Assembly: GCA_018402255.1 (NCBI GenBank)
Contig: JAGYIS010000008.1
Coordinates: 558,001 to 622,000, forward strand
Direction of reading: 5' to 3'
DNA length: 64,000 bases
Source: Marinobacter sp.
Lineage (GTDB): Bacteria; Pseudomonadota; Gammaproteobacteria; Pseudomonadales; Oleiphilaceae
In this document: one piece after another, positions 1 to 64,000 of the stretch
Layout: each line of letters starts with the position of its first letter
Position numbering within the stretch: the stretch's first letter is position 1
The notes under the pieces: model-generated
Told to the model about the DNA's origin: nothing
What the model saw: the letters and a program-made list of their open reading frames with translations, nothing else
The model's database searches: none
Program-made: the position numbers and the translations under genes

Positions 1-4
1 GCGG

Positions 5-16
5 GGCGGTAGCGTG
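5..16 (+). promoter_or_regulatory. ops element (JUMPstart core), RfaH recruitment site
   Basis: GGCGGTAGCGTG at 5-16 is an exact match to the ops core of the JUMPstart sequence. In enterobacteria this element pauses RNA polymerase and recruits the antiterminator RfaH, letting long polysaccharide operons be transcribed to the end. It lies 35 nt before the first gene of a ~22 kb unidirectional polysaccharide locus, which is where such elements normally sit. The rest of JUMPstart would lie left of the window. RfaH itself is not encoded here. Confidence 0.8.
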
Positions 17-51
17 CCTGACAAATATAATAACTATCTCGGAACCACCTG

Positions 52-801
52 ATGAGCAGTACACAAAGCCAACACTACGACGACGAAATCAGCCTGGTGG
101 ACCTGGCCGCGACCTTTATAAAGCGCCGTCGTGTTTTCTATGCGGTTTTTCTCGTCTGCATCCTGGCAGGGTTTGCTTACGCCTTTGTGACAGAAGATAC
201 CTACCAGTACACCAGCCTGCTCCAGATCGCTGAAAAAAATTCCGATGAGTTTCTGGAGCCGCCAGCAATAACCATCGCTACTCTTGAAAACCGCTGGTTT
301 CCGGAGAAAGAGGCTGTGTATCGGAAGAAGACCAGTGAAAATCTCCCTTTCACCGTTCAGTTTGTTAACCCAGAAAACACAGGCTTGGTGCGCTTGGTTT
401 CTGAGGGCGTGGCCGGGCATTCAGACATAGTAAAGAACGTGCACCAGCATTTGATTGAACAAATACAAGCCCGCCACAACGCGTTATTGACGAGAGAAAA
501 ACAGAAACTGGAAATTAGAAAAGCTTCAGTGGAAGAAACGGTTACTGTGCTGCAAGCCGGAGAGAACAGCGGGCCGGCGTTGGTCGATGCGTATGGGAGG
601 AAAGCAGAAATCGAAGAGCAGTTAGATTCACTGAGCGAGACAGAAGTTATTGTGTTAGCCCGTCAAGGCAATGAAACAACGAATCTTAGTACGTTCGAAA
701 TTCTAGTATTCTTCACTATCTTCGGCCTCCTCGGTGGTGTCGTGTTGGCGTTCATTGCGGAATTCGTTGGCACTGTAAGAGATCAATTGACCGAGAGTTA
801 G
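52..801 (+). CDS. wzz: Wzz-family polysaccharide chain-length determinant
   Basis: Inner-membrane co-polymerase that sets the modal length of O-antigen or capsule chains made by a Wzy polymerase. The layout is typical: a short cytoplasmic N-terminus starting an EISLVDL stretch, TM1 at about residues 30-47, a periplasmic part with a helical segment around residues 130-200, and TM2 at about 215-237. At 249 residues it is shorter than many Wzz proteins (300 or more), but both membrane segments are present, so it is probably complete. It follows the ops element by 35 nt and is the first gene of the locus. Its role with the Wzy-like polymerase at 8404 is inferred. Confidence 0.8.
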   Translation: MSSTQSQHYDDEISLVDLAATFIKRRRVFYAVFLVCILAGFAYAFVTEDTYQYTSLLQIAEKNSDEFLEPPAITIATLENRWFPEKEAVYRKKTSENLPFTVQFVNPENTGLVRLVSEGVAGHSDIVKNVHQHLIEQIQARHNALLTREKQKLEIRKASVEETVTVLQAGENSGPALVDAYGRKAEIEEQLDSLSETEVIVLARQGNETTNLSTFEILVFFTIFGLLGGVVLAFIAEFVGTVRDQLTES

Positions 802-1030
802 CATCAAAACGTCTATTTTGAAGAAGTAATCTGGTGCCGAAATATTCGTCTCGAATTATAGCCTACGATATAGACGACTCTATTCGAAGAGAATGTTAGA
901 TGCTTCAAGAATGGAAAAAAAATACTACTGTAAGCATTTCTGGGACATCTTTCTAGCTTCCCGAGCTCTAGAGTCAGTTCATAAATAAAACATATTCTAC
1001 TAGCTAAAAGAGTAAGCCCAGAGAAAATGT
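802..1030. other. AT-rich spacer with no recognised gene
   Basis: This 229-nt gap between wzz and the ABC exporter is AT-rich. It holds no plus-strand ORF with a plausible start and ribosome binding site. The minus-strand reading across it overlaps the exporter gene and looks like noise. It may be a junction left by module exchange. Confidence 0.4.
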
Positions 1031-2836
1031 ATGACTGAAAAGCTAAAAATTTTATTTCAACTTTTAACACCAACACAAAAGAGAAAATTGCTTCTTCTCC
1101 AAGTTTTGGTGACTTTAATGGCGTTCGCTGAAATTGCGGGTATATTAGCTATAGGTCCCTTTATGGCGATCGTTGGCGATGTCAGCCGTTTAGAAGGCCA
1201 AGGTATTTTGGCAGACATATATAGTTTTACCGGTGCGCCCTCTCCCTATCATTTTTTAATGTGGACGGGATTCTCAGTATTAATAGTGCTTTTTTTAGCG
1301 ACAGTAATCTCAACTTATACCATGTGGAAACTTTCAGTTTATGGTGCAAAAGTTGGTGCGGAGCTCAGTGAAGCACTTTTTCGCTATTATATGAATCAAC
1401 CCTGGTTGTTTCATACCGAAAATACGAGTAGCGAACTTACAAATAAGATATCTCAAGAGTGTCTGAGAATAACTAATATGGTCATAAGACCTGTTCTCCA
1501 AATGAATGCAAAGATCGTGCTTGTATTGTTGGTAATTTTGGTGGTTGTTATATATAGCCCGCTTGTAGCTCTAAGCGGTGCAGGAATATTTCTGGGAAGC
1601 TACTTTCTACTTTACGTAATAGTGCGAAGAAAATTAACTGAAAATGGATCCCGTATATCCGAATCACAGAATTTGAGATTCAAATTATTAAATGAAGGAT
1701 TTGGCGGCATCAAGGACATATTGCTACTTTCTAGACAAGCTCACTTAATTAACCGTTTTGAGGATGCTTCGAGCGAGTTTGCAATCGCTCAAGGTAGCAA
1801 CCAGGCATTGAGCCAAGTGCCTAGATATGCGATGGAGTTGATTGCTTTTGGATCAATAATTCTTTTAGTGTTGTATTTATTGGTGCAGCATTCAGGCGAC
1901 CTCGGTAATGTGCTTCCTATATTGTCAGTTTATGCAATGGCAGGTTTTAAACTATTGCCCGCTATGCAACAAATTTATATGAGTGCATCCCAGATAAAGG
2001 GAAATATTTCAGCTTTCGAAAAAATAGAATCTGATTTGCGAGGGAGTCGCCAGGCACTTTCTATACGGAACTGCAACGGTATTAATGAGAAACAAAAATT
2101 GCCAATAGAAAGAGAAATCAAACTAAATGGTGTGTCGTTTAGGTATCCGGGGAAAACAAACTTTACATTAGATAACCTACATCTGGTGGTTCCCGTCAAT
2201 AAAACGATTGGAATTGTTGGGTCGTCGGGTTCTGGAAAATCCACGGCAATTGACATCTTGCTTGGTCTAATAAAGCCAGAAATAGGTGCGCTTGAAATTG
2301 ACGGTGTAAAAATAGATGAAGGCAACGTGCAGTCGTTTCAGACAGCAATAGGATTTGTGCCTCAGTCAATCTATCTGGCAGATGGGACCATTAGAGAGAA
2401 CATTGCATTTGGATTGCCGTCTAAAAACATTGACGAGAATAAAGTGGCCGAGGCTGTGAGGCTTGCTCATTTGGAGGACCTAGTCAATAGATTGGAACAG
2501 GGTCTAGATACAAGCGTTGGCGAACGTGGCGTACAGCTCTCAGGCGGCCAGAAGCAGAGAATAGGCATAGCACGGGCGCTCTATCATGAGGCTTCGGTGT
2601 TGATCCTGGATGAAGCCACAAGCGCACTTGATGGCATTACCGAAAAGCAAATAATGGAAGCAATAAATGATTTCTCGGGTAAGAAAACAATTGTCATGAT
2701 TGCTCACAGACTAGCAACTGTAAAAGACTGCGACTTAATTTATGTTATTGAGAATGGTCAGGTTGTCGACCAAGGCACCTACAATTCACTAGCTGAAAAT
2801 AACCGATTGTTTAAGGCCATGGTTGATCATAGCTAG
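1031..2836 (+). CDS. ABC exporter, candidate lipid-linked oligosaccharide flippase (PglK/MsbA-like)
   Basis: Full-length half-transporter of 601 residues. An N-terminal membrane domain with about six hydrophobic segments spans residues 20-330, followed by an ATPase domain. Walker A GSSGSGKST lies near residue 397, the signature LSGGQKQR near 503, and Walker B VLILDEATSALD near 523. Proteins of this class move lipid-linked sugars (PglK in Campylobacter, MsbA for lipid A). It sits between wzz and the neu genes, and no Wzx-type flippase is visible, so it may flip the repeat unit; this is inference. No strong ribosome binding site precedes the ATG. The gene is AT-rich like its downstream neighbours. 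Confidence 0.85.
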   Translation: MTEKLKILFQLLTPTQKRKLLLLQVLVTLMAFAEIAGILAIGPFMAIVGDVSRLEGQGILADIYSFTGAPSPYHFLMWTGFSVLIVLFLATVISTYTMWKLSVYGAKVGAELSEALFRYYMNQPWLFHTENTSSELTNKISQECLRITNMVIRPVLQMNAKIVLVLLVILVVVIYSPLVALSGAGIFLGSYFLLYVIVRRKLTENGSRISESQNLRFKLLNEGFGGIKDILLLSRQAHLINRFEDASSEFAIAQGSNQALSQVPRYAMELIAFGSIILLVLYLLVQHSGDLGNVLPILSVYAMAGFKLLPAMQQIYMSASQIKGNISAFEKIESDLRGSRQALSIRNCNGINEKQKLPIEREIKLNGVSFRYPGKTNFTLDNLHLVVPVNKTIGIVGSSGSGKSTAIDILLGLIKPEIGALEIDGVKIDEGNVQSFQTAIGFVPQSIYLADGTIRENIAFGLPSKNIDENKVAEAVRLAHLEDLVNRLEQGLDTSVGERGVQLSGGQKQRIGIARALYHEASVLILDEATSALDGITEKQIMEAINDFSGKKTIVMIAHRLATVKDCDLIYVIENGQVVDQGTYNSLAENNRLFKAMVDHS

Positions 2837-2880
2837 TAAAACACTTAAGTCAGATCTAAGCTTACCTAAGGAGGTTTCGA

Positions 2881-3927
2881 GTGACTCAGAATCCTAGTTT
2901 CAAAATTGCAGATCGCACCATTGGTGCTGATCATCCGCCACTTATTATCGCTGAGATTGGTATAAATCATGAGGGCTCTCTGAGCACTGCAAAGGCGATG
3001 GTTGATGCAGCAAAGCGTGCCGGTATTGAAATAGTAAAGCATCAAACCCACGTAGTAGAAGATGAAATGAGTTCCGAGGCCAAGAAGGTTATACCAGGCA
3101 ATGCGGATGTGTCTATATATGAAATAATGGAGCGTTGTAGTTTATCCGAGCCAGATGAAATTGCTCTTAAAGATTATGTAGAGTCACAAGGCATGACTTT
3201 TATAAGTACCCCGTTTTCACGTGCGGCTGCTGATCGCCTTCGAAGAATGAACGTAGATGCCTTCAAAATAGGTTCTGGTGAGTGTAACAATTATCCGTTG
3301 TTGATGCATATTGCGAAGATGGGGAAGCCGGTGATATTAAGCACCGGAATGAATGACCTTGAAAGTATAAGAAAAGCTGTAAAAATTTTTAAAAGCCACA
3401 ACGTACCTCTCGCAATCTTGCACACCACTAATCTCTACCCGACGCCTCCTCATCTGGTACGACTAGGTGCATTTACCCAAATGCGAGATGAATTTCCAGA
3501 GTTGGTGGTAGGCCTGTCTGACCACACGGTAACGAATCACGCATGTTTCGCTGCAGTTGCTCTTGGAGCCTCGATCTTAGAGAGGCATTTTACTGACCGA
3601 ATGGATCGTCCTGGGCCTGATATCATTAATTCCATGGATGAGAATGCTGCGCACGAGCTAATTGCAGGAGCAGGCTTAATTTGGCAGATGCGGGGTGGTA
3701 TAAAAGAAGCAGCAAAAGAGGAGAAAGTAACGAGCGATTTTGCATTTGCGACAGTCGTCACAACACAAAAAATTGAAAAGGGCGATTCGTTAACGGAAGA
3801 CAATATTTGGGTTAAACGCCCCGGTAAGGGAGAGATTCCGGCCGAAAACTACTATGACCTAATTGGAAGAAAAGTGAAGAGAGACCTCGATTGTGATGAA
3901 CATCTTGGTTGGAAGGATGTTGATTGA
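2881..3927 (+). CDS. neuB: N-acetylneuraminate (sialic acid) synthase
   Basis: Condenses N-acetylmannosamine with phosphoenolpyruvate to give N-acetylneuraminic acid. The TIM-barrel NeuB domain covers residues ~1-280 and the C-terminal antifreeze-like SAF domain ~285-348. Family motifs include EIGINHEGS, VKHQTHVVEDEMS, IYEIMERC, FKIGSGECNNYP and ERHFTDRMDRPGPD. From memory these match meningococcal and E. coli sialic acid synthases more closely than legionaminate or pseudaminate synthases. The start is GTG at 2881, preceded by a strong AAGGAGG at 2869-2875. It is the first gene of a tightly packed neuB-neuC-neuA cassette. Confidence 0.93.
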   Translation: MTQNPSFKIADRTIGADHPPLIIAEIGINHEGSLSTAKAMVDAAKRAGIEIVKHQTHVVEDEMSSEAKKVIPGNADVSIYEIMERCSLSEPDEIALKDYVESQGMTFISTPFSRAAADRLRRMNVDAFKIGSGECNNYPLLMHIAKMGKPVILSTGMNDLESIRKAVKIFKSHNVPLAILHTTNLYPTPPHLVRLGAFTQMRDEFPELVVGLSDHTVTNHACFAAVALGASILERHFTDRMDRPGPDIINSMDENAAHELIAGAGLIWQMRGGIKEAAKEEKVTSDFAFATVVTTQKIEKGDSLTEDNIWVKRPGKGEIPAENYYDLIGRKVKRDLDCDEHLGWKDVD

Positions 3928-5060
3928 TGAAGAAAGTACTCTTTATTTCAGGTACAAGAGCTGACTTTGGAAAATTAAAGCCGCTTATTGAGAAAGTAAG
4001 AACTGAGCCGAATTTACAATACTCTGTATTTGCAACAGGAATGCATCTTCTATCAAAATATGGCTCAACAATTAATGAATTATATAAGTCGGGGTTTTCT
4101 AATGTCTTCCAGTATATGAATCAAGTGGAAGGCGAGGATATGGAAGTGATATTGGCGAACACTATTACAGGTGTCAGCCGTTATCTACATGAAAATAGCG
4201 TAGATCTTATTGTCGTTCATGGCGATCGGGTAGAAGCATTGGCAGGAGCCACAGTCGGTGCGCTTCGCAATGTGCTTGTTGCTCACGTAGAAGGTGGAGA
4301 GGTTTCAGGCACAGTCGATGAATTGATGCGGCATGCAATTTCGAAGCTTTCACATTTTCATTTCGTTGCTAGTGACGTTGCCAGGAAGCGACTAATTCAG
4401 CTAGGCGAGGACTCCGAATCTATTGCTGTTATTGGGTCTCCAGATGTTGATGTTATGCTGTCTGCCAATTTACCCACGGTTAGTGAGAGTTTGGCACGAT
4501 ACGAGATACCATTTGAAACTTACGCGATAGCAATATTGCATCCAGTGACAACGGAGTTGGCGTCCCAGAGACGTCATGCCAATCAGTTTGTAGATGCTCT
4601 CGAACGGACTGGTCATCAATACATAGTAATTTATCCGAATAACGACCAAGGGTCAGGTTTCATATTTGAAGCTTATCAACGCATCGAGGCGAATCCTAGG
4701 TTTAGAATGTTCCCTTCACTCAGATTCGAGCATTTTCTGACGTTATTGAAAAATTCAAGTTATATTATTGGGAATTCGAGTGCTGGAATCCATGAAGCAC
4801 CTATTTATGGTGTTCCTACCGTGAATATTGGGAATCGTCAACATAACAGATTTCATCACCATTCTATTTTCAATACAGAATTCACTGTTGAAGCAATTAC
4901 GGAATCGATAAATCAAGCTGTTTCTTCGGGACCTTTTGAAGTGACGCACCGTTACGGTGACGGGAAGAGTGCGGAACTGTTTATTGAAGTTCTCCGTCGG
5001 GATCTTTGGAAACGGCCAAGCCAGAAGCACTTTAAAGACCTGGAATTCACACATGCTTGA
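3927..5060 (+). CDS. neuC: UDP-N-acetylglucosamine 2-epimerase, hydrolysing
   Basis: Converts UDP-GlcNAc to ManNAc plus UDP, feeding NeuB. The N-terminus MKKVLFISGTRADFGKL, together with IVVHGDRVEALAGA, VEGGEVSGTVDE, ISKLSHFHF, LHPVTTE and GNSSAGIHEAP, is characteristic of the hydrolysing branch (NeuC/SiaA), not the non-hydrolysing WecB/FnlC branch. ATG at 3927 overlaps the neuB stop as TGATG, implying translational coupling; a TTG one codon earlier is less likely. About 377 residues, normal for the family. Direct production of ManNAc supports genuine sialic acid as the product. Confidence 0.92.
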   Translation: MKKVLFISGTRADFGKLKPLIEKVRTEPNLQYSVFATGMHLLSKYGSTINELYKSGFSNVFQYMNQVEGEDMEVILANTITGVSRYLHENSVDLIVVHGDRVEALAGATVGALRNVLVAHVEGGEVSGTVDELMRHAISKLSHFHFVASDVARKRLIQLGEDSESIAVIGSPDVDVMLSANLPTVSESLARYEIPFETYAIAILHPVTTELASQRRHANQFVDALERTGHQYIVIYPNNDQGSGFIFEAYQRIEANPRFRMFPSLRFEHFLTLLKNSSYIIGNSSAGIHEAPIYGVPTVNIGNRQHNRFHHHSIFNTEFTVEAITESINQAVSSGPFEVTHRYGDGKSAELFIEVLRRDLWKRPSQKHFKDLEFTHA

Positions 5061-5745
5061 GGGAAAATCGGTTATAGCTTTAATTACTGCAAGAGGCGGT
5101 TCCAAAGGAATTCCTGGGAAGAATATCAAGAAGCTTTCAGGTAAGCCACTGATACAGTGGACGATTGAGGCCGCGCGTAACTCCAAAATTATTGATCAAC
5201 TTGCTGTTACGTCTGACAGTGAGGAAATTCTAGAGTTATCGCATTCCTTAGGATGCGAAACGATTCGTCGGCCAGGCAGCCTGGCTTTAGATGAGTCGGG
5301 GAGCATGGAAGCGATACTACATGCGTTAACGTCTATCTCTTCGTCTTATGATTATCTAATTTTACTTCAACCTACATCGCCATTTAGATCGACATCAGAT
5401 ATAGATGGAATTCTGAAAGAGGCAATCACTACAAATTCCGAAATCATGGTTTCAGTATGTCGGTTAAAAAGTCATCCGATGTTCATTTATGAAATTCATG
5501 ATGGCGAATTGAAATCCTTTCTACCAAAGAAAGAGCAGCTTAGAAGGCAGGATATGCCCCCTGTTTTTGTCCACAATGGTGCCTTGTATGTTGCAAAAAT
5601 AGAGGCGTTGCTGATAGAGCAAAGTTTTAATGTTCCAAACGCAAAAGCGTATGTAACTGAAGGAAGAATAAATATTGATATTGATACACCAGATGATTGG
5701 AATTATGCGGAATTTTTGATGTCTGAAAAGGGTGGTAGTCTATGA
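5053..5745 (+). CDS. neuA: CMP-N-acetylneuraminate cytidylyltransferase
   Basis: Activates sialic acid with CTP to CMP-Neu5Ac, the donor for sialyltransferases. The nucleotide-binding motif ITARGGSKGIPGKN lies at residues 11-24, with LLQPTSPFRS near residue 106 and a late NIDIDTPDDW. A longer open frame extends upstream to 4957, but homology begins at MLEGKSVIALITARGG, so ATG 5053 is chosen. It overlaps the neuC stop by 8 nt. 230 residues, typical of short bacterial NeuA without the extra esterase domain. It completes neuBCA. Confidence 0.92.
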   Translation: MLEGKSVIALITARGGSKGIPGKNIKKLSGKPLIQWTIEAARNSKIIDQLAVTSDSEEILELSHSLGCETIRRPGSLALDESGSMEAILHALTSISSSYDYLILLQPTSPFRSTSDIDGILKEAITTNSEIMVSVCRLKSHPMFIYEIHDGELKSFLPKKEQLRRQDMPPVFVHNGALYVAKIEALLIEQSFNVPNAKAYVTEGRINIDIDTPDDWNYAEFLMSEKGGSL

Positions 5746-6896
5746 AAATTCTTCATATCGCATCATTCGTTGGAAATGTTGGCGATAATATGAGTCATAT
5801 CGGACTACGACGTGTTCTAGATGATATGTTCAAAAATTACCAAATCGATATTCTGGAGATCAGAAAGTTCTATATGAACTATGCAGGCGCGGATAAGCAT
5901 AGTTTTGATAATAGATTTTTAGAAAAAATAAATGACTATGATTTATGTATAATCGGTGGCGGCGGTTTTTTGGATTATTGGGTCGATGGTAGTGCAAGTG
6001 GCACTACTATCGATATTCAGCCTGATCTTATAGCAAAGATTACAACTCCGGTTCTGATCTGTAGTGTTGGGTGTATCCCACACAGGCCTGTTCCAGAAGG
6101 AAATATAGAAAAGTTTAAACGGTTTTTGGAACAATGTTTTGCTAATCCGAATGTCGAAATAATACTACGTAATGACGGATCCCTTGATAACGTTAGAAGG
6201 CACTTAGGGAAGGGTTTTTCAAACAGCCTGAGTCAGGGCCTGGATAATGCTTTTTTTATAGAGGGTCAATTTGAGTATACACTGCCATTTCCATCAAATT
6301 ATATAGCTATTAATTTGGCGAGTGATCAGCTTTCGATGAATAGTGAGCTTAGGTCGCCTATTGATGTTGAAGCTTACTATAATCAAATGACTGGAGTCCT
6401 GGAATATATATGCGTGGAAAAAGACATCGATGTCGTTTTTGTTCCACATATCTATAGCGATCTCAAAGCGATTTCGAGATTGTTAGACTTGCTCGATGAC
6501 TTTATTATTCGTACAAAGGTTTCCGTTGCACCCGCTATTCAATTTGATCATGGTGCCAGATCAATCGCCTCGATTTATGAACACGCGATGCTTACAATAG
6601 GGATGAGATTTCACGCTAACATAATCCCGGTCTCTCTTGGGCGAAAAGCGATCGGTATTGCTGCGCTCGATCGTGTTAAGCATATGTATGACAGCATAGG
6701 ATTGGATGAGAGCTATGTTCTTTTGAACGATAACTTTGGTTCTGAACTCTGCTCTAAGATTTCAGACTCGCTGGCTGCTGAAAATCCGCCATCTTCACGC
6801 TTAAAGGCTTTGAGAGAAGCAGGAATTGAAGTTTATGTTTCTGCGATTGAATCAATCGGTCTCGGGCACGCTTTGAAATTAAACAGTTCAAAATAG
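5742..6896 (+). CDS. polysaccharide pyruvyltransferase-family protein
   Basis: 384 residues. Features of the polysaccharide pyruvyltransferase family (PF04230) include an early FVGNVGDNMSHIGLR segment, an IIGGGGFLDYW glycine-rich loop around residue 70, and a late IASIYEHAMLTIGMRFHANIIPVSLG stretch near residue 285, where the MRFHA element is diagnostic. Members transfer pyruvate ketals from phosphoenolpyruvate to sugars, but some relatives have other roles, so the exact reaction is inferred. ATG overlaps the neuA stop (ATGA), so it is co-translated with the sialic acid genes. Composition is AT-rich. Confidence 0.78.
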   Translation: MKILHIASFVGNVGDNMSHIGLRRVLDDMFKNYQIDILEIRKFYMNYAGADKHSFDNRFLEKINDYDLCIIGGGGFLDYWVDGSASGTTIDIQPDLIAKITTPVLICSVGCIPHRPVPEGNIEKFKRFLEQCFANPNVEIILRNDGSLDNVRRHLGKGFSNSLSQGLDNAFFIEGQFEYTLPFPSNYIAINLASDQLSMNSELRSPIDVEAYYNQMTGVLEYICVEKDIDVVFVPHIYSDLKAISRLLDLLDDFIIRTKVSVAPAIQFDHGARSIASIYEHAMLTIGMRFHANIIPVSLGRKAIGIAALDRVKHMYDSIGLDESYVLLNDNFGSELCSKISDSLAAENPPSSRLKALREAGIEVYVSAIESIGLGHALKLNSSK

Positions 6897-6910
6897 TTAA
6901 TGGGATTTTT

Positions 6911-8320
6911 GTGGTCAAGCAAAAGAAGATAGTTTTTCATTCAATAGATTCACCCCGTCGCGAATTGGAATGGCGTATTTTTATAGCAGTTAAACTTGCT
7001 GAAAAGGGATTTACAAACGTAATTGGAAGTAAAACAGAGATTGAGTATCTTCATGAGTTCTCGAGAAATTGTTTTTTCTTGGGTCGGCTTAATAGTGTAA
7101 CGGGACGCTATAAATCAGATCTTGAATATTTAAAGAGAATGGAGCAAAACGGAACTAAACTCTTTTATCTTCATGATGAAGGTGGGTTCTATTTTCGTGG
7201 CGAGTATGATGATGCGGTAAAGAAAATCTATCCGAATGAACTTTTCAACTCAAAGTCATTTGATAAGATTTTCTTTTGGGGTGAACGACAAAAGTCTGTA
7301 TTCGAGGATCATGCTGAAAAGTCCAAGTTCGTAGTTACCGGGTCGCCCAGATTTGATTTGTTAAAACCTTGTTTTCGTCATATAGACATCGAGAATGTCG
7401 AAAAGTTGCGAAAGCGTTACGGATCATTTGTTCTAGTCTGTACTCGGTTTGGTGCTGTTAACCGAGTGCCGGATGAGCCTACCACGTTGAGTAAACGGAG
7501 TTATGATATCAGGGCTGAAGGTGGTGCTTTAAAGAAGTATAGCCAGGCACAAGTGTTAGAGACGATGTTTGGTGCGTGGGAAAAGATATCGTATGAATTT
7601 ACCAGTTTCGTCCCTTCCTTGGCGAAACTGGTCCAGGATTTTCCTGATGTAAACTTTGTGATCCGTCCTCATCCGGCTGAACGCCAGTCATTTTACACAG
7701 AGTCCTTTTCCCATTTTGAAAATGTAATTGTGGAGAAGTCTGGCGACGTAAGGCCATATATCAGAGCGGCTGAAGTAGTAATTCATTCTGAATGCACCAC
7801 TGGCATCGAAGCCGAGATAGCAGGTAAGCCAACTATTAATTTTAGACCCTGCATGAATATGCCAAAGTATGAAGGTTTTTCTGTTGAGGGCGTTTGCGAT
7901 GTTGGTAGTCTTTGTAATAGTTACGAGTCGCTCAAAATTTCGCTTGAAAGAGCGTTGTCACGTCAACTTGATCGTGAGAGCGCTCTTTCTAATGCCGGTC
8001 CATATCTAGATAATTGCAACGAATTTGAATTTTCATTTAATAAGGTTGTTAATGCTATCGAAAGTGCTCGAAGCTCCAATTCTGTGGCGTCTTATTTTCC
8101 TGTTTTTAAAGTGCGCTCTTTTCTTCAACTTAAAAGGCTTTTAAAAAATAGATTTCGAGCAATAAGAGATAGTTTTTTCACAATAAAAATGCAGAGGAGT
8201 GGTGATTCAAAGTTCTACCGTTTTGATGATGATGCTATCACGGACTTTGTAGATAGATTGGAGTCGAATGGCGTGAAGGTTCAAAGAAAAGGGAGGAATA
8301 TTTGGATTACGCCGCTATGA
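6911..8320 (+). CDS. GT-B-like surface carbohydrate protein, possible sialyl- or ulosonyl-transferase
   Basis: 469 residues, GTG start. I do not recognise a named family. The C-terminal half carries IRPHPAERQ (an HP motif, near residue 255) and HSECTTGIEAEIAGKP (a Ser/Thr nucleotide-binding-type motif, near residue 294). Together these resemble the HP and S motifs of polysialyltransferases, CDP-glycerol transferases and capsule Kdo transferases of the GT-B type. The N-terminal half has FYLHDEGGFYFRGEY and FFWGERQKSVFE elements. Its place right after neuBCA makes a CMP-sialic acid transferase an attractive guess, but this is inference. AT-rich codon use. Confidence 0.55.
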   Translation: MVKQKKIVFHSIDSPRRELEWRIFIAVKLAEKGFTNVIGSKTEIEYLHEFSRNCFFLGRLNSVTGRYKSDLEYLKRMEQNGTKLFYLHDEGGFYFRGEYDDAVKKIYPNELFNSKSFDKIFFWGERQKSVFEDHAEKSKFVVTGSPRFDLLKPCFRHIDIENVEKLRKRYGSFVLVCTRFGAVNRVPDEPTTLSKRSYDIRAEGGALKKYSQAQVLETMFGAWEKISYEFTSFVPSLAKLVQDFPDVNFVIRPHPAERQSFYTESFSHFENVIVEKSGDVRPYIRAAEVVIHSECTTGIEAEIAGKPTINFRPCMNMPKYEGFSVEGVCDVGSLCNSYESLKISLERALSRQLDRESALSNAGPYLDNCNEFEFSFNKVVNAIESARSSNSVASYFPVFKVRSFLQLKRLLKNRFRAIRDSFFTIKMQRSGDSKFYRFDDDAITDFVDRLESNGVKVQRKGRNIWITPL

Positions 8321-8403
8321 GTTTGTTTCGCTTTTTTTACAAACGTTGTTTTGTGGGTAGTGAGATAGCATTTTGACCGTCTTTCTTAATAAGTCTGAAA
8401 TCG

Positions 8404-9672
8404 ATGATTCTTAGTATATTTTCATGTCTTTCTTTTCTGATTTATGCAATTTGGTCTTTTCGGTCAAGTCCAATTTCGTCATACATTGCATTATTGGTTG
8501 GAATTAGCTATTTTTTGGGTATTTTGGTGGGCAATGTTCCAGAGATTGATGGCGTTCTATCTGTTTTTAATTTTATTTTTGTTAACTTTGTTTTATTTGT
8601 TTTTTGCTCAGTTTTTTATAAAAAAAAGATGGTATTCGTTAAAGATGATGGTTCTTTTATAAATAGAATTTGGTTCTTGTTAATTATTTCTGTTGCGCTT
8701 TTAATTGTTACATTAACTAATATATTTATTGTTTTTAATTCTATCTCATTTGTTTTTAGTGGTGGTTTAGATATTACGGAGTTTAAAAACCAGGGTGGTG
8801 CTGCTGAGATGATTCGAACGTGGGTCGACCCTCGGCTAGTGTTTTTTAGTTACGGCTTTTCCCCTTTGGCTTATATTGCGCTTGCTCTTCATTTCTATTT
8901 TTTGTTAAAGCGTAAACTTTTTTTAAGTGTAATTTTTCTAGTTTTTGCTCTTAATATTCCCTTGGTTGGGCTTCACGCCTTGTCACGCTCGTCTATAGTT
9001 CATTTTATACTTTTATATTTTCTTGTTTATTTTTTTTGCTATCATGGTATTCAGGCTGACCTTAAGCGAAGGATTAATTATTTCATCGTCGTGGCTTTCG
9101 GGTTTATTTTTATTATTTTCTACTTAATAACAGTGTCTCGATTCGGAGAATCAAGCTATTACGATAGAGCTGAAAGTTCATTGATAACTAACCGCGCTTT
9201 TTATTCGGTTTTCGATTATGCATCACAATGGATCGTTTATAGTAATGTTGCTTTGGATAGGTATTCGGTTAACGATACTTGGTTTGGAAAGTCTACATTT
9301 ACGGTGATTGACGTTATAAAAGGTATGATTGGGCTTGAGGTTGAAAGCTATACGGTTGTTCGGCAGGAAGTTTTAGGTGAGTATTCAAGCAGGTTTATCG
9401 GTCTTATTGCAACATTGATTTATGATTTTTCACACCTTGGTACTATTTACTATATTTTTATTTATTGGTTTTCCTTTAAGGTTATGGTCCGGCAGAATAT
9501 TAGTTTTAGTATTCAAAGTATTTTGATAATTATTGTTTTCGTTGCTCAGCCTTTGATGTTTTTTAGTAATAACTATTTGGGAAATACAATGTATGCTATT
9601 GGTTCTTTCTATTCTTTAATGATTTATGCGTTTTCTAAAGTTTCATTCCGGGCGCGTGCTTCATGCGTTTAA
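8404..9672 (+). CDS. wzy: O-antigen/capsule polymerase, Wzy-like
   Basis: 422-residue, strongly hydrophobic protein with about 10-12 predicted membrane segments and a longer polar loop at roughly residues 245-310. Sequence motifs are weak, as is usual for Wzy. The call rests on topology, size, position inside the locus, and the presence of a Wzz partner at 52. The gene is one of the most AT-rich stretches in the window, with long runs of T-rich codons. That is typical of polymerase genes in O-antigen loci and suggests acquisition from elsewhere. An 83-nt gap separates it from the previous gene. Confidence 0.65.
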   Translation: MILSIFSCLSFLIYAIWSFRSSPISSYIALLVGISYFLGILVGNVPEIDGVLSVFNFIFVNFVLFVFCSVFYKKKMVFVKDDGSFINRIWFLLIISVALLIVTLTNIFIVFNSISFVFSGGLDITEFKNQGGAAEMIRTWVDPRLVFFSYGFSPLAYIALALHFYFLLKRKLFLSVIFLVFALNIPLVGLHALSRSSIVHFILLYFLVYFFCYHGIQADLKRRINYFIVVAFGFIFIIFYLITVSRFGESSYYDRAESSLITNRAFYSVFDYASQWIVYSNVALDRYSVNDTWFGKSTFTVIDVIKGMIGLEVESYTVVRQEVLGEYSSRFIGLIATLIYDFSHLGTIYYIFIYWFSFKVMVRQNISFSIQSILIIIVFVAQPLMFFSNNYLGNTMYAIGSFYSLMIYAFSKVSFRARASCV

Positions 9673-9699
9673 TGAGTTTCTATGTTTAGGAGTGAATGT

Positions 9700-11310
9700 A
9701 TGAGTGATTGGGCAGTTAATCTTGATTGTACACTTCGAGACGGTGGCTACTATAACGCATGGGATTTCAACCTTAATCTAGTGCAAGACTACCTTGATGC
9801 CATGAGTGCGGGCGGTGTAGATATTGTCGAGCTTGGCTTCCGGTCATTGAAGGTGGATGGCTTTAAGGGTGCTGCGGCGTACACATCGGATGAGTTTCTT
9901 GCAAGCCTTAATATTCCTTTGGAGTTGACCATTGGCGTGATGGTTAATGGCAGTGAGCTGGCTTCTCAGGACACTCAGGAAACAGATCTTCGAGCCCTTT
10001 TCCCGCTTTCCGCAGACAAAGCTCGCTTTAGCCTTGTTCGTATTGCCTGCCACGCTCATGAGTTCACGGACGTTCTTCCCGCAGCAAACTGGCTAAAGGA
10101 ACGTGGGTATCAGGTAGGGTTTAACCTTATGCAGGTTGCGGATAAGGGCGAGTCAGACGTCGTCGATTTGGCAAGAGAGGCGTCCCGGTTTCCTGTGGAT
10201 GTATTGTACTTTGCGGACTCTATGGGCGGGATGAACCCAAGTCAGGTGCAGCAAGTAATTCAGTGGATTCGGCAGGGGTGGTCCGGTCCTTTGGGTATCC
10301 ATACCCACGACAATATGGGGTTGGCGCTCCAGAATTCGCTAGCGGCTCTCGATGAAGGGTGTACCTGGGTCGATTCGACAGTCACCGGAATGGGCCGTGG
10401 GCCGGGCAATGCAAGAACTGAAGAGCTGGTGATTGAAATTGCGGAGCGGCGTGGTTCGTCGATCAATATGGTTCCTCTGATGCGCCTTATCAGGGAACAC
10501 TTCAAGCCCATGCAGGAGCGTTACGGTTGGGGAACCAACAGTTATTATTACCTGGCAGGAAAATACTCCATCCACCCTACCTACATCCAGGAAATGCTGA
10601 ACGACTCAAGGTACGACGAGGAAGATATCCTGGCGGTTATTGAGCACCTCAGGGTTGAGGGGGGGAAGAAGTTTAGCCTCAATACTCTTGATGCGGCCCG
10701 ACACTTTTACCAGGGTGAGCCCACAGGTAGTTGGGACCCATCCTCGATGATCAAAGGGCGCGAAGTTTTCCTTCTCGGCTCAGGCCCCGGTGTTTTGCAT
10801 CATCGTGAAGCAATTGAGTCTTACATTCGCCGAAAAAATCCCCTTGTTGTCGCTCTTAATACTCAGTCCGGAATAGCCGCTGAGCTTATTGATGTGCGTG
10901 TAGCCTGTCATCCGGTGCGCCTGCTTGCTGATTGTGAGGCTCATACTCGGCTGCCTCAGCCTTTGATAACACCGGTCTCTATGTTGCCGGAAGATGTTAG
11001 AGAGTCACTTGCCCGCAAGCAGACTCTGGATTTCGGCCTGAAGGTTCTGCCTGACGGTTTCGAATTCGGTCAATACTGTTGTTCTGTTCCGAATTCTTTG
11101 GTCGTAGCCTATGCGCTGGCTGTTGTTACCAGCGGCAAGGCAGAGCGGGTTCTTATGTCGGGCTTTGACGGTTATGGCGCGGATGATCCAAGAAGCCAGG
11201 AAATGCAAAGCCTGTTGTCGCATTACCAGGCTTGTCCAGAAGCTGTGCCGTTGGTTGCGGTGACACCCACTCGGTATACACTCCCTGCCCAATCAATTTA
11301 CGCCCTGTGA
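9700..11310 (+). CDS. HMGL-like aldolase fused to a Maf/DUF115-like domain
   Basis: 536 residues from ATG 9700, which has AGGAG at 9688-9692; an ATG at 9682 has no such site. Residues ~5-260 form a DRE-TIM aldolase related to 4-hydroxy-2-oxovalerate aldolases: LDCTLRDGGYYN at the start, VDIVELGFRS, YFADSMGGMNP, and the metal site GIHTHDNMGLAL followed by DSTVTGMGRGPGNA. Residues ~345-536 form a second Rossmann-like domain opening with FLLGSGPGVLHHREAI and containing MSGFDGYGADDPRSQE, similar in layout to the GSGPS domain of Maf flagellin glycosyltransferases. The gene precedes a kdsB homologue and a HAD phosphatase. It may build a 3-deoxy-2-ulosonic acid from pyruvate and an aldose; substrate unknown. 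Confidence 0.75.
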   Translation: MSDWAVNLDCTLRDGGYYNAWDFNLNLVQDYLDAMSAGGVDIVELGFRSLKVDGFKGAAAYTSDEFLASLNIPLELTIGVMVNGSELASQDTQETDLRALFPLSADKARFSLVRIACHAHEFTDVLPAANWLKERGYQVGFNLMQVADKGESDVVDLAREASRFPVDVLYFADSMGGMNPSQVQQVIQWIRQGWSGPLGIHTHDNMGLALQNSLAALDEGCTWVDSTVTGMGRGPGNARTEELVIEIAERRGSSINMVPLMRLIREHFKPMQERYGWGTNSYYYLAGKYSIHPTYIQEMLNDSRYDEEDILAVIEHLRVEGGKKFSLNTLDAARHFYQGEPTGSWDPSSMIKGREVFLLGSGPGVLHHREAIESYIRRKNPLVVALNTQSGIAAELIDVRVACHPVRLLADCEAHTRLPQPLITPVSMLPEDVRESLARKQTLDFGLKVLPDGFEFGQYCCSVPNSLVVAYALAVVTSGKAERVLMSGFDGYGADDPRSQEMQSLLSHYQACPEAVPLVAVTPTRYTLPAQSIYAL

Positions 11311-11317
11311 GGAAGAG

Positions 11318-12058
11318 ATGAGAACAGTCGTTGTTATCCCTGCCCGGTTTGCTTCCAGTCGCTACCCGGGAAAGCCGCTTGTACCATTGCTCGGAAAACC
11401 AATGATCCTTTGGGTGGCCGAGCTTTCTGCCAAGGCAGTTGGCTCGGAGAACGTGTATATAGCGACTGAGGATAATCGTATTGCGGAGGTTGTTGGCGCG
11501 GCTGGGTTTCAAGCGTTGATGACCAGTGAGCGGGCTTTGACAGGCACCGACAGACTTGCCGAAGCGGCAGAACAGATTGAGGCGGATATCTTCATCAATG
11601 TGCAGGGTGATGAGCCACTGGTAAATCCGTCCGATATTACCCGTGTAGGCGAGGCCAAGGCGGCGAATATGGAAGCTGTTGTGAACGGTTATAGTTGGAT
11701 CTCAGATCAGGAAAACCCGGCCAACGTCAACATTCCCAAGGTTATCACCAACGAGTCTGACGAACTGGTCTACATGTCTCGTGTCGCTTTGCCAGGCTAC
11801 AAAGACCCGGATAACGCACCGGCAAGGTATAAGAAACAGGTGTGTATCTATGCATTTACCGGTGATGAGCTTAATGCCTTCCGCAAGTTCGGGCGGAAAA
11901 GTGAGCTCGAGAAGTGTGAAGATATCGAGATCCTGCGATTTCTGGAATTGGGCAAGCGCATCCTCATGATTCAAACCCAGCCGGGTAGCCTCGCTGTGGA
12001 TGTTCCAGAGGATGTCGCTGGTGTAGAACTGGCCCTGAAGCGGAAGCATGGTTTGTGA
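11318..12058 (+). CDS. kdsB: KdsB-type CMP-ulosonate cytidylyltransferase
   Basis: 246 residues. Family motifs VVIPARFASSRYPGKPL (residues 5-21), IFINVQGDEPLV (near 88) and a late VDVPEDVAGVELAL match 3-deoxy-manno-octulosonate cytidylyltransferase, which makes CMP-Kdo. The housekeeping kdsB is normally with the lipid A genes, so a copy inside this locus is more likely a KpsU-like or specialised paralogue. It would activate the product of the aldolase encoded 7 nt upstream; this is inference from context. Ribosome binding site GAGGAAGAG precedes ATG 11318. Confidence 0.85.
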   Translation: MRTVVVIPARFASSRYPGKPLVPLLGKPMILWVAELSAKAVGSENVYIATEDNRIAEVVGAAGFQALMTSERALTGTDRLAEAAEQIEADIFINVQGDEPLVNPSDITRVGEAKAANMEAVVNGYSWISDQENPANVNIPKVITNESDELVYMSRVALPGYKDPDNAPARYKKQVCIYAFTGDELNAFRKFGRKSELEKCEDIEILRFLELGKRILMIQTQPGSLAVDVPEDVAGVELALKRKHGL

Positions 12059-12702
12059 AAACAGAAGGTTATAGCAGTCTGGTTTTTGACTGTGACGGGG
12101 TAGTACTTAACTCCAATAGAGTAAAAACCAAGGCTTTTTATGAAGCGGCTCTGCCCTATGGCACAGGCCCGGCACAGGCTTTGGTTGATCATCACGTGGC
12201 GCATGGCGGTGTCTCTCGTTACCGGAAGTTTGAACATTTTCTGAATCAGCTTGTGCCTACGGATGCTGTCGGGCCTGGCCTCGATGAGTTGCTCGATGTA
12301 TACGCTCGCAAGGTTCGCGAGGGCCTAATCGAATGCGAAGCGGACTCCGGATTATTCGAGTTGCGCGAACAGACCCCCTCAACATCCTGGTTCATCGTTT
12401 CTGGTGGTGACCAGGCTGAGTTGCGTGAAGTGTTTTCTGAAAAAGGCTTGGATCATCTGTTTGATGGCGGTATCTATGGTAGTCCCGATACCAAGGATGA
12501 GATTCTGGCCCGTGAGTTACGAGCAGGGCGAATTGTGAAGCCGGCCTTATTTATCGGAGATAGCCGATATGATCACGAGGCTTCTGTTAACGCAGGGTTG
12601 GATTTTATTTTTGTCAACCAGTGGACTGAGTTTGCCGGATGGAAATCGTACTGTGACGAACATAGTGTTGATTTTGTAGCCAGTTTGCGAGATTTGATAT
12701 GA
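12055..12702 (+). CDS. HAD-superfamily phosphatase
   Basis: 215 residues from a GTG that overlaps the kdsB stop (GTGA). HAD motif I is VFDCDGVVLNS (Asp12, Asp14), motif II FIVSGGDQ, and motif IV FIGDSRYDHEASVNAG. The cap insertion between residues ~20 and 90 suggests a subclass I phosphatase of the phosphoglycolate type, not the small cap-less KdsC. Placed after an aldolase and a CMP transferase, it probably removes a phosphate from a ulosonate phosphate intermediate before activation. The substrate is not shown by sequence. Confidence 0.75.
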   Translation: MKTEGYSSLVFDCDGVVLNSNRVKTKAFYEAALPYGTGPAQALVDHHVAHGGVSRYRKFEHFLNQLVPTDAVGPGLDELLDVYARKVREGLIECEADSGLFELREQTPSTSWFIVSGGDQAELREVFSEKGLDHLFDGGIYGSPDTKDEILARELRAGRIVKPALFIGDSRYDHEASVNAGLDFIFVNQWTEFAGWKSYCDEHSVDFVASLRDLI

Positions 12703-12738
12703 GGCCCGTACTAACTTTACTTGTAATTTGGTGTTGTT

Positions 12739-14169
12739 TTGGCAGATAAAAAGAGTTGCTTGTATCTTACTCGTTCGGGTTTGAAGCGAGTCCAGACCAC
12801 TGGAGAAATGGAAAGTATTTCGACCGATACCTGCTACACGGAGGACTTCATTGATCGCTTAAATGACCATGAATTTGTGGGTGAATCTGATTATTCAAAT
12901 GAGGTTTTTCTTTACCATTATGTCAGGTTGCTAGAGTTCTCTGAGCTTCTGAAATCGAGCGACCGCTCGCGGTTTAGTTTTTTTGCTCGGCTCCTCGATA
13001 AGAACCTTTTTATTAAAGCCAAGGCTGAAGTCGGTCATGAGGTTTCACTAATAATCCGGCTTCTAACGACGGTTTCATCATTTTTTCTATTTGTTTTTTC
13101 CTTTTTTGCGATAATTTTCCTGGCTTTTCTTCTGCCATTCTATCTTGTCAGACGAAAAGAACCTGATAGCACGTTAGCATTTGATGCTGATAGGCGAGCT
13201 GTCTTTCTGATCAGATCTAAGGCCGCCTATCAGAAGTGTAGGCTGACTATAGAAAGAGCGACGTCAGCATTGACGCTTGTAGATAATTTCGATGGGCTCA
13301 ATGTTCCCGGGGTTTCTATCTATTCGGTTCTGTGTCGGAAGAATATTCTAAAAATTTCTGTAATCTCCGTTTTCCATGCACTAAGGGATATCAGAAATAT
13401 TCTAAAAGACGGTAGGGTTATGTTAGGGAGTTCGTGTGCTCTTGCGCTTTTCCCAGGCTATGTTAAACGCATTGCGCACAAAGCAGTTTACGAATCATGC
13501 CTGAATGAGGTTGTTCGGTTGTCTCCGCATGCGGTCTTTTACACAGGAGATAAAGATGATCGCTTTGCTTTGCTTCAGACCAGGGTATGTCATCGAGCAA
13601 AAAGGGAGCTTGTGTGTTTGCCCCATGGGCTTGAATATGGATTTCGATTCCCGGGAGGCGTAGCTGGCTCCATTTTTTATTGTTTTACGCCAGAGGCCGC
13701 CAGTTTTCTCAATAGGTTGTACCACGAAGATAAGTTTGTTTATGTAAGTTCAGTGGTAGATGCAATGTACGGTGTTGTTAGTGAGATTAATATTGCGAAG
13801 CCGATTGATCGGATTTGCTTTTTTACGGAGCCTCGAGATCCTGAAGTAAACCACCAGATCATAAACGAACTTACTGGAAAGGGTGTTAACGTCTATCTTA
13901 AATTGCATCCTCTTGAAAATGCAGTTGAGTATAGAAATCGCTTTCCGAATGTTGAGCAAATAGAAGATCTTGACGAAGCAATGCGCTCCTCAGTGTGTAT
14001 TGCCAGAAAATCGACAATATTGCTAGAAGCCTCCAGAAGGGGAGTAAAAGCGATCGCTTCATTGGTTAACGATAAAGACCGAGCTTATGTAATGAGAATT
14101 TTTCCATCCTTATGTTCCGATAGTATTTTTAAAGCTTTTACATTTGATCAACTTCAAGAACTTCTCTGA
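12739..14169 (+). CDS. unrecognised GT-B-like protein with a central membrane segment
   Basis: 476 residues from a TTG start; the only other nearby in-frame start is ATG 12823. I do not recognise the family. A strong hydrophobic stretch at about residues 110-136 could be a membrane anchor. The C-terminal part has LPHGLEYGFRFP, LKLHPLENAVEY (HP-type motif, near residue 390) and ARKSTILLEASRRG (Ser/Thr motif, near 422), again like CMP-sugar-using GT-B transferases. It follows the aldolase-cytidylyltransferase-phosphatase block and could transfer that CMP-sugar. AT-rich relative to its downstream neighbours. Confidence 0.5.
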   Translation: MADKKSCLYLTRSGLKRVQTTGEMESISTDTCYTEDFIDRLNDHEFVGESDYSNEVFLYHYVRLLEFSELLKSSDRSRFSFFARLLDKNLFIKAKAEVGHEVSLIIRLLTTVSSFFLFVFSFFAIIFLAFLLPFYLVRRKEPDSTLAFDADRRAVFLIRSKAAYQKCRLTIERATSALTLVDNFDGLNVPGVSIYSVLCRKNILKISVISVFHALRDIRNILKDGRVMLGSSCALALFPGYVKRIAHKAVYESCLNEVVRLSPHAVFYTGDKDDRFALLQTRVCHRAKRELVCLPHGLEYGFRFPGGVAGSIFYCFTPEAASFLNRLYHEDKFVYVSSVVDAMYGVVSEINIAKPIDRICFFTEPRDPEVNHQIINELTGKGVNVYLKLHPLENAVEYRNRFPNVEQIEDLDEAMRSSVCIARKSTILLEASRRGVKAIASLVNDKDRAYVMRIFPSLCSDSIFKAFTFDQLQELL

Positions 14170-14230
14170 TTGTCTGTGTTTTCAGGTCGAAGTTTAAGAG
14201 TTCAGAAATACATGACTTTGGGGTATTAGA

Positions 14231-15265
14231 GTGTTTCGTAACAAAATTTTACTGATAACCGGTGGCACCGGCTCTTTTGGAAACGCGGTTCTCAGTCGCT
14301 TTCTTGATACCGATATTGAAGAGATTCGCATCTTCAGCCGGGATGAGAAGAAACAGGACGACATGCGTAAGCGCTACGCCAACCCCAAACTCAAGTTTTA
14401 TATTGGCGACGTACGGGACTACAACAGCATTCTGAATGCTACCCGTGGGGTGGACTTCATATTTCATGCTGCAGCGCTCAAACAGGTGCCTTCCTGCGAA
14501 TTTCACCCAATGGAGGCAGTGAAAACCAATGTGATCGGCACGGAGAACGTGCTGGAAGCGGCTATCCAGAATGAAGTGAAGCGGGTAGTTTGTTTGAGTA
14601 CTGACAAAGCGGTGTATCCCATTAATGCCATGGGTATCTCCAAGGCCATGATGGAAAAGGTGATGGTCGCCAAGTCCCGCAATGTGGACCCTAATAAAAC
14701 CGTTATTTGTGGAACCCGTTACGGCAATGTGATGGCCTCTCGTGGGTCGGTTATTCCATTGTTTATAGATCAGATTCGCGCGGGTAGGTCCCTCACCATT
14801 ACCGATCCGAACATGACCCGTTTCATGATGACGCTGTCGGATGCGGTGGATCTAGTGCTGTATGCCTTCGAGCATGGCAGCAATGGCGACCTGTTTGTGC
14901 AAAAAGCGCCCGCAGCCACCATCGAGACCCTGGCCCAAGCATTGACTGATATAGTTGGCCAGCCGGACCATCCGATCAATGTAATTGGTACTCGACATGG
15001 CGAGAAGTTGTTCGAGGCGCTATTGAGCCGGGAGGAGATGGCTTGCGCCGAAGACCTGGGCGGTTATTACCGGGTGCCACCGGATCTGCGAGATTTAAAT
15101 TACGGTAAGTTTGTGGAGCAGGGGGAAGAGAAGATCTCCCACACTGAGGACTATAACTCCCACAATACCGAACGTTTGGACGTTGCCGGTATGCAAGCGT
15201 TGTTGCGAAAGCTTGAATTCATTCGTGCCCTGGAACGGGGTGAGTACCAGAGCCCGGAGGACTGA
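14231..15265 (+). CDS. fnlA: UDP-GlcNAc 4,6-dehydratase/5-epimerase
   Basis: First enzyme of UDP-L-FucNAc synthesis (FnlA/WbjB/CapE). 344 residues, GTG start. Rossmann motif ITGGTGSFGNAV lies near residue 8. The catalytic region STDKAVYPINAMGISK carries Met in the usual Tyr position, as known for this subfamily and for WbpM. CGTRYGNVMASRGSV and RHGEKLFEALLSREE are further family marks. It is followed directly by fnlB and fnlC, forming the complete set. The gene is clearly more GC-rich than the neu-wzy block. Confidence 0.93.
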   Translation: MFRNKILLITGGTGSFGNAVLSRFLDTDIEEIRIFSRDEKKQDDMRKRYANPKLKFYIGDVRDYNSILNATRGVDFIFHAAALKQVPSCEFHPMEAVKTNVIGTENVLEAAIQNEVKRVVCLSTDKAVYPINAMGISKAMMEKVMVAKSRNVDPNKTVICGTRYGNVMASRGSVIPLFIDQIRAGRSLTITDPNMTRFMMTLSDAVDLVLYAFEHGSNGDLFVQKAPAATIETLAQALTDIVGQPDHPINVIGTRHGEKLFEALLSREEMACAEDLGGYYRVPPDLRDLNYGKFVEQGEEKISHTEDYNSHNTERLDVAGMQALLRKLEFIRALERGEYQSPED

Positions 15266-15268
15266 TTG

Positions 15269-16387
15269 ATGAAAGTACTGGTAACCGGCGCTAACGGTTT
15301 TATTGGCAAAAACCTGCAACTGCACCTTGAGGAAAAAGGTCAATTTGAGGTGATGCCTTTTACCCGGGAACACACGGAGCAAGATCTGGTTGGCCTCCTC
15401 GGCGGCGTGGACTGGATTGTCCATCTGGCGGGCATCAACCGGCCGCAAGACCCAGCCGAGTTTACTACCGGCAACGCCGGTTTAACCCAAGCCTTGTGTA
15501 ACGCTGTCCGGGCTACTGGCCGGAATATCCCGATCGTTTACAGTTCATCCATTCAGGCCGAGCGAGATAACGAGTACGGTTCCAGCAAGCGTGAGGCTGA
15601 AGATTCGTTGCTTGCTCTGCATAGAGCCAGTGGCAACCCGGTCTATATTTACCGCCTGCCCAATGTGTTCGGCAAATGGGCGCGGCCCAATTACAACTCG
15701 GCGGTGGCCACATTTTGCCACAATATCGCCAGGGATTTGCCGGTACAGATTAATGACCCGGATGCAGTGATCAATCTGGTGTATGTGGACGATGTTATTG
15801 CGAGCTTTCTGAGGGTGTTGGAGGGAGACTCCCAGTCCGGTCCGTTTGTGGATGTTGAGCCGATTTACCAGATCACTGTAGGGGAGCTGGCAAGCCAGTT
15901 GAACCGCTTCAAAGCGACCCGGGATAATCTGATTACCGAGCCTGTGGGTACCGGGCTGGTGCGGGCATTGTATTCCACCTACGTAAGTTACCTGCCGCCA
16001 GAGAGATTCACTTACACGGTACCTCAGCATGGCGATGAACGCGGGGTATTTGTGGAAATGTTGAAAACCCCGGACGCCGGCCAGTTCTCCTTCTTTACGG
16101 CCCACCCCGGTGTCACCCGTGGCGGCCATTATCATCATTCCAAGACTGAAAAGTTCCTGGTGATCAAAGGTGAGGCCTGTTTCCGTTTTCGCCACATGCT
16201 TACCGGGGAGTTCTACGAGTTGCATACTTCCGGAATCCGGCCCGAGATTGTCGAAACCGTGCCGGGCTGGACCCACGACATCACCAATGTGGGCGAAGAC
16301 GAGCTGGTGTGTATGCTCTGGGCCAATGAAATCTTTGACCGGGACAACCCGGATACCTTCGCCTGCCCGGTGGGCACCAAAGCCTGA
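15269..16387 (+). CDS. fnlB: UDP-2-acetamido-2,6-dideoxy-hexulose 3-epimerase/4-reductase
   Basis: Second enzyme of UDP-L-FucNAc synthesis (FnlB/WbjC/CapF). 372 residues. The N-terminal SDR domain begins KVLVTGANGFIGKNL. The C-terminal cupin domain starts around residue 250 with QHGDERGVFVEML and GGHYHHSKTEKFLVIKGEA, whose histidines fit the metal-bearing CapF cupin. ATG 15269 is preferred over the TTG one codon earlier, because GGAGG at 15256-15260 is well placed. It overlaps no gene but follows the fnlA stop by 3 nt. Confidence 0.92.
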   Translation: MKVLVTGANGFIGKNLQLHLEEKGQFEVMPFTREHTEQDLVGLLGGVDWIVHLAGINRPQDPAEFTTGNAGLTQALCNAVRATGRNIPIVYSSSIQAERDNEYGSSKREAEDSLLALHRASGNPVYIYRLPNVFGKWARPNYNSAVATFCHNIARDLPVQINDPDAVINLVYVDDVIASFLRVLEGDSQSGPFVDVEPIYQITVGELASQLNRFKATRDNLITEPVGTGLVRALYSTYVSYLPPERFTYTVPQHGDERGVFVEMLKTPDAGQFSFFTAHPGVTRGGHYHHSKTEKFLVIKGEACFRFRHMLTGEFYELHTSGIRPEIVETVPGWTHDITNVGEDELVCMLWANEIFDRDNPDTFACPVGTKA

Positions 16388-16404
16388 CAGAATTTGGAAT
16401 CGTG

Positions 16405-17535
16405 ATGAAAAAGCTGAAAGTAATGACCGTGGTCGGCACCCGGCCGGAGATTATTCGCCTCTCCAGGGTGATGGCCAAGCTGGATGAGTATTGCGAACAC
16501 GTTCTGGTACACACCGGCCAGAACTACGATTTCGAACTGAATGAGATCTTCTTTCAGGATCTGGGTATCCGCAAGCCGGACTATTTTCTTAGTGCCGCCG
16601 GTGCCAGTGGCGCAGAGACCATCGGTAACGTGATTATCGCGGTAGACAAAGTATTGGCCGAAGTACAGCCGGAAGCCCTGCTGGTATTGGGCGATACCAA
16701 CAGCTGCATGGCGGTAATTCCCGCTAAGCGTCGCAAGATTCCCACCTTTCATATGGAAGCCGGTAACCGATGCTTTGACATGCGGGTACCGGAAGAGATC
16801 AATCGGCGCATTGTCGACCACACCGCCGATATCAACCTGACCTACAGCACCATTGCACGGGACTACCTACTGCGGGAGGGCTTGCCGCCTGATCGGGTGG
16901 TAAAAACGGGTAGCCCGATGTTTGAAGTGTTGAACCACTTCCGTGAGGGCATTGAGGCGTCTGATGTTCTGGGCCGTCTTGGGCTGGAAGAGGGTAAGTT
17001 CTTTGTGGTGAGTGCCCACCGGGAAGAGAATGTGGATTCTGACAGAAACTTCCTGGCCCTGGTAGATACGCTGAATTCGGTGTCGGAACAGTACGGCTAT
17101 CCGGTGATTGTCTCCACCCACCCACGTACCCAGAAGCGCGTAGATGCTATGGGGGTGCAGTTCCACGAAAATGTGCGCTTGCTGAAGCCGCTCGGTTTCA
17201 AGGATTACAATAAGCTGCAGTTAAGCGCCAAGGCGGTGTTGTCTGATAGCGGTACCATCAGTGAAGAGGCTTCCATTCTCAACTTCCCGGCGCTGAACAT
17301 CCGTGAAGCTCACGAACGCCCGGAAGGCATGGAAGAAACTGCTGCTATGATGGTAGGCCTGAGCAAGGAACGCGTGCTGCAGGGCCTGGCGATTCTCGAC
17401 AATCAGGGCAGGGGTGACCAGCGTTCTATGCGCTTGGTGGAGGACTACAGTATGCCCAATGTGGCTGAAAAGGTGGTTCGGATAATCCACAGTTATCGGG
17501 ATTATGTGATGCAGACGGTCTGGAAGCAGTACTGA
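16405..17535 (+). CDS. fnlC: UDP-2-acetamido sugar 2-epimerase, non-hydrolysing
   Basis: Third enzyme of UDP-L-FucNAc synthesis (FnlC/WbjD/CapG). 376 residues. It has VVGTRPEIIRLSRV at the N-terminus, VHTGQNYDFELNE, VLGDTNSC, HMEAGNRCFDMRVPEE, STHPRTQKR, and LSDSGTISEEASIL followed by NIREAHERPEG, all typical of the WecB/FnlC fold. ATG 16405 is chosen; a GTG one codon upstream is also in frame. It differs clearly from the hydrolysing NeuC at 3927, so two distinct 2-epimerases serve two sugars in this locus. Confidence 0.93.
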   Translation: MKKLKVMTVVGTRPEIIRLSRVMAKLDEYCEHVLVHTGQNYDFELNEIFFQDLGIRKPDYFLSAAGASGAETIGNVIIAVDKVLAEVQPEALLVLGDTNSCMAVIPAKRRKIPTFHMEAGNRCFDMRVPEEINRRIVDHTADINLTYSTIARDYLLREGLPPDRVVKTGSPMFEVLNHFREGIEASDVLGRLGLEEGKFFVVSAHREENVDSDRNFLALVDTLNSVSEQYGYPVIVSTHPRTQKRVDAMGVQFHENVRLLKPLGFKDYNKLQLSAKAVLSDSGTISEEASILNFPALNIREAHERPEGMEETAAMMVGLSKERVLQGLAILDNQGRGDQRSMRLVEDYSMPNVAEKVVRIIHSYRDYVMQTVWKQY

Positions 17536-17544
17536 GTGCCCTGC

Positions 17545-18729
17545 ATGACAACAACTCATTCCGGTCGGCGTGATATCGCCATTATTAATCGCAGTTTTTG
17601 GCCCATATATCCGGTCATTGGTGAAGCGCTTTTGCGGTTCTCTGAAAAACTGGCTGGCTCTTATTCCGTGTCGGTTATCCTGCAGGATCATGTGGGTATC
17701 AGAAAGCACCTTGCCGAGCGTGAGCGGGGAGAAGGCGTTGAGTTTCTGCCGGGCAAGGCCTGGTCTAACTCCTCGAGCGGTATTCTGGTACGCGTTTTGG
17801 ATTCGGTGTACTTCATGTGCTGGGTTATCTATGCCCTGTTGCGCACCCGCCCGAAGAACGTCTACGTATCAACAGATCCCCCCGTTCTGGTGCCTTTCGT
17901 TGTGATGCTCTATGCCCGGCTGTTTGGTGCCCGGTACGTTTACCATTTGCAGGATATTCATCCGGAAGCGGCCAGGGTAGTGATGAAGGTTCAGCCGTTG
18001 GTGTATCGACTGCTGCGCTGGATGGATGGTGTGACGATGCGCCGGGCGCAGGCACTGATCACCATTACCGATGAAATGGCGGAAGAGATTCGAAAACGCT
18101 CTCGCACAAAGGTGCCTGTTTACGTTGTCAACAATCCTGCCGTCTCGTTTGATGAGGTGATTTCCCGTACCGATCGGGTGCCGGGAATGTCGTTCTGCGG
18201 GAATGCCGGAAGGCTGCAGCGTATACCGTTACTGGTCGATGCAATCACTCGATATCTTGAAACCGGCGGCACGCTGAAATTTGCTTTTGCAGGCGGCGGT
18301 GTTTTTGCACCGGATATAAAGTCGTTGGCAAGTCGCTTCTCGCAGGTTGATTACCTGGGGCAGGTTTCGGCAACGGAAGCGGCCCAGCTGAATTGTGACT
18401 ATGCGTGGGCTCTTCTGCCGATCGAAGACGAAGTCACTCGTTACGCATTTCCCAGTAAGTCATCATCCTATGTGTTTTCCGGCGCGGCGGTAATGGCGAT
18501 TTGCGGTGAGCAAACCAGTGTTTCGCAATGGGTGTCGGGTAATGGCCTTGGGGTAGTTGTTCCACCTTTGGTTGATTCCGTTGTTGAGACTTTCCGGGCG
18601 ATTGAGCGTGGTGAGATTGCTGCAGAGGCGTTTGCCGGGGATCGTGACGGCCTTCGCCAGTCGCTGAGTTTTGAGCGGTTTCTCGAGCGATTGGAAGAGT
18701 GTTTTCTGACGGGAGCTGTGTGTGAATAA
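17545..18729 (+). CDS. wbuB: GT4 glycosyltransferase, WbuB-like (L-FucNAc transferase)
   Basis: About 394 residues from ATG 17545; a GTG at 17536 is a possible alternative. The GT-B layout has an N-terminal acceptor domain with HLQDIHPEAA, a hinge near residue 195, and a donor domain with SFCGNAGRLQRIPLLVDA and PIEDEVTRYAFPSKSSSYV, where an acidic residue plus KSSSY form the sugar-nucleotide site. WbuB proteins usually follow fnlABC and add L-FucNAc, which fits here. Acceptor identity is inferred. Confidence 0.82.
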   Translation: MTTTHSGRRDIAIINRSFWPIYPVIGEALLRFSEKLAGSYSVSVILQDHVGIRKHLAERERGEGVEFLPGKAWSNSSSGILVRVLDSVYFMCWVIYALLRTRPKNVYVSTDPPVLVPFVVMLYARLFGARYVYHLQDIHPEAARVVMKVQPLVYRLLRWMDGVTMRRAQALITITDEMAEEIRKRSRTKVPVYVVNNPAVSFDEVISRTDRVPGMSFCGNAGRLQRIPLLVDAITRYLETGGTLKFAFAGGGVFAPDIKSLASRFSQVDYLGQVSATEAAQLNCDYAWALLPIEDEVTRYAFPSKSSSYVFSGAAVMAICGEQTSVSQWVSGNGLGVVVPPLVDSVVETFRAIERGEIAAEAFAGDRDGLRQSLSFERFLERLEECFLTGAVCE

Positions 18730-19660
18730 GCATGTACTGGTTACCGGTGGCAGCGGCTTTGTTGGCAGTGCACTTATTAAACGGTTGCTGAGTGAGCACC
18801 GAGAAGTGCTCGCTGTTGGCCGTAGTGAAGTGGATTTGCCCGTTGAGACAATTAAGGTTTCTTCTTTCAGCGAGCTCGGAGCATTGGGCCATGAGCTTGG
18901 CTCGGTTGACGTTGTGGTTCACTGTGCCGCCCGGGCCCATGTTATGAAAGACGACACCCAAGACTCGTTAGCCGAGTACCGAAAGGTCAATGTGGACGGG
19001 ACGTTGAACCTTGCCAGGCGCGCGTCAGAGGCCGGAGTAAAACGGTTTGTGTTTGTCAGCTCCATTAAAGTAAATGGCGAGCATACCCTGCCAGGGAGCC
19101 CGTTTACGGAAAACGTCGCGCCTGCACCGGAGGATCCTTACGGAATTTCGAAGTACGAAGCCGAGCAGAAACTTCAGGCACTGTCTGCAGAAAATGGCAT
19201 GGAGCTGGTGATCGTTCGCCCGCCTCTGGTGTACGGGCCGGGCGTGAAAGGCAACTTTGCCAGCATGATACGCCTGATGGAGAAAGGGCTACCACTTCCA
19301 CTTGGCGCTGTTGGTAATAAACGTTCACTTGTGGCGCTGGATAATCTGGTGGATCTTATTGTTACCTGTGTAGATAACCCGGCCGCAGCGAATCAAACTT
19401 TTCTGGCCGGTGATGGGCAGGATTTGTCGACCACAGAGTTGTTGAAGGGTGTCGCGAATGCCATGGGCAGATCTGCCCGGTTACTACCTGTACCGGCTGG
19501 TTTGCTGATGCTGGGTGCCTCAATGCTCGGGAAAAGAGCAATGGCGCAGCGACTGCTTGGCTCTTTACAGGTGGATATCTCCAAAGCCCGGGAAGTACTC
19601 GGCTGGCAGCCGCCAGTTTCGGTTGAGGAAGGTTTGGCGAGAGCTGTTCGGGTGGATTAA
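18722..19660 (+). CDS. NAD-dependent epimerase/reductase, WbpV-like
   Basis: 312-residue extended SDR. GTG start overlaps the previous stop by 8 nt. VLVTGGSGFVGSALIKRLL gives the Rossmann loop, FVSSIKVNGEHTL and YGISKYEAEQ give the catalytic Ser and YxxxK. It resembles WbpV and related proteins that reduce the 4-keto product of WbpM to UDP-D-QuiNAc or UDP-D-FucNAc. Its company (initiating transferase and wbpM downstream) supports this, but the stereochemistry of the product cannot be read from sequence. Confidence 0.8.
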   Translation: MNKHVLVTGGSGFVGSALIKRLLSEHREVLAVGRSEVDLPVETIKVSSFSELGALGHELGSVDVVVHCAARAHVMKDDTQDSLAEYRKVNVDGTLNLARRASEAGVKRFVFVSSIKVNGEHTLPGSPFTENVAPAPEDPYGISKYEAEQKLQALSAENGMELVIVRPPLVYGPGVKGNFASMIRLMEKGLPLPLGAVGNKRSLVALDNLVDLIVTCVDNPAAANQTFLAGDGQDLSTTELLKGVANAMGRSARLLPVPAGLLMLGASMLGKRAMAQRLLGSLQVDISKAREVLGWQPPVSVEEGLARAVRVD

Positions 19661-19732
19661 TCGTTTCCACGACAGCGAAAAAGCGCGAAATGTTCGATAC
19701 TTGGTTTTTAATCCTGATGATGGGCGGTAGTT

Positions 19733-20290
19733 GTGATTCGGTTTTTTGATCTGGTTTTTTCTTTGAGTGGGTTGGTTCTGGGGTTTCCGGTGTTGCTGTT
19801 GCTGACGGTAATCGGGCTGTTTGACACCGGCTCGCCTATTTTCAGACAGGAACGGGTCGGCCGAAATAGAAGTCCCTTTATTCTTGTGAAATTTCGCACC
19901 ATGAAAAAAGACACGGCCTCAGTAGCCAGCCATTTGGCCAGTGCGCAGGCCATCACGCCTTTCGGAAAGTTTTTGCGCCGCACCAAACTGGACGAACTGC
20001 CCCAGTTGTGGAACGTGTTGAAAGGCGAGATGAGCCTGGTGGGGCCAAGACCGTGCCTGTTCAATCAGGAAGAATTGATTGCCGAGCGTGAACAGCGAGG
20101 CGTTCTGCAAGCCCGCCCGGGTATTACCGGTCTTGCTCAGGTCAACGATATTGATATGTCTACGCCACGGCTGCTGGCCGAAACCGACGCCCGTATGTTG
20201 GCAGAGCTCAGCGTGTTCAGCTATTTTCGATATATCTTGCAAACCGTCACCGGCAAAGGGGCGGGAGATCGGGTGAAGGATTCACAATGA
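19733..20290 (+). CDS. initiating sugar-phosphate transferase (PglC/WcaJ catalytic type)
   Basis: 185 residues. It transfers a sugar-1-phosphate from a UDP-sugar to undecaprenyl phosphate, starting the repeat unit on the membrane. One N-terminal reentrant/membrane helix (residues 2-28) is followed by FRQERVGRNRSPFILVKFRTM, shown here in two parts: FRQERVGRN and ILVKFRTM. TKLDELPQLWNVLKGEM and SLVGPRP follow. Short length and a single membrane helix mark the monotopic PglC-like class, not the polytopic WbpL/WecA class usually paired with WbpM in Pseudomonas. GTG start; its end overlaps wbpM by 4 nt. Confidence 0.88.
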   Translation: MIRFFDLVFSLSGLVLGFPVLLLLTVIGLFDTGSPIFRQERVGRNRSPFILVKFRTMKKDTASVASHLASAQAITPFGKFLRRTKLDELPQLWNVLKGEMSLVGPRPCLFNQEELIAEREQRGVLQARPGITGLAQVNDIDMSTPRLLAETDARMLAELSVFSYFRYILQTVTGKGAGDRVKDSQ

Positions 20291-22221
20291 TCAACAGGTT
20301 TCTCAACCTCCCCAGAGTCCAAAAACGCATAATCTCTGTCGCATCAGACATGGTGGTTCTGTTCTTCGCCATCTGGGCCGCGTTTGCCCTACGGCTGGAG
20401 CAGGAACTGTGGATTCCCACCCGGGGCCATTTGATGGTGGCCGGCATCACCGTGTTGTTTACCATAGTGGTGTTTATACGGTTGGGCTTGTACCGGGCGG
20501 TTATCCGGTTTCTGGGAGATAAGGCGTTTTTAACCATTGTGTACGGGGTGTTTGCCTCGGCGCTGGCGCTGATCATTCTGGGTTATATGCTGCAGGTGCC
20601 GGTGCCCCGTTCTGTGCCCATTATCTATGGGTCTCTGGCGTTTTTGTTTGTCAGTGGCACGCGGTTGGGCGTGCGTATGTTGTTAAACCACCCAGGGCAG
20701 CGTAATAGAGAGGGTGTGGCCATTGTTGGCACAGGAGAAACTGGCATGGCGTTGGCCTCGGCATTGCGCCAGGGCACGGAATACCGGCCGATGCTGTTTG
20801 TGACCTTTGATAAAACCCACCACAAAACGATGATTGATGGGTTACCAGTGGTGAGTATTGATCTGGTGGCCAAGTATATTCCGAAATACCGGGTACGGCG
20901 TGTTTTGTTGGCGCTCGATCCACACTCCGGCGTGGATCGAAAACGGCTGTTGCATCAGCTCGAATCGCTGGAAGTGCCGGTGCAGACGGTGCCGTCTATG
21001 TCTGAGCTGGTGGCAGGCCAGGCCCGCATTAACGACATTCGTGATCTGGAACTTGAGGATTTGCTGGGAAGGGACACCGTGCGCCCGGATGCGGCCGTGG
21101 TTTCAGCCAGTTTGTTTGGCAAATCGGTGATGGTGACAGGGGCTGGCGGCTCTATTGGTTCTGAATTGTGTCGGCAGATTTTGCAACACAAGCCGAAGCA
21201 CCTGGTGCTGTTCGAGCAAAGTGAATTTTCGTTGTACAGCATTGAGCGGGAACTGACTATCACCAATCAGGTCGAGAACCTGGGTGTGGAAATCCACCCA
21301 CTGCTGGGTAATGTTGTTCACCGTCGTCGCTGCGAAGCGGTGATGCGGGCGTTCGGGGTGCAATCGGTCTATCACGCGGCGGCCTACAAGCATGTGCCTT
21401 TGGTTGAGCATAATGTGATTGAAGGCATTCAGAACAATGTGTTCGGCAGCTTTCATGTGGCAGAGGCGGCTATTGCGGCAGGCGTGGAGCGCTTTGTGCT
21501 GATCTCCACCGACAAGGCGGTGCGCCCCACCAATGTGATGGGCGCCAGCAAGCGCCTGGCGGAGTTGGTGTTGCAGGGGCTGGCGCAGCGCCAGAGCAAC
21601 ACGGTATTCTCGATGGTACGGTTTGGCAATGTGCTGGGATCCTCTGGCTCCGTGGTGCCGCTGTTCCGGGGGCAGATCCGCGATGGCGGGCCGCTGACGG
21701 TTACCCATCCAGACATCATCCGTTATTTCATGACCATTCCGGAAGCCAGCCAGCTGGTGCTGCAAGCGGGCAGCATGGGGCAGGGCGGTGAAGTGTTTGT
21801 GCTGGACATGGGCGAGCCGGTAAAAATCGCCGATCTGGCCCGGAAAATGATTCATCTGATGGGCCTAACGGAGAAAACAGAAGACCGGCCGAATGGCGAT
21901 ATCGAAATTACCTACTCCGGCCTGAGGCCAGGAGAGAAGCTTTACGAAGAGCTGTTGATTGGTAACGATCCCCAGGGCACCGCCCACCCCCGAATCATGA
22001 TGGCCCGGGAAGTGTCTTTGCCCTGGGTACAGGTTGAGGAACTGCTTTCCGCCCTGACTCAGGCCAGTCATGCGTTTGATTGTCAGCGCATTATAGAAAT
22101 ATTGAAGGAAGCGCCAACAGGCTATGCCCCGAATGGAGAAACGGCAGACCTGGTTTGGTGTAACAGCGACCAGGAAGCAGTCGTTACCTCTGGTGCCAAC
22201 AAGGTGCTGCACCTGGGATAG
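20287..22221 (+). CDS. wbpM: membrane UDP-GlcNAc C4,6-dehydratase
   Basis: 644 residues. The N-terminal four membrane helices lie within residues ~10-115, a CoA-binding-like domain at ~135-260, and the catalytic SDR domain from ~275. GAGGSIGSELCRQI is the nucleotide loop and STDKAVRPTNVMGASK the active site, with Met replacing Tyr as known for WbpM. It makes UDP-4-keto-6-deoxy-GlcNAc for QuiNAc/FucNAc-type sugars. Like wbpM in Pseudomonas, it ends the locus. ATGA overlap with the preceding transferase. Confidence 0.95.
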   Translation: MINRFLNLPRVQKRIISVASDMVVLFFAIWAAFALRLEQELWIPTRGHLMVAGITVLFTIVVFIRLGLYRAVIRFLGDKAFLTIVYGVFASALALIILGYMLQVPVPRSVPIIYGSLAFLFVSGTRLGVRMLLNHPGQRNREGVAIVGTGETGMALASALRQGTEYRPMLFVTFDKTHHKTMIDGLPVVSIDLVAKYIPKYRVRRVLLALDPHSGVDRKRLLHQLESLEVPVQTVPSMSELVAGQARINDIRDLELEDLLGRDTVRPDAAVVSASLFGKSVMVTGAGGSIGSELCRQILQHKPKHLVLFEQSEFSLYSIERELTITNQVENLGVEIHPLLGNVVHRRRCEAVMRAFGVQSVYHAAAYKHVPLVEHNVIEGIQNNVFGSFHVAEAAIAAGVERFVLISTDKAVRPTNVMGASKRLAELVLQGLAQRQSNTVFSMVRFGNVLGSSGSVVPLFRGQIRDGGPLTVTHPDIIRYFMTIPEASQLVLQAGSMGQGGEVFVLDMGEPVKIADLARKMIHLMGLTEKTEDRPNGDIEITYSGLRPGEKLYEELLIGNDPQGTAHPRIMMAREVSLPWVQVEELLSALTQASHAFDCQRIIEILKEAPTGYAPNGETADLVWCNSDQEAVVTSGANKVLHLG

Positions 22222-22379
22222 GGTTTACACAACAAGGATTGTTGCATGATCGAGATTACTCACCACGGCGCCATAAACGGCGTGACTGGCTCCTGCCACG
22301 AACTCCGAATGTCGCTGGCTACAAAAGGCTCTCAGTCTGCAAAAGCGCCTGCCCCCTCGGGGCCGCACCAAACACCGCC

Positions 22380-22427
22380 GGCTACAAAGGGGTCTGACCC
22401 CCTGGGGTCAGACCCCACCCTTCTGCC
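22380..22427. repeat. REP-like repeat, type A, inside the MBL gene
   Basis: Contains GGGGTCTGACCCC and GGGGTCAGACCCC separated by two bases, flanked by CTACAAA on the left and ACCCTTCTGCC on the right. It is read in frame as TKGSDP-L-GSDPTLLP in the host gene. Near-identical flanks occur at 23167. Confidence 0.85.
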
Positions 22428-23166
22428 TGAGACGATCTCCACAGCCGGCATCCTCATAGACTGCGGCCTTTTTCAAGGCTCCGAAGCCAAAACCCGCAGC
22501 ACCGCCCAAGACCTCGCCATCGACTTCCCCATCGATCACATCCGCGCCCTGGTCGTCACCCACGTGCACATCGACCATGTTGGCCGCATTCCCTACCTGC
22601 TTGCCGCCGGCTTTGACGGCCCCATCATCTGTTCTGAACCCTCCGCCATCATGCTCCCGGAAATCCTCGAAGATGCCCTGAAAATTGGCTTCACCCGGGA
22701 TCGTGCTTTAATCAACCGTGTTCTCGGTGTTATTCGTTCACGTTTGGTACCCGTGCCCTATGGCCGGTGGCACTCGGTGTTCGAGGAAGAGGCGAGTAGC
22801 TTGAAAGTTCGTTTACAACGGGCCGGGCACATTCTGGGTTCGGCCTATGTGGAGTGTGATGCGGTATCTGGCAGGTCGTCTGAGCGAATAGTCTTCAGCG
22901 GAGATCTTGGCGCTCCCCATTCGCCCCTGTTGCCAGAGCCCTCGGCCCCTGAACGTGCCGACCGCCTGGTGATTGAAAGCACCTACGGCGACAAAAACCA
23001 CGAAGATCGTGAAACCCGTCGGTATCGTTTGAAGGCAGTGTTGGAGCACGCTCTGGAGGACGGCGGCACGGTGCTGATCCCGGCGTTCAGCATCGGCCGC
23101 ACGCAGGAGCTGTTGTACGAGATTGAGGGGCTGATTGCCGAGTTTGGCGATAGCCAGATTTCGCCG

Positions 23167-23213
23167 TCTACAAAGGGGTCTGACCCCTCGGGGTCAGACC
23201 CCACCCTTCTGCC
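23167..23213. repeat. REP-like repeat, type A, second copy inside the MBL gene
   Basis: Same structure and flanks as the copy at 22380 (CTACAAA ... ACCCTTCTGCC), again in frame. A decayed half-unit (GTAGGGACAGACCCC) follows at about 23279-23293. Confidence 0.85.
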
Positions 23214-23908
23214 CGCGACTGACTCCAGCCCTCTGCCAGCGGCAGGCTCTAATCCCGACAATGTGGGCGTCAGTCCACGTAGGGACAGACCCCTTACCTG
23301 GAGCGATCTGGAAATCGTCGTCGACTCCCCCTGGCCGCCGAGTTCACCAAAATCTACCGCGACCTAAAACCCTACTGGGACGACGAAGCCCGTTCCCTGG
23401 TTAAAGCCGGCCGCCATCCGCTCTCTTTCGAGCAGCTAACGGTCATCAATTCCCACGAGGACCACCTCAATGCCGTGGAATACCTGGCGAAATCCCATCG
23501 CCCTTGTGTTGTCATTGCAGGTTCTGGTATGTGCGCCGGCGGCAGGGTGGTAAATTATCTGAAAGCGATGCTGGGTGATGCCCGCAACGATGTGCTTTTC
23601 GTGGGCTACCAGGCCGCCGGCACCCCGGGGCGGGATATTTTGACCCACGGCCCTCGAGGTGGCTGGGTAGAGCTGGACGGCGATCGCTACAATATCCGCG
23701 CCCAGATCCACACGGTCGGTGGCTATTCCGCCCATGCGGGGCAGGAGGATCTGCTGAATTTTGTAAAAGGTATTTCCGAGGCGCCCAGAGAAATTCGAGT
23801 CGTGCACGGAGATGATGGTGCCAAGCGGGCGTTGCAGGCGCAGTTGCGGAGGTGTGTGCCACACTCAGACGTTGTTATCCCAGGCTAATCCCAAAGGCTA
23901 CAAAACAT

Positions 23909-23965
23909 GCGGGGGTCAGACCCCCGCGCATTTGATGGACCAAAATGTATTTGGGTCTGACCCCA
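23909..23965. repeat. REP-like hairpin before the UDP-sugar dehydrogenase gene
   Basis: GGGGGTCAGACCCCC at the left end and TTGGGTCTGACCCC at the right end bracket an imperfect inverted repeat. It fills the gap between the MBL gene and the dehydrogenase, ending 6 nt before the latter's ribosome binding site, so it lies in the presumed leader. Confidence 0.75.
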
Positions 23966-23979
23966 AAACTGGAGGAATA

Positions 23980-25242
23980 ATGAAAAAGATCGCAGTGATA
24001 GGTTTGGGTTATGTGGGGTTGCCTTTGGCTGCGGCCTTTGGTGATAAGCGTAAGGTGGTGGGTTTCGATATCAATGCCAGGCGTATAGCGGAGCTTAAAG
24101 ACGGTGTTGACTTTACCCTGGAGGTTTCGCGAGAGGAGCTGGCGGCGTCTGAGGGGTTGTCTTTTGCCGATTCGCTGGACGGCATTGCCGATTGCCAGAT
24201 TTACATCGTGACAGTGCCCACGCCGATTGATGAGTTTAAAAAACCGGATTTAACGCCGTTGGTAAAGGCCAGTGAGACGGTTGGTCAGGTGCTGAAAAAA
24301 GGCGACATCGTTATTTATGAATCCACGGTGTACCCGGGCGCTACGGAAGAAGTCTGTGTGCCGGTGCTGGAAAAGATGTCTGGCCTGAAGTTTAACCAGG
24401 ATTTCTTTGCCGGTTACAGCCCGGAGCGCATTAACCCCGGTGACAAAGAGCACCGGGTGACCACCATCATGAAGGTGACCTCTGGCTCAACGCCTGAGAT
24501 TGCCGATGAAGTGGATGCCTTGTACGCCGATATCATTACCGCCGGCACCCACAAAGCCAGTTCTATCAGAGTGGCGGAGGCGGCCAAGGTTATTGAGAAC
24601 ACTCAGCGCGATTTGAACATTGCGCTGATGAATGAATTGTCGATGATTTTTGCGCGCCTGGGCATTGATACCCATGAGGTGTTGGCGGCGGCAGGCACCA
24701 AATGGAATTTCCTGCCCTTTAAGCCGGGTCTGGTGGGCGGGCATTGTATTGGTGTCGACCCGTATTATCTGACTCATAAAGCGCAAGCCATTGGTTATAA
24801 CCCGGAGATTATTCTGGCTGGCCGTCGGGTTAACGACAATATGGGGCCCTATGCAGCGGCGGCACTGGTCAAAGCAATGATCAAAAAAGGACACACCATT
24901 GCGCGTTCGCGAGTATTGGTGATGGGTTTAACTTTTAAAGAAAATTGCCCGGATTTACGTAATACCCGCGTTATTGATGTGGTTGAAGAGCTCAAAGACT
25001 TTGGTTGTGATGTTGATGTGACGGACTGCTGGGCCAATAACGCAGAAGCCGAACATGAATACGGTATTTCTCTGGTTAGTCATCCGGAAAAGGGCAAATA
25101 CGATGCCGTGTTCCTGGCGGTGCCTCACCGGGAGTATGCAGTATTATCCGCGGATGAATTACGCTCCTATGCCAACGCTGACGGTGTGTTGTTTGATCTG
25201 AAAGGTGTATTGCCACTGGGGCAGGCCGATCTGAGGCTTTAA
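23980..25242 (+). CDS. tviB: UDP-N-acetyl-hexosamine 6-dehydrogenase (TviB/WbpO type)
   Basis: Oxidises C6 of a UDP-HexNAc to the uronic acid with NAD. 420 residues from ATG 23980, where GGAGG at 23971-23975 is ideal; the open frame upstream is repeat sequence. Rossmann loop [22 protein letters not shown], and the catalytic cysteine in [16 protein letters not shown] (Cys near residue 255) are clear. The C-terminal domain has [17 protein letters not shown]. Resemblance is to TviB/WbpO, not UDP-glucose dehydrogenase. It sits outside the ops-led operon but probably supplies a HexNAcA sugar to the same polymer. Confidence 0.9.
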
Positions 25243-25271
25243 TTGTTTATTTAGTGCTCCGAGCCAACCAG

Positions 25272-25316
25272 TCTACAAAGGGGTCTGACCCAACGGGTCA
25301 GACCCCACCCATCGGC
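25272..25316. repeat. REP-like repeat, type A
   Basis: CTACAAAGGGGTCTGACCC, four bases, GGGTCAGACCCCACCC. Located after the dehydrogenase stop, directly followed by a longer hairpin of the same family. Confidence 0.85.
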
Positions 25317-25331
25317 TAGCGCCAATAACAA

Positions 25332-25386
25332 AGGGGTCAGACCCAAGTACATTTCTTCCCATGAAATGTACTTGGGTCTGACCCCC
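25332..25386. repeat. REP-like long hairpin, type B
   Basis: Left arm GGGGTCAGACCCAAGTACAT and its complement on the right, continuing through TTT/AAA-like bases around a short CTTCCC-type loop. The palindrome could form a strong RNA hairpin between the dehydrogenase and mvaT. Confidence 0.85.
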
Positions 25387-25508
25387 ATTTTATTAATAAG
25401 CTTTAAATTATTTACTTTGCCAATTTGCGATTTGTTTATTATTATTGCGGCTGACTTTTAGTCATATTGCACTCTGCAATAACGCCCAAAAGATAAGGTG
25501 ATATTTCC

Positions 25509-25877
25509 ATGGCAAAGATTAACGATTACTACCAAAAGAAACAGCTTATGGAAAAGCTGGCCGTTGAGCTGGAGCAGCTCGAAAAGGACCAGGCCCTTAA
25601 AGGCGAACTTGAGTTTGAAAATAAAGTTCGTGATTTGATGAAGCAGTATGATAAATCGCCAAAAGACTTCCTTCAGATTCTTGCTGCAATTGATCCTTCT
25701 ATTGCAGGTGCTAAAGCCGATATGTCCACCGGCACCCGCGCCAAGCGCCCGATGAAGACATACAAAAACCCGCACACCGGTGAAGTGGTTAAAACCCGTG
25801 GCGGCAATCACAAGACTCTGAACGAGTGGCGTGAGAAGCACGGCAAAGAAGCGGTGCAGAGCTGGCAGCAGGATTAA
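25509..25877 (+). CDS. mvaT: H-NS-like nucleoid protein, MvaT/MvaU family
   Basis: 122 residues. The N-terminal ~60 residues are a charged coiled coil for oligomerisation (QLMEKLAVELEQLEKDQ). The C-terminal DNA-binding part carries KTYKNPHTGEVVKTRGGNHK and LNEWREKHG, the hallmark of MvaT/MvaU. These xenogeneic silencers bind AT-rich DNA and repress acquired genes, so an AT-rich polysaccharide locus next door is a likely target; that link is inferred. It is monocistronic and bracketed by REP-like repeats. Confidence 0.9.
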   Translation: MAKINDYYQKKQLMEKLAVELEQLEKDQALKGELEFENKVRDLMKQYDKSPKDFLQILAAIDPSIAGAKADMSTGTRAKRPMKTYKNPHTGEVVKTRGGNHKTLNEWREKHGKEAVQSWQQD

Positions 25878-25907
25878 TTAATTAAGACTGTTACCCAGCC
25901 ATCCGGC

Positions 25908-25951
25908 TACAAAGGGGTCTGACCCGTAGGTTCAGACCCCACCCATATGCC
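25908..25951. repeat. REP-like repeat, type A
   Basis: CTACAAAGGGGTCTGACCC then GTAGG and TTCAGACCCCACCC, with one changed base in the second half. It lies between convergent mvaT and the diguanylate cyclase gene. Confidence 0.8.
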
Positions 25952-25968
25952 CGATCCATTCCCCAGAA

Positions 25969-26928
25969 TCACTCCCCAATCACCACCTTATTCCTGCCAC
26001 CCTCCTTGGCTTTATAAAGCGCCTCGTCGGCCTTCTGCAGCCACTGCATGTAATTCTCTGGTTCCTCGGTCAGTTGCGCAACGCCCATGCTAACGGTGTA
26101 CTGGATGTTATGGCCGGTACTGGTGGCCACCGTGGATTTCTCGATGGTGTCGCGGATGCGTTCGCAGATGATGAGGGCGTTATCGGCGTCGGTTTCCGGC
26201 AGGATGATACCGAATTCCTCGCCGCCGTAACGGCCAGCGCTATCCGATTGGCGGATGCCGTTGCGGGTGGTTTGCGCGGTGTGGCGAATGACTTCGTCGC
26301 CAGTCAGGTGGCCATAGGTGTCATTCACTTTTTTGAAGTGATCAATATCGAACATCACCAGGCTGGTGGCATGGCCATAACGGCGGAAGCGTTCGTATTC
26401 GGCATCCACCAGGTTCTCCCAGGTGCCGCGGTTGAGCATGCCGGTCAAACGGTCGGTCATGCTGAGTTTGGCGAGCTTTTCATTGGCGCGCTCAAGAGCC
26501 CGTTTGCTGCTGGCAAACTCGGTAACGTCATAGATCAGCAGGCAGATCTTATCCACTGCTCCGTTTGTATCGGTAAGCGGGCTGATGGTGAGGTTCTGGA
26601 ACATGTATTCTTCGGTGCCGGTGATGGGCCGGGTGTTGCGGAACCGGAACAGATACGGGCGTTGCTCCCAGGAGGTAAAGGCCCGGGTGTTAAGCATGGC
26701 TACGGCGTCTACTTTGCGGGTTAGCCAGGCTTGCGGAATATCCGGGAAGACCTCAAACAATACCCGGTCCCGGATCTGGCTGGCGGTGATGCCGCTGTGG
26801 TTTTCCATAAAACCGTTCCAGGCCTGCACACGGAACTCGAGATCGAGGACGACAAGGCCAACCTCGACCGATTCGAGCATGTCTACAAGCCAATGAAAGG
26901 CGTCTGCTTCCGGATTCTGAAAGGCCAT
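25969..26928 (-). CDS. PAS-GGDEF diguanylate cyclase
   Basis: 319 residues. A PAS sensor domain spans ~8-140 and a GGDEF domain ~155-319. The active motif is GGEEF, preceded five residues upstream by RQSD, an RxxD inhibitory site, so an active, product-inhibited c-di-GMP synthase is expected. DRLTGMLNR and FDIDHFKKVNDTYGH are further marks. It starts 2 nt after the stop of the upstream response regulator gene, so the two are an operon and probably one pathway. Confidence 0.92.
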   Translation of the reverse strand: MAFQNPEADAFHWLVDMLESVEVGLVVLDLEFRVQAWNGFMENHSGITASQIRDRVLFEVFPDIPQAWLTRKVDAVAMLNTRAFTSWEQRPYLFRFRNTRPITGTEEYMFQNLTISPLTDTNGAVDKICLLIYDVTEFASSKRALERANEKLAKLSMTDRLTGMLNRGTWENLVDAEYERFRRYGHATSLVMFDIDHFKKVNDTYGHLTGDEVIRHTAQTTRNGIRQSDSAGRYGGEEFGIILPETDADNALIICERIRDTIEKSTVATSTGHNIQYTVSMGVAQLTEEPENYMQWLQKADEALYKAKEGGRNKVVIGE

Positions 26929-26930
26929 GG

Positions 26931-27959
26931 TCAGTCCACCAGGTATTCGAGACGTTTTTCGAGAAAGGGCACTGAGTCTTCAGTGAGCAGAATCAGCATG
27001 TCGCAATGGATGTCGTGATTCTCAATGGTATAGCTGATTTCGATGCATAGCAGCTGCTCTTCCTGCTTGCTGTGGTGATCGAGCAGTTCGTTGATCGGGC
27101 GGTGTTGGCCCAGCACGGTGGGATGGCCCAGTCCGAGTTTGAGGTCCAGTTGATCGCCGATGCCATTGAGGAAGGCGCCGAACAGAATGCTGGACATGTC
27201 CATCAACACTTCTACGTTGACGGCCGCACCTTCCTGAACGTCGTAATGCAGCAAGTCTGCCATCTGCTGGAAACTGGCGTCTTCAAACAGCAGTAAGGCC
27301 TCACCGGCCAGCCCGGCGCCGGTAAACCCCTGGCACACGGCGGAGTAATCGTCATCTCGCTGTGCGGCGGAAATGGCCATGTGCAGCTCGGAGTTGGCGA
27401 TAAACGCCACTTTCGGGATGGGTTGTTTGACGAAGACTTTGAGCAGTCGGGCCAGAAGGTCTGATGACCGGCCCATGGCGACGTTGGCGATTTCCTGCAG
27501 GTAGTCGTTCAGGCTGACCGAGATTTCCGGGCCTTTGACGCTCTTGGTTTTGAGGTTGGTGTCTTGCAGGGCGGCTTGTTCAAGTTCTCCGGGCCGGTAA
27601 AAGCCGTATTCCTCGAGTAATCGGGTAACTATGCCGGTTTCGGTAGGCTTTTTGATGAAATCGATGGCGCCCAGTTTGCGCACCCGTTCCCGGGCTTCCG
27701 GTTGAATGTCGCCGGATACCACAATAGTGAGCACGGGCAAATCTTCTTTGCGTATGTGCTCCAGAACGCCGTAACCGTCCAGTTCTGGCATGTTGAGATC
27801 GAGAAACAGGAGGTCTGCCTTGCGCTCTCGAAGAATCGTCAGGGCTTCCTGGCCATCGGCGGCGAACAGGATGTCGTCTGCCAGACCAGCCGGCAGAGCT
27901 CGGGCCATTTGCTTGCGGGCGAGAGCGGAGTCATCGCAAATAAGAATATGGGTGGTCAT
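26931..27959 (-). CDS. response regulator with CheC/CheX-like phosphatase domain
   Basis: 342 residues from ATG at 27959; an upstream in-frame ATG at 28115 would add unlike sequence. The receiver domain at ~3-120 has acidic pair ICDDS, phospho-acceptor LFLDLNMPELDG (Asp near 53) and a KK pair near 104. The C-terminal half (~150-340) resembles CheC/CheX/FliY phosphatases, with EIANVAMGRSSDLLARLL and MDMSSILFGAFLNG. Such proteins dephosphorylate CheY-like partners or act as their output. Coupled to the downstream diguanylate cyclase. Confidence 0.85.
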   Translation of the reverse strand: MTTHILICDDSALARKQMARALPAGLADDILFAADGQEALTILRERKADLLFLDLNMPELDGYGVLEHIRKEDLPVLTIVVSGDIQPEARERVRKLGAIDFIKKPTETGIVTRLLEEYGFYRPGELEQAALQDTNLKTKSVKGPEISVSLNDYLQEIANVAMGRSSDLLARLLKVFVKQPIPKVAFIANSELHMAISAAQRDDDYSAVCQGFTGAGLAGEALLLFEDASFQQMADLLHYDVQEGAAVNVEVLMDMSSILFGAFLNGIGDQLDLKLGLGHPTVLGQHRPINELLDHHSKQEEQLLCIEISYTIENHDIHCDMLILLTEDSVPFLEKRLEYLVD

Positions 27960-28333
27960 CGATTGCCGTTTGGGACCGTTGGTAAAGTCATGCAGTATAT
28001 CAGGCCTTTTAGATGTGTACATGCTGGCTACATCAGTAGTTTCCAGCGCTTTGGTCATGGTTGGTGCCTGGTTATCTGGGCTCTCAAAAGAGTGTAATCC
28101 TGTGACTCTGATCATGCTTGAACATTAAATGACATCTGCGTAATGGCCGAATGTGATGTTGCGCACTCTATGTACGTTGTTGCCTCGGCTATAGTCGTTG
28201 TGCGGTTAAAAAAGAAACAGAACGTTACAAAGAATAACGTGGCCGTATGCCAGCACCGAAATAACACAATAAGCGGGCGGCATGGAGTCAGGCGTCGAAA
28301 GCTGACTCAACAAAACAAACAGAGACACTAGTT
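27960..28333. other. divergent intergenic region without a recognised gene
   Basis: This 374-nt stretch separates the minus-strand signalling operon from the plus-strand DUF6160-like gene and must hold both promoters. I see no convincing RNA gene, repeat or REP-like element. Small ORFs within it lack ribosome binding sites and family features. Confidence 0.4.
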
Positions 28334-29227
28334 ATGAATAAGCAAGCGTACGGATACGCTGCCCTTGCCATGTTCTGCCTGGGTATTTCGCCCGTTGCCC
28401 AGGCCGATCTCAAGCCCATTTCAGATGATGCGATGGGTGAGGTGACCGGGCAGGCCTTTATGCAGGTAGAAAATATTGCCGGCGAGAACCACAACTTTAC
28501 CCGGATGAGTTTGGGTATGGATGTGGAAACGCGGGTTAATGTGGATGATATTCAGGTCGGTCAGATTGATGGTGGTACCGACTTTTCCGCAACGCACCTG
28601 GCCCTTGGGCATATTGCCCGTGCCGACGGTGAAGTCTTTAACGGGCGCACCTATAACGAAGGCCAGGCGATCCCCTTTGAGGCTCAACGGCCATACATTG
28701 AGTTGGCGGAAGACGCTCAGGGTTTGGCTGGGTTCCGGATGGGGTTTCAGCAGGCACGTGGGTCTGTGACGTCCAACACCACCCGGTTTAGTGGCAACCT
28801 CCCGGGCCTGAAAATACGAGAGGACGTCTCCGGCACGATTTACGATGCTGCGCTGTTTGATGGCGAAGGCGAAACCGCCACTAATTATCGTGCCTCGCAC
28901 ATTGGCATTGCGCCGACAGGTAACGAGCCGGTGTCGTGTGTTTCTGACGTCAATTGCGCACCGTTGACCAACTTGCGATCCGTGATTGTTGGAGAAGATA
29001 CCGGCACGGATGGCGAAGTGGGTTTTACCGACGGTTTCTTTATCGGCTTTCAGCGTGATGGCGACGTAAGCTGGCAGAGCCTGGATGGTGCGAACGCGAT
29101 CAGTGTCGGCAAGGGGGTGTTCATCAATCTGCCCACCAACATGACCGTGGATCTGAGCCAGCTGACGGGTGAGGGTGTCGACCGCCTGCGCACTCATCAG
29201 GTGGATATGGGGACGAAGCTGTTTTGA
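28334..29227 (+). CDS. secreted DUF6160-like protein
   Basis: 297 residues with a clear signal peptide (hydrophobic core to about residue 22, cleavage after AQA). The mature N-terminus LKPISDDAMGEVTGQA matches the short motif typical of the DUF6160 group of Pseudomonas and Marinobacter relatives. The remainder is rich in beta-like polar segments with repeated hydrophobic-glycine patterns and two cysteines (in VSCVSDVNCAP) that could form a disulfide. The biological role is not known. Likely periplasmic or surface associated. Confidence 0.75.
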   Translation: MNKQAYGYAALAMFCLGISPVAQADLKPISDDAMGEVTGQAFMQVENIAGENHNFTRMSLGMDVETRVNVDDIQVGQIDGGTDFSATHLALGHIARADGEVFNGRTYNEGQAIPFEAQRPYIELAEDAQGLAGFRMGFQQARGSVTSNTTRFSGNLPGLKIREDVSGTIYDAALFDGEGETATNYRASHIGIAPTGNEPVSCVSDVNCAPLTNLRSVIVGEDTGTDGEVGFTDGFFIGFQRDGDVSWQSLDGANAISVGKGVFINLPTNMTVDLSQLTGEGVDRLRTHQVDMGTKLF

Positions 29228-29272
29228 TTTTGGTAGACTCCTGACCTTGATCCGTTTGGCAGGAGTCGCCCT

Positions 29273-30721
29273 TTGATCCGCTCTTTTTACTGGCACGATT
29301 ACGAAACCTTCGGTGTAGATCCGTTACACGACCGCCCCTCCCAGTTTGCCGGTGTGCGCACCGATGCCGATCTGAACGTGATCGAAGATCCCCTGGTCAT
29401 TTATTGCAAGCCAGCAGACGATTACCTGCCGTCCCCGGAGGCCTGTTTGATTACTGGTATCACTCCGCAGAAAGCCCTGGAAGACGGTTTCCCGGAAGCG
29501 GAGTTTATCGCCCAGATCAACGAAGCCTTCAGCCAACCCGGCACCTGTGTGGTCGGCTACAACAGCCTGCGCTTTGATGATGAAGTGACCCGTCATACCC
29601 TGTACCGCAACCTGCGCGATGCTTATGCCCGGGAATGGCAGAACGGCAATTCCCGTTGGGACATCATCGACATGGTGCGGTTGACGTATGCCCTGCGCCC
29701 GGAAGGCATCAACTGGCCGAAAAAAGAGGATGGCAGTCCCAGTTTCAAGCTGGAAGAGCTGACCGTGGCCAACGGCATTGCCCACGAAGCAGCCCACGAT
29801 GCCATGTCTGATGTATTGGCCACCATCGCCGTTGCCAAGCTGATCAAAGAAAAACAACCCAAACTGTTTGAGTTTGTGCTGAACAACAAAGACAAGCACG
29901 CCGCCCGGCAAATGCTGGACACCGCGGCCATGAAGCCGGTGTTCCATGTTTCCGCCAAATACCCGGCCACCCGCGGCTGTTGTGCACTGGTGGCGCCGGT
30001 GGCCGAAAGCCTGAGCAACAAAAACCAGGTGATTGTGTACGACTTGCGGGAAGACCCGACTGAGCTGATCAACGCTACTGTGGATCAGATTCGCGAGCGG
30101 GTGTTTGTGTCTCAGGCGGAACTGGGTGAGGGCGTTAAGCGCTTCCCCTTGAAAGGCGTTCAACTGAACAAATGCCCGGTACTGGCTCCGGCCAATATGC
30201 TGTCTACGCTTTCACCGGAAAGGCTGGCAGAACTGGAGCTGGATGGCGCTGTGCTCAGAGCCAATCTGGCGAAATTAAGAAAAGCTCCGGACCTGCCGGC
30301 ACGCATCGCCGAAGCCTTCGAGCGGCAATTTGACGGCAACGATTTGACCGATCCGGATGAACAGCTCTACGCCGGCGGCTTTATCAGCAAAGGTGACCGC
30401 GAAAAGCTTAATGACCTGTTGAGCCAACCGGTGGAGACCCTGGGCGAGCAGCAAGTGATCTTTGAAGATCCGCGCCTGCCAGAACTGCTCTTCCGTTATC
30501 GCGCCCGCAATTACCCAAACACCCTGACCGGTGAAGAAGCCGAACGCTGGGAGCAATTCCGCAGCCAACGCCTGATGAGCCCCACAAAAGGCTGGCGCTC
30601 ACTGGAAGACTACGGGCTGATACTGCAAAAACTTGCGGCAGACCCGGAACTCCCCCCCCACAAGCTGCAAATCCTTGAAGATCTACACCTCTATGGTGAA
30701 TCCCTGATCCCTTATATGTAG
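29273..30721 (+). CDS. sbcB: exodeoxyribonuclease I
   Basis: 482 residues from a TTG start with AGGAG at 29261-29265. It degrades single-stranded DNA 3' to 5' in repair and recombination. DEDD exonuclease motifs are WHDYETFGVDP at the N-terminus, GYNSLRFDDEVTRH near 101, and AHDAMSDVLATIAVA near 178. The SH3-like and C-terminal helical parts follow, ending with LTGEEAERWEQFRSQRL. Size is normal for SbcB. It converges on the TPR gene across a 75-nt palindrome. Confidence 0.93.
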   Translation: MIRSFYWHDYETFGVDPLHDRPSQFAGVRTDADLNVIEDPLVIYCKPADDYLPSPEACLITGITPQKALEDGFPEAEFIAQINEAFSQPGTCVVGYNSLRFDDEVTRHTLYRNLRDAYAREWQNGNSRWDIIDMVRLTYALRPEGINWPKKEDGSPSFKLEELTVANGIAHEAAHDAMSDVLATIAVAKLIKEKQPKLFEFVLNNKDKHAARQMLDTAAMKPVFHVSAKYPATRGCCALVAPVAESLSNKNQVIVYDLREDPTELINATVDQIRERVFVSQAELGEGVKRFPLKGVQLNKCPVLAPANMLSTLSPERLAELELDGAVLRANLAKLRKAPDLPARIAEAFERQFDGNDLTDPDEQLYAGGFISKGDREKLNDLLSQPVETLGEQQVIFEDPRLPELLFRYRARNYPNTLTGEEAERWEQFRSQRLMSPTKGWRSLEDYGLILQKLAADPELPPHKLQILEDLHLYGESLIPYM

Positions 30722-30728
30722 AACGAAC

Positions 30729-30803
30729 AGAACGGGGTCAGACCCTGGCCTCTGATGACATGCCTTTAGCTTGTCATCAGAGGCCAGGGTCTGACCCCGT
30801 TCT
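30729..30803. repeat. 75-nt palindrome with REP-like core, between convergent genes
   Basis: Perfect 32-nt arms at 30729-30760 and 30772-30803 surround an 11-nt loop. The outer part is the family core GGGGTCAGACCC; the inner part (CTGGCCTCTGATGACA) is private to this copy. The sequence could act as a two-way terminator for sbcB and the TPR gene, whose corrected stop codon is at 30805-30807. Confidence 0.9.
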
Positions 30804-30804
30804 T

Positions 30805-32810
30805 TTATCTCCGGCGCTGGAAGTAGACGCTGAGGTTCTGGCCCATCAGGCTTTGCACTTCGCTGCCCAGAGCCTCGGCCTGGATTTGCCGTTGTACCGG
30901 GGCGGTGGCCAGGCTGTGGCCGTCTTCGTCGCGGGCTTTGACCAGCTTCCATTCCACTTCGTTGCTCACCAGGGCCAGCAGTTCCTTGAGCTGAGCCGAA
31001 TCCTGTGGGCGGAACCAGCGGTCGCGGCAGCCGCCCAGGCTGTAGAAGTCGTCGTCTTGCAGCAGGTCGCTGCCACGAGTGCGTCCTGTTTGTTAGCCAA
31101 TACCATCCGGCGGAGTTGGCGCAGGCTGGTGCGGGTGGGCTGCAGTTGATGCTCTTGTACCAGGCGACGGATCTGTTTGTCGCCGGTGGTTTGCTCGCCC
31201 ATGCTGGTGTGCATATGGACGACGGCGCCGCGGCCGGATGCGCTGTTGATCAGCGCAGCCAGAGAGAGTTCCGTCATGGCAGGTGAGGGCAGCCGGCCTA
31301 CTTCTACCCAATGCACCTGATGGCCATCGGCTACGAAGCGCTGGGCGATGGACCAGGGCCAGAACACGATGTTGTCCATATTCAGGGTTTGCGCCATGCG
31401 GGTGGCTTTGGCGATGTTGGCCAAAGATTCGTCCACCGCGATCACCTCTACGTCATCCAGGTATTGCGCGAGTTCCATGGCGCGTTGACCGGATTGGGCG
31501 CCGCACACGATGATGCGCAGGGTGGCGGGCAGGTTGTCAGTGCTCAGGCCGAGCTCCTGTGCCATCACCGATTTGAGGCTGGTTTCGGTGCGGTAGGCCA
31601 GTTGGCTCCAGGCCGGCCAGGCTTGGGGAACGTCGGTCTTGGCCAGGCAGAGTTCTTCTGCTTTTTCGTCAAAATTCTGTTTGATGGTTTCTTCTTCGCC
31701 GCGATTGTAGTAACTGGCAGCCATCATTGGTTGCATGGCCAGGGGCCAGTCCACCAGGTTCCATTGTCCGAGTTGCATGGCAAAGCTCTGATGAAACAAG
31801 GCGCCATAAAGTGCGCTGATCATCAGCGAGCCAATTAAAGCTTCCTGTGGCTCGCGCAAGGCAAACTGCGCCACGATACTGTCGTTAACGGTAGCAGCCA
31901 GACGCTCTTCATCGTCTTCGGCGGCCAGGGCATAACCGGTGCGATCCGCGTATTCAGCAATGGCCAGGCACAGGGGCTGAAGTTCGTCCCGCAGGCTGGC
32001 GGTTTGTGCTACTTCCGCCATCACTGCCCGGCGCAGCATCACCACCAGCTCTTCCACGGCGGCGTTAGGCATCAGGGTTTTCTGCAGGGCCAGGATCAGC
32101 AGTTCGTCTTCGGCGGCGGCGTCCAGGAAGACCTCGGCATTCGGGTTATCCAGATCGTACTGTTGCTGAATGATGGCGCCGACAAACCGGCCGATTTCCT
32201 GATGGGGCAGGCCGTCTTTGCGGAGCAGGGCGATGGCGTCTTGCGCCAGATCACCGTCGGCTTTATGGATCTGCAGATGCTGCGCGCAGGTGAGCATGCC
32301 GGAATACACTGAGTCCCAGTGGGAGCCGGTTTGCAGCAGCTTGCGATAATGCAGGTAGGCCACATCAAACTGGCCTTGCAGGCGCTTGGCGTGGGCGACA
32401 CCACAGAAAGCGGCGGCAGATTGCCGGTCGCACTCCAGCGCCTTCAGGAAATACTCTTCCGCCAGGGCCGGCCTTTCGCTTTTCAGTGCCCAGTAACCGA
32501 GGTTGGCGTATTGCTGGGCCTGCGCAGGCTGGCTGTTAAGGCTGGCATTGAACAGGGCATGGGCCTTCTCAAGCTGGCCGTCGTCCATCTCCACCCGGCC
32601 CAGGAGGCCAAGAGCTGCAGCGTTATCGGCTTCCAGCGCCAAACCCTGATCCAGATATTCCCGGCACTCTCTACGCGCCTTCAGCCGCTGCCCGTAGGTA
32701 AGCCCGTTGCTGTTGGACTCGCCATACGCCAGGTTCGCCTGCAAAACCAGCCGCGCTACCTGAGCCTGAACCGAACGGGGAAGATGAGCGTTGTTATGTT
32801 GTACGTGCAT
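30805..32810 (-). pseudogene. TPR protein with methyltransferase-like C-terminal domain, frameshifted
   Basis: Residues ~1-180 hold tetratricopeptide-like repeats (LGLLGRVEMDDGQLEKAHAL, ANLGYWALKSERPALAEEYF). The middle is helical. Residues ~430-560 resemble a SAM-methyltransferase Rossmann fold (LRIIVCGAQSGQRAMELAQ, VEVIAVDES). The open frame continues to 30966, but the last ~35 residues are low-complexity nonsense. Adding one base at the CC of 31073-31074 gives VGSDLLQDDDFYSLGG and a coherent tail to the stop at 30805 (668 residues). It lies beside the flagellin gene; a role in flagellar modification is only a guess. Confidence 0.72.
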
Positions 32811-32925
32811 GGAACACCTCGTTAACAGCCATTATCCGATGCGGCAAAGGTCTGCAGTTTTTTGACGGTTTGCCGTGCTTTGAGGAGAGATAGTTGCGAA
32901 AGGTGTGCCAGTTTTGGAGTCAAGA

Positions 32926-32980
32926 TGGGGTCAGACCCAAGTGCATTTGACGAGGTGAAATGCACTTGGGTCTGACCCCA
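32926..32980. repeat. REP-like long hairpin, type B
   Basis: Arms of 23 nt at 32926-32948 and 32958-32980 are perfect complements, starting TGGGGTCAGACCCAAGTGCA, with a 9-nt loop. Same inner sequence type as the copies at 25332 and 53481. Confidence 0.9.
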
Positions 32981-32984
32981 GACG

Positions 32985-33017
32985 TAAAACGGCCGGGGAG
33001 TGAGCCCGGCCGTTTTG
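32985..33017 (-). terminator. Rho-independent terminator of the minus-strand flagellin
   Basis: AAAACGGCCGGG and CCCGGCCGTTTT form a stem around a GAGTGAG-type loop. On the minus strand it lies 17 nt past the flagellin stop and is followed by T residues. Confidence 0.8.
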
Positions 33018-33033
33018 GTTTTGCTGCCCGCGC

Positions 33034-34534
33034 TTAACCCTGCAGTAGCTGAAGTACCTGCTGCGGCCTGGCGTTGGCCTGGGCCAGCACGGAGAGGCCT
33101 GCCTGCTGGAGCACCTGGGTACGGGCGAGTTCGGCGGTTTCAGCCGCGAAGTCGGCATCCCGAATTCGGCTGTTTGATGCCGAGAGATTTTCCGCAGTGG
33201 TGCTCAAGTTGGCGATCGTGGATTCGAACCGGTTTTGCACGGCACCGAGCTCGGCGCGGAAGCCGTTGATGGTGTCGATTGCATAGTCGACGGCGATCAT
33301 GGCACGATCAGCGCCCTCTCTCGTTGATACGTCGATGAAGTCAGCGGAAAGAGTGTCAACATCTGCATTGCCGTCCACCAGGATTGATATGTCGTTGCCG
33401 GTGACGCCGTCGATATCCAGCGCTTCAATGTTCACTTCAAAGGGCGATCCAAGCTGCGACGAGAAAATGATGTTGCGATTGCTTGCATCAAGGTTTGCGT
33501 TCACGCCAGTGCGGTTGGACTCTGCATTAACCTGCGCAACGATATCATTAATTGAAACTGCATCCCGTACTTCGATGCCGATAGCGTCTCCGGTCTCCGG
33601 GTTGGTGACGGTCACATCAAACGTAATTTTGCCGCCGTCGGCGAAATAATCATCCACGGTGGTGGCGTTGGTTGCGGCATCTACGGTGACTCCAGATGGA
33701 GTTGGCGAAGGCACCAAAATCGAACTCGTATCCTTCATCCAGACTGTTGCCGATGACCACGGAGCCGGACGCGGCATCTGGATCGATGGTAATGCCTTCA
33801 ATATCTGGATTGTTGCGTACCTGTTCCTGGAACTGTGCCAGAAATTCTTCACGATTGGCCGCGTTCTCGATCCGCACTGAGCCGATAACGGTTTGATCTG
33901 CGCCGCTACCCAACGTAATTTCGATATCGCCTGTTATGGGCGTTGTAAAGTCCAGAACGACACCACTGGATACGGCGGGGTCGAGCGCGAGATCTGAGAA
34001 CAGTTGCGATTGATCAATGATCGCGCCAATCTGGCTGCCACGGGTATCAAGGCCGCTAACACCGATTGTTTCACCGGTATTGGCACCGACCTGGAAGGTT
34101 TGAGTGCGGAAGGTTCCATCCAGAACTTTCAGGCCGTTAAAGGATGTTTGAGAGGCTATGCGGTTGATTTCTTCCAGACGCTGTTGGACTTCCTGGTTCA
34201 GCGCCTGTCGGTCTGAATTGCTGTTGGTAGCGTTGGCAGACTGCACTGCCAGTTCACGGATTCTCTGCAGGTTGTTGGTAACCTCGTCGAGTGCACCTTC
34301 GGCGGTTTGCGCCAATGAGATGCCATCGTTTGCGTTCCGCTGTGCCATATTGAGGCCGGTAATCTGAGACTGAAAGCGCTCAGAAATCGCCAGGCCCGCC
34401 GCATCGTCTTTCGCGGAGTTAATTCGTAAACCTGATGACAGGCGCTGCAAGGCGACATTGGCATCGGCTTGCGAGCTGTTGAGGTTTCGCTGTGCGTTCA
34501 GCGAGGCGATGTTCGTGTTAATGATCTGAGGCAT
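33034..34534 (-). pseudogene. fliC: flagellin, frameshifted
   Basis: The conserved N-terminal D0/D1 part ([34 protein letters not shown]) is in one frame, and the C-terminal D1/D0 part ([34 protein letters not shown]) in another. Both ends are intact. The switch is near 33698: removing one of the paired G at 33698-33699 joins GAFANSS to GVTVDAAT and gives 499 residues. A variable D2/D3-like centre makes it longer than the second flagellin at 37167. AGGGAG precedes ATG at 34534. The gene is truly broken, or the base is a consensus error. Confidence 0.88.
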
Positions 34535-34863
34535 TGTCAGTTCTCCCTGCTCAGAAGGGTCGAAAACTCTTGCTGGAGTAATCGGCCATATTCGGATGAT
34601 TGCCGTTTTTCTGAACTAAGCGAGGATCATGCCAGCTATTAGTTTTCTGGCATAAGATTTTGAAATATAGGGAATAAAATTTAACCCTGGGTGGTGTGGG
34701 ATTTCTGAGAGGCAGTTTTTTGTCGCCTGAGGCAGGAAGGAGTTTGCCGGTTTTGAGTGTCGGTTTGCGTGCGAGAAGTGTTTGTTGCTGCGGCGGAAAC
34801 TGGCTAACCTTTGCTTCAGACCGTTGCTATTGTCTTTTATTTTGGTTTCCTTCGGAGTACTTC
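34535..34863. other. divergent intergenic region between flagellin and Maf genes
   Basis: 329 nt holding the minus-strand flagellin promoter side and the leader of the Maf gene. On the minus strand GCCGATTA (34579-34586) matches a sigma-28 -10 box, but the expected TAAA 15 nt upstream is not convincing. I see no gene in this region. Confidence 0.4.
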
Positions 34864-37007
34864 ATGGCGAAAAAAACAAAGAAGCAGAGTCAGCGAGCAG
34901 AGCAAGACGACGGCCGTATCTTTATGCAGAGACTCCAGAAAAACCTGGAGTTCTTTCAAAAACGCCGGCCTGGTCTTTATAAGCTGCTTGCCAATATGGA
35001 GCTTCAGTCTGTTGAGCTGGTGGTTACTCCTGGTAAGAATGATGTGGACATGGTTGCCAACGGAGTTTCTTGTTACCGAGGGCTCGCGAGGGAGTACTCT
35101 GTGGATGAGGCGACAAGGGTTTTGAGTGAGAACCCGGAGAGCAAGCGTATTCTCACGTATGCTCCGCCGTGGGAGCGTTCCTATAGCAGGGAAAACTTCG
35201 CGGACCATATTCTCAGGAACATCGTGAAGGCCAGCCCGGTAACTCCGGCCACATTCAAAGGTTATATCCGGGGGAACGTGTTTCCGTCGATGGTGTTTCT
35301 GGGTTGTGGTTTGGGTTACCACATTGATGAGCTCACCAAGAAAGTTCCCATCATTAACGGCATCATCATTGAGCGCGAACCGGAGAAGTTTGCGGTCAGT
35401 CTTTATACCGTAGATTGGGAAGAAATCTGTTCCAGGTTTTCGCGTAAGGGCTTCTCACTGACCTTCGCCATTGGCAAGGCAAGCCATCCCGAAGAGATTC
35501 GCCGACTGGTTCGTCAGTATATGACGAGAGACGTTCCTTTCTATCCATTTTTCTCGACGTACTACAACCACCTTGCGGATGTCGACCTGGCAAAGGCGGT
35601 GCTTGAGAACGCAAATGATCTGGCAGTCATAACAACCAATTGGTCACACTACGACAACGAGTTGATGCGTTTGTCCAATGCGGTGCACAACATTCGCCGG
35701 GGGGGAAGGTATCTGCCGAGGCTGGATGGGTTGAAGCAGGACAAGCCTTTGGTGATTGTTGGGAGTGGGCCATCGCTGGACGCCCGAGTCAAGAGCCTTA
35801 TTAAGGTGCGGGATAAAGTTGTGGTTGTCAGTTGTGGAACGTCGCTTAAACCGCTATTGGCTCACGGGGTCAGACCAGATGTGCACGTAGAGCTTGATCC
35901 GTCGTACCGCCTCCATGAGTTGCATCAGGACATCGGTGAAGACAAGTTGCGCGATTTGCCGTTATTGGCTGTCAGCGAAGTGAATCCTTTTGTGACCACG
36001 CTGTTCCGAAAGGTCTTCTATTACTTCAAGTTTGATAACGCTCAGTGTTCACTGGTGGGGTTGAAAGGCAAGGCGTTCGCCAACTGCAACCCCACGGTGA
36101 CGAATGCGGCCTTGTCGATCGGTTATGGCCTGGGATTCCGGAAAATTTTCTTGTTTGGCACCGACTACGGTTTTGAGAGCGTTGAGAAAGACCATTCGGC
36201 GAAGTCGATTTATGGCAGTGATTCTGACTCTGGATTATCCAGGGAATATCAGGAGCGTGCGACCAGAGAAAATAAACAACGTAAGATTTTTCAGTGCCAT
36301 CGGTTAAAGGCGGCACGGTATTGACGCGCAACGATTACTACACCGCCAAACGTTCGGTTGAGGATCTTATCGTCAATCTGAAGAGCACGGAGACACCGCC
36401 GCAGATATACAATTGTGGTGACGGTGCAGTGATTGAAGGCACAAACTGGCTTGATGATTCCGGATTCTTTCACGAAATGGAACAGGTGCCGCTCTCTGAA
36501 GGCGTTGTACTTGAAGACTTCCTGGATCAGCTTTCGGAAGAGCTGGGTAATGACTCCATCGATGATTTACTTAGTGGAGTGCACGGCGAGATTCAAAAGT
36601 TATGTAATGGGTATGAGCGGATGCTACGTTCGGCGAGGCTGAATGGAAGGCGAGACCTTTGCAATCTGGTTAATGAAATCCGAGAGACTTTGGCTGTGCT
36701 GAGGCCTCACGCTGGTGAGGCCTCTGTGACTGGTGTTCAGGTTATGGCCTTCCAGGTGTTGAAAGGCACATTGCAGCACTTTATGTACGTCGGACTGTGT
36801 CACGGGATGGCCTGTGAGGATGATGAACTGGTCGACTTTGTCAGAGCCTGGAAGGGTGGGTTCGAGGAGTTTTTGGGGATGGTGCCCGGGCACTTTCATA
36901 AAGTGTTGGTTATGAAGCGCGCCATCGAAGCTGACCCATGGGCCAAGAGGCATAAAGGTGATCGTGATCCTGAATACTCGCCTGAACAAACGGTTTCAGC
37001 ATCCTGA
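34864..37007 (+). pseudogene. Maf-type flagellin glycosyltransferase (DUF115), frameshifted
   Basis: Maf/DUF115 proteins attach nonulosonic acids to flagellin serine or threonine. Key parts: MVFLGCGLGYHIDEL near residue 140, the LVIVGSGPSLDARVKSL motif near 298, and DPSYRLHELHQD. The start ATG 34864 follows TTCGGAG, and the upstream open frame is not conserved. The frame breaks at the T-run 36287-36291. One extra T yields KIFSVPSVKGGTVLT and continues to 37007, giving 714 residues with a helical C-terminal domain. Located between two flagellins, its substrates by inference. Confidence 0.85.
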
Positions 37008-37050
37008 CAGGCTCTGATACATTTTTTTACATATCCTGCAGAAAATTTCC

Positions 37051-37077
37051 TAAAGAACCCCTAAGGGGTGCCGTTAA
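37051..37077 (+). promoter_or_regulatory. sigma-28 (FliA) promoter of flagellin 2
   Basis: TAAA at 37051-37054, a 15-nt spacer, and GCCGTTAA at 37070-37077. The consensus is TAAA-N15-GCCGATAA, so only one position differs. It is 89 nt before the flagellin ATG. Confidence 0.85.
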
Positions 37078-37166
37078 GTGAATTAACAGGGCGCGGCACC
37101 CCAAGTAAGAACTTGGAGCCTAGCCTTCACCAAGCAAAACTGAAACGGTTTTAAAGGAGAAGCACT

Positions 37167-38354
37167 ATGGCTCTCGGTATTAACACTAACGTTGCCTCTT
37201 TGAACGCTCAAAACCAGCTGAGCAAGTCACAGGGTATGAATGATCAAGCGCTGCAGCGTCTTTCTTCTGGTCTTCGGATCAATTCCGCGAAAGATGATGC
37301 GGCTGGCCTGGCGATTTCGACACGCTTTCAGTCCCAGATCACCGGTCTGAACGTTGCTACCCGAAACGCGAACGATGGCATCTCTCTGGCTCAGACCACA
37401 GAGGGCGCATTGAACGAGATTACCAACAACCTGCAGCGTATCCGTGAGCTGGCTGTTCAGGCGGCTAACGCCTCTAACAGTTCGTCTGACCGTGAAGCAC
37501 TCAACGACGAAGTTGAGCAGCGTATTGCGGAAATCGATCGTATCTCTGGTCAAACTGCTTTTAACGGTTTGAAAGTTCTTGATGGCAGCTTTGCGCAGCA
37601 GTCGTTCCAGGTGGGCGCTAACGCTGGTGAGGTTATCAAGGTCGATCTTGAGCAAGGCACTCGTCAGAACCAGATTGGTGAGATTGCGATTGCCACCGGG
37701 CTGGATTCATCTGATTTCGGAGTAACGGGTGGGTCGCAAACAGTTGCCTTCAGTGTTGACGGTGCGGGGCCTGTGTTCGTTGAAATTCGCGAGTTATCGT
37801 CTGCAACTGGTTCAACCGCTCAAAACAACCAGCAAGTTGTTGACGATATAAACTCGGCCGGTATCGGCGGGCTGTATGCCGAAATTGACTCGGATGGAGC
37901 GATTAAGCTCTCTGCTTCGGCAGACCTGGTATACGAGGCCGGCGTTAGTGCTGAAGGTTATACGATTGATGACCTTATCGACGAAGACGGTGTTCCAGTT
38001 ACCGGTGTTGAGAGCGCAGTAGCGACGATCTCGAACGAGAACTCTCTGGATGCACTTTCTGTATCCACGGTGTCTGACGCCAACAACGCAATTCTGCGTG
38101 TTGACTCAGCCCTTGGAACAGTCAATGAGCTTCGTGGCCAGCTCGGTGCGGTCCAAAACCGCTTCGAGTCCACCATCGCGAACCTGAGTACATCGGTAGA
38201 GAACCTCAGTGCCTCCAATAGCCGTATCCTGGACGCTGACTTCGCGGCAGAAACTGCCAACCTGGCTAAATCCCAGGTGCTGCAGCAGGCCGGTATCTCC
38301 GTCCTGGCTCAGGCGAACGCTCGTCCACAGCAGGTTCTGTCCCTCCTGCAGTAA
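37167..38354 (+). CDS. fliC: flagellin
   Basis: Intact 395-residue flagellin. It has N-terminal [19 protein letters not shown] and [19 protein letters not shown], and C-terminal [15 protein letters not shown] followed by [19 protein letters not shown]. The central variable part (~170-290) is short. AAAGGAG precedes ATG 37167. It is transcribed from the sigma-28 promoter at 37051 and followed by a hairpin terminator. It starts the flaG-fliD-fliS group. Whether it is the major filament protein cannot be told from sequence, but it is the only intact flagellin as read. Confidence 0.96.
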
Positions 38355-38369
38355 GGGACTGACGGTAAC

Positions 38370-38395
38370 AACCGGAGCCTTCGGGCTTCGGTTTT
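38370..38395 (+). terminator. Rho-independent terminator after flagellin 2
   Basis: AACCGGAGCC and GGCTTCGGTT pair with one G-U, closing a TTCG-type loop, followed by TT. It lies 16 nt past the stop. Confidence 0.7.
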
Positions 38396-38424
38396 ACGCC
38401 GTTTGAGGATAGTGAGGTAGCGCT

Positions 38425-38859
38425 ATGAATGACGTTAACCTGAACAGCCCGGACCTGAAACTGGTGCGCTCTGGCGCCCAGGCTCCGGCCAAGGCAATGT
38501 CGTCATCTCAGGCCGAGGGCCGGAATGCCCCTGACCTTGCTGCTTCGGCTGCTGGTGGTCGTCAGATTGAGAGTGTCCAGGTTGCTTCGGAGCCGTCTAA
38601 AGCTGAAAGGCTGCAGGCGCGTAGCGAAGCGCAGCGGGAAGAGCTTGATCAGGCGGTCAGTCAGCTGAATGATTTCGTGCAGACAGTGCAGCGAGATCTT
38701 CAGTTTGAAGTGGATAACGAAATGGGCCAGACGATCGTAAGGGTGGTTGATCAGCAAACCCAGGAAGTGATTCGCCAGATGCCAGACGAAGTCGCATTGA
38801 GGTTGGCAGAAAAATTGCAGCAGGATGAACCGCTGACGTTGTTTAACATCAAGGTGTAA
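38425..38859 (+). CDS. flaG: FlaG-family flagellar protein
   Basis: 144 residues. The N-terminal ~70 residues are polar and variable. The C-terminal ~70 match FlaG: LNDFVQTVQRDLQFEVDNEMGQTIVRVVD followed by IRQMPDEVALRLAEKL (long piece given only as LQFEVDNEMGQTIVRVVD here for recognition). FlaG affects filament length in Pseudomonas, Vibrio and Campylobacter. It sits between the flagellin and fliD, the usual place. A hairpin follows. Confidence 0.88.
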   Translation: MNDVNLNSPDLKLVRSGAQAPAKAMSSSQAEGRNAPDLAASAAGGRQIESVQVASEPSKAERLQARSEAQREELDQAVSQLNDFVQTVQRDLQFEVDNEMGQTIVRVVDQQTQEVIRQMPDEVALRLAEKLQQDEPLTLFNIKV

Positions 38860-38900
38860 AGGCTTGCCGCTTTTACGCGGATGAAACAACGGTATTTCAG

Positions 38901-38931
38901 CACCGCCGCCCCCGATAAGGGGCCGGCGGTG
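38901..38931 (+). terminator. hairpin after flaG
   Basis: CACCGCCG and CGGCGGTG form an outer stem, with CCCC/GGGG pairing inside and a short GATAA loop. The T-run is weak, so it may be a partial terminator or an mRNA end protector. Confidence 0.55.
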
Positions 38932-38983
38932 TTCTGCGTTTACAGGCTGTTACAAATCGGTGTAAGTATTTTCTGAAAAGAGG

Positions 38984-39010
38984 CAAAGTTTTGCCGCTGG
39001 CTGCCGATAA
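38984..39010 (+). promoter_or_regulatory. sigma-28 (FliA) promoter of fliD
   Basis: CAAAGTTT begins at 38984, and GCCGATAA at 39003-39010 is a perfect -10 with a 15-nt spacer after CAAA. Only the first base departs from TAAAGTTT. It lies 42 nt before the fliD start. Confidence 0.88.
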
Positions 39011-39052
39011 ACTGAACAGTAGAGACATTCGCCCCCCTGAGGAGGCATGGTT

Positions 39053-41027
39053 ATGGCTGGTATATCATCGTTAGGCGTAGGGTCTGGGGTTTTGACTTCG
39101 GATCTTGTGGATCAGCTGGTGGCTGCGGAGCGCAGGCCCAAGGAAGTTCGGCTGGACCAAAAGACAGAACGTACTGAGGCACTGATCTCTGCCTACGGTA
39201 TGTTGCGCAGCGCTGTGACCGAGCTGCGACTGCCGATGCGCCAGTTGGGTTCGGCGGATGCGATGAAGTCGTTTTCGGCTACATCATCAGGTGGCAATAT
39301 TGATGTAACGGTTGATGCTGGCAAGGCCAGTCGTGGCTCTTACAGTCTTGATGTGAAAAGTCTGGCTCAGTCTCAGGCTCTGGCCAGTCGTGACGTGTTT
39401 GCGGATCGCGACGCGACCAGTATTGGTCGTGGCACCATGACTCTCCAGGTGGGTGACAAGACCACCAATATCACTATCGATTCCTCCAACGACACGTTGC
39501 AAGGTATGGCGAACGCCATCAATGAGGCTAATGCGGGTGTGTCTGCCGGGGTCATTGATACCGGTAACGGTTTCCAGCTGGTGTTGTCTGCGGACGAAAC
39601 CGGTGAGGCCAACGCGGTGAATATTTCTGTATCTGAAGACGGCGCGGCACCGGGTTTGAGCCGGTTTGCGTTTGATACAGCGGATCCTGACAACCTGAAC
39701 GGTATGCGACAGACGATCGAGGCTGCCGACGCGGTGATGGAAATCAACGGTGTCGAAATTCGCCGGCCCACCAATACCATCGAAAATGTGGTCGACGGCC
39801 TGACGTTCAACATTACTGGCGAGGGCGCATCTACGGTCAAGGTGGCGCAGGATACCGGCGCGGTTGCCGAGCGGGTGCAGGAGTTCGTCGACAAGTTCAA
39901 CGAACTGCAGAATACCATTCGCGAGCTGTCCTCATTTGATAGCGAAACCGGCCAGGGCAGCATTCTGACCGGTGATTCTACCGTTCGGAATATCCAGAAT
40001 CAGTTAAAGGGCGTGCTGACAGACATTATTCCCGGGTTGGAAAATGCCAGCGTGCGCAGCCTGGCGGATGTTGGAATCGGCACCGATTTCCGTAGTGGTG
40101 AATTGCAGTTTGATAGTCAGAAGTTTCAGCAACAGTTGCGTGAAAACCCTGACGATGTGACAGCATTGTTTGCGGAGCAGGGCAGAACCACAGATTCTCA
40201 GGTGGAGTTTGTGCGGACCGGCTCCAGTACTCTGCCCGGCAACTACGACATTAACGTTACCCAGATGGCTACCCGGGGCAGCCTGAACTACGCCATGCCG
40301 AACGGCGGTGATGCGAACGCGGTTACAGTTGGTACCGACAACAGCTTCACATTCCAGGTAGATGGCGAAACCACGGCGACCGTCTCGATTGCTGCGGGTG
40401 ATTATTCCGGTGCTGATTTTGCGGCGGCCATTCAAACCGCGTTGCGGCAGAACTCTGCGCTGAACGCGGCTGGCCGTTCGGTTCAGGTAGGTTATGACGC
40501 AGACGGACGGCTTGACCTTTACCTCCAATCGCTTCGGCAGCGACTCTAACGTCAGCCTGACCGGCCTGAGCAATGTGACGGGTTTAGCCTCGGCAACGGG
40601 CAATGCCGGCCAGGATGTTGAGGGCACGATCAATGGCCAGGCCGCCCAGGGCGACGGCCAGGTGCTGTTCCTGGCTAATAACGCCGGAGGCGATGCGGCA
40701 GGCTTGCAGGTACGCATTACCGGTGGTGAGGTTGGTAACCGTGGTTCGGTCAATTTTATTGAGGGTGTGAGCGAGCGCGCTGTTGATGCGATTACCAGCA
40801 TCCTTGGCGCTAACGGTGCCTTGAGCTCTCGTACCGATGCCCTAAACCGGGATCTGGAGAGAATTCAGGAAGACCGCGTTAAGCTTGATCTGCGAATTGA
40901 AAGTTATCAGTCGCGACTGGTGTCGCAATTCAGCGCGGCGGATTCGCTGATTGCCCAGCTCAATAGCACTCGGGATTATGTAACCCAGCAGCTGGCGGCC
41001 CTGGCGCCAAACAGACAGAGCGATTAA
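39053..41027 (+). pseudogene. fliD: flagellar cap protein FliD, frameshifted
   Basis: FliD (HAP2) caps the filament and guides flagellin assembly. N-terminal SLGVGSGVLTSDLVDQLVAAE and C-terminal DALNRDLERIQEDRVKL and QFSAADSLIAQLNSTRDYV are present. ATG 39053 has GGAGG 7 nt upstream and is preferred over ATG 39047. The frame breaks at the TT of 40512-40513. Removing one T joins YDADGR to LTFTSNRFGSDS and gives 657 residues, longer than many FliD proteins because of an enlarged middle domain. fliS follows 66 nt downstream. Confidence 0.9.
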
Positions 41028-41093
41028 ACCGGCTATACTGAGGTATGGCCCGCCAATACATGGCTACCGGATGACGGTGACACGAGGTTATTT

Positions 41094-41492
41094 ATGAACG
41101 GTTTACAGGCTTATCAGCGCGTTAATACCCAGACCAGCATCACCGATGCCGACCCGCACAAGCTGATTCAGCTGCTATATAACGGGGCGATTGAGCGGAT
41201 CAATATGGCCAAATCCCGGATTCAGGCCAAGGATTATGCGGCCAAAGGCCAGCTACTCAATAAAGCTATTGAAATAATCGGCGGCTTGCGCGCGTTCCTG
41301 GATTTCGAGCAAGGCGGCGAACTGGCCGCCCGCCTGGAAGGCCTCTACGAGTACATGGAGCGCACTTTGCTGGAAGCCAGCGCCAAGAATGATGTGGCCA
41401 AACTGGATGAAGTGCTCAACCTGCTGCGCTCGGTGAAAGACGGCTGGGACGGCATTCGCGATGAAGTGGTTAATCAGCAGCAAGCAGTCTGA
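41094..41492 (+). CDS. fliS: flagellin export chaperone
   Basis: 132 residues, helical. FliS binds the flagellin C-terminus and prevents early polymerisation. It shows AYQRVNTQTSITDADPHKLI at the N-terminus, LLYNGAIERINMAKSRI, and a helical core ending VKDGWDGIRDEV. It follows fliD in the classical order and probably shares its transcript. Size is normal. Confidence 0.94.
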   Translation: MNGLQAYQRVNTQTSITDADPHKLIQLLYNGAIERINMAKSRIQAKDYAAKGQLLNKAIEIIGGLRAFLDFEQGGELAARLEGLYEYMERTLLEASAKNDVAKLDEVLNLLRSVKDGWDGIRDEVVNQQQAV

Positions 41493-41512
41493 GCTCGGAG
41501 CCTGCTGCGCCA

Positions 41513-42280
41513 ATGGCGTTGTTACGGCGTTTGATTCTGGCTCTGTTGGTTGTGGTTGCTCATTCCCATGCGCATGCAGATACGGCGTCACCGGTTCAGC
41601 CAGAGTCTGAGGTTGCAGCAGCGGTCTTTGCGGTTCCCGACGTGTGGCCCTGGGGCTATGAAGACGATCAGGGTGTGATGCAGGGCAGCCTGATTGAGTT
41701 GATCGATCGGCTTTCAGAGCTATCTGGTGTGCCGATCCGAGCACAACTGCTACCCTTGCGGCGCGTTATCCTCGATGTGCTCAGAGGTAGGGCAGAGTTT
41801 GCCTTTCTGTTCCAAAGTCCAGACCTGGACGAAAACGCCATCCCTATCGACACCGTGCTGCAGCTGAACCTGATGCTGATGGCTATGGCGGATACTGATT
41901 ACCCTTTGACTCTCGAAAGCCTGGCGGGTGACCGAGTGGGCTATGCAAGGGGCACCTACCTTGGCGAGTCTTTCGAAGCAGATGAGGCCGTCATAAAAGT
42001 ACCCGTATACAACATCCGGCAGGCCGTTGAGATGCTCACGCTTGGTCGGATTTCGGCTGTGCTGGCCAGCGACCACAATTTGTCGATGACGCTGGACGCC
42101 TACGGTTTTGCGAGAGAGTCTTTTCGTTGGCAGGAACATGTTCGGGGCCAGTTGGCCAGGTTATACATGTCCCGTTACAGTGGCAGTGAAGACCATGCCC
42201 GCCGTTTTCGTGAGGCTCTGCAGCAAATGCGCGACGATGGCGAGCTGCAGCGTATTTTCCAGACGTCATCCGCCCAATAG
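41513..42280 (+). CDS. periplasmic solute-binding-like protein (SBP family 3)
   Basis: 255 residues with a signal peptide (hydrophobic core to ~17, cleavage after AHA near 22). The mature part has the two-lobe layout of family 3 amino-acid-type binding proteins: PDVWPWGYEDDQGVMQGSLIE near residue 40 (given in part: WPWGYEDDQG), LAGDRVGYARGTYLGESF, and a C-terminal ALQQMRDDGELQRIF. No transporter partner is adjacent, so it may be a stand-alone sensor or orphan binding protein. It begins 20 nt after fliS and may be read through from it. Confidence 0.72.
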   Translation: MALLRRLILALLVVVAHSHAHADTASPVQPESEVAAAVFAVPDVWPWGYEDDQGVMQGSLIELIDRLSELSGVPIRAQLLPLRRVILDVLRGRAEFAFLFQSPDLDENAIPIDTVLQLNLMLMAMADTDYPLTLESLAGDRVGYARGTYLGESFEADEAVIKVPVYNIRQAVEMLTLGRISAVLASDHNLSMTLDAYGFARESFRWQEHVRGQLARLYMSRYSGSEDHARRFREALQQMRDDGELQRIFQTSSAQ

Positions 42281-42355
42281 CCATTCCCACCGCACTCCCG
42301 TACAATACGCACCTTCTTTTCAATACATCCATTCTGTTCAGTCTGGAGCAAAAGC

Positions 42356-43567
42356 ATGTCTGAAATTAACAAGGTGGTGCTGGCCTATTCCGGTGGCCTG
42401 GATACTTCCGTCATTGTTCGGTGGTTGCAGGATACCTACAACTGTGAGGTGGTGACCTTCACCGCCGACATCGGCCAGGGCGAGGAAGTGGAGCCGGCGC
42501 GCGCCAAGGCGAAAGCGCTGGGTGTTAAGGAAATCTATATCGAGGACCTGCGCGAGGAGTTTGTGCGCGATTATGTGTTCCCGATGTTCCGCGCCAATAC
42601 CATCTATGAGGGCGAGTACCTGCTGGGTACCTCCATCGCCCGCCCGCTGATTGCCAAGCGTTTGATCGATATTGCCAATGAGACCGGCGCGGATGCCATC
42701 TCACACGGTGCGACTGGCAAGGGTAACGATCAGGTGCGTTTTGAGCTGGGTGCTTATGCGCTTAAGCCGGGTGTGAAGGTGATCGCGCCCTGGCGTGAAT
42801 GGGATCTGAATTCCCGTGAGAAGCTTCTGCAGTACTGCGAAGAGCGCAATATTCCCGTGGAAATGAAGAAGGGCAAGAGCCCGTATTCCATGGACGCGAA
42901 CCTGCTGCACATTTCCTACGAAGGCATGAATCTGGAAGACCCCTGGGCGGAAGCCGAGGAAGACATGTGGCGCTGGAGTGTGTCTCCGGAAGCGGCTCCG
43001 GATACCCCGACGTACATTGAGCTGACTTACCGCAAGGGTGACATTGTGGCCGTTGACGGTCAGGAGTTGAAAGCCCACGAAGTGCTGGAAACCCTGAACA
43101 AAGTGGCCGGTGCCAACGGTATTGGTCGTCTGGACATCGTTGAGAACCGTTACGTGGGCATGAAGTCCCGCGGCTGCTACGAGACCCCGGGCGGCACCAT
43201 CATGCTGCGTGCCCACCGCGCCATCGAGTCGATCACGCTGGACCGCGAAGTGGCTCACCTGAAAGACAGCCTGATGCCCCGCTACGCCGAGGTGATCTAC
43301 AACGGCTACTGGTGGTCCCCAGAGCGTGAAGCTCTGCAGGCATTGATCGACCAGACCCAAACCTACGTGAACGGTACCGTTCGCCTGAAGCTCTACAAAG
43401 GCAATGTGGATGTGGTTGGCCGCAAGTCTGACGACTCTCTGTTCGACGAGAAAATCGCCACCTTTGAAGAAGACCAGGGTGCCTACGATCAGAAAGATGC
43501 TGAAGGCTTCATCAAGCTGAACGCGCTGCGGCTGCGGATTGCTGCTGGCAAAGGGCGGAAGCTTTAA
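42356..43567 (+). CDS. argG: argininosuccinate synthase
   Basis: 403 residues. Joins citrulline and aspartate with ATP in arginine synthesis. P-loop-like [17 protein letters not shown] is at residues 8-24, with [41 protein letters not shown] and [10 protein letters not shown]. Type 1 short form. ATG follows CTGGAG. Monocistronic, ended by a REP-like half pair and a clear terminator. Confidence 0.97.
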
Positions 43568-43597
43568 AGGGTCTGACCCCTCGGGGCCTGACCCTTA
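43566..43597. repeat. degenerate REP-like repeat after argG
   Basis: AAGGGTCTGACCCCTCGG and GGCCTGACCCTT form a decayed type A pair, with the second core altered at one base. It begins within the argG stop codon region. Confidence 0.75.
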
Positions 43598-43605
43598 GAA
43601 ACAAA

Positions 43606-43637
43606 CAACGCCCGGCCCAAACCCGGGCGTTTTTTGT
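43606..43637 (+). terminator. Rho-independent terminator of argG
   Basis: ACGCCCGG (43608-43615) pairs with CCGGGCGT (43623-43630), followed by a T-run to 43635. Confidence 0.9.
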
Positions 43638-43677
43638 TTATACTCTGTGCACAATACCAACAACCAAAGCCGTCACC

Positions 43678-44700
43678 ATGAGCCCTCTCGGAACCGCCTC
43701 TGTCGCCGCCCTGCGCCAATACGTTCGCTATGCCGATGCCAAGGGCATCAGCACCTCAGAGCTGTTCAGCAAGGCCGGTCTTGAGCCGAAAACCCTTGAT
43801 ACCGATGACGGCCGCCTGACCGGCGAGCAGTTACAAACGTTTATTCGCCTGCTGGCCGAAGCGTCCGGCAATCCCATCCTTGGCCTGGAAACCGGCGATT
43901 TCGTTCAGCCCGGTTCCTACAGTGTGCTTGGCTACATCACCATGAGCTGTGCCACGCTGGGGGAGGCGGTCACCCGAATTGCGCCCTATGAGAAGCTGGT
44001 GGGTGATATGGGCACGACTGGCCTTCGAATGAAGGGCAATGAAGTATCGTTGGTGTGGAACTGCAACTTTACCGATCCTGTGGTATGGCCCCAGGTGGTG
44101 GATAATGTGTTCGCCTCCTGGATTAATTACGCTCGCTGGCTGGCAGATAACGATAACGCCTCTCCAATCCGGGTTGCCCTGAAACGCTCCGCGCCAGGCC
44201 CTGACTATGAGGGCGCTTATCAGGAGCGCTGGGGCTGCCCGGTTGAGTTCGAAGCGCCGGAGAATGTGGTGACCATGCTCCAGGATCTGCTGGCCACCCG
44301 CCTTCGCCAGCCAGACCCGTTGCTGCGCAAGACCCTTGAAGCCCATGCGCTGTCGCAGTTGGCACTGCTGGATACCGACACCGATCTGACCTCCAGAGTG
44401 AAGCAGGGCATTCAGAAGCAGCTGGCCAGCGGCGTGACCCGGCAAGACATGATCGCCGAAGACCTGGGCATGACCAGTCGCACGCTGCAGCGCAAACTGA
44501 GCCAGGAGGGGGTTTCCTATCAGGGGCTGCTCGATGACGTGCGCCAGCAAATGGCCGAGGATTACCTGCGTAACACCGGGATGAGCATTCCGGATATTGC
44601 GCTGCGGTTGGGGTATAGCGAGACCACTTCTTTTCACCGCAAGTTCAAGGCGGCAACGGGGCAGACACCGGGGGATTATCGCCGGGGTCTGCCCCAATAA
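43678..44700 (+). CDS. AraC-family transcriptional regulator
   Basis: 340 residues. The N-terminal ~190 residues match the arabinose-binding-like sensor domain common in OruR/ArgR-type AraC proteins. The C-terminal ~100 residues are the double helix-turn-helix: LGMTSRTLQRKLSQEGVSYQ and YLRNTGMSIPDIALRLGYSE. Target and ligand are unknown. It faces away from the minus-strand receiver gene and has its own terminator. Confidence 0.9.
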   Translation: MSPLGTASVAALRQYVRYADAKGISTSELFSKAGLEPKTLDTDDGRLTGEQLQTFIRLLAEASGNPILGLETGDFVQPGSYSVLGYITMSCATLGEAVTRIAPYEKLVGDMGTTGLRMKGNEVSLVWNCNFTDPVVWPQVVDNVFASWINYARWLADNDNASPIRVALKRSAPGPDYEGAYQERWGCPVEFEAPENVVTMLQDLLATRLRQPDPLLRKTLEAHALSQLALLDTDTDLTSRVKQGIQKQLASGVTRQDMIAEDLGMTSRTLQRKLSQEGVSYQGLLDDVRQQMAEDYLRNTGMSIPDIALRLGYSETTSFHRKFKAATGQTPGDYRRGLPQ

Positions 44701-44702
44701 AA

Positions 44703-44735
44703 AAGCCAGCTCATGGGAGCTGGCTTGAAATTTTC
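44703..44735 (+). terminator. Rho-independent terminator of the AraC gene
   Basis: AAGCCAGCTC and GAGCTGGCTT pair perfectly around ATGG, followed by GAAATTTT. Confidence 0.85.
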
Positions 44736-44917
44736 GGAACGAACGAAAGGCCTGAATCAATCGTAATTCCTGTGGAGGCAGCCCCATAAAACGGCGGAGT
44801 TACTACTCGGCTCCTCCGCCATGGGCGGATACTGCTTGATTCCACAATGTCAGAATAAGCCCTGACGTCCCGTCTGTCTGTTTGTGATCTGTGTCCCGTT
44901 GTTACTCTTTGTGATGG

Positions 44918-45889
44918 CTATGCACCTTCCCGTATCTCGGGTTTGGTTTCGGTAAATCTGCGGGTTTCGTAGGCGTCTACCAGGCCCTGAACGGCGGCGC
45001 GCTCGATATCCTGAACCGACGGCGTGCCGTCCTGGGCATCTGCTTTGCACAGCACCATGCCGGCTTCGACCGAAATGTAGCCGGCGGTGGTTTTGAGGGC
45101 TTTGTGGTTGATGCCATCAAAGATCCGTCGGAACGCCGTGGTGGTGCAGTGATCGCTCGTGGGGAAGTAAGACACGATGGCAAACTGGTTGTCACCCACG
45201 CGGCACAAAGCATCGATGGGTCGGATCAGGGTGTTCAGGCGGCGGGCAATGCCTACGGCCAGTTCGCTCATCACGCTGGGTGGATGCTTGCGCTTGAGAT
45301 CCTGCCAGTTGCGGATGCCACACATCACATAGGCCGTTGAGCCAGCGCGGGATTCGGCGTGGCGCAGGGTTTTCTGCAGGCGTTGACGGGCGTATTTGGC
45401 GTTACACAGACCGGTTTCCAGATCAATGATGTTGGTGGCCTCGAGTTCGCGGTTGTTTTCCACCAGCAGTGCGTTGGCCCGCAGCAGTGTGTTCTGGCGG
45501 TCGGCCATGCGGTCTGCCGCAAAAACCCGCGAAACCAGCTGTTTGGTCATGTCGGACTTGTAGATGAAGTCGTCCACGCCCCGATCAAAGGCTTCCGACA
45601 GCGCCTCGACGCTTTCGCGGGCGGTCAGCAGGATCACATAGGTGTAGTGATTGTCCTGTTCATCCTGCTGGCGCACATGGTCGGTTAGTTGCAGACCGTC
45701 CATTTCAGGCATCAGCCAATCGGCAATCAGCAGGCTGACCTGTCGCTTTTCCATCAGTTTCAGGGCGTCTGGCGCATTGTTGGCGATTCTTATGTCGCGG
45801 TAGCCGGCATTTCGCAGCGTGCGGCCAACCACCATGCTGCTGAATTTGGCGTCGTCTACGACGAGAATGGGTAGGTCCAGATTGGGCAT
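44918..45889 (-). CDS. receiver protein with degenerate GGDEF domain
   Basis: 323 residues from ATG at 45889; the longer frame upstream runs into the yajQ promoter region. The receiver domain at ~5-125 has LVVDDAKFS, phospho-Asp in LLIADWLMPEMDG, and a Lys in DDFIYKSDM. The C-terminal ~170 residues resemble GGDEF, starting DLETGLCNAKYARQRL, but the signature reads VGDNQF instead of GGDEF. The cyclase is therefore probably inactive and may serve as a c-di-GMP or GTP sensor. No neighbour hints at the partner kinase. Confidence 0.82.
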   Translation of the reverse strand: MPNLDLPILVVDDAKFSSMVVGRTLRNAGYRDIRIANNAPDALKLMEKRQVSLLIADWLMPEMDGLQLTDHVRQQDEQDNHYTYVILLTARESVEALSEAFDRGVDDFIYKSDMTKQLVSRVFAADRMADRQNTLLRANALLVENNRELEATNIIDLETGLCNAKYARQRLQKTLRHAESRAGSTAYVMCGIRNWQDLKRKHPPSVMSELAVGIARRLNTLIRPIDALCRVGDNQFAIVSYFPTSDHCTTTAFRRIFDGINHKALKTTAGYISVEAGMVLCKADAQDGTPSVQDIERAAVQGLVDAYETRRFTETKPEIREGA

Positions 45890-46025
45890 CGTTTGTCTAC
45901 TTCTTACCAGTCCATTGTCAGATGCGGTTCGCCGCCGCTCTTGGTATGCTTTGGCGCTTCGGAACATCCGGTATTTATAATGTCGCCACAGTATACCCCT
46001 CACTGGCCTTTGGAGAATAACGACC

Positions 46026-46508
46026 ATGCCTTCTTTTGACATTGTTTCAGAAATTGAGATGCACGAAGTGACCAATGCGGTGGATCAGGCCAAGCGTGAT
46101 CTGGGCAATCGGTGGGATTTCAAGAACGTGCAGGCAGACATCGAGCTGGAAGACAAACGCATCATCGTGAGCGCGGAACAGGAGTTTCAGCTGGAGCAAC
46201 TGATTGATTTGCTGCGAATGGCGTTTGCCAAGCGCAACATCGATGCCCGCGCCCTGGCTGAAGACGGTGAGAGCAAGGCCGGTAAGCTGGTGAAGCAGCA
46301 TTTTGCGCTCAAGCAGGGCATCGAAACCGATATGGCCAAGAAGATCGTGAAGATGATTAAAGATCAGAAAATGAAGGTTCAGGCCAGTATTCAGGGTGAT
46401 AAGGTGCGGGTAACCGGCAAGAAACGGGACGACCTGCAGGAGGCGATTGCCATGTTGCGTGAGGCTGAGCTGGAACTGCCATTGCAGTTCGACAACTTCC
46501 GCGATTGA
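46026..46508 (+). CDS. yajQ: YajQ-family nucleotide-binding protein
   Basis: 160 residues. It opens [20 protein letters not shown] and has [14 protein letters not shown] and [18 protein letters not shown], diagnostic of YajQ. Family members bind c-di-GMP (shown in Xanthomonas and Pseudomonas) or tRNA/GTP. TTGGAG lies well placed before ATG 46026. Divergent from the degenerate GGDEF gene; a shared role in c-di-GMP sensing is possible but unproven. Confidence 0.94.
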
Positions 46509-46514
46509 TGGTGT

Positions 46515-47948
46515 GTGCGAAGGGGTTGCCACCAGCCCGTAAACCAAGGAGTTCGACTTATCATCGGTAACCTGTTCGCCCTGATCCTGGATTTCCTGCG
46601 CATTTACACCCGCTGGCAAGTGCTTGCCCTGTTGTTTCTGGGGTTTTCTGCCGGGTTGCCGTTTTTGCTGGTGTTTTCCACGTTGAATGCCCGGCTGGCG
46701 GATGTGGGTGTGCAAACCGCCACCATCGGGTTTTTCAGCTGGTTGGGGATTACCTACTCCATCAAGGTGTTCTGGGCCCCGGTGGTCGATCGGCTGAAGT
46801 TGCCGGTGCTGGACCGGCTGCTGGGTAAGCGCCGAAGCTGGATTTTGCTGGCCCAGGCCGGCATTGCCACCGGGCTTTACCTGATGGCCAAGGTGGACCC
46901 GGTGGTGGCTCCGCAAATGCTGGCGCTGTTCGGGCTGCTGGTGGCGTTCTCGTCTGCAACGCAAGACGTGGCCATTGATGCCTATCGAATCGAGATTGCG
47001 GAAGAGCGTTTACAGGCGGCGCTGGCGGCCACCTATATCTTCGGTTATCGGCTGGCCTTGCTGGTGGCCGGTGCGGGTGCCCTGTATCTGGCGGAATACT
47101 GGTCCTGGGAGGTGTCGTACCAGGTGATGGCGGCCTTGGTGGGCGTGGGCGCATTGACGGTGTTGGTGGTGCGGGAACCGCGCGTGAACCACTTCGCCGC
47201 CGCCCAGGATATTGCTCACAAGATAGAGGAAGAGGCGGGCAAGCGAGCCCATCTTCCGCCCCGGATTGCCCGGTTTGCGGGCTGGTTCTACGCCGCTATT
47301 GCCGGGCCGTTTCTGGATTTCTTCCAGCGCTACAAAGAGATGGCCATCGCCATTTTGCTGCTGGTGGCGGTGTACCGGATTTCTGACATCGCGATGGGCG
47401 TGATGGCCAATCCCTTCTACCTGGATTTTATGGGTTTCAGCAAAACTCAGGTGGCAGACGTAACCAAGATCTTTGGCTTTTTCATGACCATCATAGGCTC
47501 GCTGGTGGGTGGTGTTCTGGTCGTACGCTACGGCGTGCGTAATATCCTGCTGGCGGGCGCCATTCTGACCGCTGCCACAAACTTGCTGTTTGTGTATCTC
47601 GCTCAGTACCCACCCAACATTGTGACCCTGGCTGTAGTGGTGAGTGCCGATAACCTCAGTGGCGGCATCGCCAATGTGGCGTTGATTGCCTGGCTCTCCA
47701 GCATGACCAGCGCGTCGTTCACCGCTACCCAATATGCATTATTCAGCTCCCTGATGACGCTGCCCGGCAAGTTCCTCGGCGGTTTCTCCGGAATCGTCGT
47801 CGCCAATTTCGGCTATGCCGAGTTCTTTGCGATTGCTTCTGTAATGGGTATTCCCGCCGTGCTGCTGGTGCTCTACATGATGAAGCACGGAGCCAGGCTG
47901 GATGCTCTGGCACCGGTGAAAGATGGCGAGGATGCTTTGGTTAAATAG
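46515..47948 (+). CDS. ampG: AmpG-like muropeptide permease (MFS)
   Basis: Up to 477 residues with about 12-14 membrane segments. LLFLGFSAGLPFLLVFSTLN, SVKFLWAP-like region SIKVFWAPVVDR, and ATQDVAIDAYRIE match AmpG, which imports GlcNAc-anhydroMurNAc peptides for wall recycling. The only standard in-frame start before the first helix is GTG 46515. A stronger Shine-Dalgarno (AAGGAG, 46547-46552) is followed 8 nt later by ATCATC, not a usual start. The start is therefore uncertain. Confidence 0.85.
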   Translation: MRRGCHQPVNQGVRLIIGNLFALILDFLRIYTRWQVLALLFLGFSAGLPFLLVFSTLNARLADVGVQTATIGFFSWLGITYSIKVFWAPVVDRLKLPVLDRLLGKRRSWILLAQAGIATGLYLMAKVDPVVAPQMLALFGLLVAFSSATQDVAIDAYRIEIAEERLQAALAATYIFGYRLALLVAGAGALYLAEYWSWEVSYQVMAALVGVGALTVLVVREPRVNHFAAAQDIAHKIEEEAGKRAHLPPRIARFAGWFYAAIAGPFLDFFQRYKEMAIAILLLVAVYRISDIAMGVMANPFYLDFMGFSKTQVADVTKIFGFFMTIIGSLVGGVLVVRYGVRNILLAGAILTAATNLLFVYLAQYPPNIVTLAVVVSADNLSGGIANVALIAWLSSMTSASFTATQYALFSSLMTLPGKFLGGFSGIVVANFGYAEFFAIASVMGIPAVLLVLYMMKHGARLDALAPVKDGEDALVK

Positions 47949-47949
47949 A

Positions 47950-48053
47950 GCGGGGTCCAATCCACTTGCAGGGGTCAGACCCCCGTGCGGCCTTAAGGCC
48001 TAAAAACGCACGTGGGTCGGACCCCTCTTGGACGCGCGGGTCTGACCCCTTAG
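47950..48053. repeat. REP-like repeat cluster, type C
   Basis: Contains GGGGTCAGACCCCCGTGCGG, a CCTTAAGGCC palindrome, CGCACGTGGGTCGGACCCC and a further CGCGGGTCTGACCCC. It fills the gap between convergent ampG and selO and overlaps the selO stop by a few bases. Confidence 0.85.
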
Positions 48054-49504
48054 GACGAGCAGCTGATATTCAGGTGCTTGCCCCAGTCCGGCGGCAGGGC
48101 GGCGTAGTGTTCATGTTCGGGTTGTTCGTCGAAGGGTTTTTCCAGCACCTTTAATAGCTCGTTGAGTGGGGCGTAGTCGCCGTTTTGGGCGTCAACGATG
48201 ACTTGCTGGGCCAGGTAGTTGCGCAGGATGTATTTAGGGTTTACCCGGCGCATGGCGTATTCGCGTTCGTCGTGGGCGCGGGTTTCTTTTTGCAGGCGGG
48301 CTTCAAAACGCTCCAGCCATTCGTCAGCGACGCTGCGGTCGGTGAACAGATCTCGTACCGGGGCGTTGCCATGGCGGTGCAGGTTGGAGATGCCTCGGAA
48401 GAAGCGGGTGTAATCTATCCGGTGTTCATGCAGCATGCTGAAGGTGTCCATTATCAGGCCCATGTCTGTCTCTTCCGCTTCCTCCAGCCCCAGTTTTGCC
48501 TTCATGTTGTTTTTGAAGTGTTCGTTGTAGGCGATTTCGTACCGGCGCATTCCGCGGCGGACGTCGTCTTCGTCCATGATGGGTAGCAGAGCGTTGGCCA
48601 GATATTGGCAATTGACAAAGCCGGTGTGCGGTTGGCGATTATAAGCGTAGCGGCCGCCCTGGTCGGTGTGGTTGCAGATGTGGCCGGCGTCGAAATCGTC
48701 CAGAAAAGCATAGGGGCCGTAGTCGAAAGTGTCGCCAATGATCGACATGTTGTCGCTGTTCATCACCCCATGGCAGAAGCCCACGGCTTGCCAGTCTGCG
48801 ATCAGCCGGGCCGTGCGTTCCACCACTTCTTCAAACCATCGCTGATGGCGCTGGGCTTCCGGCAGGCTGATCAGATGCGGGAAGTGTAGGGTGATCACAT
48901 GCTCCAGCAGGGTTTTCAGTGCCTCCGGGCCTTCATGGTGAGCAGCGAATTCGAAGTGCCCGAAGCGGATGTGGCTTTGCGCTACGCGCATCAGCGCAGC
49001 GGCGGTTTCGATGGATTCCCGCCGCACAGGATCTTTCGCGCTGATCATGAACAGGGCGCGGGTAGTGGCAATGCCCAGTCCGTGCATGGCTTCAGAGCAC
49101 AGGTATTCGCGAATGGTGGAGCGCAACACCGCCCGCCCGTCGCCAAACCGGGAGTAGGGGGTGGTGCCTGCACCTTTCAGGTGCCAATCCCAGCGGGTAC
49201 CATCCGGAGCCACGGTTTCCCACAGTAACAAACCTCTGCCATCGCCTAACTCCGGGTTGTAAACGCCAAATTGGTGCCCGGTGTACTTCATTGCCACGGG
49301 GTCCATTCCGTCCAGCAATTCCAGCCCAGCACCTACTTTCGCCCAGTCCGCTTCGTTTTGAACATGAAAGCCCAGCTGTGTTGCGAGCTTGTGGTTGAAG
49401 CACACCATTCTGGGCTCGGACAAAGGCGTTGGTTGCACCCGTGTGTAGAAGCTGTCTGGTAGTTCCAGGTAACGGTGTTCTATTTTGACGGTGCTTTTGG
49501 GCAT
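48050..49504 (-). CDS. selO: protein adenylyltransferase SelO (YdiU)
   Basis: 484 residues. A pseudokinase that transfers AMP to proteins, important in redox stress. KYTGHQFGVYNPELGDGRG, LKGAGTTPYSRFGDGRAVLR, GVMNSDNMSIIGDTFDYG and FLDDFD are family signatures. The C-terminus ISCSS carries Cys where vertebrate SelO has selenocysteine. Size is normal. The stop lies within a REP-like cluster. Monocistronic. Confidence 0.95.
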   Translation of the reverse strand: MPKSTVKIEHRYLELPDSFYTRVQPTPLSEPRMVCFNHKLATQLGFHVQNEADWAKVGAGLELLDGMDPVAMKYTGHQFGVYNPELGDGRGLLLWETVAPDGTRWDWHLKGAGTTPYSRFGDGRAVLRSTIREYLCSEAMHGLGIATTRALFMISAKDPVRRESIETAAALMRVAQSHIRFGHFEFAAHHEGPEALKTLLEHVITLHFPHLISLPEAQRHQRWFEEVVERTARLIADWQAVGFCHGVMNSDNMSIIGDTFDYGPYAFLDDFDAGHICNHTDQGGRYAYNRQPHTGFVNCQYLANALLPIMDEDDVRRGMRRYEIAYNEHFKNNMKAKLGLEEAEETDMGLIMDTFSMLHEHRIDYTRFFRGISNLHRHGNAPVRDLFTDRSVADEWLERFEARLQKETRAHDEREYAMRRVNPKYILRNYLAQQVIVDAQNGDYAPLNELLKVLEKPFDEQPEHEHYAALPPDWGKHLNISCSS

Positions 49505-49580
49505 GGGTTGGCCTGGTTCTTGAATTGGTTTTAGGGCTGGGTCTTGGATGGGGGCAGATTGCTTTGTGCGTGATCCAAAA

Positions 49581-49694
49581 TAGGGTCAGACCCCCGTGCG
49601 GCCTTGGCTTCCAAAACGGGTCAGACCCCCGTGCGGCCTTAAGGCCTCAAAGCGCACGTGGGTCGGACCCCTTCGCGTGGGTCGGACCCTTAGA
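49581..49694. repeat. REP-like repeat cluster, type C
   Basis: Two left-type cores (AGGGTCAGACCCCCGTGCGG and CGGGTCAGACCCCCGTGCGG), the CCTTAAGGCC palindrome, then CGCACGTGGGTCGGACCCC and GTGGGTCGGACCCT. It is the leader region of the glucosylglycerate operon. Confidence 0.85.
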
Positions 49695-49714
49695 TTGCAG
49701 AGCGGGATGGGCAA

Positions 49715-50518
49715 ATGCAACCACACTTGATTGTTTTTACGGATCTGGATGGCACCTTGCTGGATCACCATAGTTACAGCTGGCGGGCGGCGAAGCCGGC
49801 GATGGCGCGGCTTGGGGCCAATGGTATTCCGTTGATCCTCAACTCGAGTAAAACCGCAGCCGAGATCCGTGAGTTGCAGAACATGATGGGCTTGCGGGCG
49901 CCGTTTATTGCGGAGAACGGGGCGGCGGTGGTTATTCCCTCGGGTTGCCTGGGTAATGCGGAGGAAGAGGTGGTCCATGTTGGCGCATCTTATGAGGAGG
50001 TCGTTCGCACCCTTTTGGTGCAACGTGAGGGCGGCGCACAGTTTCGGAGCTTTGATGACCTGTCTGCGGCGGAGGTGGCTGCGCTGACCCGGTTGACGGT
50101 GGCTGAGGCCGCGCGGGCCAAACAGCGCCTGGCGACGGTGCCGTTGAAGTGGGACGGCACCGAGGCAGAACTGGCGCAATTCTGTGCTGCACTTGAGCTT
50201 GAAGGCTTGCGGTTGGTGCAGGGCGGGCGTTTTTGGCATGCCATGGGCGCCTTTGATAAGGCCGAGGGGGCCCGGTTCTTGCTGAAGCGTTATCAGGAGC
50301 ACTATGGCGATGAGCCCATTGTGACGATTGCTTTGGGCGACAGCCCGAACGATCAGCGCCTGCTGGAGGCCGCCGACGTACCGGTGGTGATTCGTGGGGT
50401 AAACAGTGATCAGGTTCAGTTGCCGTCGTCCCGGCACGCCATGCGCTCCATCAAGCCCGGCCCGGAGGGTTGGAATGAATGCGTGCTCAATCTGTTGTTT
50501 GAGTACGGCTACCAGTAA
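49715..50518 (+). CDS. glucosyl-/mannosyl-3-phosphoglycerate phosphatase (HAD, MpgP/YedP-like)
   Basis: 267 residues. HAD motif I FTDLDGTLLDHHSYSW, motif II LILNSSKTAAEI, and motif IV ALGDSPNDQRLLEAAD. The group (COG3769-like) dephosphorylates mannosyl- or glucosyl-3-phosphoglycerate. Because a glucosyl-3-phosphoglycerate synthase follows, the likely product is glucosylglycerate, an osmolyte made under salt or nitrogen stress. It is first of three co-directional genes with 13-nt spacing and then overlap. Confidence 0.87.
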   Translation: MQPHLIVFTDLDGTLLDHHSYSWRAAKPAMARLGANGIPLILNSSKTAAEIRELQNMMGLRAPFIAENGAAVVIPSGCLGNAEEEVVHVGASYEEVVRTLLVQREGGAQFRSFDDLSAAEVAALTRLTVAEAARAKQRLATVPLKWDGTEAELAQFCAALELEGLRLVQGGRFWHAMGAFDKAEGARFLLKRYQEHYGDEPIVTIALGDSPNDQRLLEAADVPVVIRGVNSDQVQLPSSRHAMRSIKPGPEGWNECVLNLLFEYGYQ

Positions 50519-50531
50519 AGGAGGAGCCGCC

Positions 50532-51755
50532 ATGGGCGACTTTTACCAGAACGGCATTATCACCACCCTGCACAACCTTGTGCGCCGCCCCGTGGAAGAC
50601 ATCGAAGCGGATCTGATGAGCTTCCGCAAAGCCCGGCCTATGTCGTTGGTGTTGCCTTCACTGTATTCAGAGCTGGAAGGACCTGCACTTAAAAATATTG
50701 TCCAGGAGCTGACCAAGGTTCCTTATCTGGATGAGATTGTGATCGGCCTGGATCGCGCCAATGAGGCGCAATACCGCCATGCGCTTGAATACTTCTCAGA
50801 CCTGCCGCAATCGTTCAAAGTGCTCTGGAACGACGGCCCCCGGCTGCGTGCCCTTGATATGAAATTGCGCGAGCAAGGCTTGGCGCCGACCGAGATGGGT
50901 AAGGGCCGCAATGTGTGGTACTGCTTTGGTTATGTGTTGGCCTCTGGAGTGAGTAAATCGGTGGCCTTGCACGACTGTGACATTCTGACCTATACCCGGG
51001 AGCTGTTGGCCCGGCTGATCTACCCGGTGGCTAATCCCGGATTCAACTACATGTTCTGCAAGGGCTACTACGCCCGGGTGGCGGACGGCAACATGAATGG
51101 CCGGGTCAGCCGCCTGCTGGTGACGCCGCTGATCCGCGCATTGAAGAAAGTGTGCGGCCCCAATGATTTTCTGGATTACCTCGACAGCTATCGCTACCCG
51201 CTGGCGGGTGAATTCTCCTTCCGCACCGACGTGATTAATGACCTGCGCATTCCCAGCGACTGGGGGCTGGAGGTCGGCGTATTGTCGGAGATGAAGCGCA
51301 ACTACGCCACCAACCGTTTGTGTCAGGTGGATGTGGCCGATGTGTATGACCACAAACACCAGGAACTTTCGCCGGAAGATGCCAGCCGCGGTTTGTCCAA
51401 GATGAGCGTGGATATCTCGAAGGCGCTGTTCCGGAAACTGGCGACCAATGGTGAGATTTTCTCCAATGAGAAGTTTCGCACCATCAAGGCGAGTTACTTC
51501 CGTATTGCGCTGGATTTTGTGGAGACCTATCAGAACGATGCGATCATCAATGGGCTGAGTTTCGATCGCCATAAAGAGGAGAAAGCCGTGGAGCTGTTCG
51601 CCCAGAACGTGATGAGCGCCGGTGCGCACTTCCTGGACAACCCCATGGATACGCCGTTCATTCCGAGCTGGAACCGGGTGACCAGTGCCATTCCGGATAT
51701 CCGCGAGCAGTTGCTGGAGGCGGTGACTCTGGACAACGAGGAATTCAAGCCATGA
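50532..51755 (+). CDS. gpgS: glucosyl-3-phosphoglycerate synthase
   Basis: 407 residues, GT-A fold of family GT81-like. AAAGGAGGAG sits before ATG 50532; the open frame upstream overlaps the phosphatase gene and is ignored. The nucleotide-sugar part has LVLPSLYSELEG and VALHDCDILTY, where DCD is the metal-binding motif; PLAGEFSF and DWGLEVGVL follow. It uses a nucleoside-diphosphate glucose and 3-phosphoglycerate. It overlaps the next gene by 4 nt. Confidence 0.88.
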   Translation: MGDFYQNGIITTLHNLVRRPVEDIEADLMSFRKARPMSLVLPSLYSELEGPALKNIVQELTKVPYLDEIVIGLDRANEAQYRHALEYFSDLPQSFKVLWNDGPRLRALDMKLREQGLAPTEMGKGRNVWYCFGYVLASGVSKSVALHDCDILTYTRELLARLIYPVANPGFNYMFCKGYYARVADGNMNGRVSRLLVTPLIRALKKVCGPNDFLDYLDSYRYPLAGEFSFRTDVINDLRIPSDWGLEVGVLSEMKRNYATNRLCQVDVADVYDHKHQELSPEDASRGLSKMSVDISKALFRKLATNGEIFSNEKFRTIKASYFRIALDFVETYQNDAIINGLSFDRHKEEKAVELFAQNVMSAGAHFLDNPMDTPFIPSWNRVTSAIPDIREQLLEAVTLDNEEFKP

Positions 51756-53476
51756 CCCAGTCGCTGGAGAGCAAGCTGGTAACCATGCTGGAGGTGGTTT
51801 ATCCGGCGCTGGATTGCGGTTTTCTGGCGGCGCAGCTGATGGATGCGATGGGCGTGGCGGCCGATGCCGAGCCCCCGCCCGCCCACCAGAATCATTGGGA
51901 TGAATCCGACATTGTCTTGATTACCTACGCCGACACGGTGCAGCAGGCCGGAGAAAAACCGTTGGTGACGCTCAAGCGGTTTTTGGATGACTGCCTGCGG
52001 GACTCGGTCACGGCGGTTCACATTTTGCCCTTCTTTCCCTACAGCTCGGACGATGGCTTTTCGGTGATGGATTACCTGGCGGTGAACGAGTCTCACGGTG
52101 GTTGGGAAGACATCGAAGCCATCGCCGCGGACTACAAGCTGATGTCGGACCTGGTGATCAACCACATGTCGGCCCGCAGCCGCTGGTTTGAGAACTTTCG
52201 CAAGCGGGTGGGGCCGGGCAAGGACTACTTCTTTGAAGGCAACCCGAAAGATGATTTAAGCATGGTGGTGCGGCCCCGAACCTCACCATTGCTGACACCG
52301 GTGCAGACGGATGACGGCGAGCGCTATGTGTGGTGTACCTTCAGCGAAGACCAGGTCGACCTGAACTTCGCCAACCCGGAAGTGCTGATCGAATTCGCCG
52401 GCATTATTCGGGAATACCTGGCGCGGGGGGTGTTGATCTTTCGGCTGGACGCGGTGGCATTTCTCTGGAAAGAGCCGGGCACGCCCTGCATTCACCTGCA
52501 GCAGACCCACGAGCTGATCAAGATTCTGCGCCTGCTGATTGAACATCACACGCCAAACGCAGTAGTGATCACTGAAACCAACGTGCCTAACCGGGAGAAT
52601 CTCACATACTTTGGCAACGCCAACGAAGCCCATGCCATCTACAACTTCTCGTTGCCGCCCTTGCTGATCAATACTCTGGTCACCGGCAACTGCAGGCACC
52701 TGAAAACCTGGCTGATGAGCATGCCGCCGGCGCAGATGGGCACCACCTACCTGAATTTCATTGCCTCCCACGACGGTGTTGGCCTGCGGCCCACCGATGG
52801 ACTGTTGGACGAGGACGAGAAGCAGCGGCTGATCAACACCATGGAGTCCTTCGGTGGCAAGGTTTCCTACCGGCGCACCGCCGATGGCCGCGATCAGCCC
52901 TACGAAATGAACATCGCCTTGTGGGATGCCCTGAAAGGCACTGCGGAGAGTGGCGCAGATCACTGGCAGCTGCAGCGATTTCTATGCGCCCACACCATCA
53001 TGCTGGCGCTGGAAGGCATCCCCGCTTTCTATATTCACAGCCTGTTGGCCACCGAAAATGACCACGCTCGGGTAGAGCACACCGGTCGCTTCCGCTCCAT
53101 CAACCGCGGCCAATGGCAGTTCGATAGCGTAGAGGCCGCTCTGGCGGACCCACTTAGCCATCACAGTAAAGCCTTCAACGAACTGGCGCGCCTGATTGCC
53201 ATCCGCCGCGCCCAACCCGCTTTCCACCCCAACGCCACGCAATTCACCCTGCACCTGGGCCTGAAGCTGTTCGGCTTCTGGCGCCAGAGCATGCGCCGGG
53301 AACAGTCGATCTTCTGTATCCACAACATCAGCGACGAAGTGCAGCAAGTGGCCCTCACCGACATCAACCTGATCGGTACCGACCAGTGGGTTGACCTGCT
53401 CACCGGCGCCACCCTGGACGACCTGGCCGGCGTGCTCACCCTCAAACCCTACCAAAGCGTCTGGCTCTCCAACTAA
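51752..53476 (+). CDS. glucosylglycerate phosphorylase (GH13_18, sucrose phosphorylase-like)
   Basis: 574 residues. TIM-barrel GH13 protein with VHILPFFPYSSDDGFSVMDY, nucleophile region IFRLDAVAFLWKEPGT, general acid VITETNVP, and FIASHDGVGLRP. Relatives include E. coli YcjM, a glucosylglycerate phosphorylase. In this operon, with a synthase and phosphatase for the same compound, glucosylglycerate is a better substrate guess than sucrose. ATGA overlap with gpgS. It would recycle the osmolyte to glucose-1-phosphate and glycerate. Confidence 0.87.
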   Translation: MTQSLESKLVTMLEVVYPALDCGFLAAQLMDAMGVAADAEPPPAHQNHWDESDIVLITYADTVQQAGEKPLVTLKRFLDDCLRDSVTAVHILPFFPYSSDDGFSVMDYLAVNESHGGWEDIEAIAADYKLMSDLVINHMSARSRWFENFRKRVGPGKDYFFEGNPKDDLSMVVRPRTSPLLTPVQTDDGERYVWCTFSEDQVDLNFANPEVLIEFAGIIREYLARGVLIFRLDAVAFLWKEPGTPCIHLQQTHELIKILRLLIEHHTPNAVVITETNVPNRENLTYFGNANEAHAIYNFSLPPLLINTLVTGNCRHLKTWLMSMPPAQMGTTYLNFIASHDGVGLRPTDGLLDEDEKQRLINTMESFGGKVSYRRTADGRDQPYEMNIALWDALKGTAESGADHWQLQRFLCAHTIMLALEGIPAFYIHSLLATENDHARVEHTGRFRSINRGQWQFDSVEAALADPLSHHSKAFNELARLIAIRRAQPAFHPNATQFTLHLGLKLFGFWRQSMRREQSIFCIHNISDEVQQVALTDINLIGTDQWVDLLTGATLDDLAGVLTLKPYQSVWLSN

Positions 53477-53480
53477 AATC

Positions 53481-53534
53481 GGGGTCAGACCCAAGTGCAT
53501 TTGACGGGGTGAAATGTTCGCGGGTCTGACCCCG
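53481..53534. repeat. REP-like hairpin, type B, partly decayed
   Basis: GGGGTCAGACCCAAGTGCAT on the left and CGGGTCTGACCCCG on the right, with the inner right arm changed (AAATGTTCG). It follows the phosphorylase stop and precedes the promoter at 53537. Confidence 0.82.
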
Positions 53535-53536
53535 CC

Positions 53537-53565
53537 TTGAGTTTTGATTAGCCGGTTCCTATAAT
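53537..53565 (+). promoter_or_regulatory. sigma-70-type promoter of the unrecognised four-gene operon
   Basis: TTGAGT at 53537-53542, a 17-nt spacer, TATAAT at 53560-53565. It is about 40 nt before the first gene and just after a REP-like hairpin that may insulate it. Confidence 0.65.
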
Positions 53566-53604
53566 CGCCGGCCATTCGATGTTTGATTGCCCATGGAGGG
53601 GTGG

Positions 53605-55986
53605 ATGACGATGCGGAGTCTCGTCGTGCTTTCTTTTGTTGTTGTGCTCGGTGGTGCCGGTTTCATGTGGTTGACCAAGAGCACGCTCGCCTTTAGCCCC
53701 GCCGAGGGGGATGTTCGCTACTTCAAGGTTGCGGAACAGGTCGAATACTGGGGCCCGGAAAAGCGCCTGGCGCCCGAAAGTACCCTGGTGATGAGGAGCC
53801 TTCTCAGAACCGACGCTGGCCCCCTGCAAGATGATGGTTACGAGATCCGCTCCCGGGCGGTCCGCACACATTTCTCCCGTAATGGTCGGCAACTCTTCAA
53901 TGCTGGTGGTGCGGCGGCTTATGGTGCCGACATTGAGGCGATGGCCGGCCTGGCGACGTCCGGTGTTGTGCAGCGGATTTCTGAGCGCGGCAAACTGTTG
54001 CAAAGCGCCTATGCGGACTCCCGTCTTGCCTCAATCCTGCGATCTGAGCGCGATGAAGATGATGTGGCCCGCAACATGTTGCATCGCGGCCTCAGTATCT
54101 CCGCACCGTATCAAGTTGATCTGTCTGGCGGTAAACCCCGCCTGGGCGCAACCTGGAACACGCCACCGCAATACGTCGCCGGCGTTTCTATGCCTGCGCT
54201 GAAATACGAAGTCCACTATATCGACGAGCATTCGGTAACACTCAAATTTCGGAACCGAGATGCAGGCGTTGAAGGCGATCGAAAAGTAGAGGGGTATCTG
54301 GAGCTTGAGCGGCACAGTGGCTGGCCTCTGAGAGCCGGGGCAACGATCACCGAAGAGGCCGACCTGGATGGCGAGCCGATGACGCAGATCAGCCGGATTA
54401 CCCTGGAGCAAACCGGCATTGATCCGGTCACGCGCCGTGACCGACTCAGATTCAACGCCGAGCGTGCCATGTTCGCCTATGAGCTTGAGACGGATACCGA
54501 ATTATTCCAGAACTATTTTTTACCGCCTTTTGGTCCCCATACGCCAGAGGAGTCTTTGGCGTGGCTGGATCGAACGCTGCTCTGGTTTGGCCCCGGGCAA
54601 AGGGGCAAAAAGCATGGCTTGAACTATCAGACCCATGGACTGGACGTCTCCAGCTTTGAGTTCCATGCGCCAACAGCAGTGCGCCTTCTCTCTATGGACG
54701 GAGCTCCGATTGCCGAGGATGTTCAGGTTAATCCGGATTTTCTGTCGAGAGCCTGGAAAGAAAGCCTGCTTGACCCGGGCTCTGGATTAAAGCCCTTCTT
54801 GTCAGACGGCCTGAGCGATGGCCAGTTGGCATTGGTCGATCGGGTAGAGGTGGACCTGAGTGTTACCACGCCGGACGAGTTGTTTACCATCACTATGAAT
54901 CGTGGCGACACGGAGCACCACGTGGTCGGAGCCGGTGTCACGTTGACGGTTGACTCCTGGTCTTACGATAAGGCCCTTGTTCGCATGAGCCGGGATGACG
55001 GCTACCTTCCTCAAGACCAGCCTTTGGTCAGCGTGGTGCCACTAGACCGAAACGGTGAGCGGGTTCCGGCCTTCACTCCCAGAACCAGTCACTCGCTGGT
55101 TGAGCCGATGAGGGCGGCCATGCTCAAGGATTATGATTACGTCTCGCCCAGCACGTTGTCGGACTACTTTGCCGATCAGGTAGCTGTGGAGATCCTGGCG
55201 AAGCCGCTTCAGGAGCGCCGCGGCGATATGATCTACGAGATCTCCGTGCCGGAAGGCTCCACCTTTGAGGCGCTGGTGGTCTACCTGCACAGCACCCAAA
55301 CGGAGGCCAGAACCTTGGTGGCCAGAAATGCTGACGCTACGCTCAGTGGCGGCCCCGTGATCGGCGAACGTTTTCTTAACAGAACAGAGTTGTCCGATTT
55401 ACCCCCTGTATCGTTGCACTCAGAGGACGTCTCCACGAAAGGCCTGTCGACGAACTGGCTCAGTGTTGGTTTGCCCGATGGCCTGGGTGATCGCTGCGAA
55501 CTGTCCGTTGCTGGTGCACCGGAGTACCAAAGCAGCCCGCTTGATTTCTCCTACCAGAGCTACGGAGAGAGGAAAGGGCACCTTCTGACAACCGGCCACG
55601 GTGTTTCGTTCTTCTACGATTATGCGGTCGATGTGTTGGTGGACTGTGTGACTGGTGTTGAGATGAAAACCGCCGCCCCGGGTTCTGACCCGGAAGTGCG
55701 CTGGCTGGATGACAACACCGTGGAGGTGTCTGAGGCCCTGCACCAGAATCTCATATGGGCGCGCAGAGGTTTCGGTTTGCGAAGCGAGCTTCCGTTCGTC
55801 GCATTCAGCAAGGACGGTTTGGCGCTGGAGCCGCTGACGGAAGGCGTGTATGGGAATTTTACTATGTATGACCAGCCTGTAGGTCGTCGCTTCCGGTTTT
55901 GGGGTGAGGTGGCGGAAGTCCGGTATCCGGCCCGTGTGAATCGTGAATCCATTCAGTTGCCGGTGCAGTTTCCGCCACTTCCCTGA
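53605..55986 (+). CDS. unrecognised large membrane-anchored protein, paralogue 1
   Basis: 793 residues from ATG 53605; starts at 53593 and 53611 are also possible. I do not recognise the family. One hydrophobic segment at ~4-22 is a signal anchor, and the rest is soluble and probably periplasmic. It is paralogous to the protein at 59581: both share GDVRYF, YLELER-SGWP, a PPFG and RTL-WFG segment, PTAVRLL/VTAVRLL-like stretches with NPDF, and a C-terminal LPFVAF with FWGE-like ending. Repeated beta-rich spacing suggests an extracytoplasmic binding or scaffold role. First of four genes, only 30 nt from the next. Confidence 0.75.
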   Translation: MTMRSLVVLSFVVVLGGAGFMWLTKSTLAFSPAEGDVRYFKVAEQVEYWGPEKRLAPESTLVMRSLLRTDAGPLQDDGYEIRSRAVRTHFSRNGRQLFNAGGAAAYGADIEAMAGLATSGVVQRISERGKLLQSAYADSRLASILRSERDEDDVARNMLHRGLSISAPYQVDLSGGKPRLGATWNTPPQYVAGVSMPALKYEVHYIDEHSVTLKFRNRDAGVEGDRKVEGYLELERHSGWPLRAGATITEEADLDGEPMTQISRITLEQTGIDPVTRRDRLRFNAERAMFAYELETDTELFQNYFLPPFGPHTPEESLAWLDRTLLWFGPGQRGKKHGLNYQTHGLDVSSFEFHAPTAVRLLSMDGAPIAEDVQVNPDFLSRAWKESLLDPGSGLKPFLSDGLSDGQLALVDRVEVDLSVTTPDELFTITMNRGDTEHHVVGAGVTLTVDSWSYDKALVRMSRDDGYLPQDQPLVSVVPLDRNGERVPAFTPRTSHSLVEPMRAAMLKDYDYVSPSTLSDYFADQVAVEILAKPLQERRGDMIYEISVPEGSTFEALVVYLHSTQTEARTLVARNADATLSGGPVIGERFLNRTELSDLPPVSLHSEDVSTKGLSTNWLSVGLPDGLGDRCELSVAGAPEYQSSPLDFSYQSYGERKGHLLTTGHGVSFFYDYAVDVLVDCVTGVEMKTAAPGSDPEVRWLDDNTVEVSEALHQNLIWARRGFGLRSELPFVAFSKDGLALEPLTEGVYGNFTMYDQPVGRRFRFWGEVAEVRYPARVNRESIQLPVQFPPLP

Positions 55987-56016
55987 TTTGCCAGAACCTT
56001 TTGCGTGGACATAGTC

Positions 56017-57510
56017 ATGATGAATCGACGACTCGTTTTTATTCTTTTGCTTTTGCCCCTGTGTGTTCAGGCAGGCCAACGTGTCTGGCTGCAGGAGGAC
56101 TGGCGCTACTTTGATGCGGCAGACCCGGATGACCGCAGGGCAAAGTATCTCGAAGTGCCCTTTGCCAAAGAGGGAGATCGGTACCGGGTAGTGGTGCGTT
56201 ATCCGGACGGGCAACTTGCCATGGAGGGGCAGTCCCTGACGCCGGAGTTTAATCGCTACGCCCTGCTTGGAGACGTTCGGGAGTATTACCCTGATGGGCA
56301 GCTGGCTCGGGAAACGCACTACATTCCGCGTGATGATGTTTGCAACTGCGGGCGATCAACGCCGGTTGAGCACGGTGAGTCTGAGGAGTATTTCCCGAAC
56401 GGTCAGCTAAAGCGCAAGGTTACCTACTATGGCGGTGGTTTGGTCGATGGTGACTATCAGGAGTTTGACTCTGAAGGCAGGGTTGCCCGTGCCTATACGA
56501 TGAAGAGCTACCGAAAACATGGCCTTTACACCGAGTACAGGGCGGGAAGGCCGGTACTGGAAGAGCAGTACATGAATGGCCGGAGCCAGGGAGTCCAGAA
56601 GAGCTACTACCCAAACGGTGCCTTGAAACGCATCTATTTTGTTGGTCAGCACTTTGAGCCTGAAGGTGAGGACCGCACCTTCAGCGAAGTCGGAACATTG
56701 AAACGCAATGTGATGCGAGTGCTGGATGACAGTGGAAGAGAAGTTGAACGGCGTGAGGAGCACTACGGCGAGGCGGAGCAGTTGCGGAGTTTGCATCATA
56801 AAAAGCCCGGCTGGGAGCTAGCGGAAGAGTATGACGAAAACGGCAACCTTGTTGCCCGTAAGGAGGAGGGGCCGAACGGTTACCAGGGCCTGTTCATCCA
56901 AAAAGACTGGCGCAACGTGATAACCGCTCATTACGTGGATGGTGTGTTGCACGGGCGATTCGTCGAGACGTCTTCAGGGGAGGAGCGAGTTGAAGGCAAC
57001 TACGAGCATGGCGAGAAAACGGGTTTATGGCTGAGTGTGGCGCGGGATGGCTCTCGTGAAGAGGCTCGTTACGAAAATGGCAAACTGAATGGGTTGATGC
57101 AGGTGATTGATGCCGAGGGTATTCGCAGGGCTTATATCACCTACAAGAACGATGAAAAGCATGGCCCGGCAGACCACGAAACAGAGTCGGGTAATCGGGT
57201 GGTGACGTCTTACTATGAGGGCGAACCAGACGGCGATTACCTTGAATACACCAGGCGTGGCCGGCTGATTGAGAAGGCCCACTATCGCCGGGGCAATCTG
57301 CACGGTGCCCAGTATAGCTTTGACCGCGAGGGCCGGATGGCAAGCAAGCGAAGTTACCGTGATGACGTTCCCCACGGCGAGTTTCTTGAAACGGGAGACT
57401 TCGGACAGCACCTTTTTAGCCTTCACTATGACAACGGGGAAAGGGTGGGAGAAGGCTCCTTCTATATGGATTTATCTCCGGATTCAGGATCAGGGACGAT
57501 CACCCGATGA
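56017..57510 (+). CDS. secreted MORN-2-repeat protein
   Basis: 497 residues. A signal peptide at ~1-20 (hydrophobic FILLLLPLC, cleavage after VQA) is followed by about ten MORN_2-type repeats of ~22 residues, such as YYPDGQLARETHY, YFPNGQLKRKVTYY, YYPNGALKRIYF and YENGKLNGLMQ. The YwqK group, which carries these repeats, is often named as an antitoxin but its role here is not shown. ATG 56017 is preferred over GTG 56005. It ends overlapping the next gene by 4 nt (ATGA), so translation is coupled. Confidence 0.83.
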   Translation: MMNRRLVFILLLLPLCVQAGQRVWLQEDWRYFDAADPDDRRAKYLEVPFAKEGDRYRVVVRYPDGQLAMEGQSLTPEFNRYALLGDVREYYPDGQLARETHYIPRDDVCNCGRSTPVEHGESEEYFPNGQLKRKVTYYGGGLVDGDYQEFDSEGRVARAYTMKSYRKHGLYTEYRAGRPVLEEQYMNGRSQGVQKSYYPNGALKRIYFVGQHFEPEGEDRTFSEVGTLKRNVMRVLDDSGREVERREEHYGEAEQLRSLHHKKPGWELAEEYDENGNLVARKEEGPNGYQGLFIQKDWRNVITAHYVDGVLHGRFVETSSGEERVEGNYEHGEKTGLWLSVARDGSREEARYENGKLNGLMQVIDAEGIRRAYITYKNDEKHGPADHETESGNRVVTSYYEGEPDGDYLEYTRRGRLIEKAHYRRGNLHGAQYSFDREGRMASKRSYRDDVPHGEFLETGDFGQHLFSLHYDNGERVGEGSFYMDLSPDSGSGTITR

Positions 57511-59546
57511 AAAAAACTCTTATTTTGCTAGCAATCGTTTCCGCCCTCGTTGTTCTTGGATTTCTGGTTCCAGGCATGGCGGGTTCTGGGCAGGAAACGC
57601 CATCGCAGCGAGTCTTTACGGGGCTGGCTTTCGGCGGTGAGGGTGTGTTTGCTGTCGGGGAGGCGGGGGCTATTCGGGTGTCTGACAATAACGCGGACAG
57701 CTGGCAAGTGGTCAGCTCAGGCGTTGAGCACACGCTGACCGCCATTGAGTTTGTCACCGAAAAGCAGGGCTGGGTTACAGGGCACAATGGCATTGTTTTG
57801 CAAACCCTGAATGGAGGTAGAAGCTGGCAGCAGGTGCAGGTTGCCGGTGAAGAACACCCGAATTTGGCATTAATGGATGTCACGTTTGGCAAGGATCAAC
57901 AAGGGCTGATTGTTGGTGAGGATAATCTGATCCTGGCCACCCGGGATGGCGGCGATAGCTGGTCTCGCGAAGTCTATAAAGCCGGGCGATTTTCTTCCAT
58001 CCATAATGCCGCGCTGTTGCTCGACAGTGGCCATGCTCTGATTGCGACCAGCGTGGGCGAAATGCTGGTTCGCTTGCCGGGGGAGCACGAGTGGAACCGG
58101 GTGCATGGGCCTGGTCGCAAGGCTCTGCTCGGCATGATCGATCTGGGGTCTGGCAGGGTACTGGCGTTCGGTTCTCATGGGCTGATACTGGAAACAGCGG
58201 ATGCCGGAGCCACCTGGAATGAAGTTAAAGCCACCAGCTCCGCCAACTACCTGGCTGGTGCACACCTTGGTGATGGCAGCGTTTTGCTGGTTGGCAGCGA
58301 AGGCATGGTGGTTCGCCGTCATGCCGGAGAGGCCATGTTTCTGCAGGATGAACATTTGCCGCCGGGAACCTTGACCGGAGTTGTGGAAGGACAGAATGGA
58401 CGACTACTGGTAACCGGTGCTCAGGGAACTGGTTTTCTTGCCGACAATGATTACCACTTTGCAGGCACGGATAAGGCGAATCCATACACGGGCTACCTGC
58501 TGACCAAGGCGCTTTTGCATCGTCCAGAGGTGGTGCGGCTTCTTGATCTGAACACCAGCAGCTTTCGGCGTTCATTCGGCGATGCGCCGAAGGACCAGGC
58601 AAGCTGGGTCTCTGTGACTGTCTCTGCCAGATCGGAAGCAGACGATGTTCTGACGCCTGCGGTGTTTAACGACATTCACCAATTGCACGAAGCTCTGGCA
58701 GAGCAGCGGTTGCAAGGGAAGCTTGGTCTCTTGGGTGTGACGTCTCTTTGGAGCGAGGATCAGAAGCACATTGTTCTTGACCGCTCTACAGGAACCCATC
58801 ACCCGGTAGTCTCACGTTCCAGGGACTATAGCGATGAAGAACGACCCTACCTTGAAAAACGCATCTTTCAGTCCGGACTGGCGGGCAATGTCGTCTCTGA
58901 AAATTTCCGGTCCATGACTCTGCAGGCCGAAGTTGACTTGTCTGAAGAGGTGGACGGCAATGCACCCTCAGCGTTGGTTTCATTTTTCAAAGACTATCAG
59001 AACAGCTTTGACGCACAGTCACCCGCCTATACGGTTGATAAGCTTGAATATGTGAGCTTGCAGAAGTTATACGAAACTTTGCCGGACACCGAAAAGGGGG
59101 CTGACAGCCAGGATATACCAGCACAGTATCTCTACGAGATTGCTCTGAAAACGGCTGATTCGCACCGTTGCAGCACCGAAGAGGCATTAAGGCTGTCTGC
59201 CGATCTTGAAAATCATCTCTCTGGTGAATCTCTGGATGGGGAGCTTCTCTCCGTGGCCAAACTGTTCAAATACAATCAGGTAGCCAGGCACGATGGAAAC
59301 TGGAAGTGGTTCTCGGCCGACGGTTATCAGCAATGGTATAGCCGTGGGGTGCACCTGCTTTGGGAGCATTCGAGCTGTGTGAACCCGTTAGCCCTTGTTA
59401 TCGGCAAGCACGGAGCAAAGGATGAGTCAGGACGAATAAGCGAGATGCTGGGTCAGTTCGAGGAAGCAAAAGCGCTGGCAGAATCCGATAAAAGCCTGAA
59501 TTTGAATGTATACCGGCTTGACCGGACCGCACTGACGATGCACTGA
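57507..59546 (+). CDS. Ycf48-like propeller protein with extra C-terminal domain
   Basis: 679 residues. A signal peptide (~1-28) precedes a Ycf48-like beta-propeller at ~30-325 with repeating GWVTGHNGIVLQTLNGGRSW and GLIVGEDNLILATRDGGDSW blades. From about 365 to 475 the sequence (WVSVTVSARSEADDVLTP, LGVTSLW, LSEEVDG) resembles part of the periplasmic porter domain of RND/MMPL transporters, but no membrane helices follow. Two cysteines (HRCS, HSSCVN) lie in the C-terminal helical part. Ycf48-like proteins are often beside RND/MMPL genes; here the two seem joined. Confidence 0.78.
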   Translation: MKKTLILLAIVSALVVLGFLVPGMAGSGQETPSQRVFTGLAFGGEGVFAVGEAGAIRVSDNNADSWQVVSSGVEHTLTAIEFVTEKQGWVTGHNGIVLQTLNGGRSWQQVQVAGEEHPNLALMDVTFGKDQQGLIVGEDNLILATRDGGDSWSREVYKAGRFSSIHNAALLLDSGHALIATSVGEMLVRLPGEHEWNRVHGPGRKALLGMIDLGSGRVLAFGSHGLILETADAGATWNEVKATSSANYLAGAHLGDGSVLLVGSEGMVVRRHAGEAMFLQDEHLPPGTLTGVVEGQNGRLLVTGAQGTGFLADNDYHFAGTDKANPYTGYLLTKALLHRPEVVRLLDLNTSSFRRSFGDAPKDQASWVSVTVSARSEADDVLTPAVFNDIHQLHEALAEQRLQGKLGLLGVTSLWSEDQKHIVLDRSTGTHHPVVSRSRDYSDEERPYLEKRIFQSGLAGNVVSENFRSMTLQAEVDLSEEVDGNAPSALVSFFKDYQNSFDAQSPAYTVDKLEYVSLQKLYETLPDTEKGADSQDIPAQYLYEIALKTADSHRCSTEEALRLSADLENHLSGESLDGELLSVAKLFKYNQVARHDGNWKWFSADGYQQWYSRGVHLLWEHSSCVNPLALVIGKHGAKDESGRISEMLGQFEEAKALAESDKSLNLNVYRLDRTALTMH

Positions 59547-59580
59547 ATTAACAAACTGAAAATCCATGGAAAGGACATTA

Positions 59581-61731
59581 ATGATGAGGATTATCGCAGT
59601 ATTGGCCTGCGTATTTGCGCTGGGTTTAGCGGGGGCTATCTGGCTATCCGATCAAGAGACCCTGGCCTTCGATCCCGAAGCAGGCGATGTTCGCTACTTT
59701 GTTGTCGATCAGACTTCAGACGTGAGCATGCCGGGGTGGGCTAATCGAAAAGGTATCTCCAGTCATACAAACAGTATCCTTCGCAGCGAAGTTGTTCATG
59801 CCGGAGATGATTATACCGAGTTACGCTCCGGGGTGGTCAGGGCTTCGGAGCGAGTTGGCCGTCGAACGCTTGTCGATACAGAGTCCGTCGGTCGCCAGAG
59901 TGATGAAAAAACCCGCCTGGCGGACTTCCTCAAAGCCGGTGTGGTTGAGCGTATCAGCCATGGCGGGGTGCCGATGGATGCGTCATATCAGGGGCCTTCA
60001 GATGGACTCGAAAGCGTTGAGGCGCGGCCAGAGTTTCTTCAGGTTGTGCTGCTCAGAAGCCTTCGACTGTTTGCGTGGTATCCGGCTCAGTTTCCGAGCG
60101 ATGAACTTGCAGCCGGAATGACGTGGCAAACAGCGGAGCGGGAGATGGACGGCTTAACCCTGCACCCGCTCCAATTTGAAGTCAGTCATCTTGATGATCA
60201 GACCGTGACCTTGACGTTTGGCCCTCTTGATCCTGAGCGTGAGGTTCAGGCGAATGCCTACCATATTTCGGGTTACCTTGAGCTGGAGCGAGAGAGTGGC
60301 TGGCCGCGGCAGGCTGCTGCAAAGGTTCTTGGTGGGGCAAATTACCGTGGGACCATGTTCGAGGTAAACAGCCGCCTGTCGCTCAGGCAGACGGATATAC
60401 CTCCGGGGCCCGAGTCGGACCGGTTGCTTTCTCAGGCCGAGTGGTCTGTGCGGGCTCTCCCGGTTGACACATCCAGTTCCGAGTTCGCCCGTCACTTTAA
60501 ACCCCCATTCGGGGCAGTGTCGGCGGATCAGGGATTGGCAAAGCTGAGCAGAACATTGGTGTGGTTCGGAATGCAGCCAGTTGACTATGGCTACAGGCGA
60601 GGTCTGGGGGTCGAACCACAGGTAAACTCAAGCGATTTGGAGCGAGTGCAGTTCTCGCCAGTGACAGCCGTGCGACTGCTGGGCTCGGACGGGGAGCCAG
60701 TGGGGAATAATGTAGTGCCCAATCCGGATTTCACGTTACTCAAACCGGACGCTGGTCAGAGCCGACCCCGGTCGGACCGGTTACCTTTTCTAAGGCAGGA
60801 GTTAACGGATGATCAGCTCGAATCTGTTGATACGATTGAGCTCGACATGAGGGTAACGCGGCCAGACAAGATGCAAACGGCCCTGTTAACACCGTCGCAG
60901 AAGCAGATTGAATTAGACAGCGCAGGTTTGACGTTGACCATCGAAGACTGGAGCCCCGAGCGGGTGCGCATCCGTGTAGCAACAGAAGAGGGTATTCCGG
61001 TGGGTGAATTACCGCCCGTAATGGGCTACCCGGTGGACCAGTCTGGAGATGCGGTTCCCCAGTTTACGATGCGAATGGCCCATTCCACGATTGAATCGGC
61101 ATTAGCGGTGATAGACACCGCTTCAGCAAATACCCGCGGGGGAAAGCGGGAAATGGCAAAGGTGTTCCTCGATTACCTTGAAGCACTGCCGCCTCATGAG
61201 AAGAGAGGTGTGTTCATTTTCGAGTACACCGGAACACAATTGCATCCGGTGGATCGTCTTCAGTTCCATTATTACAGCACCAAGACGGAAGAGATTACCC
61301 TGAGAGTCCCTTCGGCGCTCAAAACGCTCGGTGGAGGTAAAGTGGTATCCGAGAGAACGCTGTATCGGGGTAACGTGCCAAGATTTGACCTGAAGTCTGA
61401 GCGTGATGAGGCTGCGAGCTATCGGATGGAGCGCAGTGCCCTGCCGATGGTGTCGGCGGGTGGTAATTCGCAACTGGAGCAGGTTGAGAACGGGACGCTG
61501 AAAGTCAGTGAGGAGTTTTTAAAAACGCTGCAGGAGGTGCAGTCGGCGTTTAGCCTCAAGCAGCTGCCATTGGTCGCCTTCAATGAGGAAGGCGGTGCGC
61601 TGTTTCCCCTCGGCAATGGCTGGCCCGGTCCTGAGCTTGAGCGGCTTCAGGATGGCAGTGGTCTGATCCGTTATTGGGGGGATATTGCCTCAGTGGAGTA
61701 TCCGGTGAGCGCCCCGCAAGGTGATCGTTGA
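59581..61731 (+). CDS. unrecognised large membrane-anchored protein, paralogue 2
   Basis: 716 residues from ATG 59581, where AAGGA at 59571-59575 is well placed; an ATG at 59566 is less likely. Signal anchor at ~3-20. The paralogy to the gene at 53605 extends over most of its length: DPEAGDVRYFVV, GVVERISHGG, YLELERESGWP, KPPFG...RTLVWFG, PVTAVRLLGSDGEP with NPDF, LTLTIEDWS and a C-terminal LPLVAFNEEG then YWGD. It is shorter by ~75 residues. Last gene of the operon, 34 nt after the Ycf48-like gene. Confidence 0.75.
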   Translation: MMRIIAVLACVFALGLAGAIWLSDQETLAFDPEAGDVRYFVVDQTSDVSMPGWANRKGISSHTNSILRSEVVHAGDDYTELRSGVVRASERVGRRTLVDTESVGRQSDEKTRLADFLKAGVVERISHGGVPMDASYQGPSDGLESVEARPEFLQVVLLRSLRLFAWYPAQFPSDELAAGMTWQTAEREMDGLTLHPLQFEVSHLDDQTVTLTFGPLDPEREVQANAYHISGYLELERESGWPRQAAAKVLGGANYRGTMFEVNSRLSLRQTDIPPGPESDRLLSQAEWSVRALPVDTSSSEFARHFKPPFGAVSADQGLAKLSRTLVWFGMQPVDYGYRRGLGVEPQVNSSDLERVQFSPVTAVRLLGSDGEPVGNNVVPNPDFTLLKPDAGQSRPRSDRLPFLRQELTDDQLESVDTIELDMRVTRPDKMQTALLTPSQKQIELDSAGLTLTIEDWSPERVRIRVATEEGIPVGELPPVMGYPVDQSGDAVPQFTMRMAHSTIESALAVIDTASANTRGGKREMAKVFLDYLEALPPHEKRGVFIFEYTGTQLHPVDRLQFHYYSTKTEEITLRVPSALKTLGGGKVVSERTLYRGNVPRFDLKSERDEAASYRMERSALPMVSAGGNSQLEQVENGTLKVSEEFLKTLQEVQSAFSLKQLPLVAFNEEGGALFPLGNGWPGPELERLQDGSGLIRYWGDIASVEYPVSAPQGDR

Positions 61732-61787
61732 GTAGGCGTTGATTGCCACTGAGAATATGATTTTGTTGAGGAGTAGCGCAAAGAACG

Positions 61788-61854
61788 GTGGTTTGTAATC
61801 CACGACTGTGCGGTTATAATCGGTCGGGCTCAGGATGAGTCAGTTACAAACCAC
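61788..61854. promoter_or_regulatory. vgrG promoter with flanking inverted repeat
   Basis: TTGTAA at 61793-61798, a 16-nt spacer, and TATAAT at 61815-61820 form a sigma-70-type promoter. GTGGTTTGTAA (61788-61798) and its exact complement TTACAAACCAC (61844-61854) bracket it. The left arm covers the -35 box, so the pair may be an operator for a dimeric regulator. Confidence 0.6.
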
Positions 61855-61875
61855 TATTCTTCAGGGACCGAAGTC

Positions 61876-63948
61876 ATGCCCCAGGCAAGCGGATTGCAGT
61901 TTACCGCCCGTGTAGGCGAATTCCCCTCAGATCACTTTTCGGTAGTTGGCTTTAAGCTGTCCGAACAGCTGTCTTCCTTGTTTCATGGCCGGTTAGAACT
62001 GGCGAGCACCGACCCCGATGTGGCCGCTGCTGACGTTCTGGAACAACCGGTGGACCTGGTGGTCTGGCAAGACGGCCAGCCAGTACGGCGCTTCACCGGC
62101 GTGGTCAACGAGTTCGTCCGCGGCAACACCGGCCATCGCCGCACCGCCTATGAAGTGGTCATCCAGCCCCCGGCCTGGCGCCTGGGCCTGATGCACAACA
62201 GCCGCATCTTCCAGACCCAGAGCACCGACGCCATCGTGCGCACCCTGCTGGAAGAGCGGGGCATCATTGATACGGTCTTTGACTTCAAGCGCCCCCCTGA
62301 AGAACGGGAATACTGCGTCCAGCACCGGGAATCCGACCTTCAATTTATCGAACGCCTGGCCGCCGAAGAAGGCTGGCACTACCGCTACCAGCACGGCAGC
62401 GTGGACGGAGAAGAACAACCGGCGTTAATCATTGCCGACCACCACGGCGACGCCCCCAAGCTGGACCCGGTGCCCTGCAACACCCAGGCCGGCGGCAGCA
62501 CCAAGCAGGCCTGTGTATTCAGCTTCGCCTACGAAGAACGCATCAAAGCCGCCTCCGTGGCCATGAAGGACTACACCTTCAAAAACCCCGCTTACGCCCT
62601 GATGCACGAACAAAGCGCCGGCAGCCCCAATCACCGGGAAGACTACCAACACTACGATTACCCAGGCCGCTACAAAGCCGATGCCAGTGGCCAGCCCTTC
62701 ACCCAGGCCAGACTGGACGCGCTCAGAAACGACGCCAGCCTCGCCAAGGGCGAAAGCAACCGCCCCGACTTCACCCCCGGCGCCAAAGTCGAGCTGCAGG
62801 AACACGACAGTCAGAGCCTGAACCGGGAATGGCTGCTGACCGCCATCACCCACACCGGCAAACAGCCTCAGGCGATGCAGGAAGAAGGTGGCAGCCAGCC
62901 CACCAGCTACCACAACGACTTCACCGCCATCCCCGCCGATAAAACCTGGCGCACCGTTTATAACTACCGCAACCACAAACCCATGATGGACGGCCCCCAG
63001 ATGGCCCTCGTCACCGGCCCGGACGGCGAAGAAATCCACTGCGACCAGTACGGTCGAGTGAAAGTCCGGTTCCCCTGGGACCGCTACTCAAAGAACGACG
63101 AACACTCCAGCGCCTGGCTGCGCGTCGCCCAAGGCTGGGCCGGCGGCCAATACGGCTTTATGGCCCTGCCCAGAATCGGCAACGAAGTGATTGTGTCCTT
63201 CCTGGACGGCGACCCGGACCAGCCGATCATCACCGGCCGCACCTACCACGCCACCAACACACCGCCGTATGCGCTGCCAGAACACAAAACAAGAACCACC
63301 CTGAAAACCAAAACCCACAAGGGTGAGGGCAGTAACGAACTGCGCTTTGAAGACGAAGCCGACCAGGAACAGATCTACGTCCACGCCCAGAAAGACCTGG
63401 ACCTGCTGACGGAAAACAACCGTACCGAAGTCATCAAGAATGACAGCCACCTGACGGTGGAGAACCACCAGTTTAGCCATGTAAAAGCGGCAGACCACTG
63501 CACCACCGATGGTGAAAGCCGAGTCTCCGTTGGCGCTGATTGTAGCCAGACCATCGCCGGCAGTTTCCACCAGAAAACTGGCCGCACCATGGCATCGGAA
63601 GCCGGTACAGAAGTTCACCACAAAGCGGGCGCGAAAGTGGTGCTGGATGCCGGGGCGGAGCTGACGATTTCTGGTGGGGGCAGCTTTATCAAGTTGGACC
63701 CGAGCGGGGTTACCTTGGCCGGGCCGGGGATCAAGATTAATTCCGGGGGCAGCCCGGGGAGTGGTTCGGGGCAGGGGGCTGTGATGCCAGGGATGCCTAC
63801 GGATCTGGAAGGCCATGTTCATCACACCGTGGAGCCTGACATGTTAGCGGAGGTTCCCCTAACTGCTCCCCAGTTAAACAACCTGAGGTCTGATGCGCCT
63901 TTCTGCGAGGAATGTGTTAAGTGCCGGGACGGGGTATGTGATGTCTGA
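61876..63948 (+). CDS. vgrG: type VI secretion tip protein VgrG
   Basis: 690 residues. T6SS spike: gp27-like N-terminal part to ~390 (EYCVQHRESDLQFIERL, AAEEGWHYRY), then the gp5 OB-fold (YGRVKVRFPWDRY near 395, SSAWLRVAQGWAGGQYG, IGNEVIVSFLDGDPDQP) and a needle-like repetitive C-terminal domain. The last ~65 residues are not needle: a Gly/Ser linker and a tail with Cys pairs (FCEECVKCRDGVC) that could bind a metal or an effector/adaptor. The stop overlaps the start of a next gene, implying a cognate adaptor or effector. Confidence 0.94.
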   Translation: MPQASGLQFTARVGEFPSDHFSVVGFKLSEQLSSLFHGRLELASTDPDVAAADVLEQPVDLVVWQDGQPVRRFTGVVNEFVRGNTGHRRTAYEVVIQPPAWRLGLMHNSRIFQTQSTDAIVRTLLEERGIIDTVFDFKRPPEEREYCVQHRESDLQFIERLAAEEGWHYRYQHGSVDGEEQPALIIADHHGDAPKLDPVPCNTQAGGSTKQACVFSFAYEERIKAASVAMKDYTFKNPAYALMHEQSAGSPNHREDYQHYDYPGRYKADASGQPFTQARLDALRNDASLAKGESNRPDFTPGAKVELQEHDSQSLNREWLLTAITHTGKQPQAMQEEGGSQPTSYHNDFTAIPADKTWRTVYNYRNHKPMMDGPQMALVTGPDGEEIHCDQYGRVKVRFPWDRYSKNDEHSSAWLRVAQGWAGGQYGFMALPRIGNEVIVSFLDGDPDQPIITGRTYHATNTPPYALPEHKTRTTLKTKTHKGEGSNELRFEDEADQEQIYVHAQKDLDLLTENNRTEVIKNDSHLTVENHQFSHVKAADHCTTDGESRVSVGADCSQTIAGSFHQKTGRTMASEAGTEVHHKAGAKVVLDAGAELTISGGGSFIKLDPSGVTLAGPGIKINSGGSPGSGSGQGAVMPGMPTDLEGHVHHTVEPDMLAEVPLTAPQLNNLRSDAPFCEECVKCRDGVCDV

Positions 63949-64000
63949 AACGTCGGATTTTCGCACTCAATTAAAGATTATCGGCGAAAGGCATGACAGC
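63941..64000 (+). CDS. start of a vgrG-coupled gene, truncated by the window edge
   Basis: ATG 63941 overlaps the vgrG stop by 8 nt, and 20 codons are open to the edge (MSETSDFRTQLKIIGERHDS). Too short to identify. Genes coupled to vgrG are commonly DUF4123-type or other adaptors, or effectors. Confidence 0.5.
   Translation, partial: MSETSDFRTQLKIIGERHDS

Follow-up and report, generated by a model that had tools for sequence, protein, structure and literature searches.

An apparently mobile gene cassette at a T6SS island of Marinobacter links an unnamed exported protein family to a MORN_2 protein and a putative propeller-RND porter fusion

The window, i.e., the whole stretch of 64,000 nucleotides that we analyzed (positions 558001-622000 of contig C7 of a Marinobacter genome), carries towards its right-hand end four consecutive genes, here called A, B, C and A', followed by a T6SS spike gene. 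The features of this region that are relevant for our analysis are as follows:

53471 to 53543, no strand assigned: palindrome situated at the left junction, with a core that occurs many times in the window
53534 to 61788, plus strand: inserted cassette of about 8.25 kb (both ends placed to within about 25 nt), comprising the four genes and a promoter
53537 to 53565, plus strand: putative promoter TTGAGT-N17-TATAAT, lying immediately within the left border of the cassette
53605 to 55986, plus strand: A, 793 aa, N-terminal hydrophobic anchor
56014 to 57510, plus strand: B, about 498 aa, MORN_2 repeats, signal peptide-like N terminus
57507 to 59546, plus strand: C, 679 aa, Ycf48-like propeller and two RND porter-like domains
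57612 to 58436, plus strand: propeller part of C (PF14870), about residues 36-310, approximate limits
58611 to 59018, plus strand: residues 369-504 of C, matching the RND N-terminal periplasmic domain
59157 to 59462, plus strand: residues 551-652 of C, matching the RND C-terminal periplasmic domain
59581 to 61731, plus strand: A', 716 aa, a second, divergent copy of A
61793 to 61820, plus strand: promoter-like site before vgrG, present also in the empty site of genome G018
61876 to 63948, plus strand: T6SS spike gene vgrG (TIGR03361)

A preliminary description of this DNA had reported four tightly packed plus-strand genes with exported or membrane-anchored products, the outer two being paralogues and the inner two a MORN_2 and a Ycf48-like protein, and each of these points was borne out. 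All four open reading frames are intact, B and C overlap by 4 nt, and a simple hydropathy scan found a single hydrophobic segment in each protein, located at the N terminus. The likely start of A is the ATG at 53605, which is preceded by GGAGGGG; candidate starts of B, whose frame ends at 57510, are the GTG at 56014 or the ATG codons at 56017 and 56020. A and A' are 34% identical across their length. Leaving aside its counterpart in M. shengliensis (97%), A' is closest, of nine A genes compared, to an orphan copy in G015 (47%); C is 98% identical to the protein of M. shengliensis, the nearest named record that we encountered. Pfam searches matched B to MORN_2 (PF07661; E 8e-22) and C to PSII_BNR/Ycf48 (PF14870; E 2e-20).

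The A family carries no name in any collection that we searched. Neither A nor A' matched a Pfam family even at E<=10, or an entry of NCBIfam (E<=1), PHROGs or PADLOC (both E<=0.1); membership of the paralogues in a named, characterized family, which the preliminary description had listed as a refutation, was thus not found in these four libraries. Searches of the PDB with A profiles gave best E values of 0.24 and 0.27, and profile comparisons with DUF1329, DUF1302, Ycf48 and MMPL proteins all stayed at E >= 0.1; A was accordingly dismissed as a recognizable relative of any of these. Many A relatives possess a lipobox, and the protein encoded in the window has a plain anchor. An AlphaFold model of A computed from few input sequences was poor (mean pLDDT 38.5), and structural comparison of this weak model returned only Ig-like matches at about residues 442-564 (best Z 5.9), to which we gave no weight.

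The view of C as a Ycf48-like propeller stood for its N-terminal part, which aligned with the stand-alone Ycf48 protein at an hhalign E value of 8e-45; it did not stand for the protein as a whole, because the C-terminal half matches both periplasmic domains of RND transporters. This half had no Pfam match and reached a best E of only 1.5 in a sequence search against the PDB. In an hhalign comparison of one profile built from five C proteins (C-terminal halves) with another built from five Ycf48-linked RND proteins, residues 369-504 of C matched residues 84-219 of the transporter (probability 94, E 9e-8) and residues 551-652 matched residues 493-597 (probability 89, E 2e-6). The two matches are collinear, i.e., they occur in the same order in both proteins, and a GxWKWF motif is common to the second stretch of C and the C-terminal periplasmic domain of the transporter. 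The first matched stretch of the transporter falls between predicted helices at 25-43 and 237-255 and the second between predicted helices at 427-445 and 629-647, which is where its two large periplasmic loops are expected. Control comparisons of the C half gave E values of 0.85 for the reversed RND profile, 0.53 for two other RND/MMPL proteins, 0.55 for SecD and at least 0.16 for DUF1329, DUF1302 and Ycf48, and the best of 20 column shuffles reached 0.016.

When the C-half profile was run against 390 genomes of the order, with at most five candidates scored per genome, 85 of them yielded matches. With C itself set aside, the frames among the matches listed span 775-867 codons, save for two of 354 and 593 codons (G136 and G236, respectively). 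Each of the 19 best-scoring loci other than C encodes a protein that matches the RND profile and has 10-15 hydrophobic segments, and each also carries a Ycf48 gene; matches beyond these best 19 were judged on frame size alone. In the genome under study, too, the gene for a stand-alone Ycf48 protein of 382 aa is flanked on one side by a DUF1329 gene and on the other by an MMPL/RND gene. Given the ordered RND matches, the negative controls and the presence of Ycf48 in every one of the 19 RND loci, C reads as a propeller fused to the periplasmic head of its usual RND neighbor, minus the motor. AlphaFold modeling of C from few input sequences was as poor as that of A (mean pLDDT 37.7), and no fold supports the porter domains or a complex.

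The nearest described counterpart of C is found in AmeABCD, a tetrapartite HAE3-RND system that gives monoterpene tolerance in Castellaniella defragrans, is described as a monoterpene exporter and contains with AmeC a relative of photosystem II stability factors (PMC6394551, in the portion available to us). A highly expressed cluster encoding DUF1329, YCF48-related and MMPL proteins is mentioned for a benzene-degrading culture in the accessible part of PMC13101534. Like AmeABCD, the cassette contains a Ycf48-like propeller (compare AmeC) and, by sequence profile, both porter domains of a Ycf48-adjacent RND protein (compare AmeD), the likeness to AmeD being drawn from RND relatives in Marinobacter and its order rather than from AmeD itself. 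Unlike AmeABCD, it possesses neither a membrane-embedded pump nor a DUF1302 channel nor a detectable DUF1329 protein, and A and B are not Ame components. The 12-helix RND pump is absent, C having one hydrophobic segment where the related MMPL protein has 14 by window hits; A, B and A' had no Pfam match to MMPL, no Pfam match to the DUF1302 outer-membrane channel was found among the four cassette genes, and the LolA-like DUF1329 was recovered neither by Pfam nor by profile similarity to A. A separate DUF1329-Ycf48-MMPL set is kept in this genome besides the cassette. B shares MORN_2 repeats with LIC20035-like proteins but scores 44.8 against a cut-off of 250 bits, and its usual partner is A.

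The preliminary description knew of no system of such composition. Our literature searches on Ycf48/MMPL/DUF1329/DUF1302, MORN, YwqK and Marinobacter T6SS, which covered few subscription papers, recognized no such operon either. MORN did not occur in the searched text of PMC3482391, the searched text of PMC8855297 contained only "morning", and a YwqK domain is named in an effector figure legend in the part of PMC7970981 consulted. Since the cassette lacks a tested defining feature of each known system that we considered and A has no named family, we rate its make-up as new; this is a claim on composition and not on mechanism.

Both borders of the cassette can be read from cassette-free relatives. 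Window positions 53417-53533 and 61789-61900 align with neighboring stretches of the ggp-vgrG gap of G018, and since both flanks are adjacent there, the insertion is placed at about 53534-61788; in G069 and G025 the right-hand match begins at 61812. Among 13 cassette-free ggp sites that were fetched (genes in fetched genomes were called from open reading frames and composition), vgrG follows ggp directly in three (G018, G069, G025), other genes precede vgrG in five (G116, G043, G008, G091, G035), vgrG is missing from two (G058, G001), and the remaining three lie at a contig end (G118, G015, G038). In G081 both flanks align (87% and 92%), the cassette between them is not alignable at the DNA level, and its proteins are 35-48% identical to those of the window. 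In comparison with M. shengliensis, nucleotide identity rises at the left end of the operon from a mean of 87% (81-93%) to 97% (90-100%), and dS is 0.62 for the flanking gene versus 0.03-0.13 for the cassette. This step in identity, together with the low dS of the cassette, points to its recent exchange between species. On the basis of these alignments, it appears well supported that the four genes form one mobile, polymorphic insertion, of which relatives carry divergent versions or two units.

The cassette genes might also be decaying passengers with no present function, a reading for which one could cite G081 and G038, whose A copies contain in-frame stops, and G099, where A is a fragment. 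We regard it as very improbable: the window genes are intact, their dN/dS of 0.15-0.33 relative to M. shengliensis suggests constraint, and the promoter is kept at the site in all four genomes that carry the cassette there. In G104, the left flank of the window can be aligned through roughly the first 110 bases of the first A gene (window 53605-53717), and the rest of the window A aligns with the second A of that genome (L027 10169-10281 and 16481 onward), a pattern that looks like units being exchanged or added by crossover within the signal region. No relative of A was found in viral contigs, where 16 matches to C covered the propeller part only, and plasmids contained no relative of A or of the C-terminal half of C; a viral-contig or plasmid origin was therefore discarded.

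The claim that the operon has its own promoter held in part. The TTGAGT-N17-TATAAT motif is present, and the four genomes just mentioned all retain its two hexamers 17 nt apart, with differing spacers; a generic scan, however, found three such sites where 3.3 are expected, so that the motif alone is not above chance. Because the promoter-like site before vgrG is present in the empty site of G018, vgrG need not use the operon promoter, and this site, together with palindromes at the left junction and, in G104, between C and vgrG, suggests that the cassette is probably transcribed apart from vgrG.

While the tight packing of four genes was confirmed, the recurring unit consists of three, and the initially described four-gene operon is this unit plus an extra A. 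A-family genes occur in 8 of 124 Marinobacter genomes, five of which have a full-length C. A-B-C units are found in this genome, G065, G104 (two in tandem, A-B-C-A-B-C), G081 (its A containing the in-frame stop) and G015, and the combination of A-B-C with a lone A' was seen only in this genome and in M. shengliensis. A' and other single A genes hence appear as extra or orphan copies of a recurring A-B-C unit. Across five units, of which the G081 A and one G104 B are partial, the pairwise identities of A, B and C correlate at 0.96-0.97, or at 0.81-0.90 once one close pair is removed, and this correlation indicates that the three genes travelled mostly as one block. At its right end, the T6SS island contains A copies that are orphaned or broken (L033, L034, L031 and L028:15307-17499), near a gene with a below-cut-off Clp_N match.

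Outside Marinobacter, profile searches in which two candidates were scored per genome found A in five further genomes among 390 of the order and in three further genomes among 369 of the class; A was also present in 15 of 46 genomes of family f43. We examined 21 of the 22 non-Marinobacter places, leaving aside the weak match L132; 17 of the 21 come from family f43 and are not independent. The B profile, built in part from loci that were later counted (L060, L061, L062, L065), placed B downstream of A on the same strand in 18 of the 21. Together with the A-B-C units of other Marinobacter genomes, this shows that gene families of the operon co-occur elsewhere, although the neighborhood survey suggested at the outset had asked about all four. 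The two genes are adjacent or overlapping in 16 of these 18 loci and about 850 nt apart in L136, where an opposite-strand gene lies between them, and L144; L064, L066 and L135 are devoid of B. MORN_2 was seen independently by Pfam in L060, L061 and L133 and was not seen in L134. Beyond f43 and Marinobacter, A-B pairs are present in G263, G666 and G697. C was encountered in none of the 21 loci and is seen only in Marinobacter. A-B is thus, as judged from these profile matches, the wider-spread core and exists without C. In G666, three A-family genes stand in tandem followed by one B (L133:7087-13060).

Third partners of A-B vary by lineage. The third gene in L061 encodes a BamB-like PQQ propeller, and a small exported protein of no recognized family follows A-B in four f43 loci that were read. 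These four proteins (L136:4431-5159, L138:2322-3119, L140:4218-5012, L143:4678-5535) have about 240-285 aa as called, and one of them, compared with Pfam, gave only a weak RhlB match; by eye we take them to resemble a secretin N-domain. Such variation, and the position of A-B among what look by eye like housekeeping genes in f43, would suit a complex with a general role in envelope assembly, scaffolding or sensing, as the preliminary description had proposed; its arrival at a T6SS integration hotspot would then be a matter of chance. We nevertheless consider such a complex unlikely, as the divergence from G081, the interspecies exchange and the duplication fit badly with housekeeping, and the A family is absent from 116 of the 124 Marinobacter genomes. 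A shared envelope role in the broad sense is plausible.

The four-gene scope of the preliminary description had missed the adjoining T6SS island. vgrG starts 144 nt past the end of A'; beyond the window come a DUF4123 gene and an RHS effector gene, and G104 and G081 have VasX-like ones in this position. Twelve of the 14 Marinobacter A copies lie in this island, which extends from ggp to a ClpN-like gene (the G099 contig shows the ClpN-like end only and that of G065 stops inside vgrG), and the other two (G015, G123) lie beside a cysM-like gene. TssB is encoded by 89 of 124 Marinobacter genomes and by seven of the eight with A, the eighth (G099) being 72% complete; there is no clear enrichment. 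In f43, TssB was found in 5 of the 15 genomes with A and in 7 of the 31 that lack it, in a tally that used TssB as the sole T6SS marker and did not extend to G194, G263, G666 and G697. Since 10 of the 15 A-positive f43 genomes are without TssB, A-B is not restricted to T6SS-bearing genomes and can do without the system; in Marinobacter, the cassette is bound to the island. A second vgrG island lies on contig C6 of the same genome (L026, 1-9000), with two vgrG copies at the contig end, a DUF4123 gene, a VasX_N protein and DUF6708.

Its location invites the reading that the cassette confers T6SS-linked immunity, its exported proteins guarding against periplasm- or membrane-acting effectors of kin and its variants representing specificities. 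MORN_2 proteins are often annotated as antitoxins. All cassette products look exported, the effector genes named above are close by, and the orphan, duplicated and stop-containing copies together with allelic replacement resemble immunity arrays; in addition, the stand-alone Ycf48 protein has a weak, below-cut-off match to the Tli3 immunity family (E 0.003). The cassette thus shares with vgrG effector-immunity islands its location, a variable copy number and broken copies, but differs from effector-immunity cassettes in containing no effector, in having its own promoter and in the occurrence of A-B without TssB. For immunity genes, it would be unusual to encode proteins of 500-800 residues and to lie upstream of vgrG with a promoter of their own. 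A more usual immunity candidate, for which no Pfam family was found, is a 145-aa gene located some 400 nt downstream of the RHS effector, and no toxin gene was recognized beside A-B in f43 when gene calls were inspected by eye. On balance, we judge an immunity function rather improbable, but it is a serious contender and the main rival of the reading set out below. Comparison of the RHS effector with that of the cassette-free G018 was abandoned as a decisive test; roughly the last 130 residues, the toxin tips, differ.

We tentatively favor, at somewhat less than an even chance, the reading that the cassette encodes a mobile complex of the periplasm that has no motor, is partly akin to Ame-type hydrophobe pumps and alters envelope tolerance. 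In such a complex, A would serve as the anchor, held in the inner membrane here and as a lipoprotein in many relatives, and B would be a soluble MORN protein binding to it. C would be the head of a pump without its motor, offering or filling the surfaces at which Ame-type pumps (DUF1302, LolA-like DUF1329, Ycf48 and RND parts) meet their partners or a hydrophobic ligand. The outcome would be an envelope whose tolerance to hydrophobic or membrane-active agents is changed, with no use of the proton motive force. We prefer this hydrophobe-tolerance reading because the A-B core occurs without a T6SS and C appears to descend from an Ame-like pump pair; the Ame link is confined to C, since A shows no detectable profile similarity to Ame families and C is missing from all 21 A loci examined outside Marinobacter. 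It does not predict the residence of most Marinobacter A copies in the T6SS island, and this counts against it. While the composition and history of the cassette are well supported, the complex, its ligand and its benefit are guesses. A wider proposal appears doubtful to us, namely that such loci are undescribed mobile envelope-defense cassettes in which a motorless RND and propeller fusion joined an old lipoprotein-MORN pair, and whose alleles protect, in a strain-specific manner, against toxic hydrophobes or T6SS effectors that attack the envelope.

The apparent fusion in C is a genetic argument for contact between the propeller and porter domains when Ame-type systems are at work; contact of AmeC with the porter is only proposed in the part of PMC6394551 that we consulted. 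C also suggests that porter domains can persist without a motor, and the cassette ties a large unnamed exported family to a MORN_2 partner across several bacterial families. Were it to protect the envelope, it would represent a new kind of variable gene for T6SS islands.

The palindrome at the left junction belongs to a repeat that is common in the window. Its half GGGTCAGACCC is present in 22 copies, 11 per orientation, where 0.04 are expected, and the copies often form close inverted pairs (e.g., 22390-22415, 23176-23201, 23913-23963 and 53482-53532). This palindrome looks like a REP-type element; the copies at 22390-22415 and 23176-23201 lie within an open reading frame called at 22246-23367.
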